From a virus, in the IMG/VR virus record IMGVR_UViG_3300010391_000269, positions 1 through 33,519 of that record: DNA of 33,519 bases. One strand, 5' to 3'. Below are positions 1-33,519 of this stretch, in pieces. How positions within the stretch are numbered: position 1 is the stretch's first letter; the number at the start of each line of letters is the position of its first letter. The notes under the pieces were generated by a model. That model had not been told where the DNA came from, made no database searches, and saw nothing but the letters and a program-made list of their open reading frames with translations. Position numbers and translations under genes: made by a program.

Positions 1-240
1 AGCGATGCCGATGCCCACGCCGATTGCGATCTTCGCCTTCGGTGAAGCGAATTTGCTTCCCTGCGGTTCCACCATCTTCATATACCGGTTCACGTAGCTC
101 ATCTCGACGGAATTCTGCTCGAGCTCTGCACTCAACTTCGCTTTCTGTTGTGTAAGCTCGAATCTCCTGGCGAGGAGTTCCTTCAGGCTGAAAATTTCGC
201 TACCTTCTGAAACCAACATTTCTGATGTCTTTCCTTCCAT
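1..240 (-). CDS. N-terminal part of an unknown minus-strand protein, probably membrane-linked
   Basis: The minus strand is open from an ATG at 240-238 to the window edge, giving 80 residues with no stop, so the C-terminus lies outside. It starts MEGKTSEMLVSEGSEIF, has a charged, helix-prone middle (ELLARRFELTQQKAKLSAEL) that could form a coiled coil, and ends with KAKIAIGVGIGIA, which looks like the start of a glycine/alanine-rich membrane segment. An AGGAGG ribosome site sits 6 bases before the ATG. The DNA is clearly richer in G+C than the + strand genes. Leader and first codons are shared with the next minus-strand gene (318-488). No family is recognised; existence is well supported, function unknown. 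Confidence 0.7.
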   Translation of the reverse strand, partial: MEGKTSEMLVSEGSEIFSLKELLARRFELTQQKAKLSAELEQNSVEMSYVNRYMKMVEPQGSKFASPKAKIAIGVGIGIA

Positions 241-307
241 GTGCTTCCTCCTTTCCCCGTGGGGATATATATTTATGGGATATATAATATCCCTTCACAA
301 CTTATAA
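230..307 (-). promoter_or_regulatory. Duplicated minus-strand leader, copy A: promoter-like region with palindrome and strong RBS
   Basis: Two blocks are identical to the leader of the neighbouring minus-strand gene: 265-307 (43 bases) and 230-253 (24 bases, covering AGGAGG, the ATG and the first codons). The 43-base block holds a perfect palindrome GGGATAT-ATA-ATATCCC at 277-293. Read on the minus strand, TTGTGA, a 17-base spacer and CATAAA could be -35 and -10 boxes with the palindrome in the spacer, an operator-like layout. CATAAATA is also one base from the T4-type late box TATAAATA. Copy A has an extra CCCC-ACG-GGGG-like hairpin between the blocks that copy B lacks. Promoter role is inferred; the duplication is seen directly. 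Confidence 0.55.
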
Positions 308-317
308 CCAGAGACGG

Positions 318-488
318 CTAGACGCTTTTGTTCGCGTCGGGCTTATGAGTTTCGATTTCTTCGCAGTTGATAAAATGATCCTTGCAAAATTCGGCTTGTT
401 CTAAACCGCATTCTGTCATGCAATTCTTGCCCTTCTTCTGTACTTCATGAGAAGATTCATCACCATACTTTTTTAATTTTCCTTCCAT
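318..488 (-). CDS. Small cysteine-containing protein, unknown function (56 aa)
   Basis: The minus strand reads ATG at 488-486 to TAG at 320-318, 56 residues beginning MEGKLKKYGDESSHEVQKK. Four cysteines (C23, C27, C35, C42) and H38 within 20 residues could bind a metal, though the spacing matches no zinc family I know. The ribosome site AGGAGG is 6 bases upstream and lies in a leader duplicated before the other minus-strand gene (1-240), so the two are probably co-regulated. The first residues MEGK are shared because the duplication runs into the coding sequence. Base composition is less AT-rich than the + strand genes. Confidence 0.65.
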   Translation of the reverse strand: MEGKLKKYGDESSHEVQKKGKNCMTECGLEQAEFCKDHFINCEEIETHKPDANKSV

Positions 489-546
489 GTGCTTCCTCCT
501 TCTATATATATTTATGGGATATATAATATCCCTTCACAACTTATAA
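478..546 (-). promoter_or_regulatory. Duplicated minus-strand leader, copy B
   Basis: Copy B of the leader at 230-307: 504-546 is identical to 265-307, and 478-501 to 230-253. The palindrome GGGATATATAATATCCC is at 516-532. It precedes the 56-residue minus-strand gene. The two copies differ only in the short linker between the blocks and outside them, which suggests a recent or selected duplication of promoter, operator and ribosome site as one unit. Confidence 0.55.
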
Positions 547-551
547 TTATA

Positions 552-580
552 CCCGATATCACCATCGGGCTTTAATTCTT
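552..580. other. Hairpin CCCGAT/ATCGGG, possible weak terminator
   Basis: CCCGAT (552-557) pairs with ATCGGG (564-569) around a six-base loop. On the + strand it is followed by CTTTAATTCTT, a weak U-rich tail; on the minus strand no U tract follows. It lies between the structured region at 588-1000 and the minus-strand leader, so it could bound either one. Orientation and function are not settled. Confidence 0.3.
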
Positions 581-587
581 ACTATAT

Positions 588-1000
588 GGGAGGTTGAAGC
601 ACCTACTTCATCAGGCTTATAGGTGATTATAAAGGTCTGACGAAACCAGTCTTTTTATCATGATGTAATATACATAGAGCATAATCGATGCTGACTGGCA
701 AGAGGACTTTTCGATTATTTTAAAAGACCTCATCGATCTTAGCTCATTGAAGGAGTAGGGGAGACATGGCTCTCCACTATACTATACCAGATTCTGGAGA
801 TATCTGGATTTGTACCCTTGCCGTAATCTTTTAGTAGCGCCATGTCAAGACTACTTACAGACGACGATAGCTATGCTAGAGGCTAAATTCTTATGTGAAT
901 CCAATCCAAAGAAAGGTTTTTTGGTTGCTTATGCCAAATTACCTGCTTCCAGCTACTGCCTAAATATCGTCTAAAACCGGCATCTTTAGGCAACACTTTA
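588..1000. ncRNA. Candidate large structured RNA with kissing loops and a pseudoknot
   Basis: This gene-free stretch is less AT-rich than its surroundings and full of complementary segments: CACCTA 600-605/620-625; CCAGTC 646-651/693-698; ATGTA 663-667/671-675; AGCAT 678-682/688-692; TAGGGGAGA 756-764/771-779 with one mismatch; CCAGAT 787-792/802-807; AGTAG 833-837/851-855. The six-base loop CATGGC (765-770) of one hairpin is perfectly complementary to GCCATG (839-844) in the loop of another, a kissing-loop arrangement. At the end TGCCTAAA 957-964 pairs with TTTAGGCA 985-992, and the first seven loop bases TATCGTC (965-971) pair with GACGATA (863-869), giving a pseudoknot. No tRNA, tmRNA, RNase P or group I core was recognised. 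Strand is undecided: it lies between divergent genes. Confidence 0.6.
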
Positions 1001-1081
1001 TTATCTACTAATTAATATATATAAAGAATAATTATATACCATATAAAATAGTATTTTTTTGAGAATCTTATTTAAAAAATA

Positions 1082-1105
1082 GGAACAAATACTTAAATTT
1101 TAACC
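1082..1105 (+). promoter_or_regulatory. GGAACAAAT-type motif before the queC operon
   Basis: GGAACAAATACTTAAATTTT starts at 1082, 39 bases before the queC start. Closely similar words (R-GAACA-W-A-W-T-A-n-AAAT) recur before genes at 5277, 12059, 16435, 20896, 24315 and 32054, each time in a short gap opening a transcription block. A phage-specific promoter or processing site is inferred from this distribution. Confidence 0.4.
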
Positions 1106-1120
1106 TATTTTGGAGGAAAA

Positions 1121-1702
1121 ATGAATACAAATAATGAAATAAGAAAAGAAGAATATGATCTTATAATGTTATTTTCAGGTGGAGCAGATAGTAGATTAAT
1201 GTTAGAATTAGCTCTAAAAAATAATAAAGAACCATTATGTTTATTAATTAATTATGGACAATTACATATTCAAGAACTAGAACATGCAAAGAAACAATTA
1301 AATGATAAGAAAATTCAATATTTTGAAATCCCAGTTAACATTCCAGTTAATAGTGGACTTACAGGAACAGGAGAAAAAGGAATATATAATGGAGTTCATG
1401 ACATGAATGTTCCAGGTAGAAATTCTATTTTCCTTACAATCGCTGCATCTTTGGCTGAGTTTAAAGGTATTAATGAAATATGGATAGGTTGTGATTATTC
1501 AGATAGAGAACATTTATTTCCAGACTGTTATCAAGAGTATATTGTTAAAATAAATGAGTTATTTAAAATAGCATTTTCATATGAGATTATAGTAAGAGCT
1601 CCATTGTTAGGAATGACTAAAGAATTAATTTTAGAGACATTAAAAAATATATTTGGAGTAAACAATGAAAAAGAAATTTTTAGCGGATATGGAAATTTAT
1701 AA
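1121..1702 (+). CDS. queC: QueC-like 7-cyano-7-deazaguanine (preQ0) synthase, short form
   Basis: QueC turns 7-carboxy-7-deazaguanine into preQ0 using ATP and ammonia. The 193-residue protein has the PP-loop FSGGADS (residues 18-24), LINYGQ, and the family signature VPGRNSIFLTIAASLAE near residues 97-113, followed by IGCDYSD and FPDCY. Start ATG 1121 follows GGAGG. Typical QueC is about 220-230 residues and ends with a cysteine cluster binding zinc; this protein stops at IFSGYGNL and lacks the cluster. Its stop overlaps the next start (TAATG), so it heads an operon with nucleotide-metabolism genes. queE at 17.4 kb and a dpdA-like gene at 20.9 kb support a 7-deazaguanine pathway. Other PP-loop ATPases are possible, but the VPGRN motif makes QueC most likely. 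Confidence 0.88.
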   Translation: MNTNNEIRKEEYDLIMLFSGGADSRLMLELALKNNKEPLCLLINYGQLHIQELEHAKKQLNDKKIQYFEIPVNIPVNSGLTGTGEKGIYNGVHDMNVPGRNSIFLTIAASLAEFKGINEIWIGCDYSDREHLFPDCYQEYIVKINELFKIAFSYEIIVRAPLLGMTKELILETLKNIFGVNNEKEIFSGYGNL

Positions 1703-1878
1703 TGGATGATAAATTAGTAAATATAATTTATACTGAACTTTTATTAAATTTAATGACTGAAAATCAACAATATAATGTTACAATAGATACAGAATTTGGA
1801 GAAAAGAAATATACTTTAATAAAAGATGAAGATAATGGAATTCAATTTTATGAGGATGGACAAGTAGGAAACGCATAA
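1702..1878 (+). CDS. Small acidic hypothetical protein (58 aa)
   Basis: ATG at 1702 overlaps the stop of queC (TAATG) and the reading frame ends in TAA at 1876-1878, which itself overlaps the ATG of the next gene, so it is translationally coupled on both sides. The product begins MDDKLVNIIYTELLLNLM, then has alternating polar/hydrophobic residues (YNVTIDTEFGEKKYTLIKD) suggesting two beta strands. No motif or family is recognised. The gap-free fit between two clear genes is the main support. Confidence 0.7.
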   Translation: MDDKLVNIIYTELLLNLMTENQQYNVTIDTEFGEKKYTLIKDEDNGIQFYEDGQVGNA

Positions 1879-2441
1879 TGATAATCTTTTGTGATATGGA
1901 TGGAGTAGTTGCTAATATTATTGATAACTGGTTAACTCAATATAATAAAGAATGGAATGATAATTTAACATCATCTTGTATAACTGGATGGGATTTAAAA
2001 AACTTTGTTAAACCAGAATGTGGTTCTAAAATAGAAGATATTATTCATAAAGAAAACTTCTTCTTAGATGCAACAGTTTACCCAGGATCTCAAGAATATT
2101 TAAAAAAGATAGTAGATGACGGTCATGATGTATTTTTTGCTACATCATCTCCTATTTATATGTATCCTTTAATAGAAAAACATTTATGGATAGATAAATA
2201 TTTTAGTTTTATAGGAAGTAGAAAAGTAGTTTGTTTAAAAAATAAATGGTTACTAAGAGGTAATGTTTTAATTGATGATTATGAATTTAATTTAGAAAAT
2301 TTTAATGGGCATAAGATTTTATTAAGACAACCATGGAATGAAAATATAAATGATATAAAGTATAAAATTGCCAATGGGTGGGAAAATGTATATAATATTA
2401 TAAAAAGAATAGAAAGGGAAAATAATAATGAACTGGGATAA
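1878..2441 (+). CDS. 5'(3')-deoxyribonucleotidase, HAD superfamily
   Basis: The 187-residue product begins MIIFCDMDGVV, the HAD motif I DxD with nucleophile D6 and acid/base D8. FFATSSP near residues 90-96 fits motif II (T/S), and VLIDDYEFN near residue 131 fits motif IV. This is the NT5C-like layout common in phages, where the enzyme dephosphorylates deoxynucleoside monophosphates and adjusts the dNTP pool. Its start overlaps the stop of the small gene before it, and its end overlaps the dCMP deaminase start by 14 bases, so both are probably co-translated. Specificity for dUMP/dTMP cannot be read from sequence. Confidence 0.85.
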   Translation: MIIFCDMDGVVANIIDNWLTQYNKEWNDNLTSSCITGWDLKNFVKPECGSKIEDIIHKENFFLDATVYPGSQEYLKKIVDDGHDVFFATSSPIYMYPLIEKHLWIDKYFSFIGSRKVVCLKNKWLLRGNVLIDDYEFNLENFNGHKILLRQPWNENINDIKYKIANGWENVYNIIKRIERENNNELG

Positions 2442-2973
2442 ATATTTTTTTGATCTATGTAATACTATAGCAACTAATAGTAAATGTCTTTCAAGAAAAT
2501 TAGGGTCTGTAATAGTTTTTGACAAGTCAATTATTTCTACTGGTTATAATGGGCCAGCTCGAGGTATTCCATCTTGTTCTGAAAGGTATAAGTTAGATGA
2601 ATATTATATCTCAAAATTAAAAGAGAAGTCTGGTAAAGACCCTAAAAAAGATAACATTACACAAGCTATGGAAACTATATTACAAGAAACTTGTCCTAGA
2701 TATGTATTGGGTTATAAGTCAGGTCAAGGTTTAGATTTATGTGTCGCTGGACATGCCGAAAGAAATGCAATAGTTAATGCGGCAAGACATGGAATAGCAG
2801 TAAAGGGAGCAATTATGTATATGAACTGCCCAATATCTTGCAAAGACTGTTTTACAGAAATAATAAATTCAGGAATAGATGAGATAGTTTGTACTAAATT
2901 AGAATATTATGATGAAGTAACTAAATATATCGTTAAAGAGAGTAAAATAAATGTTAGAGAATATAGAATGTAA
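2428..2973 (+). CDS. Deoxycytidylate (dCMP) deaminase
   Basis: The enzyme converts dCMP to dUMP, feeding dTMP synthesis. The 181-residue protein has the cytidine-deaminase fold signature: GSVIV and STGYNGPARGIPSC (residues 26-50), then GHAERNAIVNAARHG with zinc ligand H109 and proton-shuttling E111, and CPISCKDC with likely ligands C138 and C141. The N-terminal NGPARG element is typical of dCMP deaminases including the ComE-like group. A 27-residue charged insert (RYKLDEYY to KKDN) precedes the zinc site. It overlaps the deoxynucleotidase gene and the following zinc-finger gene, so it sits in the same operon; the ThyA-like gene at 19.7 kb would use its product. Confidence 0.9.
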   Translation: MNWDKYFFDLCNTIATNSKCLSRKLGSVIVFDKSIISTGYNGPARGIPSCSERYKLDEYYISKLKEKSGKDPKKDNITQAMETILQETCPRYVLGYKSGQGLDLCVAGHAERNAIVNAARHGIAVKGAIMYMNCPISCKDCFTEIINSGIDEIVCTKLEYYDEVTKYIVKESKINVREYRM

Positions 2974-3166
2974 TGACGAAGGTTTAATTAACTGTAATGA
3001 ATGTAATGGTACAGGTGGATTAGAAATTGAAAGTGAATCAAATATATTAAAAATTTGCCTCAAATGTTCGGGTACTGGTAAACTTACATGGACTGAAATT
3101 TTAATGGGTAGAAAGAAACATATAACTTTATTTTCTACTCCAATTAGAAATAGAGGTTTTTGGTAA
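2951..3166 (+). CDS. Mini DnaJ-type zinc-finger protein (71 aa), family member 1
   Basis: Two DnaJ-style half sites, CNECNGTG and CLKCSGTG, about 24 residues apart would bind one zinc ion. They are followed by KLTWTEILMGRKK, a tail with a conserved tryptophan that recurs in the sister genes at 3224, 3507, 20428 and 22292. There is no J domain, so it is not a classical co-chaperone; its partner is unknown. It overlaps the 3' end of the dCMP deaminase gene by 23 bases in another frame. Small phage proteins of this layout are common, but I know of no assigned function. Confidence 0.75.
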   Translation: MLENIECNDEGLINCNECNGTGGLEIESESNILKICLKCSGTGKLTWTEILMGRKKHITLFSTPIRNRGFW

Positions 3167-3223
3167 TTTATCCTAGAAGTTTGTTATATAAAATCCTAGA
3201 ATAATTTAAAGAAGGAAACTCTA

Positions 3224-3510
3224 ATGATTGATAATATTAATTGTGAAGATGGTAATTATATATGCCCAAGTTGTAATGGTACTAAAAAATATGGGATGGA
3301 AATACACCATTTGATATATGTTTTACATGTTGTGGAACTGGAACTCTAACTTGGACTGAAAGAATAGTTGGTAAAAAGAATAATATATTTGAAATATTCA
3401 AAACTAAAACTTTTTATCCAAAATCTATAACGAATAATATAGTTAGTGTCCAACCAATGACGTCTCCAAGTAAAACAATATTTTTTCTAAAAGGTAAAAA
3501 GACTAAATGA
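3224..3510 (+). pseudogene. Mini DnaJ-type zinc-finger protein, family member 2, frameshifted
   Basis: After AAGGAAACT, ATG 3224 opens MIDNINCEDGNYICPSCNGT, then hits a stop at 3347-3349. The next frame continues the family pattern: DGNTPFDICFTCCGTG, then TLTWTERIVGKKNN, and ends with TGA at 3508-3510 overlapping the next gene. Adding one A to the A6 run at 3284-3289 rejoins the halves into a protein of about 95 residues with both zinc half sites. This could be a sequencing error, a real mutation or slippage on the A run. The preserved second half argues against long decay. Confidence 0.6.
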
Positions 3511-3791
3511 AGAAGATAGATAATGAAAGTGAATATGTATGTAATAAATGTCATGGCATCGGAACTATAGATGCCCCAGAAAGTATTAGGCCAATAATTA
3601 GAAATAAAAAAATATCTTGTAATAAATGTTTAGGAACTGGTTATCTAGATTGGGTAGAAAATATACTTCAAAAAAAGAATCCGTTTATTTATGCTCCATA
3701 TATTCCTCACATTACAGAATTTTATTTAATAGAAGAAAAAGAAGAATTGAATAAACTTGCAAGACTATATGGTTATTATAAAGGAGAATAA
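3507..3791 (+). CDS. Mini DnaJ-type zinc-finger protein (94 aa), family member 3
   Basis: The product has CNKCHGIG (about residues 12-19) and CNKCLGTG (about 38-45), the two halves of a DnaJ-like zinc site, then YLDWVENILQKKNPF, the family's tryptophan tail. The C-terminal 40 residues (HITEFYLIEEKEELNKLARL) look helical. Its ATG overlaps the TGA of the preceding family member, so the tandem genes at 2951, 3224 and 3507 probably arose by duplication within one operon. Role unknown; zinc binding is a firm prediction, chaperone activity is not. Confidence 0.75.
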   Translation: MKKIDNESEYVCNKCHGIGTIDAPESIRPIIRNKKISCNKCLGTGYLDWVENILQKKNPFIYAPYIPHITEFYLIEEKEELNKLARLYGYYKGE

Positions 3792-3796
3792 AGAAA

Positions 3797-4528
3797 ATGA
3801 GTGAAGATAAAATAAAGGAAGGTGTAAAATTTGATGATGAAAAACGAAGGTATGATTTAGTACCAGCTGACTCTTTAAGACAACTAGTAGACATTTATAC
3901 ATTTGGTGCTAAAAAATATGAAGATAATAATTGGAGAAAAGGCCTTAAATGGGGAAGAATATATGGAGCTATTCAAAGACATCTTAATGCTTTTTGGGAA
4001 GGGGAAGAAGTAGATTCTGAAAGTGGTTTAACCCATCTTGCACACGCTGCATGGGGTTGCTTTACTTTACTTAATTATTGTGATACTAAAAGAGAATTAG
4101 ATGATAGAGTTCCTACTAAAAATAAATTAATTAAAAAAGAAAAGATACTAGTATATTTAGCTGGAAGTATATATGAAACTAAATATAGGTCTAACTTTAA
4201 ACTAGCAGTAAAAAACTTAAATTTGTCAGATAATATTATAATTAGAGACCCGTTATCAGAAGTAGACCAAAAAAGTGGAACTACCTTTATAGTAGAGAAT
4301 GATAAAAAGTTAATAAAACAGTGTGATATTGTAGTTGCTTATGTTGAAAAATCCACTCCTGGCACAATGATGGAGATAATATATGCATATGAAAACAATA
4401 TTCCTGTATATTTAATTACTACTAAAAATAAGATTAGAAGTTCACACTGGATCAAATATCATTCAATTGTGATGTTTAAAAATATTATTCAAGCAATTAA
4501 AGAAATAGAGAAAAAATGGATAATATAA
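3797..4528 (+). CDS. Fusion: MazG-like dATP/dGTP diphosphohydrolase domain plus nucleoside 2-deoxyribosyltransferase-like domain
   Basis: Residues 1-95 match the phage dATP/dGTP-diphosphohydrolase N-terminal type (DUF5664-like, related to MazG/MazZ): KFDDEKRRYDLVPADSL, FGAKKYEDNNWRKG, QRHLNAFWEGEEVDSESG, LTHLAHAAWGCF, with the conserved His/Glu/Asp residues for metal and triphosphate. After a basic linker, residues 115-243 resemble nucleoside 2-deoxyribosyltransferases: VYLAGSIYE, IIRDPLSEVDQ, IKQCDIVVAYVE, then PGTMMEIIYAYENNIPVYLI containing the expected catalytic glutamate. The parts could act together on the dNTP pool, one cutting dNTPs, the other exchanging bases on deoxyribose. It lies among dCMP deaminase and queC. 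Domain identities are inferred from motifs; substrates are unknown. Confidence 0.75.
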   Translation: MSEDKIKEGVKFDDEKRRYDLVPADSLRQLVDIYTFGAKKYEDNNWRKGLKWGRIYGAIQRHLNAFWEGEEVDSESGLTHLAHAAWGCFTLLNYCDTKRELDDRVPTKNKLIKKEKILVYLAGSIYETKYRSNFKLAVKNLNLSDNIIIRDPLSEVDQKSGTTFIVENDKKLIKQCDIVVAYVEKSTPGTMMEIIYAYENNIPVYLITTKNKIRSSHWIKYHSIVMFKNIIQAIKEIEKKWII

Positions 4529-5224
4529 ATGATTTCATATTCAGATTTGAAAAAAATAATAAATAATGAAGGATATGAATTACTTACATTAGAGTCTGAA
4601 TATAAAAAATTACATAGTAAGATAAAATTAAAATGTAGTAAAAATCATGAGTTTTTTAAAAGGGCTGATGCTTTTAAAAATATGAAACAAAGATGTACAA
4701 TATGTTCAAATAAAGCTAGAAAAAAATATTCTATAGAATTTATAAAAAATATCTGTAAAAAAGAAGGATATATATGTTTATCTACTGATTATAAAAATAT
4801 TTTTGATATGTTAAGTCTAATATGTCCAAATGGTCATGAAATTAAGATGAGGATGGATGGATTTATACTACAAGGTTATAGATGTAAAAAATGTTCAGAC
4901 AAAGAAGCAGGAAAGAAAAGAAGTTTAGAAAAACATCATTGGTGGAAAGGTGGTATATGTAGAGAGCCTTATTGTTTTGAATTTACTAATGATTTAAAAC
5001 ATTATATAAAAGATAGAGATAAAAATTTATGTATTAATCCATATTGTTCTAAGAAATCTAAAAAATTACATATACATCATATTGATTATAATAAAAAAAA
5101 TTGTGATCCATCTAATTTAATAACAATATGCAACTCATGTAATTCTAAAGCAAATGAGGATAGAGAATGGCATACTAAATGGTATAAAACTATAATAAAT
5201 AATAGAAGATATTATAGAACTTAA
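4529..5224 (+). CDS. HNH homing endonuclease with zinc-binding repeats
   Basis: The 231-residue protein has two repeats of about 60 residues, each with a C-x-NGH/NHE-type half site followed by G-x-RC-x2-C (CSKNHEF...RCTICS; CPNGHEI...RCKKCS), likely DNA-binding zinc modules. The C-terminal part is HNH: LHIHHIDYNKKNCDPSNLITICNSCNSKAN, with HH as the catalytic pair and C-x2-C structural ligands. It is a close relative of the gene at 12059. Its ATG follows the previous TAA with no gap, and no obvious intron surrounds it, so it looks like a free-standing homing endonuclease inserted between metabolic genes. Confidence 0.87.
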   Translation: MISYSDLKKIINNEGYELLTLESEYKKLHSKIKLKCSKNHEFFKRADAFKNMKQRCTICSNKARKKYSIEFIKNICKKEGYICLSTDYKNIFDMLSLICPNGHEIKMRMDGFILQGYRCKKCSDKEAGKKRSLEKHHWWKGGICREPYCFEFTNDLKHYIKDRDKNLCINPYCSKKSKKLHIHHIDYNKKNCDPSNLITICNSCNSKANEDREWHTKWYKTIINNRRYYRT

Positions 5225-5235
5225 TTTCAAATAAA

Positions 5236-5261
5236 GGAACAAATTAAAAATTTAATAAAAC
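5236..5261 (+). promoter_or_regulatory. GGAACAAAT-type motif before gene 5277
   Basis: GGAACAAATTAAAAATTTAA starts at 5236 in the 52-base gap after the HNH gene, 41 bases before the next ATG, which has its own AAGGAG site. It belongs to the recurrent motif set described under findings. Confidence 0.4.
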
Positions 5262-5276
5262 TTTAAGGAGAATATA

Positions 5277-5708
5277 ATGTCAGAAGAAAAGAAAGTAATG
5301 AAATCGAGTGATGTAAATGACTCAAATGTTAATACTAGATTATTGAATAAAAATTATTCACCATTATTAGTAAGAAAATATCAAGCAATGGGATGGCCAT
5401 TGTATATAGGTCTAATTATTGATATATCATTATCAGATTTAGATCAATTAGTTAATATTATTATAAAAGAAGCAAAAGAAGCAGATTTGATAAAAAATGA
5501 TCTACAGTCATTTAGAGATTTTTGCGGTTATATGAGTGAGAGATTAGTTAATCATTATAATAGTAAAAAGGAAAATTGTGTAGAAGGAGTTGCTGTTTGT
5601 GCATACTGGGATAAGTCGTGGTGTAGCAGCTTATATGGTGATTTCATGGTTCATAACAATTGTAGAAACGAATTATACTTTATTATAAATACTTTACCAC
5701 ATATCTAA
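5277..5708 (+). CDS. Conserved-looking hypothetical protein (143 aa)
   Basis: ATG 5277 follows AAGGAGAATATA. The protein has a polar start (MSEEKKVMKSSDVNDSNVN), then RKYQAMGWPLYIGLIIDISLS, helical segments around LDQLVNIIIKEAKEADL, and a C-terminal half with four cysteines (FCGYMS, ENCVEGVAVCAYWDKSWC, NNCRNEL). The spacing does not match a known zinc motif. No membrane segment is convincing. No family is recognised. The start MSEEKK resembles the start of the short frame at 6936 and MNEEEKK at 7713, possibly a shared translation-start context rather than homology. Confidence 0.75.
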   Translation: MSEEKKVMKSSDVNDSNVNTRLLNKNYSPLLVRKYQAMGWPLYIGLIIDISLSDLDQLVNIIIKEAKEADLIKNDLQSFRDFCGYMSERLVNHYNSKKENCVEGVAVCAYWDKSWCSSLYGDFMVHNNCRNELYFIINTLPHI

Positions 5709-5745
5709 ACCATTAATAAAAAAGTTTAATTTGAAAGGAGAATAA

Positions 5746-6216
5746 ATGTCAGATTATGTAATAATTGCTCCACATATGGATGATGAAATAATTGGGGCGT
5801 ATGAATATTTAATAACTAAAAATCCAATTATATTATATACTGAAGATGCATCTAAAGAGAGACAAGAAGAAGCACTAAAACTGAAAGATTTTGTTCAAAT
5901 TAAAGCCCAAATGTTTTTAAGAAATATTCCTAATCAATTGCTATCTTTTGATAATATATTTTTAGTTCCTGACCCATATTTTGAATCTCACCCTGCTCAT
6001 AGATCTCAGGGATTTATTGGAGAACAATTAGCTAGAAAAGGACATAATGTAATTTTTTATACTACTAATATGACTGCTCCATATATTAAAGAAGTTTATG
6101 ATCCTAAAGGAAAAGAAGATTTGTTAAATAAAATTTATCCATCTCAAAAATTTCTATGGGAATATGAAAAGAAGTATGTAATATTTGAAGGAAAATGTAA
6201 ATGGATTTTTAAATAG
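5746..6216 (+). CDS. PIG-L/LmbE-type N-acetyl sugar deacetylase
   Basis: The 156-residue protein opens IIAPHMDDE, matching the family's PHxDDE zinc and catalytic motif, and has ESHPAHRSQG near residue 80-90, matching the second metal motif HPxH-like element. This family removes acetyl groups from N-acetylglucosamine-type substrates using zinc. It is shorter than typical members (about 220 residues or more), with the middle reduced but both metal motifs kept. AAAGGAG precedes ATG 5746. Neighbours include a TrpF-like barrel and, 3 kb on, a glycosyltransferase, so a sugar decoration pathway is conceivable but not shown. Confidence 0.75.
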   Translation: MSDYVIIAPHMDDEIIGAYEYLITKNPIILYTEDASKERQEEALKLKDFVQIKAQMFLRNIPNQLLSFDNIFLVPDPYFESHPAHRSQGFIGEQLARKGHNVIFYTTNMTAPYIKEVYDPKGKEDLLNKIYPSQKFLWEYEKKYVIFEGKCKWIFK

Positions 6217-6226
6217 AAGGAGAATA

Positions 6227-6925
6227 ATGAATATAAATAAAGTAACATTTACTGGAGCAGATGATAGTACTGACCCTTATGATTTACTAGACTTATCAAT
6301 TGAATATCCATTTGTGGAATGGGGAATATTAGTATCTAGAAGCCAAGGAGGGAACTTTAGATTTCCAAGTAATGATTGGATGTTAAAATTAGCAAATATA
6401 ACCTTTAATTATTCTATGAATTTATCAATGCATATATGTGGCTGTTGGGTAAATGATATTCTAGATGGGATGATGACATGTCATCCTCTTTGGGTATTTA
6501 AAAATAAATTTAATAGAATACAACTAAATACTCACGGGCAAAAACCTAATGTTAATGATAAATTTATAGATGTATTGAAGTGGTGGAATAAAGATATAAT
6601 AATTCAATTCGATAATGTAAATTCAAAAGTACTTAATATCGCTTTATCATCTTGTACAAAAGTATCTACTCTATATGATTTATCACATGGTGCTGGAATT
6701 CTTCCTGATTTATGGCCAAAACAAATACCAAATTTATATTGTGGATATGCAGGTGGTCTAGGTCCTGAAAATATTAAGGATCGATTAGATAAATTATCAA
6801 CGATTGTAGATGATAATCCTATATGGATAGATATGGAAACAAAGGTAAGAAATTATAATGATTCAGAATTTGATTTAAATAAGGTTAGGAAAGTAATAGA
6901 AATTGTTGAACCTTATACTAGATAG
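6227..6925 (+). CDS. TrpF-like (phosphoribosylanthranilate isomerase-like) TIM-barrel protein
   Basis: From ATG 6227 (AGAAGGAG upstream; a start at 6185 would overlap the previous gene and has no such site) the product has 232 residues: KVTFTGADDSTDPYDLLDLS, YPFVEWGILVS, LSMHICGCWVNDIL, FNRIQLNTHG, then GYAGGLGPENIKDRL and IWIDMETKVRN. The GGLGPEN phosphate-binding loop and beta/alpha rhythm fit the phosphoribosylanthranilate isomerase fold. The usual TrpF catalytic pair is not clearly placed, and the D-S-G-V-E end is replaced by DMETKVRN, so the substrate is probably different. Phage homologues of this kind exist without assigned function as far as I know. Confidence 0.65.
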   Translation: MNINKVTFTGADDSTDPYDLLDLSIEYPFVEWGILVSRSQGGNFRFPSNDWMLKLANITFNYSMNLSMHICGCWVNDILDGMMTCHPLWVFKNKFNRIQLNTHGQKPNVNDKFIDVLKWWNKDIIIQFDNVNSKVLNIALSSCTKVSTLYDLSHGAGILPDLWPKQIPNLYCGYAGGLGPENIKDRLDKLSTIVDDNPIWIDMETKVRNYNDSEFDLNKVRKVIEIVEPYTR

Positions 6926-6935
6926 GAGAACAATT

Positions 6936-6983
6936 ATGAGTGAAGAAAAGAAATACAAATGGATTTTAAATGATCATATATAA
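6936..6983 (+). pseudogene. 15-codon start fragment cut off by the GIY-YIG gene
   Basis: TAGGAGAACAATT precedes ATG 6936, which reads MSEEKKYKWILNDHI and then TAA at 6981-6983. The good ribosome site and start suggest the 5' end of a real gene. The GIY-YIG endonuclease ATG (6970) lies inside it, so the remainder may have been displaced by endonuclease insertion. It could also be a genuine leader peptide that couples translation to the endonuclease. Confidence 0.35.
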
Positions 6984-7698
6984 AATTACTAATTTAATAA
7001 ATGGAAAAATTTATATTGGAAAATCAATATATAATAATCCAAATTATTATGGTTCTGGAACTTTTTTAAATAAAGCAATTAAGAAACATGGAAAAGAAAA
7101 TTTTAAAAAAGAAATAATTATTGAGTTTTATTTTTATGATGAAAAATTATTAAATAAAGAAGAAATATATTGGATAAAATATTTTAATTCTAGAGAATCC
7201 AATATAGGTTATAATATCACCAAAGGTGGAAATGGAAATTTTATTTTAGATAATGAAATTAAAGATAAAATTAGAAAGATTCAAAAAATAATTCAAAATA
7301 ATCCTGAAGTAAATAGTAGAAGATCTAAATCTTGTATAGAAGCTTGGAATAAATCTGGTAATCGAAAAGAAAAATTTTCTAAAAAAATGAAAGTTAATAA
7401 TCCTACAAAAATTAATGAAGTATGTGAAAAAATATCTAAATCAAAAAAAGAATTTTGGAATAATCCAATAAATAAAAAGTTATTATCTGAGGTAAAAATA
7501 AATTTTTGGAAGAATCCATTAAAAAGAGAAATGATGATACAAATTCAAAAAGATGTAGCAAATAGGCCAGAAAAAAAGAAGAAAAGTTCTGAAGGTGGAA
7601 AATTAGGAAGTATCATAGGTAATCATAATCGATATCATAAAAAATTAAATATTTATAATCCAGATTGTGAGGAATGTATTAAATGGTTATATAGATAG
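6970..7698 (+). CDS. GIY-YIG homing endonuclease
   Basis: The 242-residue protein begins MIIYKITNLINGKIYIGKS, the GIY-YIG motif (IYKI ... YIGKS), with GSGTFLNKAIKKHG containing the conserved arginine-replacing basic region, and EEIYWIKYFNS carrying the catalytic glutamate, then GYNITKGGNG. The rest is basic with repeated FWNNP/FWKNP elements resembling DNA-binding NUMOD-type repeats. It is free-standing and lies within a truncated upstream frame. Stop TAG at 7696-7698. Role: mobility of its own gene by cutting endonuclease-free relatives. Confidence 0.88.
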   Translation: MIIYKITNLINGKIYIGKSIYNNPNYYGSGTFLNKAIKKHGKENFKKEIIIEFYFYDEKLLNKEEIYWIKYFNSRESNIGYNITKGGNGNFILDNEIKDKIRKIQKIIQNNPEVNSRRSKSCIEAWNKSGNRKEKFSKKMKVNNPTKINEVCEKISKSKKEFWNNPINKKLLSEVKINFWKNPLKREMMIQIQKDVANRPEKKKKSSEGGKLGSIIGNHNRYHKKLNIYNPDCEECIKWLYR

Positions 7699-7712
7699 AA
7701 AGGATATGAAGT

Positions 7713-8201
7713 ATGAATGAAGAAGAGAAGAAATGTACATTATCTGGTAAAGAACCAAAAAATTTAGAGAATGGGGCACCTGATGAAATAGATGAGAAAA
7801 CCGGAATGTACAAAGATTATTGGATTCTTTGCGAATCAGAAAGGTCTAAAGGATTTGTTCGACCATTAAGACAAACATATAAACATGTAGGAACTAGACC
7901 TAAAAATCCAACAAGAGAATTAACTATAGAAGAATTAGAAAGATATAAACAATATGGATATATATTTTTTGAAAAATATCCAGAAAATGAATCATCAATA
8001 ACTGGTAGATTTTGGACTAAAGAACAACTTGAAAGTGGTTGTAATGGTAATACTACAATGAATATTTCAATTGCTGAAACTTATGCAAGAAATCCTGAAT
8101 TTTATGGAGCTACTTTTTGTTCACATTGTAAAAAACATTTTCCAGTTGGTGAAGAGGGTGAGTTTGTTTGGGAAGAGACCAATGAAAAGGTTGGTACTTA
8201 A
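7713..8201 (+). CDS. Phage conserved protein with a C-terminal zinc-ribbon half site (162 aa)
   Basis: The protein has KCTLSGKEPKNLENGAPDEI, then MYKDYWILCESERSKGFVRP, YKHVGTRP, a segment with TGRFWTKEQLESGCNGNTTM and ETYARNPEFYGATFCSHCKK, ending HFPVGEEGEFVWEE and KVGT. I recognise this overall pattern from many phage genomes, where it is usually unannotated. C-S-H-C with upstream cysteines (C8, C50-region, C109-region) may bind zinc. Ribosome site AAAGGATATGAAGT precedes ATG 7713. The stop overlaps the ATG of the next gene, so they are coupled. No reliable function. Confidence 0.75.
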   Translation: MNEEEKKCTLSGKEPKNLENGAPDEIDEKTGMYKDYWILCESERSKGFVRPLRQTYKHVGTRPKNPTRELTIEELERYKQYGYIFFEKYPENESSITGRFWTKEQLESGCNGNTTMNISIAETYARNPEFYGATFCSHCKKHFPVGEEGEFVWEETNEKVGT

Positions 8202-8431
8202 TGGAAATTAATTATTGGGAATTATCAGCAGCAATAGTGTCAATTTATGCTGTATATTTAATATCTGTTCCCAATATAAAAGGATATTATGTAGGAATGA
8301 TCGGACAATTATGTTGGAGTATTTTCGCAATTCAAAAAGATTATTATTTTCTTTTAGGACAATGTATTATATTATCTATTATTAATATTATCGGGTGGTA
8401 TAATTGGAATAAAAAAGGGGTTGGAAAATGA
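8201..8431 (+). CDS. Small PnuC/SemiSWEET-like membrane protein (76 aa)
   Basis: About three hydrophobic helices are visible: ELSAAIVSIYAVYLISV, GYYVGMIGQLCWSIFAI and FLLGQCIILSIINIIGW, followed by YNWNKKGVGK. The pattern GMIGQLCW...INIIGWYNW resembles one repeat of PnuC-type nicotinamide riboside carriers and the related SemiSWEET half-transporters, which work as oligomers. Size is below full PnuC (about 220 residues), so dimer or trimer formation would be needed. ATG overlaps the previous TAA. Transport substrate is inferred only loosely from resemblance. Confidence 0.6.
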   Translation: MEINYWELSAAIVSIYAVYLISVPNIKGYYVGMIGQLCWSIFAIQKDYYFLLGQCIILSIINIIGWYNWNKKGVGK

Positions 8432-8637
8432 TAGGGGCTCCAGGACAATGTGAATGTAGTTGTCATAATTATAATTCTAATATTAAGAATTGTAAATGTA
8501 GATGTCAACAATGTCCTCATTGTAAAAAGAATTTTATATTAGGTTTATTTAAATATCATGAAATAATATGTAGAGAATATTATGATAATAGTTTAAATAA
8601 AATAAAAAGGATGAAAGACAATGTGGTTGTTAATTAG
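8428..8637 (+). CDS. Cysteine-rich small protein (69 aa), probably zinc-binding
   Basis: ATG 8428 overlaps the TGA of the membrane-protein gene. The N-terminal half is packed with cysteines: CECSCHN, NCKCRCQQCPHCKKNF, and a later EIICREY, with HC pairs suited to zinc. The C-terminal part is basic (NSLNKIKRMKDN). The last part of the pattern CPHCKKNFILGLFKYHEIIC resembles a C2H2-like finger (C-x2-C-x~10-H-x3-C). Function unknown. Its 3' end overlaps the next gene by 17 bases. Confidence 0.65.
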   Translation: MIGAPGQCECSCHNYNSNIKNCKCRCQQCPHCKKNFILGLFKYHEIICREYYDNSLNKIKRMKDNVVVN

Positions 8638-8797
8638 ATGGTTTTATATTGAATGGTGGAAATATCTTCTAAAAGATTGTTCAGGATTTAAAAATTTCTT
8701 TTGTAGAATTAAAGGGCATTCTAGTGTTATATGGTATAATGTAAGCGGGTTAGAACCAGATATGCATTGTGATAATTGTGGGGAGGATTTAGGATGA
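8621..8797 (+). CDS. Small phage protein with GLEPDM...CDNCGEDLG tail (58 aa)
   Basis: ATG 8621 follows AAAAGGATGAAAGACA, and the frame ends TGA 8795-8797. The product MWLLIRWFYIEWWKYLLKD starts with an aromatic, possibly membrane-associated helix, then CRIKGHSSVIWYN, GLEPDMHCDNCGEDLG. The two Cys/His half sites (FFC-x4-GH and C-x2-C) probably hold zinc. I recall small phage proteins with this same C-terminal pattern, all unassigned. Its stop overlaps the next start (ATGA). Confidence 0.65.
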   Translation: MWLLIRWFYIEWWKYLLKDCSGFKNFFCRIKGHSSVIWYNVSGLEPDMHCDNCGEDLG

Positions 8798-8967
8798 AAT
8801 CCAAAAAACTTGGAGATAAAATGAATTTATTAACGTCTGAATCTAAAATATCATTTACCCAAGATGATGATAATTGTGTAACTACAAAAAATGGATATCA
8901 ACAATTAGATATTATTTTAGATGATGCTGGAGGCGGGCTATTCTTCGTGTTAAAAACTGATAGATGA
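8794..8967 (+). CDS. Small hypothetical protein (57 aa) ending at an unexpected TGA
   Basis: ATG 8794 overlaps the previous TGA and has GGGGAGG 8 bases before it, so it is preferred over an upstream TTG at 8776. The product reads MKSKKLGDKMNLLTSESKIS, then DDAGGGLFFVLKTDR and stops at TGA 8965-8967. After the stop the same frame stays open for another 26 codons (SFDSLDELINKLKIASNLRK) and runs in frame into the glycosyltransferase. KTDR-W-SFDSLDEL would read naturally, so the TGA may be a mutated TGG. Function unknown. Confidence 0.5.
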   Translation: MKSKKLGDKMNLLTSESKISFTQDDDNCVTTKNGYQQLDIILDDAGGGLFFVLKTDR

Positions 8968-9045
8968 TCATTTGATAGTTTAGATGAGTTAATTAATAAA
9001 TTAAAAATTGCTAGTAATTTAAGAAAAGAATTGGAAAGGATATTA

Positions 9046-9981
9046 ATGAATAGAATAATATATGCTCCTCAATACCCAACACATTTAAGATATTCTGAGT
9101 GGTTTTTTACAGAAATACCAAAACAATTATCAAAACATTTTGAAGTTATTATTCTTGGAAATAAGTTTTTTACAACTATTAATAATAATTTAAGAGGAGA
9201 TTTAGAAATGTTCTCTCCAATAAATGAATCTATAGAATTTGAGATTAATCAAATAAAAGAGTTTTTAGACTTAAAATTAATGAAAAATGATATTTTATTT
9301 CATGGAGATATTTCTTTTCCAGGACTATTTTCAAATATATTATATCATAAGAGACCTTCTCGTTGTTATGCTATTTGCCATGCTACTTCTAAAAATGCAT
9401 ATGATTATTTTGAACCACTTAGAGAATCTAAATGGGAAGTAGAAACCGGACATTCAAAGTTATTCAAGAAAATATTTGTAGCAACACAATACCATAAAGA
9501 ATTTTTAGGATGGGAAAATACAGTAGTAACTGCGTTACCAGAACATTTATATGAAAGATATAATGAACTAAAATTATTTGATATAATAAGTGTATCTAGA
9601 CCTTCTCCACAAAAGGTTGATTCTAATTTAGAATCAATTATTGAGAATGAATTTAATACTAAAATAGTTAGAAACTCATTTGATAGTTGGGAACAATATT
9701 ATAAATTTTTGTCTAAATCTAAATGTTTATTTATAAGTAGCTCAGCTGAAACTTTTGGTTATCAGGTTTTAGATGCAGTTTATAATAATTGTGTTCCTTT
9801 GTCTCCAAGAAACTTTTCGTATCCAGAATTATTATCAGATGAGTATTTATATTCAAGTATAGATGAAGCCATAGATAAAGTTAGAAAAGTATTAGAAGGA
9901 AAACTTATAGTACCTAAAATATTATGTCAGGAACAAATAGATAAATTTTATGAAAATATAGTAAAAAAAATGTTAGAATAA
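9046..9981 (+). CDS. GT-B fold glycosyltransferase (GT4-like)
   Basis: Starting at ATG 9046 (GGAAAGGA upstream; a TTG at 9031 would lie over that site) the protein has 311 residues. An N-terminal Rossmann-like half begins RIIYAPQYPTHLRYSEWFFT; the C-terminal half has FDIISVSRPSPQKVDS and CLFISSSAETFGYQVLDAVY followed by NCVPLSPRNFSYPELL, the E-x7-D/E sugar-nucleotide motif region of GT4 enzymes. It would move a sugar from a nucleotide donor to an unknown acceptor; phage DNA bases, proteins or host surface sugars are possible. Codon use matches neighbours. A minus-strand terminator lies just after it. Confidence 0.75.
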   Translation: MNRIIYAPQYPTHLRYSEWFFTEIPKQLSKHFEVIILGNKFFTTINNNLRGDLEMFSPINESIEFEINQIKEFLDLKLMKNDILFHGDISFPGLFSNILYHKRPSRCYAICHATSKNAYDYFEPLRESKWEVETGHSKLFKKIFVATQYHKEFLGWENTVVTALPEHLYERYNELKLFDIISVSRPSPQKVDSNLESIIENEFNTKIVRNSFDSWEQYYKFLSKSKCLFISSSAETFGYQVLDAVYNNCVPLSPRNFSYPELLSDEYLYSSIDEAIDKVRKVLEGKLIVPKILCQEQIDKFYENIVKKMLE

Positions 9982-10000
9982 AAAACTGGATTTCTCCAGT
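9977..10000 (-). terminator. Intrinsic terminator of the minus-strand gene 10000-10337
   Basis: On the minus strand ACTGGA-GAAA-TCCAGT (10000-9985) forms a six-pair stem with a GNRA tetraloop followed by TTTTTATT (9984-9977). The gene's TAA runs into the stem. On the + strand there is no U tract after the stem, so it serves the minus strand. Confidence 0.75.
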
Positions 10001-10337
10001 TAAGCTGCATCAACATCTCCCTGACCCCATTTAAATAATTCCTTTTCTGTTATATCTTCAACTAGCATAAGGAATATACAGGGACCAGAAGACCAGTTTG
10101 AAGATTATATTTTTTCTTTTACTATTCGTCCATCTTTTAGAAAGTATTTTCTAAGAATCGGACCGTCTTCAAACATACCTAAATTTGAACAATCCTCACT
10201 AACTTCACTTTTGTGTATTTCAGTTAGTTTTTTATTACAATGGGGCAAAGTTGGTCAGGAATATATATGCAGTTTTCTGAAAGAAATTTTACTGCATTTT
10301 CTGGCAAACCAAAAATCTGTGTTTCTCTTATTCCCAT
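10000..10337 (-). pseudogene. Minus-strand zinc-motif protein with one frameshift and one in-frame stop
   Basis: ATG 10337-10335 follows AAGGGAGG and reads MGIRETQIFGLPENAVKFLS, CIYIPDQLCP, then derails. Adding one base to the G4 run at 10242-10245 (C4 on the coding strand) gives LCPHCNKKLTEI, a zinc C-x2-C, then FEDGPILRKYFLKDGRIVKEKI. An in-frame TAA (10107-10105) interrupts, after which the frame continues SSNWSSGPCIFLMLVEDITE, LFKWGQGDVDAA and stops at 10002-10000 inside the terminator. The intact protein would be about 112 residues. Clear start, coding-like text and terminator show it is or was a gene; the lesions may be errors or real. Confidence 0.6.
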
Positions 10338-10401
10338 AGAAAAAACCTCCCTTAGATTTTATTTAATATTAATATATAATAAGAAAGGAATTTTAATAAA
10401 A

Positions 10402-10932
10402 ATGCCTTACCGCACATTTTCCAAATGGTTTTTTGATGGAGATTTAAAATCTTCAATTCCAGATAAAGAAACATTATTAAAATATAATTCTCCAATAACT
10501 GTAAATTATCTAATGGGTATATTAGTTAGGAATGCTAAGTTAAATCATTATCTTGATAATTATTTAAATAATTTTAATTTAAGATATATAGATAGAGAAG
10601 AACTATTTTATTTTATAAAGAAGTGTGTCCATGATTTTAAAGTACAAAAAAATACAATCCATTTTATAGGATATCCAAAAAGAAAATCTCAACTATATGA
10701 TAAATTAAGAAGTAAGTTACCATTTTTAAAAGGAGATGATATATCTTTATTAAGTGAGATAGTAGATAATTCTGATAATAAAGATATTATCTATAGTAGT
10801 ATGGGTATAGATAAACCATCTAAAGAGAAAATCAAAATAAAGAAAAAAACAGAACGAAAGAACTCAAGTAAAAATGAAAGTATTTCTCTAAAAAAATATT
10901 TAGATCTTAATTTTAAAGTAGTAAACATATAA
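10402..10932 (+). CDS. Hypothetical basic protein (176 aa)
   Basis: The frame is open from 10240 but that part lies antisense to the minus-strand gene; ATG 10402, preceded by AAGAAAGGAATTTT, is the likely start. The product reads MPYRTFSKWFFDGDLKSSIP, continues with mixed helix (VNYLMGILVRNAKLNHYLDN), HFIGYPKRKSQLYDKLRSKL and ends with a strongly basic stretch KEKIKIKKKTERKNSSKN. The lysine-rich tail suggests nucleic-acid contact. No family is recognised. It is divergently oriented from the minus-strand gene, with 64 AT-rich bases between the starts that must hold both promoters. Confidence 0.65.
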   Translation: MPYRTFSKWFFDGDLKSSIPDKETLLKYNSPITVNYLMGILVRNAKLNHYLDNYLNNFNLRYIDREELFYFIKKCVHDFKVQKNTIHFIGYPKRKSQLYDKLRSKLPFLKGDDISLLSEIVDNSDNKDIIYSSMGIDKPSKEKIKIKKKTERKNSSKNESISLKKYLDLNFKVVNI

Positions 10933-10937
10933 ACAAT

Positions 10938-10967
10938 AAAAAAGGTAGGATAAAAGAATATCCTACC
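10938..10967 (-). terminator. Strong intrinsic terminator, minus strand
   Basis: GGTAGGATA (10944-10952) pairs with TATCCTACC (10959-10967), nine perfect pairs with a six-base loop. On the minus strand it is followed by TTTTTT (10943-10938) and ATT. It ends transcription from the minus-strand gene at 11058-11837 and the structured RNA at 10972-11051. On the + strand no U tract follows. Confidence 0.85.
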
Positions 10968-10971
10968 TGAG

Positions 10972-11051
10972 TAGATCGAAATAATCTAGGACTCAAAAGG
11001 AGAGCTCAAAGGAAGGTTTGAGATAATATTAGTCCTGTTTTATTCGATCTA
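10972..11051 (-). ncRNA. Candidate small RNA with two C/U-rich, anti-Shine-Dalgarno loops
   Basis: An outer nine-pair helix TAGATCGAA 10972-10980/TTCGATCTA 11043-11051 encloses AGGACT 10988-10993/AGTCCT 11031-11036 and a perfect hairpin CTCAAA 11005-11010/TTTGAG 11017-11022. A short CTC/GAG hairpin (10992-10994/11002-11004) can form in place of the AGGACT helix. On the minus strand the loops read CCUUCC and UCCUUUU, complementary to the AAGGA/GGAGG ribosome sites used throughout the window, and a strong terminator follows within five bases. This resembles bacterial small RNAs that block translation with C-rich loops. It could be processed from the 3' UTR of the 11058-11837 gene. On the other strand the loops would show GGA, as in CsrA-binding RNAs, but no terminator follows there. 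Confidence 0.5.
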
Positions 11052-11057
11052 AAATAT

Positions 11058-11837
11058 TTAAACTTTAGCTATAGGAACTTCATCTGAAGTAGTATTTTTA
11101 GTTTCCATCTCTTCGAGTGTAGTTATAAGTTTTTCACCTATAACAGGATCGATCACAGGAGAAGCAACCGCATTTAAATTTTTCTTCTCCTCTTTTTTAA
11201 ATTCCCTTCCGGTTCCGTAACAAGAAGGACATTTATATGAGTCCTTAATTTTTCCGGTAGGTACCATTACTTTTATATGGCCGAGACCGAGAGGACCTTC
11301 GGGAACTTTACTATGACCGAAACACTGATCGCATTTTACTCCTAATACAGTTCTCTTCCCTTCACACTTCGGACATTGTTTATATTTCGAACAATCTGGA
11401 CAAGGTATTGGAAGTTTCCTTTTCGTAGATGCTTTAAATTGGTATTTTCCCTTACCGCCGCACGTTTTGCAAGGTTTGCCATTTACGTCTTTTCCATTTC
11501 TATCCTTGCATTTCCAACATATCTCAGTTTTAATACCACTTCCTTCGCATTTTGTACACGGTGTTGAAATGGAATTATATTCGAGAATGATTTTTCGATC
11601 AATACTTCTACAATCGGGGCAAGGATTTGAGTACGGAGTATCGATATGATAAAATTCTTTATTTCCCCTTATTAACTGTCTTTCGACAAAATTTTCTAAA
11701 AGGAGAAATCTTGCTTCCTTGTGCTCTTCCTTTCTTGGACTACCTTCATATGCTAAAATAATTTCCATGGAGTTGAAGGTGATGGTGGGATCTAATCCCA
11801 GAATTTTTGTTGCTGCTTTAATCAAACTCTCATCCAT
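11058..11837 (-). CDS. DnaJ-type zinc-finger protein with many CxxCxGxG-like repeats (259 aa)
   Basis: ATG 11837-11835 lies after a GGGGG-rich site; an upstream TTG at 11858 is less likely. An N-terminal 75-residue domain (DESLIKAATKILGLDPTITF, a helical part with RKEEHKEARFLLLENFVERQ) precedes a cysteine array: CPDC, CTKCEGSG, CWKCKDRNG, CKTCGGKG, CPDCSKYKQCPKCEG, CDQCFGHS, CPSCYGTG, enough for about four zinc sites in the DnaJ manner. No J domain is present. The tail is acidic. It is less AT-rich than its neighbours and on the opposite strand, followed by a structured RNA and a strong terminator. Possibly a chaperone-like or RNA-binding factor; function unknown. Confidence 0.75.
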   Translation of the reverse strand: MDESLIKAATKILGLDPTITFNSMEIILAYEGSPRKEEHKEARFLLLENFVERQLIRGNKEFYHIDTPYSNPCPDCRSIDRKIILEYNSISTPCTKCEGSGIKTEICWKCKDRNGKDVNGKPCKTCGGKGKYQFKASTKRKLPIPCPDCSKYKQCPKCEGKRTVLGVKCDQCFGHSKVPEGPLGLGHIKVMVPTGKIKDSYKCPSCYGTGREFKKEEKKNLNAVASPVIDPVIGEKLITTLEEMETKNTTSDEVPIAKV

Positions 11838-12021
11838 TCTTTTTTTCCCCCTGAGCAATTTAGAAGATTTAATTCCGATATTTTTATTATTGAAAAAGAA
11901 TCAATTATTAAATTAACCTCCTCTTTTTTAAGTTTGTTTAATAAAAATTTTATTATTTTAAAATTAATATATATAGAGATTTAACCTTACTAATATTAAT
12001 AAGATATTAAATTTTTTAAAA

Positions 12022-12047
12022 AGAACAAAATATAAATTTATATGGAG
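12022..12047 (+). promoter_or_regulatory. AGAACAAAA-type motif and RBS before the HNH/polymerase genes
   Basis: AGAACAAAATATAAATTT starts at 12022, 37 bases before the TTG start at 12059; TATAAATT within it is close to the T4 late box. GGAGG follows at 12043-12047. The rest of 11859-12021 is AT-rich sequence between divergent genes and must hold the minus-strand promoter; a GAGGAGG on the minus strand near 11920 is followed only by a five-codon TTG frame. Confidence 0.4.
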
Positions 12048-12058
12048 GTAATAATTAT

Positions 12059-12940
12059 TTGTCTTTTAAATATAATATAGAATATGTTAAAAAATATGTT
12101 AAACAATTCGGATATAAATGCACATCTGATTTTTATATAGATGGAAGTAAAAATCTTGAGTTTAAATGTAAACAAAACCATACATATATTACAAATTTTT
12201 ACAATTTTAAACAAGGTAGTAGATGTTATATTTGTAATGGAAAAGTAAGCGGAACATCTAAAAAAGATATAAAGTTTATTAAACAATATATTTCCAATTT
12301 TGGTTATATTTGTTTAGATAATGAATATAAAAATTCATATACTAAATTAACAATTATATGTGACAAAGGTCATACCTACAAAACTAAATGGACAACAATG
12401 CAACAAGGATATAGGTGTCCTGAATGTGGTGGAAAAAGAAGAAAAACTTTTAAAGAAGTTAAAGAATATATAGAAAAATTTGGATATAAATTATTAGATA
12501 AAGAGTATAAAAATTCATATCAAAATAAATTAAATTTATTATGCCCAAATAATCATAAGATAAAAATGTTGTGGGGTGGATTCCAATATGGAAACCGGTG
12601 TAGAATTTGTGCTTATATAGATAATGGAATTAAAATTACTGGATCAAATCACCCAAATTGGACAGGTGATAATAAAGAATATTGTTACATATGGACAGAC
12701 TATTCGTTCAAAGAATATATCAGAAATAGAGATAATAATAGATGTTTAAATCCATATTGTAATGATAAAACAAAAAAATTACATGTACATCATATAGATT
12801 ATAATAAGAAAAATTGTAATAAAAGTAACTTAATAACTTTATGTAACTCATGTAACTGTAGAGCAAATTTTGATAGAGAATGGCATAAAGAATGGTATAA
12901 AACTATAATAATTCACAGATATGGAGGAAAAATTGTTTAG
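12059..12940 (+). CDS. HNH homing endonuclease with three zinc-binding repeats
   Basis: The start is TTG 12059, with GGAGG at 12043-12047. The 293-residue protein has three repeats of about 60 residues, each C-x-NH/KGH...G-x-RC-x2-C (CKQNHTY...RCYICN; CDKGHTY...RCPECG; CPNNHKI...RCRICA), then HPNWTGDNKEY and the HNH core LHVHHIDYNKKNCNKSNLIT with CNSC. It is a paralogue of the gene at 4529, with one more zinc repeat. It ends just inside the polymerase gene, so it is a homing endonuclease parked directly in front of a replication gene, as often seen in T4-like phages. Confidence 0.88.
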   Translation: MSFKYNIEYVKKYVKQFGYKCTSDFYIDGSKNLEFKCKQNHTYITNFYNFKQGSRCYICNGKVSGTSKKDIKFIKQYISNFGYICLDNEYKNSYTKLTIICDKGHTYKTKWTTMQQGYRCPECGGKRRKTFKEVKEYIEKFGYKLLDKEYKNSYQNKLNLLCPNNHKIKMLWGGFQYGNRCRICAYIDNGIKITGSNHPNWTGDNKEYCYIWTDYSFKEYIRNRDNNRCLNPYCNDKTKKLHVHHIDYNKKNCNKSNLITLCNSCNCRANFDREWHKEWYKTIIIHRYGGKIV

Positions 12941-15900
12941 TATAAAAAGTTCATTAGCAGATTGTTCAAAATGTATATTGTTGGACCAATCAAGCTGTAT
13001 TTTAGAGACTAACTGTGAAGACGATATAACGAAAGTTGATTTAATTATAATTGCAGAAAATCCTGGCAAACAAGAAATTGAAAAGGGAGTACCACTTATA
13101 GGAAGAGCAGGACAAACATTCAGAACTTATTTTAATAAATATGGTTTAAATAAATTAAATTATTTATTAACTAATACTGTTCTATGTCAGACTATTCTTC
13201 CAGATGGTACTACTGGAAATCCAGATGAAGAAACAATTGAGAGATGTAAAGTAAATTGCTTTAATATTATTGAAACATGTAAACCAAAATTAATTGTTTT
13301 ATTAGGAACAAGTCCGATGTCTGCATTTGGATTAGCAAAATCAGGAATAACTAATATACGAGGCAATTTTTTTAAGTGGAAAGATTTTGATATACTTCTT
13401 ACTATTCATCCTAGTTTTGTAAATAGAAATAGAAGTTTTGAAGAAAAATTTGCAGAAGATCTAAGAAAAGTAGGAGAATTTTTAGGAAGCGTAAGTGAAA
13501 CTGAAAGTAAAAATGACGTTATAGAAAACCATCAAAAAGGAGTATGGTATTATAAAATTCCTGATAAATATTATACCTCTGATTACAGATTAGTAGATGT
13601 ACAATTTATAAATAAGACTAATGAAATACTTTATATTTTTAGAGACAAAGATAATAAAAAAGTATATCATAAAGAAAATGATGATTATTATTGCTACCAA
13701 TCTCCAAAGGAAATTGAAGCAAAGAAGAATGTAAAATTTGATGACTTAAACTTAATTAAGATCCCATATAAACATAAATTAAAGCTTGATCCTACTATTA
13801 CTTATGAGGGTGATATTAAACTTAGTGTAAAGCGAGCTATTGATTATTTTCTTTTGAAAAAAGAAGAAGCAAAAATTATAGATTTAAATGTAATGTTTTT
13901 AGATATTGAAGTTTACTCAGTAGATAAATTCCCCGAACCTGTTGATGCTGATTATCCAATAGTTATTCTTTCATATTGTTATCACGGAAAATTTAAAACA
14001 TATGCTTTAGAACATAGTTCAATAATAAAAAATTCAACCCAAAAAATAAGTCCAAGTAAAAATTCAGATATTAAAATTTATAAAAACGAAAAAAGTTTGA
14101 TGTCTGAATTTGTTAAAGATTTAAAAGATCTAGATCCAGATATCGTTACAGGCTGGAATTTTATAAAATTTGATTTGCCATATATTTTTAATAGATTAAA
14201 AAAGCTAGGTATTCCTCAAGCATCATTATCTAAATTTGGAGATGCTTTTGTTGACTTTGAAACTGAGTATGCAAGTATTACTGGATATACTGTACTTGAC
14301 CAATTAAAACTTTATAAAGAGTTTATTTTAACTAAAAGAGAAAATTATAGATTAGGTACTATCGCACAAATTGAACTAAAAGATAAAAAGAAATTAGATG
14401 AAGGAGAATCATTTGCTTATAAATATGAAAGAGATATTAATTCAGCTATAGAATATAACATAAGAGACGTTGATATTCTTGTTGAAATTGAAAAAGAAAA
14501 ACAACATATAGGATTCCTAAATGAGTTAAAAATTATTAGTAAAAATACATTTAGAGGGTCAGCTTCTCCGTTTGGAAGAATAGATGCTCTATGTATATCC
14601 TATCTTAAAGAAAAAGGACTAGCATCAAAAAATTCAGAGCATGGAACTAGTACTGAATTTGAAGGAGCATTTGTTAAAGAACCTATTACTGGAATAAATG
14701 ATTGGATTGTTGATTTTGATTTTTCTTCTCTGTATCCAAGTATTATTTTAACATATAATATTGGGATCAATACATTTATTGCAAAGTTAAAAGAAACTAA
14801 TCATGCTTATTATTTAAATTATGATCCATCTTCTCTTCCTGATATGATTCCAGTAGTATTAGATCCAACTTTTTCGAGAAAAGAAGTAATGGTTAAAAGA
14901 GAAGAATTAATACAAAAGATAAAAGATGAAAAATCTATATGTGTAATGAGTGGTTGTATTTTTAAGAATCATGAAAAAGAGTTATCATATTTTAGTGAAA
15001 TTCTTGAAGTACTGCTTTCATCAAGAAAAGTATATAAGAGTAAAATGTTTGATGCAAAGCAAGCAAAAGACGAATTTAATAGATTTTTATATAAAACTAA
15101 ACAAGAGGCTTATAAGATTCTAGCTAACGCTTTATATGGAGTTTTGGGTAATTCAAGCTTTAGATTTTTTGATAGAGATTGTGGAAGATCTGTTACTCTA
15201 AGCGGGCAAGAAGCAATAAAGACTGCAATTTTAGAAGGAAATAATTATGTAAATAAAATTAAGACTGGAAAACTTGAATTAGTTCCTAAATTAAATGTTA
15301 ACGAAATGTATGGAGATCTAACTAGAAAAACTCCATTTGTTATAACTGGTGATACTGATTCTTTATTTATTACATATAATGATGTTATAGATAAAAAGAA
15401 AAGTAGAGAAGATATAATAAAAGATGTTACTTTATGGAATGAAAATATTGAAGAATATCTAAATAAAGAAATTATACCAAGAATAGTTATTTCTAAAAAT
15501 GTGGATATAAAAAGAAATAAGCTAGCTTTGAAAAACGAACTTGTTATAAGTAGAGGATTATTTTTAGCAAAGAAAAGATATTCTCTACGAGTTATAGAAC
15601 AAGAAAAGAAAGCAACTGATGAAATAGAATCAAAAGGGATTGAAACCAGAAGGTCAGATTTTCCTTCTTATACGAAAACGTGCTTATCAGAGTTACTTGA
15701 TATAATTTTAAAATCTGAAAAAATATCAATTAAACATATAAATGATTATGTTATAAATAAAGAAAAAGAATTTGTTGGTAAAATATTAAGTGGAGATAAA
15801 ACAGTAGCGAGACCAGTGTCATTTACTAAAGATGAAGAAGATTATAAAAAGATTCCTCAAGGAGTAATTGGAATGCAAAATTGGAATAATTTAATATATG

Positions 15901-16178
15901 ATATTTTTAGAGTAGGCTCGAGGGGATATTTATTTAAGTTAGCAGGTATTGATTTTGATAAAGCACCGAAAGAAGTTATAGAAAGATATCATAAAGAGTT
16001 TACAGCAAAAGGTAAATCATTACATATTATTGTTTTACCTGATGAAGAAGTGAAGTTACCTAGTTATTTTATACCAGATAGAAAAAAAATGTTACAATTT
16101 TCATGGATTGATAGATATAATTTATTATTAGAACCTATAATGGAAGTTAAGAAGAAACAAGAAGTATTAACTTTTTAG
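12933..16178 (+). CDS. Fusion of family-4-type uracil-DNA glycosylase and family-B DNA polymerase
   Basis: The start is TTG 12933, five bases after GGAGG; an ATG at 12921 contains that site and has none of its own. Residues 1-190 are a Fe-S uracil-DNA glycosylase: CSKC, AENPGKQEIEKGVPLIGRAG, NTVLCQT, LIVLLGTSPMSAFG and LTIHPSFV. The rest is PolB, counted from 12921: ExoI FLDIEV (~326), ExoII GWNFIKFDLPYI (~410), ExoIII YNIRDVDIL (~511), motif A DFSSLYPSI (~599), motif B KILANALYGVLGNS (~731), motif C GDTDSLF (~810), KKRY (~883). All catalytic aspartates are present, so it should polymerise and proofread. The fused UDG could remove or sense template uracil. No lesion interrupts this 3.2-kb frame. 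It is the likely replicative polymerase. Confidence 0.93.
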   Translation: MFSIKSSLADCSKCILLDQSSCILETNCEDDITKVDLIIIAENPGKQEIEKGVPLIGRAGQTFRTYFNKYGLNKLNYLLTNTVLCQTILPDGTTGNPDEETIERCKVNCFNIIETCKPKLIVLLGTSPMSAFGLAKSGITNIRGNFFKWKDFDILLTIHPSFVNRNRSFEEKFAEDLRKVGEFLGSVSETESKNDVIENHQKGVWYYKIPDKYYTSDYRLVDVQFINKTNEILYIFRDKDNKKVYHKENDDYYCYQSPKEIEAKKNVKFDDLNLIKIPYKHKLKLDPTITYEGDIKLSVKRAIDYFLLKKEEAKIIDLNVMFLDIEVYSVDKFPEPVDADYPIVILSYCYHGKFKTYALEHSSIIKNSTQKISPSKNSDIKIYKNEKSLMSEFVKDLKDLDPDIVTGWNFIKFDLPYIFNRLKKLGIPQASLSKFGDAFVDFETEYASITGYTVLDQLKLYKEFILTKRENYRLGTIAQIELKDKKKLDEGESFAYKYERDINSAIEYNIRDVDILVEIEKEKQHIGFLNELKIISKNTFRGSASPFGRIDALCISYLKEKGLASKNSEHGTSTEFEGAFVKEPITGINDWIVDFDFSSLYPSIILTYNIGINTFIAKLKETNHAYYLNYDPSSLPDMIPVVLDPTFSRKEVMVKREELIQKIKDEKSICVMSGCIFKNHEKELSYFSEILEVLLSSRKVYKSKMFDAKQAKDEFNRFLYKTKQEAYKILANALYGVLGNSSFRFFDRDCGRSVTLSGQEAIKTAILEGNNYVNKIKTGKLELVPKLNVNEMYGDLTRKTPFVITGDTDSLFITYNDVIDKKKSREDIIKDVTLWNENIEEYLNKEIIPRIVISKNVDIKRNKLALKNELVISRGLFLAKKRYSLRVIEQEKKATDEIESKGIETRRSDFPSYTKTCLSELLDIILKSEKISIKHINDYVINKEKEFVGKILSGDKTVARPVSFTKDEEDYKKIPQGVIGMQNWNNLIYDIFRVGSRGYLFKLAGIDFDKAPKEVIERYHKEFTAKGKSLHIIVLPDEEVKLPSYFIPDRKKMLQFSWIDRYNLLLEPIMEVKKKQEVLTF

Positions 16179-16193
16179 AAGGAGGAGATTAGA

Positions 16194-16389
16194 ATGAGTA
16201 ATATTCGTGTTGATTTGAATAAAATACCTGGTTATATGAAAGAAAATATTACAGATGATTTTGATAATTGTGGTATTTTTTATTGACAAACAAAATGGAG
16301 AGATACATGATATTAAAGAGATTAAAGGTTATAAAGTAAATATAGAGAAATTTAAAGAAAAATTTATTATGATATCTAAAGATTTTTAG
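16194..16389 (+). pseudogene. Small hypothetical protein with a one-base frameshift
   Basis: ATG 16194 follows AGAAGGAGGAGATTAGA. It reads MSNIRVDLNKIPGYMKENIT, DDFDNCGIFY and stops at 16284-16286. Removing one T from the T6 run at 16276-16281 gives GIFIDKQNGEIHDIKEIKG and YKVNIEKFKEKFIMISKDF with a TAG at 16387-16389, a 64-residue protein. The excellent ribosome site and coding-like continuation suggest a real gene with an insertion error or mutation. No family is recognised. Confidence 0.5.
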
Positions 16390-16407
16390 TACCTAATTTT
16401 TATAAAT

Positions 16408-16430
16408 GGAACATATTAAAAATATGGAGG
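16408..16430 (+). promoter_or_regulatory. GGAACATATT-type motif with RBS
   Basis: GGAACATATTAAAAATATGG begins at 16408 in the short gap after the frameshifted gene. It is followed by GGAGGAG at 16426-16432 and ATG 16435. It is a member of the recurrent motif set. Confidence 0.35.
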
Positions 16431-16434
16431 AGAT

Positions 16435-16529
16435 ATGTCAAATATGTATAGATAGGATTAACAGACGAATTAAAGTTCCAAGCACTGGATGGTGGAATGA
16501 TTATATTTATGTTGGAAGGAAATAATACT
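16435..16529 (+). pseudogene. 5' fragment of a gene interrupted by an endonuclease
   Basis: GGAGGAG precedes ATG 16435, which reads MSNMYR and stops at 16453-16455. In a neighbouring frame the text continues IGLTDELKFQALDGGMIIFM, LEGNNT and runs in frame into the endonuclease start at 16530. One extra base near 16450 would join both parts. It looks like the start of a small gene whose remainder was replaced or displaced by the endonuclease. Function unknown. Confidence 0.35.
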
Positions 16530-16790
16530 ATGTTATGTAGTTATGGATGTAGTAAAGAAGGAATTTATACATTTAAAAATGGAAAAGTTTGTTGTAGTTC
16601 TCATTTTAGAAAATGTGATAATCAAAAAAATAAATTAATTAAATATCACATTAATTCTAAAAGATCTGACAATACAAAATTAAAAATAAAAGAAGTTAAT
16701 TTAAAAAAGAGAATTATTAGATTAAATATACAAAGTAATAATAAAATGGAAGTTAAGAAGAATATTGAAACAGAAAAAATTTTTATGTGA
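16530..16790 (+). pseudogene. Broken homing endonuclease, N-terminal zinc module
   Basis: ATG 16530 follows TTGGAAGGAAATAATACT. The product reads MLCSYGCSKEGIYTFKNGKV, CCSSHFRKC, a zinc module typical of phage endonuclease N-termini, then basic text to ETEKIFM and TGA. Taking one A from the A6 run at 16774-16779 gives IETEKFLCEYGCGEISKYKF, joining a second copy of the same module in the next frame. So this and the following segment are one endonuclease split by a one-base insertion. In the sequence as given it would make an 86-residue truncated protein. Confidence 0.6.
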
Positions 16791-17414
16791 ATATGGTTGT
16801 GGAGAAATTTCTAAATATAAATTTAAAAATGGTTCTTATTGTTGTTCTTTATATTTACAATCTTGTAAAAATATAAAAAGTAAAAATAGTAATAAAAATA
16901 AAATTTCACAATCCGGATCTAACAATGCAATGTTTGGAAAGAAGCAAACAGAAGAAAGTAAACAAAAAAATCGATTATCTAATATAAAAAATTGGACCGA
17001 TGAGAATAGTATTTATCATACTGAAAAATTTAGAAATAAGTTAATAGAATCTAATAATATTAAACCAAATAAATTAGAAATTTATCTTAAAGATATTTTA
17101 AATGAAATATGTAATAATAGATTCGAATATGTAGGAGATTTTAAGAAATTTATAGGAAGAAAAAATCCAGATTTTATTGATAAAGATAATAAATTAATTA
17201 TTGAGTTATTTGGGGATTATTGGCATGGAAAAGAATATAGAAAAAAATACTATAATGATTTAACTACTAATGAAGAACATGAAAAAGAAAGAATTGAATA
17301 TTTTAAAAAATATAATTATAGTAGTCTTATTATTTGGAACATGAATTTAATAATGTGAATAATATAAAAGAAAAGATCATTGAATTTATAAAGAATGGAG
17401 AAAATGATGAGTAA
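16765..17414 (+). pseudogene. Broken homing endonuclease, NUMOD3 and Vsr-like nuclease part
   Basis: This frame has the second zinc module FLCEYGCGEISKYKFKNGSY, a NUMOD3-like motif GSNNAMFGKKQTEESKQKNR, and a PD-(D/E)xK core of the Vsr-like phage endonuclease type: KNPDFIDKDNKLIIELFGDY followed by WHG, then ERIEYFKKYNYSSLIIW. It derails at 17336-17337 and stops at 17358. One extra G there gives IIWEHEFNNVNNIKEKIIEF, the usual family ending, with TAA 17412-17414 overlapping queE. With two one-base lesions the nuclease core is still readable. The nuclease type is inferred from motifs. Confidence 0.65.
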
Positions 17415-18066
17415 TATAAATCTTATAGAATGTATAAGAAGTACATGGCAAGGAGAGGGAAAAGATGTTGGGGTAAGAACGACATTATGTAGGTTCAAAA
17501 AATGTCAGAAACAATGTATTTGGTGTGACACAATGGTAAAAATGAGAATATCAGAAGAATCTGAATATAGTATTAAACAATTACAAAAAGTTTTAGATGA
17601 AGAAAATACGTCATTAATGATTACAGGTGGAGAACCAACTTTCTCAACTAATTTTGATCAGACATATGCTATGCTTACTACACTTAAATATCCGCTTGCA
17701 AATGTTGAATCTAATGGTTATAGATTAATTGAATTAATTTTAAAAGTAGGAAGAAGTAAAAATATAAATTATATGTATTCTCCAAAAATATTTACCATAA
17801 AAGAGTTAAAAAAAGAAAAAGAAACATCTAATTTATTAAAGGATTATCCAAATGTATATTTTAAAATTGTATATGAAGATAATGATTTAATAAATGATTA
17901 TCTTCATTGGTTGGATACATTAAATATTAATAATAAAATTTATTTAATGCCTGAAGGAACATCCAAAGAAGATTTAATAAAAAATTCAGGAAAGGTTTTT
18001 GATAAATGTGAAGAATATAAATTTAATTTTTCAAGTAGAGAGCATATAATCTACTCATTTATTTAA
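17407..18066 (+). CDS. queE: QueE-like 7-carboxy-7-deazaguanine synthase (radical SAM)
   Basis: QueE rearranges 6-carboxytetrahydropterin to 7-carboxy-7-deazaguanine, one step before QueC. The protein has STWQGEGKDVGVRTTLCRFK, then CQKQCIWCDT, the C-x3-C-x2-C cluster motif of QueE, and TGGEP, the SAM-binding motif. Then NVESNGYR, MYSPK and YFKIVYED fit the shortened barrel, and the end is YKFNFSSREHIIYSFI. Possible starts are 17395, 17404 and 17407; GGAG at 17397-17400 favours 17407 or 17404. The last 17 codons recur, diverged, at 18418-18472. Its partners in this window are queC (1121) and the dpdA-like gene (20896); FolE and QueD are not in the window. Confidence 0.9.
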   Translation: MSNINLIECIRSTWQGEGKDVGVRTTLCRFKKCQKQCIWCDTMVKMRISEESEYSIKQLQKVLDEENTSLMITGGEPTFSTNFDQTYAMLTTLKYPLANVESNGYRLIELILKVGRSKNINYMYSPKIFTIKELKKEKETSNLLKDYPNVYFKIVYEDNDLINDYLHWLDTLNINNKIYLMPEGTSKEDLIKNSGKVFDKCEEYKFNFSSREHIIYSFI

Positions 18067-18067
18067 T

Positions 18068-18351
18068 ATGAATAATTGGTATGAAGAAATATAGAAGAAC
18101 CAGTAAGAGAAATAGTTAAAATCTTAAGAGATAATGGGATAAATACTACTACTTCTTGTGGTCATTCAATGGAAATAGAAGGATCATATAATATGGATGG
18201 TGAATTAAAAGTAATACATGATAAAGTATATCAATATTTAGGTTCTAAAAAATTACCAATAGATTATAAAATATATATTATACTTCAAGTAAGAGATGGT
18301 TATATATTTACAAATTATTTTAGATTAGTTTTTAATAACATTATTGATTAG
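18068..18351 (+). pseudogene. Small hypothetical protein with a one-base frameshift near its start
   Basis: ATG 18068 begins MNNWYEEI and stops at 18092-18094. The adjacent frame continues IEEPVREIVKILRDNGINTT, TSCGHSMEIEGSYNMDG, then YKIYIILQVRDGYIFTNYF, to TAG 18349-18351. One added A in 18087-18089 makes a 94-residue protein MNNWYEENIEEPVREIVKIL. I recall similar small phage proteins with TTxSCGH but know of no function. Without the correction, only an internal ATG at 18169 could start the C-terminal 60 residues. Confidence 0.55.
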
Positions 18352-18354
18352 ATA

Positions 18355-18472
18355 GGAGACATTATACCAGAAGGTAAGACTAATGAAGAATTCTAGTTTT
18401 GTATTTGATATGGCAGAAGAATATCATTTTAATTTTTCAAGTAGGGAACATATAATATATTCGTTTATATAA
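18355..18472 (+). pseudogene. Duplicated 3' end of queE
   Basis: The text IIPEGKTNEE, then in a shifted frame SFVFDMAEEYHFNFSSREH and IIYSFI-stop, matches the QueE C-terminus (LMPEGTSKED ... KVFDKCEEYKFNFSSREHII). The nucleotide match is strongest at 18424-18472 against 18018-18066, with several silent changes, so the copies have diverged and are not a simple assembly repeat. A short frame from ATG 18383 (MKNSSFVFDMAEEYHF...) could be translated. It is probably a remnant of a second queE allele. Confidence 0.6.
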
Positions 18473-18480
18473 GGAGAAAA

Positions 18481-18762
18481 ATGAGAAACATAGCAGAAAC
18501 AAAATGTGAAGTCAAGTCTTCACAAACAACAATAGAACTAAGAATAGCAAGTGATGAATTAATTATGTTAGCAGAGGCTATAACTGGTTTAAATGTAAAA
18601 CTTAAACCAATTTTAAATGATCATATAGATTCAGGAATTTCTGAATCTATGAAAGATGATGAACAGTTAGTACCATTAGCAGCAGAAATTAGAAAATTAC
18701 GATATCTAATTACAAATTCAAGATTTAGTATAGAGGATTTGATTAAAAGGTCTGAGTTATAA
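18481..18762 (+). CDS. Hypothetical protein (93 aa)
   Basis: AAGGAGAAAA precedes ATG 18481. The product MRNIAETKCEVKSSQTTIEL is followed by helical text (RIASDELIMLAEAITGLNVK, PLAAEIRKLRYLITNSRFSI) and ends EDLIKRSEL. The N-terminus looks like a beta strand, the rest alpha. No motif is recognised. It begins a tight run of small genes leading to bS21 and GroES homologues. Confidence 0.65.
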   Translation: MRNIAETKCEVKSSQTTIELRIASDELIMLAEAITGLNVKLKPILNDHIDSGISESMKDDEQLVPLAAEIRKLRYLITNSRFSIEDLIKRSEL

Positions 18763-18795
18763 TTTAAAAATAGAAAGAGTGGTGAGATTTAAGTA

Positions 18796-19080
18796 ATGAT
18801 TAGAAAAGCAAGATATAACACAAGTAGAGAAAAAGAAGGCACATTTGAGTTTGGTATTATAGTTAGATCTAGAGAAGGTGAAAATTTTGAATCTTTGTTA
18901 AGAAGATTTAAAAAGAAAGTATCTAAAGATGGAATCATTCAAGAAGTAAGAAGAAGAGTTGCTTATGAAAAACCAAGTGCTAAAAAGAATAGAAAAAGAC
19001 GAGAAGCTGAATTAAAGAGAAAACAAGAAGAGGATAAGAAGTATTATGTTCATTCTAATAACAATTCTGGAGGAAAGTAA
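18796..19080 (+). CDS. rpsU: Ribosomal protein bS21 homologue
   Basis: Residues 25-70 follow the bS21 pattern: VRSREGENFESLLRRFKKKV, DGIIQEVRRRVAYEKPSAKK and NRKRREAELKRKQEE, matching the bacterial core (E-x-F-x-x-x-L-R-R-F-K ... E-x-R-R-x-x-x-Y-E-K-P). bS21 sits near the anti-Shine-Dalgarno end of 16S rRNA on the 30S platform and helps initiation. A phage copy may replace the host protein and favour phage mRNAs. It is longer than the usual 55-70 residues because of an N-terminal extension of about 20 residues and a polar C-terminal tail. Start ATG 18796 has a GTGAGATTTAAGTA upstream, a weak site. Confidence 0.88.
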   Translation: MIRKARYNTSREKEGTFEFGIIVRSREGENFESLLRRFKKKVSKDGIIQEVRRRVAYEKPSAKKNRKRREAELKRKQEEDKKYYVHSNNNSGGK

Positions 19081-19082
19081 AA

Positions 19083-19361
19083 TTGAAGAAAATAAAAGCG
19101 ATTGAGGATAAGGTAGTTGTTGAAGTAATGAAGAAAGATGAAAGAACTGTTAGCGGACTATATATTCCAGATACTGCTGAGAAAGAACCTCAGACATATG
19201 GAACAGTAATATCAGTTGGAGATAAAGTTACAACTATTAAAGAGGGCGATGTTATTCTGGCAGCAAAACATGGTGGCCAGGCATTTATAGTAGATGGAAA
19301 AACATATAAATGTTATATGCTACCAGAAATTTATTCAATTTTATATGATGATGGAAAATAG
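19083..19361 (+). CDS. groES: GroES-like co-chaperonin (Cpn10)
   Basis: The start is TTG 19083 after GGAGG in the end of the bS21 gene. The 92-residue protein has the Cpn10 beta-barrel pattern: IKAIEDKVVVEVMKKDERTV, a mobile-loop region SGLYIPDTAEKEPQTYGTVI with the hydrophobic LYI where GroES has IVL, then SVGDKVTTIKEGDVILAAKH, GGQAFIVDGKTYKCYMLPE and IYSILYDD. T4 gp31 and similar phage Cpn10s refit host GroEL to fold the capsid protein; the same role is likely here. Close linkage to bS21 suggests a host-takeover block. Confidence 0.88.
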   Translation: MKKIKAIEDKVVVEVMKKDERTVSGLYIPDTAEKEPQTYGTVISVGDKVTTIKEGDVILAAKHGGQAFIVDGKTYKCYMLPEIYSILYDDGK

Positions 19362-19398
19362 GAATGGTAAAAACAGATAAATTAAAGGAGACTGATTA

Positions 19399-19638
19399 AT
19401 GGGAGATATATTAGATTTTAAAAGTGGGAATAAGAAAACAAATAAAGTAAATATTGATCCAAATATTCTTCCACCTGTAATATGTGAATGTGGTTCTATT
19501 CATTGGAATAGTGCATTTGTTTTAAAGAAAGTTTCTAGACTTATTAGTGATGATGGACAGGAAGGTTTAATACCAGTTCCTGATATGATCTGTGTAAAAT
19601 GTAATAAACCATTGAGTGAAATTAAAATAGAAGTATAA
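19399..19638 (+). CDS. Small zinc-ribbon phage protein (79 aa)
   Basis: TTAAAGGAGACTGATTA precedes ATG 19399. The product MGDILDFKSGNKKTNKVNID is followed by PPVICECGSIHWNSAFVLKK, VSRLISDDGQEGLIPVPDMI and CVKCNKPL: C-x-C-G and C-x2-C half sites form a zinc ribbon separated by about 35 residues. The pattern resembles small zinc-ribbon proteins in T4-like phages, unassigned as far as I know. A short frame (MVKTDKLKETD) between 19363 and here overlaps the ribosome site and may be incidental. Confidence 0.7.
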   Translation: MGDILDFKSGNKKTNKVNIDPNILPPVICECGSIHWNSAFVLKKVSRLISDDGQEGLIPVPDMICVKCNKPLSEIKIEV

Positions 19639-19668
19639 TCACCTTTAGTAAATAGGAGAAGCTATCAA

Positions 19669-20388
19669 ATGAAACCGTTTTATTTATTTACTTCTACAAT
19701 ATCAGATGCATGGTTCCAATTAATTTATAATATTTTTGATAATTCATATATTCAGAATATCCAACAGGGATCATTCGAGAAGGAACAATTTAGGTTACAA
19801 TATTCTGGAATATCAGTTTATATTTCAAATCCATCTATTGATATAATACCTATAATGCCTGTAGGTATGGAAAATTTAGCTCCAACTGACATAGAAACTA
19901 TTGAAAAGTATATGGTTAAATATCTCATGAGTTCTGAATTAGAAGAAAACGAAACATATACTTACGGAAGCAGAATACATTTCCCAATGCCAAAAGGAGG
20001 AAATCAATACGAAAGAGTTTTAAACTTATTGAAAAAAACTCCACTTACTAATCAAGCAATATTAGAAATAGGATCTCCAACAGATTTTGATACATGTATT
20101 GGAAATGATGGAAAATTAGATCCACCATGTTTAAGATTATTAGATTTTAAAGCAATTCCTATTAATGGAAATTTGAATGATCTTGCTTTATCTGTAACAT
20201 CATATTTTAGGTCATGGGATTTATGGGCAGGATTTCCAACCAATCTTGGAGGAATAGAGTTATTAAAACAAATTATTGCTAATGAAGTAGGACTAAAAAA
20301 TGGTCCTATATACGCATATTCGGCTGGGGCACATATTTATGGATATCAAGAGGATTTTGTTAAAATGAGAACTATGAGGAAAATATAA
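19669..20388 (+). CDS. Thymidylate synthase-family protein (ThyA-like dUMP/dCMP methylase or hydroxymethylase)
   Basis: The C-terminal half holds the family core: DPPCLRLLDFKAIPINGNLN with the likely nucleophile cysteine in PPC, then SYFRSWDLWAGFPTNLGGIE (RSxD phosphate motif and the F-x-x-N element), and YAYSAGAHIYGYQEDF, matching the conserved H-x-Y. The N-terminal third (KPFYLFTSTISDAWFQLIYN) is less typical. It would add a methyl or hydroxymethyl group to a pyrimidine deoxynucleotide with folate. It fits with dCMP deaminase at 2428. Plain thymidylate synthase and dCMP hydroxymethylase cannot be separated by eye. AGGAG lies upstream at 19654-19658. Confidence 0.78.
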   Translation: MKPFYLFTSTISDAWFQLIYNIFDNSYIQNIQQGSFEKEQFRLQYSGISVYISNPSIDIIPIMPVGMENLAPTDIETIEKYMVKYLMSSELEENETYTYGSRIHFPMPKGGNQYERVLNLLKKTPLTNQAILEIGSPTDFDTCIGNDGKLDPPCLRLLDFKAIPINGNLNDLALSVTSYFRSWDLWAGFPTNLGGIELLKQIIANEVGLKNGPIYAYSAGAHIYGYQEDFVKMRTMRKI

Positions 20389-20427
20389 TGTTTTATATTA
20401 TATATAAGACTATTAAGGAATTAAATA

Positions 20428-20751
20428 ATGGTTAATATAGAAGAAGGCTATGAGGTCTGCCCAAATTGTAAAGGACAGACCTCTACTTCATTTTGTTTTA
20501 GATGTTATGGAACTGGAAAAATAGACTGGGTAGAAAAAGTAGTTAGAAACCAAAATATTAATACCCCTTTAACTAAGTTAAATTCTAAATTAATGATTAA
20601 TTATATGAAGCATGTAATATCCAAATATATATCATATAATTTAAATGATCCACCACAAAATTTAGGAGCTAGTATAAAGAGACTATTAGAATCTATTAGA
20701 GAAAGAAATAGAATAAAAGATTATGAAGTAATAGTTAACCAATGGTATTGA
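20428..20751 (+). CDS. Mini DnaJ-type zinc-finger protein, family member 4, probably frameshifted at its end
   Basis: The product MVNIEEGYEVCPNCKGQTST continues FCFRCYGTGKIDWVEKVVRN: C-x2-C-x-G and C-x2-C-x-G-x-G, then the family tail with W. It is more helical afterwards (INYMKHVISKYISYNLNDPP, IKRLLESIRERNRIKDYEVI). As given it ends VNQWY-stop at 20751. Dropping one C at 20739-20740 gives VNNGIDPNIFNIEVRIKPQP, IEVIDIKFTIEKEP and TAA 20837-20839, so the true protein may have about 136 residues. No assigned function. Confidence 0.7.
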   Translation: MVNIEEGYEVCPNCKGQTSTSFCFRCYGTGKIDWVEKVVRNQNINTPLTKLNSKLMINYMKHVISKYISYNLNDPPQNLGASIKRLLESIRERNRIKDYEVIVNQWY

Positions 20752-20849
20752 TCCAAATATTTTTAATATAGAAGTGAGGATAAAACCACAGCCAATAGAA
20801 GTTATAGATATAAAATTTACTATTGAAAAAGAACCATAAAATCATATAA

Positions 20850-20871
20850 GGAACAAATTATAAATATAAAA
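20850..20871 (+). promoter_or_regulatory. GGAACAAATTATAAATA motif before the dpdA-like gene
   Basis: GGAACAAATTATAAATATAA begins at 20850, 46 bases before ATG 20896. It includes TATAAATA, identical to the T4 late promoter core, eight bases into the recurrent GAACA motif, which makes it the best link between the two patterns. Confidence 0.45.
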
Positions 20872-20895
20872 TATGAATTTTGAAAGGGTAAAAGA

Positions 20896-22278
20896 ATGAG
20901 ATCGAACTATATAGTTGCTGGTTTTGAATCATTAACAACAATTTTAGATAATTTTTTGTTAGAGAAAAAAGGAAGATTTGATAATCAATTTACTAGAGAT
21001 AATATATCAAATTTTTTTAAAGATACATGTGGTGGTTTCCTCCATAGCTTCGGTCAAAATTTTAAAGGAAAAAAGAAATACCATAAATATATAGAGCAAG
21101 AAGGAAACCTATATAGAAAATGTAGACAGATGGGTTTATTCAATGATAGTCATTTCTATATTGATAGTGGAGGTTTTCAAATCTCTGTTGGCGTTTTAAA
21201 TAGGAAAGAAACAAATACTTTATTTGATTTATATTATAAATTTTTAGTTGAGCAATATGAAGTATATGATAGAGCTTTTATATTAGATGTTCCTCCCGGT
21301 CCAAACTGTTCAATCTTTCATGATTTTCATGATGTTTATGACTTTAACTTAAGGTCATATAATACTGCAAGAAATCTTCCACAACATGTAAAGGATAAAA
21401 TAGTTTATATACATCATTTTAGAACTCCAGAACTATGGAGGATATTTAGTGATATATTACATAAAGATAATATGTTTAATGATTTTAAACATTATGGTAC
21501 TGGGGGAATAGTGGCTAATGCAGCATCTGATGCACAAATCCCATGTTTAATATATGTCCTACCTTTAATACCATTAATAAATCAAGCAAAGAAATATAAT
21601 AGAACTACTCTAAACTTTCACGTTTTAGGAGGAGCAAATTTTAGAGACGTTTTAAAATATGAGCTATTTAGAAAACATATATTAGATTGTCATAGTATTG
21701 AATTAAATATTACATATGATAGTTCTGGTTTATTTAAAGGTCTTATGATAGGAAGACGACTATTTATTTATGATAATGGGATAGTTAAAAAATTAGATTT
21801 AAGAACTAATAATTTGCATTTAAGATATAAACATGATATGAAAATAACTGATATTGTCGAAAGATCAGTAGATAATACATGCATTAAACATAATTTAAAA
21901 TTAGTTCCTAAACCATTTGAAATCTATAGTAAAGAATCTGGAACTTTTCATGAAGATGTAAAAGTATATTTAATGCTTCAATCATTAGATTTATATTCAA
22001 TAATACAAGAAGAAATGAGAAATCTTATTGAAGGAAGTTATTATTTATATAAAACTGGAAATATTAAACAATTTAATGAAGTATTAAGTCAAGCTACTCA
22101 GAATTTAAATGACGGTAAAATCACTAAAAAACAAGCAACTAAAACATATAGTATGTCAAGATCTCTTGACATACTTACTAATTTAGATGAAGATTATTGT
22201 AAATTTATAGTTGATAAATTTTTATCTAAAGACGAGTTTACAAACTTATTAAATGACAAAAGAGTTATGTGTATTTAA
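20896..22278 (+). CDS. dpdA: DpdA-like (TGT-fold) 7-deazaguanine transglycosylase
   Basis: The 460-residue protein is a tRNA-guanine transglycosylase-type barrel: HFYIDSGGFQISVG (residues ~87-100, with the DSGGFQ base-binding motif), FILDVPPGP, YIHHFRTPELW, HYGTGGIVANAA, LNFHVLGGANFRDVLKYELF with GG phosphate/base loop, and NITYDSSGLFKG supplying a likely catalytic aspartate. The TGT zinc motif CxCxxC is absent. Phage members without tRNA-TGT features, next to queC/queE, are known as DpdA and exchange guanine in DNA for 7-deazaguanine derivatives. The base inserted (preQ0, preQ1, dG+ or other) cannot be told from this window. DNA as substrate is inferred. Confidence 0.82.
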   Translation: MRSNYIVAGFESLTTILDNFLLEKKGRFDNQFTRDNISNFFKDTCGGFLHSFGQNFKGKKKYHKYIEQEGNLYRKCRQMGLFNDSHFYIDSGGFQISVGVLNRKETNTLFDLYYKFLVEQYEVYDRAFILDVPPGPNCSIFHDFHDVYDFNLRSYNTARNLPQHVKDKIVYIHHFRTPELWRIFSDILHKDNMFNDFKHYGTGGIVANAASDAQIPCLIYVLPLIPLINQAKKYNRTTLNFHVLGGANFRDVLKYELFRKHILDCHSIELNITYDSSGLFKGLMIGRRLFIYDNGIVKKLDLRTNNLHLRYKHDMKITDIVERSVDNTCIKHNLKLVPKPFEIYSKESGTFHEDVKVYLMLQSLDLYSIIQEEMRNLIEGSYYLYKTGNIKQFNEVLSQATQNLNDGKITKKQATKTYSMSRSLDILTNLDEDYCKFIVDKFLSKDEFTNLLNDKRVMCI

Positions 22279-22291
22279 TGGAGAAGTTAAA

Positions 22292-22609
22292 ATGTATAGT
22301 AGAAAACCAGAAGAAGATGATATAGAAATATGCCCAGTATGTAATGGAGACGGATTAAATAAATGGATTCCATATGATCCAAATCAAACAGTACCATTAT
22401 ATTGTTCTAACTGTAAGGGTGTTGGTAAAATTTCGTGGTTAGACTATATTTATAATCGACCTAGACAAGGAAAATTTAAATGGTCAATGCTGGAAACAAA
22501 AAATTTTACATCGTTACACGGTAAAGATATTGAAGAAGAATTAGCAAAAATAATAGCAGAAGAAATTGATAAAGAAATATTAAATAATCTTTTAAAAGGA
22601 GTAAATTAA
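22292..22609 (+). CDS. Mini DnaJ-type zinc-finger protein (105 aa), family member 5
   Basis: ATG 22292 is preferred, with GGAG at 22280-22283; an in-frame ATG at 22253 lies inside the dpdA-like gene without a clear site. The product has ICPVCNGDG and, after a longer loop (LNKWIPYDPNQTVPL), YCSNCKGVGKISWLDYIYNR, the family zinc halves and tryptophan tail, then an acidic helix KDIEEELAKIIAEEIDKEIL. Its stop overlaps the helicase start. Being adjacent to dpdA and helicase genes does not define a role. Confidence 0.75.
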   Translation: MYSRKPEEDDIEICPVCNGDGLNKWIPYDPNQTVPLYCSNCKGVGKISWLDYIYNRPRQGKFKWSMLETKNFTSLHGKDIEEELAKIIAEEIDKEILNNLLKGVN

Positions 22610-24087
22610 TGATAACTGGTCAATTTTTAGATTCATGTTATACTGTAATATTAAATAAACATTCAAAAGTTAGAAAAGACCAAGTATTATATAGAGATAT
22701 ATTAGAAATCTTAAATGATTATCAAAAAAAAGAGAAAAAAGATATACCTATTAATATTCAAAATAAATTAGAATGTTTAATAAAGATATGTAAACTTAAA
22801 TTAGAAGATAAAACTGATTCAAATGTAATTGATAGTATTTCATTAAGTGAAAAGTTTAAACCTTTTTTAGATTTTATACAAATTAAAAGAGAAGAAAAAG
22901 TTCATGATGATGTTATCATGGATAATATTAAACAAATAAGACTTAGAAAAAAAGTTACTAGTCTTTTTCAAAACCATGATAAACTTGGAATTTTTTTACA
23001 AACAATAAAAGAAGGATCATTTGATTCTATAGACGATTTAGTATTAGATTATGAAAATATAGTTAAAGGTTTATATTCTAATATGATGGAAAATAGTAGG
23101 AGTGCATCTATTGAAGCAACTTCATCTTTAGACTTAACCAGAGACGATTTTTCAAGTGTATTAGACACTATTATGAGAAAATATGAAAAAACTAATGCTA
23201 CATCTACAGGATTTCCATTAATTGATAATGAAGTTTTAAATGGGGGATTTGAACCTTCTAGATTATATGTTTTTGGTGGTAGTTCTGGTTCTGGTAAATC
23301 AACTATGATGTGTAATATGATGGTAAATGCTGCTACTATTCCAGTTATTAAAATAGACAGAGATAAAAAGAAAGATATTAAAGATGTATATGTATATATT
23401 ACAATGGAAAATACTATAGAAGAATCACTTCTAAGAGTATATCAATCTTTATTTAATAAAACTTTACCACAAGTTCTTAGAGATATAGTTGGTGGAATTA
23501 AAATAAAAGAAGAGATAGGAAAAGAATTAGACAAAACTAATGCAACTATTATAATGAAATATTTTCCTGCCTCATCAATTTCAGTTTTAGATATAATGAC
23601 TGTGTTAGACGATGTTATAAGTACTTATGGAAAAGGTTGTATTAAAGGTTTATATGTTGATTATTTAGACCTTTTAAGAACTGATATTAAATATGATGCT
23701 TATAGATTAGAACTTGGGCATATTACTGTTTCATTAAAATCATTAGCAGTTGAATATAATGTGTCAGTAATTACAGCCACACAATTAGGAAGACAAACTT
23801 ATAGAATACAAAATTCTCAAGAATTAAGTTTGGATCAAATTGGTGAATCTATTAAAAAAGTAGAACATGCAGATTTTGTATTTCTACTAACTAAAGATCC
23901 GGTTGACGATAAGATTGTACATGGAAAAGTTGCAAAAAATAGAAGCGGAAAATCAAATTTGGCATTAGATTTTCAAGTTGATTTTGAAAGATTTAAATTT
24001 AGAAATGCGATCAAAATGTCTAATAAGAAGAAAACAGATGCACTTTCAGATAATTCTATGGGCTTTGGTGGAATTGGAGATATATAA
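22609..24087 (+). CDS. Replicative DNA helicase, DnaB/gp41-type RecA-fold
   Basis: The 492-residue protein has an N-terminal helical domain (QFLDSCYTVILNKHSKVRKD) and a RecA-fold motor: STGFPLIDNEVLNGGFEPSR, Walker A GGSSGSGKST (~residue 222), ITMENTIEESLLRVYQSLF, KGLYVDYLDLLRTD (Walker B, ~349), SVITATQLGRQTY with the sensor Q, and GKVAKNRSGK with the arginine finger region. This matches DnaB/T4 gp41-like hexameric 5'-3' helicases loaded on the lagging strand. It works with the UDG-PolB polymerase at 12.9 kb. Start ATG overlaps the previous stop (TAATG). Confidence 0.9.
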   Translation: MITGQFLDSCYTVILNKHSKVRKDQVLYRDILEILNDYQKKEKKDIPINIQNKLECLIKICKLKLEDKTDSNVIDSISLSEKFKPFLDFIQIKREEKVHDDVIMDNIKQIRLRKKVTSLFQNHDKLGIFLQTIKEGSFDSIDDLVLDYENIVKGLYSNMMENSRSASIEATSSLDLTRDDFSSVLDTIMRKYEKTNATSTGFPLIDNEVLNGGFEPSRLYVFGGSSGSGKSTMMCNMMVNAATIPVIKIDRDKKKDIKDVYVYITMENTIEESLLRVYQSLFNKTLPQVLRDIVGGIKIKEEIGKELDKTNATIIMKYFPASSISVLDIMTVLDDVISTYGKGCIKGLYVDYLDLLRTDIKYDAYRLELGHITVSLKSLAVEYNVSVITATQLGRQTYRIQNSQELSLDQIGESIKKVEHADFVFLLTKDPVDDKIVHGKVAKNRSGKSNLALDFQVDFERFKFRNAIKMSNKKKTDALSDNSMGFGGIGDI

Positions 24088-24090
24088 AGT

Positions 24091-24199
24091 ATGTCACCTA
24101 AAAAGATATAAATATTTAGAAGAATATTGTGGTTGTAAAACTATAGCTATTGGATCTACAATGCTAACTAATCCTCGATTAATAGAGTCTTTAAAATAA
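24091..24199 (+). pseudogene. Possible small frameshifted gene
   Basis: ATG 24091 gives MSPKKI-stop. Dropping one C of the CC at 24096-24097 gives MSLKRYKYLEEYCGCKTIAI, GSTMLTNPRLIESLK and TAA at 24197-24199, a 35-residue protein with CGC. It immediately follows the helicase. The same CC-to-C correction restores the zinc-finger gene at 20428. Evidence is weak; it may be a chance frame. Confidence 0.3.
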
Positions 24200-24239
24200 T
24201 TTTTGAGATTGTTTCCAAAATTTTTTATTAACTTTATAA

Positions 24240-24286
24240 AGAACATATTAAAAATTTAAATGAATTTTAGTATTATAAATACTATA
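24240..24286 (+). promoter_or_regulatory. Candidate late promoter before the head module
   Basis: AGAACATATTAAAAATTTAA starts at 24240 (recurrent motif), and TATAAATACTATA at 24274-24286 matches the T4 late promoter core TATAAATA and most of its downstream extension. It lies 29 bases before the GGAGG-preceded ATG 24315 of the first head-module gene. The preceding 24200-24239 has only a weak hairpin with a T run (24203-24226), a possible poor terminator for the helicase operon. Late-promoter function is inferred from resemblance. Confidence 0.5.
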
Positions 24287-24314
24287 TTAACTCACAATTA
24301 GGAGGAAGTTTAAC

Positions 24315-25319
24315 ATGGTAAAGAAAGTATCTTATATCAGTCTATTAAAAGAGGCAGTAGGTGATTATACAAGTGTACCTAAGACAGTAGATGTAAATGG
24401 TCCAATGCTAGATGATATTATCGGTTATGATGGAGAAGGTGAACTAAAGACAAAAAAAGATGCAGCTTCAATTCTTGAAAGATATTATTTTTCAGAAGAT
24501 GATAGTATATCTTCAGTAAATGAAGAACCAGATACTGAACCGGCCGGAGATCCAGATGAAACTAAAGATGGTCAAGGTGGAGATATTCCATCAGGTAGTG
24601 AGATTGCTAAAGATATAGCAGAAGAAACAGCTGGTACCTTAAAAGAAGATGAAGATGTAGCAGATGAAGAAGATAAAGATGAAGAAGATAAAGAAGATGA
24701 TAAGGAACTACAAGAAGCATTTGATATGATGCTAGAAGATGAAGAAGAATCTGAAAAGAAAGATGAAGATGTAGCAGATGAAGAAGATAAAGATGAAGAA
24801 GAGAAAAAGGAAGCGCCTGTTACAGAAGATGGATCTCCTTTAAAAACAATTGCTCAAGATAAAGAAGATGGTGATAAAGAATTAACTTCAGAAAATTTAG
24901 TTCTTTCTAAGTTAATCGAGCAAATGGAAGATGCAACTCAAAAAGAACCTGATACTGAACCAGCCGGAGATCCAGATGAAACTAAAGATGGTCAAGGTAA
25001 AGAATTAGATGTTGATACAGCATTAAAAGATATAAAAACTGAAACAGTTGAAGAAATGTTCAATATGTTCAGAGAGCAAGTAGAAGAAGATTCTGATGAA
25101 GAAGAATCTAAAAAGAAAGACGAAGAGAAAAAGGAAGAAGTTACTGAACAAGAAGATAAAGATGAAGATGAAGATGACAAAACAGCAGATGCAGAAGAGT
25201 CATCAGAAGACTTAGAAGAAAGTTTCTTTATGGAAGATGAGGATGAAACTAAGGAAGATAAAGAAGAAGAAGAAGATAAAGATAGTGATAAAGAGAACTC
25301 AGATGATATAAAAATATAA
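24315..25319 (+). CDS. Highly acidic, repeat-containing head-core candidate protein
   Basis: The 334-residue protein begins MVKKVSYISLLKEAVGDY, then becomes extremely rich in Asp, Glu and Lys. An 18-residue unit EPDTEPAGDPDETKDGQG occurs twice (71-88, 211-228), and DEDVADEEDKDEE twice. Three sites fit the T4 gp21 rule (L/I)-x-E then A/S: LKE-A at 11-14, LQE-A at 132-135 and LEE-S at 300-303. T4's acidic core protein gp67 is cut into acidic internal peptides, so a similar assembly role is plausible. It opens the head module behind a late-type promoter and is followed by a strong terminator, so it may be transcribed alone and heavily. No direct homology to gp67 can be seen. Confidence 0.7.
   Translation: MVKKVSYISLLKEAVGDYTSVPKTVDVNGPMLDDIIGYDGEGELKTKKDAASILERYYFSEDDSISSVNEEPDTEPAGDPDETKDGQGGDIPSGSEIAKDIAEETAGTLKEDEDVADEEDKDEEDKEDDKELQEAFDMMLEDEEESEKKDEDVADEEDKDEEEKKEAPVTEDGSPLKTIAQDKEDGDKELTSENLVLSKLIEQMEDATQKEPDTEPAGDPDETKDGQGKELDVDTALKDIKTETVEEMFNMFREQVEEDSDEEESKKKDEEKKEEVTEQEDKDEDEDDKTADAEESSEDLEESFFMEDEDETKEDKEEEEDKDSDKENSDDIKI
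24525..24998 (+). repeat. Two 54-base in-frame repeats in the acidic gene
   Basis: 24525-24578 and 24945-24998 are 54 bases each, differing at two silent positions (CCA/CCT and CCG/CCA codons), and encode the same 18 residues. Between them lies a second duplicated acidic element. The near-identity at DNA level points to recent duplication or recombination-driven conversion. Confidence 0.75.
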
Positions 25320-25341
25320 CATTTGGTCTCTTTTTAATTTT

Positions 25342-25375
25342 AAGACGGGTAATTTTAAATTACCCGTCTTTTTTT
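25342..25375 (+). terminator. Strong intrinsic terminator after the acidic gene
   Basis: AAGACGGGTAATTT (25342-25355) is fully complementary to AAATTACCCGTCTT (25357-25370), followed by a T run through 25375. The stem is GC-rich at its base. It closes the 24315 transcription unit; the portal operon then needs read-through or another promoter. Confidence 0.92.
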
Positions 25376-25389
25376 ACATAGAGGAAAAA

Positions 25390-25662
25390 ATGAAAATATA
25401 TAAAGTAATAATTAGAACACCTGGAAAATTACTAGTAATAAACAGAACACTTTCTAGAACTCCACTTGAATTTAATGCTACTGACTCAGAATTAAAATCT
25501 CTAAAAGCTAAGTTTAATTTAGAAGGTATTACTGATTTTTCAATAGAAGAAGTAAATAATAACAATCCAAAAAATATAAGAATCATATCAAATAATAAAC
25601 AAGAACAAAAATATGAGGAAGAGTCGTCAATATCTTTACTTGATTCCTTTCTAAAAGATTAA
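25390..25662 (+). CDS. Hypothetical protein (90 aa), head-module
   Basis: ATAGAGGAAAAA precedes ATG 25390, just after the terminator. The product MKIYKVIIRTPGKLLVINRT has a beta-rich start (IRTPGKLLVINRTLSRTPLE), a middle LKSLKAKFNLEGITDFSIEE, and a polar end with SISLLDSFLKD. No family is recognised. Its place between the acidic gene and portal suggests a virion or assembly role, nothing more. Confidence 0.65.
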   Translation: MKIYKVIIRTPGKLLVINRTLSRTPLEFNATDSELKSLKAKFNLEGITDFSIEEVNNNNPKNIRIISNNKQEQKYEEESSISLLDSFLKD

Positions 25663-25677
25663 CAGGAGAAATGTGAA

Positions 25678-25920
25678 ATGAAAAGTATTCGAATAATTTA
25701 TGAGAATTCAAATGCTACATTATGTATAAGAGATAAAGATGATACTGATTTAGACACATACACGAAAAAACTTTTGAAGATTTTTGAAGTAAATAAAATG
25801 ATAATATTAAAAACTAGTGAAGGAAATTATATCATTAAACCTAGCAAGATTTTGTCTATAGATGTTTCTGAAATGCCAGAAGTAGCTCAGGAAATTGATA
25901 TGATTACAGATGTGAACTAA
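25678..25920 (+). CDS. Hypothetical protein (80 aa), head-module
   Basis: ATG 25678 follows CAGGAGAAATGTGAA. The product MKSIRIIYENSNATLCIRDK has short alternating strands (MIILKTSEGNYIIKPSKILS) and an acidic end VAQEIDMITDVN. It resembles the preceding protein in size and beta-rich character, though I see no clear sequence match. Unknown function. One base separates its stop from the next start. Confidence 0.65.
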   Translation: MKSIRIIYENSNATLCIRDKDDTDLDTYTKKLLKIFEVNKMIILKTSEGNYIIKPSKILSIDVSEMPEVAQEIDMITDVN

Positions 25921-25921
25921 T

Positions 25922-26380
25922 ATGACATTAATAATTTTAATCGGAATATCCACAGGATTATTATTCTTTTTAATTAATACTGTAAAAATATTTTTAAATA
26001 AAAAAATATCAATAGATTATACTAAAAATTTTAAAGATTATATTGTTATCTTAGATTATCATATGCAAAAGGCTTACGATATAATTCATAAAGATAGAAT
26101 ATTAATATATTCTCTTGAGGCAATAAGGCCAGGCGATGATGAAATAACAAGTGCAGCTAAAGATTTTTCAAAACTAGTACTAAAATTTTTAGGTCCTAGA
26201 CTAGAAGAAGATCTTAGTTTTCTATATGGAAATAAAAAAACACTTATATTTAACATAGTTGAATATTTTAATAGTAAATTTGAAAATGACGAAGTAAGAG
26301 ATCATGCTATAAATAATATGATGAGTGGAGATAATAGTACAAGTCCACTATTTAAAGAAGTTATAAAAAAGGAGTCTTAA
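25922..26380 (+). CDS. Membrane-anchored protein just upstream of the portal gene (152 aa)
   Basis: The N-terminus LIILIGISTGLLFFLINTVK is a clear hydrophobic helix, either an anchor or an uncleaved signal; the rest is soluble and helical (DYIVILDYHMQKAYDIIHKD, LRP-type region EAIRPGDDEITSAAKDFSKL). There is no cleavage-type signal end. It sits four bases before the portal start, separated by AAAGGAGTC, the portal ribosome site at its 3' end. T4-like phages carry a membrane-spanning assembly factor, gp40, that helps start head assembly at the inner membrane; a similar job is possible but unproven. Confidence 0.6.
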   Translation: MTLIILIGISTGLLFFLINTVKIFLNKKISIDYTKNFKDYIVILDYHMQKAYDIIHKDRILIYSLEAIRPGDDEITSAAKDFSKLVLKFLGPRLEEDLSFLYGNKKTLIFNIVEYFNSKFENDEVRDHAINNMMSGDNSTSPLFKEVIKKES

Positions 26381-26383
26381 TAA

Positions 26384-27700
26384 ATGTCAATTAGAGATTC
26401 GTTTGAGAAATTAAGAAAGACTATTCTTAATACAGATACTGCTGAGATTGATAAAACTTTAGATCAAGCAATAAAAGATATTTCATCTTTTAGGCAACAG
26501 TCAACTAGTAAAAGTTATATAAATCTTGTTAAGAATTTAATATCTAAACAATTTGGTAGTAGCCTCAGTTTTAAATCTGAACCAGGTTTATTTTCACAAG
26601 GTGTTGCGTCCCCTGTTTCATTTGGTCAATCAAATAAATTAAATAGATATAAAACATATCAATCAATTATAACTAATATAAATTATTGTTATAGAGCACT
26701 ATCAGTTTTAGTAGATAATATATTAGCCCCAGATGATATTACCAAGATATCATTAGATATAAAACCAAAACAATTAATACAAGATAAAAATAGAACAGAC
26801 TCAAATGTTTCGTCAGTAAAAGAAACTATAACAAAATTAAAATTAGAAAAAAATTTACATATTATAGTAAAGAACACGTTATTATACGGGGATTTCTTTT
26901 GTGAAATATCTAACGCTAAAAAAGCATTATTATCAAAATCTTTAATACTAGAAGGTGCTAATAATCTTAATAAAGAAGAAGTTATAATAGAAGATTTAAA
27001 AACTATAAATGGAAATGATATTCGACTTAAAATAAGAATAGATTATAGTTTATATCAAAATGAGGAATATTTAGGTGAAATAGAAAATGTTGGATTTTTA
27101 AGAGAAGATGGTAGTTTTGCAGGCGGAGCTATAAATCCCGATTCAGAAGATGAACCTAAAAATAGTGATGCAAAGAAAAAAGCAAAAGAAGATAAAGCAG
27201 TAGAAGATTTAATGTTAGTATTTCATGAACCTGATAGGGTTGTAAAGTTACAGAGTAGTTTATTTCCTATATGTTTTGGTTATCTAGTATTCCCAAAATA
27301 TAATATTTCTCAAGCTGCATCACTTGAAGATCAGGCCATAAATAACATATGTTCAAATATTCTTAAAAATCTTCAAAATAAAATTCCACAAACAAATGAA
27401 ATATCAGATATTGAAGATTTAAAAGATGTAATAAGGAAAATGTCACAGACTACTAGTTTAGGAACCCTAATGGAAATTAGATATGTTCCGCCAGAGAGAA
27501 TGCAACACTTCTTAATACCATCTACTAAATATTTTCCATATGGAGAAAGTATATTTGATTCGACTATATTTTTATCTAAAGTTCTAGTAGCTATGGAAAC
27601 TGCTTTAGCAATTCAAAGATTAAATAGATCTACTGAAAAAAGAAAGATTGAGGTTGAGATTGGGTTACCGAGAGATGCAAGACAGGTTATCGAAGAATAA
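26384..27700 (+). CDS. Portal vertex protein (T4 gp20-like), N-terminal part up to an in-frame TAA
   Basis: The 438-residue part has the portal clip and stem layout of gp20-like proteins: NLNKYKTY-like NKLNRYKTYQSIITNINYCY, RALSVLVDNILAPDD, LLYGDFFCEIS, HEPDRVVKLQ, MEIRYVPPERMQHFLIPSTK, YFPYGESIFDSTIF, and AIQRLNRSTEKRKIEVEIGL followed by PRDARQVIEE, the region equivalent to gp20's RLSRAPERR. A TAA at 27698-27700 then interrupts, but the same frame continues as the rest of the portal. The portal is the 12-mer ring at the packaging vertex and starts head assembly, so it should be intact. ATG 26384 follows AAAGGAGTC. The stop may be an error or real. Confidence 0.85.
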   Translation: MSIRDSFEKLRKTILNTDTAEIDKTLDQAIKDISSFRQQSTSKSYINLVKNLISKQFGSSLSFKSEPGLFSQGVASPVSFGQSNKLNRYKTYQSIITNINYCYRALSVLVDNILAPDDITKISLDIKPKQLIQDKNRTDSNVSSVKETITKLKLEKNLHIIVKNTLLYGDFFCEISNAKKALLSKSLILEGANNLNKEEVIIEDLKTINGNDIRLKIRIDYSLYQNEEYLGEIENVGFLREDGSFAGGAINPDSEDEPKNSDAKKKAKEDKAVEDLMLVFHEPDRVVKLQSSLFPICFGYLVFPKYNISQAASLEDQAINNICSNILKNLQNKIPQTNEISDIEDLKDVIRKMSQTTSLGTLMEIRYVPPERMQHFLIPSTKYFPYGESIFDSTIFLSKVLVAMETALAIQRLNRSTEKRKIEVEIGLPRDARQVIEE

Positions 27701-28399
27701 AAAGAAACATTTAATAGAAGAAAAATAAGTCTTGATTCATTTGGTACAATAGATACTATTCCATCAATGATCACCACATTCGAAGATATTTATATACCAA
27801 AAAAAGATGGCAAGGCATTTGTAGATGTATCTGCATTTCAAGATGCTGGTGGTGATCTTAGGTCTAAAATTGACGAACTAAAATTTATAAGAGATTCTGT
27901 GGTAGCTTCATTAGGTGTTCCATCTGCCTTTTTAAATTTAGAAGAAAATATTAATGCAAAAAATACATTAAGTGAAGAGAATATATTATTTGCAAGAACA
28001 ATTATATCTCATCAAAAATATCTTACAGAACAAATAAATAGTCTTATAGAAAAAGTATATACATTATTCGATCCAGAGACATCTTTAGATATATTAGATC
28101 ATGTAATTATAGCATTTGCTCCTCCTAAGTCTCTACAATTTGAAAGAGAAGCAAAATATATTAGTGATTTAGTTAACCTGATTCGTTCGTTAGAAGAAAT
28201 TGGAATTCCTAGAGAATATGCTAAGAAAAAATATCTGACAGGCTTTGATTGGGATGAATTAAAAAATTATGAAATTGATCAAAAGATTGATAAGAGTTTA
28301 AATACTCAACCCGAGGATCCGAATTCGATGGGTGGCATAGGTAGCATGGGTGGCATAGGCGGTGGGATACCTGGTGCGGGAAGTATGGGAGGATTTTAA
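27701..28399 (+). CDS. Portal vertex protein, C-terminal part in the same frame after the TAA
   Basis: Directly after the TAA the frame reads KETFNRRKISLDSFGTIDTI, PSMITTFEDIYIPKKDGKAF, VDVSAFQDAGGDLRSKIDEL, KFIRDSVVASLGVPSAFLNL, then NTLSEENILFARTIISHQKY, the usual C-terminal half of gp20-like portals. It ends in a Gly/Met-rich tail (GGIGSMGGIGGGIPGAGSMG). If translated alone it would need the ATG at 27767, which has no good ribosome site. The joined protein would be about 671 residues; the missing codon is probably K, E or Q. Confidence 0.8.
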   Translation, partial: KETFNRRKISLDSFGTIDTIPSMITTFEDIYIPKKDGKAFVDVSAFQDAGGDLRSKIDELKFIRDSVVASLGVPSAFLNLEENINAKNTLSEENILFARTIISHQKYLTEQINSLIEKVYTLFDPETSLDILDHVIIAFAPPKSLQFEREAKYISDLVNLIRSLEEIGIPREYAKKKYLTGFDWDELKNYEIDQKIDKSLNTQPEDPNSMGGIGSMGGIGGGIPGAGSMGGF

Positions 28400-28402
28400 T
28401 AT

Positions 28403-30178
28403 TTGAATATAGAACATGTGAATGATAAAAAGATAATTAACGGACTAGATTATATTTTAAAAGGAAAAAAATGGATTAGAGATATTAGCGACAATAGAAT
28501 AATAGAATTATATAAAAAATATGGAGTAATTAATAAAGTAGCAAAAGAACTAAAAATAGATAACTCAACCGTTAAGAATAGACTTTTAAAATATAATATA
28601 CATATTAATAGTCTTAAAGAATCTTTAAATATTTCGATGAATGATATAGAGGTAAAAGAAAAATTAAAAAACTCATATAAAGGAAGTATAGAAAAAAGAA
28701 AGAAAACTAATCTAGAAAAATATGGAGTTGAATTTGCATCTCAATCTGAGGCGTTTCAAGATAAAGTGAATAAAACTTCGTTAGAAAAATATGGGGTTGA
28801 ACATTTTTTAAGTAATAAAGAAGTTATAAATAAACGAGTTGAAAGTAATATTAATAAATATGGAGTTTCTAATGTAAGTCAAGTTGATGATATAAAGTTG
28901 AAGAGAGATAAAACATTTATAGATAAATTTGGCACCTCTAAAATATTTACATTAGAAAGTATTAAAGAAAAAAGTAAAGAAACATTATTAAGAAGATATG
29001 GTGAGAATAATCCATCAAAAATAGATGTATTTAAAATTAAACGAAAGAAAACCAATTTAGATTTATATGGTTCTGAATATTTTTTAAATAGTGATATAGC
29101 TAAAGAAAGAATATTGAAGATTAAGAGTGAAAAATTTATATATAAACTAATAAAAATATTAGAGTATATAGATTTAGAACTATTAGACGAATACAAACAT
29201 GCTCATTATTTACATAAATGGAGATGTAAAAAATGTGGGAATGTATTTGAACAAATATGGAATATAATTCAACAAGGGTATAAATGCCCTTCATGTAATC
29301 CAAGAATTGTTTCTACATATGAAAATGAGTTAAGAAATTTTATATTAGAAATTATTCCTTCTAATAGTATTGAATATAATATTAGATCTATAATAAAGCC
29401 TAAAGAATTAGATATTTATATTCCTTCTAAAAATATAGCTATAGAATTTAATGGTTTATATTGGCATGATGAAAACCATAATAAAGATTCAAAATATCAT
29501 TTAAATAAAACTCTAAAATGTAAAGAACAAAATATAAAATTAATACATATTTTTGAAGATGAATGGATATTTAAAAAAGATATAGTGAAAAATAGATTGA
29601 GACAGATACTTAGAGTTAATAATTCACAAAAAATTCATGCAAGAAAATGTATAGTAAAAGAAATAGATTCTAAAACCAAAAATGAATTTTTAGAAAAATA
29701 TCATATTCAAGGACCAGATACATCTAAAATAAAGTTAGGATTGTTTTATAATAATGAATTAATATCTACTATGACATTTAGTCATGGAAACATTTCAAAA
29801 GGATCTAGATCTATTCCTGAAGTTTGGGAATTAAATAGATTCTGTAGTAATAGTAACTATATAATTAATGGTGCAGCATCTAAACTATTAGAATATTTTA
29901 AAAGAAATTACTCTTGGAGAATTATTTTTAGTTATGCAGATCGTAGATGGTCTGATGGTAATTTATATTATAGATTAGGATTTGAATTAAACAAAGAAAC
30001 CGCCCCAAATTATTGGTATATTAAGGGATTAGAAAGAATTCATAGATTTAATTTAAGAAAAAATAATACAGACCCAAAAGATATTCCTGAATGGATTTTA
30101 AGATATAAAGAAGGATATTCAAGAATATGGGATTGTGGTAGTTTAAAATTTATATTAAAAAATAGTGGGAGCTTATAA
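28403..30178 (+). CDS. Large homing endonuclease: KYG repeats, PD-(D/E)xK-like nuclease and Mom/GNAT-like C-terminal domain
   Basis: The start is TTG 28403 with GGAGG upstream inside the portal 3' end. The 591-residue product has a helix-turn-helix-like part (YKKYGVINKVAKELKIDNST), then five or six repeats of about 35 residues ending in KYG/RYG (NLEKYGVEFASQSEAF), a zinc site (CKKCGNVF...CPSC), and KELDIYIPSKNIAIEFNGLY followed by WHDE, with IKLIHIFEDEW, a Vsr-like nuclease core. The C-terminal 150 residues (ARKCIVKEIDSKTKNEFLEK, IKLGLFYNNELISTMTFSHG, SYADRRWSDGNLYYRLGFEL) match the GNAT-like domain seen in phage Mom-like proteins. It sits between portal and core genes, a common homing location. 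Confidence 0.8.
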   Translation: MNIEHVNDKKIINGLDYILKGKKWIRDISDNRIIELYKKYGVINKVAKELKIDNSTVKNRLLKYNIHINSLKESLNISMNDIEVKEKLKNSYKGSIEKRKKTNLEKYGVEFASQSEAFQDKVNKTSLEKYGVEHFLSNKEVINKRVESNINKYGVSNVSQVDDIKLKRDKTFIDKFGTSKIFTLESIKEKSKETLLRRYGENNPSKIDVFKIKRKKTNLDLYGSEYFLNSDIAKERILKIKSEKFIYKLIKILEYIDLELLDEYKHAHYLHKWRCKKCGNVFEQIWNIIQQGYKCPSCNPRIVSTYENELRNFILEIIPSNSIEYNIRSIIKPKELDIYIPSKNIAIEFNGLYWHDENHNKDSKYHLNKTLKCKEQNIKLIHIFEDEWIFKKDIVKNRLRQILRVNNSQKIHARKCIVKEIDSKTKNEFLEKYHIQGPDTSKIKLGLFYNNELISTMTFSHGNISKGSRSIPEVWELNRFCSNSNYIINGAASKLLEYFKRNYSWRIIFSYADRRWSDGNLYYRLGFELNKETAPNYWYIKGLERIHRFNLRKNNTDPKDIPEWILRYKEGYSRIWDCGSLKFILKNSGSL

Positions 30179-30181
30179 ATT

Positions 30182-31144
30182 ATGAAAAAAAGTACAACAG
30201 ATATATTATTCAGACAATATTTATTTGAGTCTGGGTTGGAAGAAAAAAGACAGATAATTACTGATCCTACTGACCCAACAGCACCTGACGTTATAAGTGG
30301 GACTGATGATAAAAATATTGATCATAATAATCCTAAGGAATTTATACAAGATCAAAATGATGAAGATATAAATGATTCTTTCGATGAACTGAGAAGAATC
30401 ATATTTAATCAAAATGATGAAGAAGATGGCGATGAACAATTAGATCCAGATCAAGAAGTTCAAGAAGATACTGTAAAGAAACCAGGTCAAGAAGAGACTG
30501 ATCCTGAGACTGGAGAACCAATAAACACTGATGAGGTGACACCTACTGATCCAACTGATCAAGGTCAAGATCCTTCAATAGCACCAGCTCCCGATTTAGA
30601 AGATACTCCAACTCAACCAGACCCAAATACACAACAAGATCCTAATGTAGCTGCAGGACAAATGGATCCAACTAGTGGAATGCCAATGAATAATCCTAAT
30701 ATGGGACAAATGGATCCAACTACTGGAATGTCTCCTATGAATCAAGATCCTAATTCTATGGGACAAATGGATCCGGCTACTGGAATGCCAATAAATGATC
30801 CTAATGCAATGGGTGGTATAGGCGGAATGCCAATGGAACCAAATAAACCACAGACATCTTCTGATGTTGGTAGAATATATGAATTAAAGAAAATACATTC
30901 AAGATTGAATGCTATAGATAGTTATTTAGGAACTATGCTTGATACTAATTTAGAAAAAATTAAATCATATGTAACTAAAACTATCGATATGTTCAATACA
31001 GTAATATCAAATTTTGATTTATTTAAAGAAAAAATTGATGATATTATAATTCAATTCTATTCATTTTTACAAGAGATATATGCTTTCTTAAGAGATTATT
31101 TTAAAGATAAAGATAAAACTAGAGAAGAATTAAAAAATAAGTAA
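30182..31144 (+). CDS. Acidic Pro/Met-repeat head-core protein candidate with cleavable N-terminus
   Basis: The 320-residue protein begins MKKSTTDILFRQYLFESGLE, with LFE-S (14-17) fitting the gp21-type cleavage site. Residues 20-155 are acidic and proline/glutamine-rich. Next come three imperfect repeats around GQMDPTTGM-P-x-N (starting near bases 30656, 30704, 30761), then a coiled-coil-prone helix LKKIHSRLNAIDSYLGTMLD and IIIQFYSFLQEIYAFLRDYF. The position after the portal corresponds to T4 gp67 (acidic prohead core). It is likely a scaffold or core component, removed or trimmed during maturation. No sequence match to gp67 can be claimed. Confidence 0.65.
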   Translation: MKKSTTDILFRQYLFESGLEEKRQIITDPTDPTAPDVISGTDDKNIDHNNPKEFIQDQNDEDINDSFDELRRIIFNQNDEEDGDEQLDPDQEVQEDTVKKPGQEETDPETGEPINTDEVTPTDPTDQGQDPSIAPAPDLEDTPTQPDPNTQQDPNVAAGQMDPTSGMPMNNPNMGQMDPTTGMSPMNQDPNSMGQMDPATGMPINDPNAMGGIGGMPMEPNKPQTSSDVGRIYELKKIHSRLNAIDSYLGTMLDTNLEKIKSYVTKTIDMFNTVISNFDLFKEKIDDIIIQFYSFLQEIYAFLRDYFKDKDKTREELKNK

Positions 31145-31156
31145 TGGGGAGATATT

Positions 31157-31660
31157 ATGAAAAATTACGATAAATTATTATTAGAAAGTTCTAGTAAGAT
31201 ACTAAATGAGTTTAAATTTACATCTGTGTTTGTTAAGAACAAAAATGATGAAGACCTTAATACTCATATTAGGGGCTGTTCTAAAGAAAGAGAAATTATA
31301 AATATTAAACATGAAAAAAAACTGAACCTATGTGATACTTTGGCTAAGGCTAAAATTAATGGTGATAATTTTCCTAGCAACGGAATTTTACTTTGTAGGA
31401 CAGCAACACATATTAAAGATTATAATGACAAAATTAACTTATGGAATAAATGTCATAAGGGTCTATCAAATTCCGATGCAAGAAAAAGAGGAGTCACAGA
31501 TTCATTAAAAAATTTAGCACAGTGGAAAAAAGAACAAGAATTTGATCTAAATGAGATTTTAAAAAGTGCTAAAGATGAAATTAGAGAGAATAATAATCCA
31601 AACTTTACTAAATTTGTAAATGACAGTATTAAAATAGCTCTAACAATCGGAAATAAGTAA
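31157..31660 (+). CDS. Candidate internal head protein with a T4-type capsid-targeting leader (167 aa)
   Basis: GGGGAGATATT precedes ATG 31157. The N-terminus MKNYDKLLLESSSKI closely follows the T4 internal-protein leader pattern (MK-x-Y-x-x-[LIF]-[LI]-x-E then A/S), with LLE-S at 8-11 as the predicted cut. The remainder is a soluble, mildly basic domain with several cysteines (RGCSKEREI, LNLCDTLAKAK, LLCRTATH, NKCHKGLS) and helices (LAQWKKEQEFDLNEILKSAK). If packed and cut it could enter the host with the DNA. It also lies where T4 has the core gene 68, so a scaffold role is the main alternative. Confidence 0.65.
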   Translation: MKNYDKLLLESSSKILNEFKFTSVFVKNKNDEDLNTHIRGCSKEREIINIKHEKKLNLCDTLAKAKINGDNFPSNGILLCRTATHIKDYNDKINLWNKCHKGLSNSDARKRGVTDSLKNLAQWKKEQEFDLNEILKSAKDEIRENNNPNFTKFVNDSIKIALTIGNK

Positions 31661-31671
31661 CTGTGAATATT

Positions 31672-31944
31672 ATGAAAAAAAATTATGACATAATATTAAA
31701 AGAAAGTATGGATGATTATATAAAAAAGATGTCTATAGATTATCATATTAAATCTTTAACATCAAATAAAGATTTTAAGAAGAAAATTTCAGGAAAAGAT
31801 ATGATAAAAGGTGGTGCTATAGCACTTGGAGGAGTTATTATAGGATCTATTCTATACAAAAAACTTAAAAAAATGAAATGTAAAAATACATGCAATAAAA
31901 TTAAAAATCAAAAACAAAAAAATGATTGTTTAATTAAATGTTGA
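31672..31944 (+). CDS. Small candidate internal head protein with leader, membrane helix and cysteine tail (90 aa)
   Basis: ATG 31672 is chosen over GTG 31663 because it yields MKKNYDIILKESMDDY, the same leader pattern as the preceding gene, with LKE-S at 9-12. After it come basic helices, then a hydrophobic stretch MIKGGAIALGGVIIGSILYK and a lysine-rich tail with four cysteines (CKNTCNKIKNQKQKNDCLIKC pattern C-x3-C, C-x3-C spaced). A membrane-active internal protein is an attractive reading: packaged, clipped and delivered to the host envelope. An assembly-related membrane role is equally possible. Confidence 0.6.
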   Translation: MKKNYDIILKESMDDYIKKMSIDYHIKSLTSNKDFKKKISGKDMIKGGAIALGGVIIGSILYKKLKKMKCKNTCNKIKNQKQKNDCLIKC

Positions 31945-31965
31945 ATTGAAGTTTGAGGTTATAAT

Positions 31966-32015
31966 AGAACAAAGATTCTAATTTAAATTTTTTCGGAACA
32001 AAAATAAAATCTAAG
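31966..32015 (+). promoter_or_regulatory. Two GAACAAA motifs before the prohead protease gene
   Basis: AGAACAAAGATTCTAATTTA starts at 31966 and GGAACAAAAATAAAATCTAA at 31995, 59 bases before ATG 32054. Two copies in one 109-base gap are the highest local density of the recurrent motif. GGGAG at 32041-32045 is the ribosome site. Confidence 0.4.
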
Positions 32016-32053
32016 TATTTATTTTTATATTTAAAATTTTGGGAGACTAAATT

Positions 32054-32713
32054 ATGGCATATTTTTTACAAGAACATCCTATTATACAAGAGGCTGATGT
32101 AAGAAGTTTTACTCCAGGAAAAGCCATATTTAGGATGGTTATACAAACTGCAGATGATAAAAATAGAAATGGAAGAGTATATCCAAGATCTGTTTTAGAT
32201 GAAGCAATAAAAGATTGTGAATCAATGATACGTGGCCGATCATTCGTAGGAGAATTGGATCATCCCTTAATAACTTCAGATAACGCATTTAATGAACAAA
32301 GACAAACTACAGTACTTTTAAAAGAAGCATCTCATATCATAAGAGATTATGATTGGCAAGGAAATTCATTAATTGGTGAATTTGAGACTTTATCAACTAT
32401 ACATGGACAACAAGTTTTAGGTTTAGTTAGAGATAAAGTCTCAATAGGGACGTCAATGCGAGGACTTGCAGAATTGGAACGAACTTCGCAGGGAAATATA
32501 GTAAAAGGTCCGCTTACAATTATATCATATGATATAGTTAGTAGACCTAGTCACAAACAAGCAGTAGTAGATGAAAAACAAGTAAGATTTGAACATATAG
32601 AACTATTAAAAGAAAATTATGATATATGTATCGGAGATAAATGTTATCTAAAGAATCATTTCGATAAGTTGGTGGAAACACAAACTATTAAATTTTTTAA
32701 TCGTTGGATTTAA
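32054..32713 (+). CDS. Prohead maturation protease (T4 gp21-like)
   Basis: The 219-residue enzyme has KNRNGRVYPRSVLDEAI (36-52), FVGELDHP with the likely catalytic His70, and SIGTSMRGLAEL with the likely nucleophile Ser134 in G-x-S-x-RG, the gp21 arrangement. The domain ends with ISYDIVSRPSH. The N-terminus MAYFLQEHPIIQEADVRSF has IQE-A at 11-14, a self-type cleavage site, consistent with gp21's autoprocessing. It would cut core, scaffold, internal and capsid proteins after (I/L)-x-E; several neighbours carry such sites. ATG 32054 follows GGGAG. A homing endonuclease starts two bases after its stop. Confidence 0.88.
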   Translation: MAYFLQEHPIIQEADVRSFTPGKAIFRMVIQTADDKNRNGRVYPRSVLDEAIKDCESMIRGRSFVGELDHPLITSDNAFNEQRQTTVLLKEASHIIRDYDWQGNSLIGEFETLSTIHGQQVLGLVRDKVSIGTSMRGLAELERTSQGNIVKGPLTIISYDIVSRPSHKQAVVDEKQVRFEHIELLKENYDICIGDKCYLKNHFDKLVETQTIKFFNRWI

Positions 32714-32714
32714 A

Positions 32715-33519
32715 ATGTTTTATACATATGTGTATCTTAATCCTTTTAAACCTGGAAAATATACATATGGTAATTTTATTACATTTTTTTATGAACCTTT
32801 TTATATCGGTAAAGGAAAAGATAATAGATTATATGAACATTTAAATGAGAAAGAATATAATACATTAAATAAACATAAATTTAATACTATTAAAAAAATA
32901 AAAAATAATAACGAATATCCAATGATATTAAAAATTTTAGATAATATAGAGGAAAAACTTTCATTACAATATGAAGAATTTTTAATAAAACTAATAGGTA
33001 GAAATAGTTCAAATTTAGGACCGTTAACTAATTTAACAGATGGTGGGGAAGGAGTTGGGAGTTACTGGAGAGGAAGAAAATTATCAGAAGAAAGAATAAA
33101 ACAAATTAAAGTTTTAACATCTGGTGAAAATAACGGTATGTTTGGGAAAAAACATAGTCAAGATAGTAAAGACAAAATACGTATTAAAGCTAAAGGAAGA
33201 AAAGGAACTAAACATACAGAAGATCATAAGAAATATATTAGTGAAAGGATGACTTTAGAAAAACATCCTAATTGGAAAGGTGGAAAAACAGGGAATAATA
33301 AAACAGGTTTTATGATTTTATATAAATCACATCCTAATTCTGATAGAGATGGATATATTTGGGAACATAGGTTAGTTATGGAAAAACATATAGGAAGATA
33401 TCTAACTAAAAATGAGATAGTTTATCATATAACTGAAAGATGTGAATCTGAATGTGTATCTAAATTCAATAAGAAAGGAATAATAACACAAAAAACTATT
33501 GACTGTATTAGAAATGTAT
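32715..33519 (+). CDS. GIY-YIG homing endonuclease with NUMOD3 and HNH-like C-terminus, cut by the window edge
   Basis: ATG 32715 follows the protease stop TAA by one base and the frame is open to the edge (268 residues). It begins MFYTYVYLNPFKPGKYTYGN with FYIGKGKDNRLYEH, a GIY-YIG variant (TYVYL ... FYIGKG) with the conserved arginine and YEEFLIKLIG carrying the catalytic Glu. NUMOD3-type repeats follow (SGENNGMFGKKHSQDSKDK, GRKGTKHTEDHKKYI), then GYIWEHRLVMEKHIGRYLTK, an HNH-type end seen in many phage endonucleases. The ribosome site is weak (TTGGAT). A mixed GIY-YIG/HNH architecture is noteworthy, though the C-terminus is incomplete. Confidence 0.82.
   Translation, partial: MFYTYVYLNPFKPGKYTYGNFITFFYEPFYIGKGKDNRLYEHLNEKEYNTLNKHKFNTIKKIKNNNEYPMILKILDNIEEKLSLQYEEFLIKLIGRNSSNLGPLTNLTDGGEGVGSYWRGRKLSEERIKQIKVLTSGENNGMFGKKHSQDSKDKIRIKAKGRKGTKHTEDHKKYISERMTLEKHPNWKGGKTGNNKTGFMILYKSHPNSDRDGYIWEHRLVMEKHIGRYLTKNEIVYHITERCESECVSKFNKKGIITQKTIDCIRNV

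Follow-up and report, generated by a model that had tools for sequence, protein, structure and literature searches.

A candidate structured non-coding RNA with predicted kissing loops upstream of queC in a T4-like phage

Background

ROOL and GOLLD are phage-borne RNAs which are assembled via kissing loops and A-minor contacts (PMC12286853). Their genes are often found near tRNA islands, a frequent but not universal feature (PMC12286853). Here we analyse a stretch of approximately 430 bases, located at about 550–1000 of a virus record, for which a preliminary description had proposed a large structured RNA reminiscent of these two families. The whole record of 33.5 kb, originating from a T4-like phage, is referred to as the window, and all features described below are given for the + strand unless stated otherwise.

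Results

The window contains genes for QueC (starting at 1121), an NT5C nucleotidase, a dCMP deaminase, a family B DNA polymerase with an N-terminally fused uracil-DNA glycosylase domain (12921–16178), a DnaB helicase, a portal-like protein and a prohead protease of the S77/T4 type. ORFs at 4529–5224, 6970–7698, 12059–12940 and 28403–30178 resemble, by eye, free-standing homing endonucleases (HNH or GIY-YIG-like). Since relatives of this phage are represented in IMG/VR by contigs of up to 277 kb, the window probably covers just part of a large genome. The stretch is flanked by small leftward genes (240 to 1 and 488 to 321, - direction) and by the rightward queC operon. Upstream of each leftward gene an identical 43 nt repeat is found (265–307 and 504–546), containing the palindrome GGGATATTATATATCCC and CATAAATA. 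A similar palindrome, GGGATAT...ATATCCC, is located at ~430–455 in the related phage L012, also upstream of its leftward gene, and this resemblance argues against a chimeric assembly. The same relative has a tRNA called as Pyl (7007–7084, anticodon CUA), possibly an amber suppressor.

The 3' boundary of the stretch is set by the promoter-like TTAATATATATA of the queC operon (1003–1024, element at ~1010), which is common to many related phages about 100–115 nt upstream of queC. The gap before this promoter, ~520 nt, is long compared with the queC loci of most related phages. Within the queC leader (1003–1120) there are two promoter-like elements common to ~20 related phages, the first being TTAATATATATAG and the second consisting of TGAGA(T), a spacing of ~17 nt and GAACAWAwTAnnAAA directly upstream of the Shine-Dalgarno sequence. 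A sigma-70-like promoter for the candidate RNA was not found, nor is the stretch preceded by either of the promoter-like elements of the phage itself. The sequence AATATACATAG at 667 is one base off the phage element, but lies mostly within the 663–675 hairpin and was discounted as a promoter. In the region 480–1150 the sole terminator-like site is located at the start of the stretch (552–569, tail CTTTAATTCT) and none was found at the 3' end of the candidate RNA.

There is no convincing coding frame in the stretch. It holds no ATG-initiated ORF of at least 40 aa, and to this extent it is ORF-free as originally described, but a TTG-initiated ORF of 54 aa is located at 810–974 (+). This ORF had no match in PHROG, nor had the stop-to-stop extension of its frame in a phage tblastn search; as the frame resembles nothing in either, a decayed or small gene was rejected. 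With ~35–40% GC the stretch is indeed less AT-rich than the rightward genes (roughly 20–30% GC), but not than the leftward genes at 1–500 (41–53%), so the raised GC content is not specific to it.

The potential of the stretch to form pairs can be read directly from its bases. The first hairpin, CCCGAT-ATCACC-ATCGGG, is the terminator-like one at 552–569, and its loop (558–563) is complementary to GGTGAT at 622–627. It is followed by TGAAG-CACCTA-CTTCA (595–610), whose entire 6 nt loop (600–605) is complementary to TAGGTG at 620–625. Both complements are located in the 14 nt loop ATAGGTGATTATAA (619–632) of the hairpin TCAGGCTT/AGGTCTGA (611–640; 8 pairs, stem 611–618/633–640), which may thus serve as the receiver for either of them. 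A three-way junction (646–698) is closed by CCAGTC (646–651) and GACTGG (693–698) and encloses hairpins at 663–675 and 678–692. The loop of the latter, AATCG (683–687), is complementary to the loop CGATTATTTT of the hairpin GAGG-a-CTTTT / AAAAG-a-CCTC (702–731), a pairing (683–687/712–716) that extends to 7 bp with flanking bases (681–687/712–718). Further downstream, the hairpin GGAGA-CATGGC-TCTCC (760–775) exposes a 6 nt loop (765–770) which in its entirety is complementary to GCCATG (839–844) in the receiver hairpin AGTAG-CGCCATGTCAAGA-CTACT (833–855). Finally, GACGATA (863–869) is complementary to TATCGTC (965–971) within the 20 nt loop of the 3' hairpin TGCCTAAA/TTTAGGCA (957–992, stem 957–964/985–992). 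The last two pairings had been listed in the preliminary description and were found exactly where it had placed them.

How readily such pairings arise by chance depends on how they are counted. There are 5 loop–loop matches of at least 6 nt compared to a shuffle mean of 4.7, and 54% of the shuffles contain a 7 nt match between the loop of some hairpin with 5 or more pairs and a site elsewhere. For these matches the earlier statement that they are hard to obtain by accident does not hold, and such lenient counts are in line with a plain intergenic spacer separating divergent blocks of genes, in which leftward accessory genes were lost or replaced and fortuitous pairings were picked by inspection. 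The statement does hold for a 7 nt match from the loop of a perfect hairpin of at least 8 pairs (1.6% of the shuffles) and for a strict full-loop statistic, in which the entire 5–7 nt loop of one hairpin must find its complement within the loop of a second hairpin at most 120 nt away. By this measure the stretch has three non-overlapping kissing pairs with loops of 5–6 nt (600–605/620–625, 683–687/712–716 and 765–770/839–844), compared to a shuffle mean of 0.04, a number reached in 0 of 4000 shuffles and in 0.13–0.18% under looser settings. The hairpin at 552–569 is a fourth one, competing for a loop that is already part of this set, the receiver of 611–640. When 1.8 Mb of fetched sequence was tiled into 16,558 overlapping windows of 420 nt, no other one had three such pairs; the single scoring one begins at 526 and counts the competing 552–569 hairpin instead of 595–610. 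Both the enrichment and this uniqueness speak against a mere spacer. The p-values are optimistic, because the first kissing loop was already known when the statistic was devised; the two further kissing pairs, absent from the preliminary description, together with the competing loop provide a partly independent check. Since one ROOL example used as a control scores 0 in the strict form (counted on the ROOL part alone, with its match assumed to start 1500 bases into the locus), the full-loop statistic is no validated marker of ornate RNAs.

No homolog of the stretch was found by phage and plasmid blastn, by a DNA search across the whole records of 13 relatives or by nhmmer and blastn over 1.8 Mb. 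At ~35 related queC loci there is no equivalent at that place, where related phages carry other small genes in leftward orientation, as would also be expected of a spacer with exchanged accessory genes. Two single-sequence covariance models run over 1.7 Mb did not reveal a homolog; the best non-self match (model R2 in L155, E 0.39) overlaps an ORF end and was judged to be chance. DNA-pattern scans of viral (IMG/VR) and genome collections, which may lack the records closest to the window, yielded no homolog. The 19-mer CAGACGACGATAGCTATGC had no viral match, matches to the 18-mer GGTCTGACGAAACCAGTC were in three viral contigs, those to the 17-mer GGGAGACATGGCTCTCC in 26 bacterial contigs, in both cases with no meaningful alignment outside the pattern, and the 14 matches of the 15-mer ATCGTCTAAAACCGG were judged to be chance. 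A search for the candidate RNA via its leftward neighbour protein did not find relatives. None of the 4227 Rfam families, which we take to include the GOLLD model, matched the stretch at gathering score, and the likeness to ROOL and GOLLD suggested initially is not borne out at this level: neither the ROOL (RF03087) nor the GOLLD covariance model gave a match at or above it.

The folding energy of the whole region is moderately low, with z-scores of -2.0 (+) and -1.8 (-). Such a global value of just about -2 fits an ordinary spacer as well, an explanation which, all evidence considered, we regard as the main rival, possible though somewhat unlikely. Locally, the mean z in sliding windows of 150 nt is -1.4 (+) and -1.2 (-) within the region and -0.4 and -0.2, respectively, in the rest of the window. 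The segment 642–699, which contains the three-way junction, reaches -2.15, and the 3' domain (888–1000) reaches -2.9 on the + strand, where 0 of 200 shuffles were equally stable. The stem 611–618/633–640 contains two G-U pairs, which are possible on the + strand only. Together with the + preference of the 3' domain, these pairs weakly favour rightward transcription of the candidate RNA. The kissing pairs are Watson-Crick and hence available on both strands, as they would be if the hairpins acted as DNA in a control region (a divergent promoter region, a replication origin or a recombination site), and the stretch is indeed located where transcription diverges and the GC skew flips its sign. 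However, since no more than 1 kb of the leftward side is part of the contig, the argument from skew is weak. Moreover, such a structure is missing from relatives whose genes diverge in the same arrangement, and the stretch contains no iterons; a role at the DNA level thus appears improbable.

Discussion

The best reading of the stretch from ~550 to 1000, to which we give an even chance, is that it encodes a structured non-coding RNA, specific to the lineage of this large T4-like phage and probably read rightward. It is preferred because full-loop kissing hairpins are enriched and the 3' domain is more stable than all of its + strand shuffles. Further support comes from the three full-loop pairs with their competing hairpin, unique among the tiled sequences, from the shifted local z-scores, the G-U pairs confined to the + strand, the missing coding frame and the long gap before queC. 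This reading is weakened by the whole-region folding energy, by the negative homolog searches, by the post hoc nature of the statistic together with its score of 0 in the ROOL control, and by the missing promoter before and terminator after the stretch. The large structured RNA of the preliminary description is partly supported, namely by the kissing enrichment and the 3' domain.

We infer transcription, strand and folded state of the candidate RNA as well as any function, be it that of a scaffold, an RNA-only complex or a decoy. The RNA would be transcribed rightward from the gap that separates the leftward genes from the queC operon, and several of its hairpins would be locked together by intramolecular, or perhaps intermolecular, kissing loops. 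The 3' loop (965–971) would pair upstream with 863–869 as a pseudoknot, and the loop 619–632 could switch its partner between the hairpin loops 558–563 and 600–605. As there is no Rfam match, homolog, recognisable promoter or 3' terminator, a new class cannot be claimed from this one sequence. We consider it rather unlikely that the stretch represents a new class of large phage RNAs in which successive hairpin pairs are joined by full-loop kissing and one receiver loop switches partners. If transcribed and folded as drawn, this orphan would join the few known large phage RNAs held together by their own kissing loops; if not, the stretch illustrates how easily a GC-richer spacer looks ornate on inspection.

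A diverged member of a known family (tmRNA, ROOL, GOLLD or another one in Rfam) is highly improbable and largely refuted by the covariance-model scans: with tmRNA (RF00023) the candidate RNA shares a similar length, several predicted pseudoknots and a chance-like tag frame, faintly tag-like by eye (ACA-GAC-GAC-GAT-AGC-TAT-GCT-AGA-GGC-TAA from ~857, TDDDSYARG*), but a permissive Rfam scan gave 9.2 bits (gathering 47) with both model ends over 22 nt, ARAGORN called no tmRNA in the window, a tRNA-like domain was not recognised and neither T-arm nor acceptor stem is seen by eye, so that the tmRNA reading at ~857–887 was rejected on the Rfam and ARAGORN negatives.

The resemblance to ROOL (RF03087) is that of a large non-coding RNA of phages or prophages with kissing loops (PMC12286853), which in the candidate RNA are predicted ones. 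ROOL is ~570 nt long and often near tRNA islands, whereas the candidate RNA is shorter and ARAGORN found no tRNA gene in the window, itself a contig fragment; furthermore, the ROOL example is without the full-loop kissing signature found here. GOLLD is likewise phage-borne, non-coding and built with kissing loops (PMC12286853), here again predicted, but many of its members exceed 800 nt and the candidate RNA is shorter. We do not file it as a member of either family, but by analogy it may work like ROOL and GOLLD.
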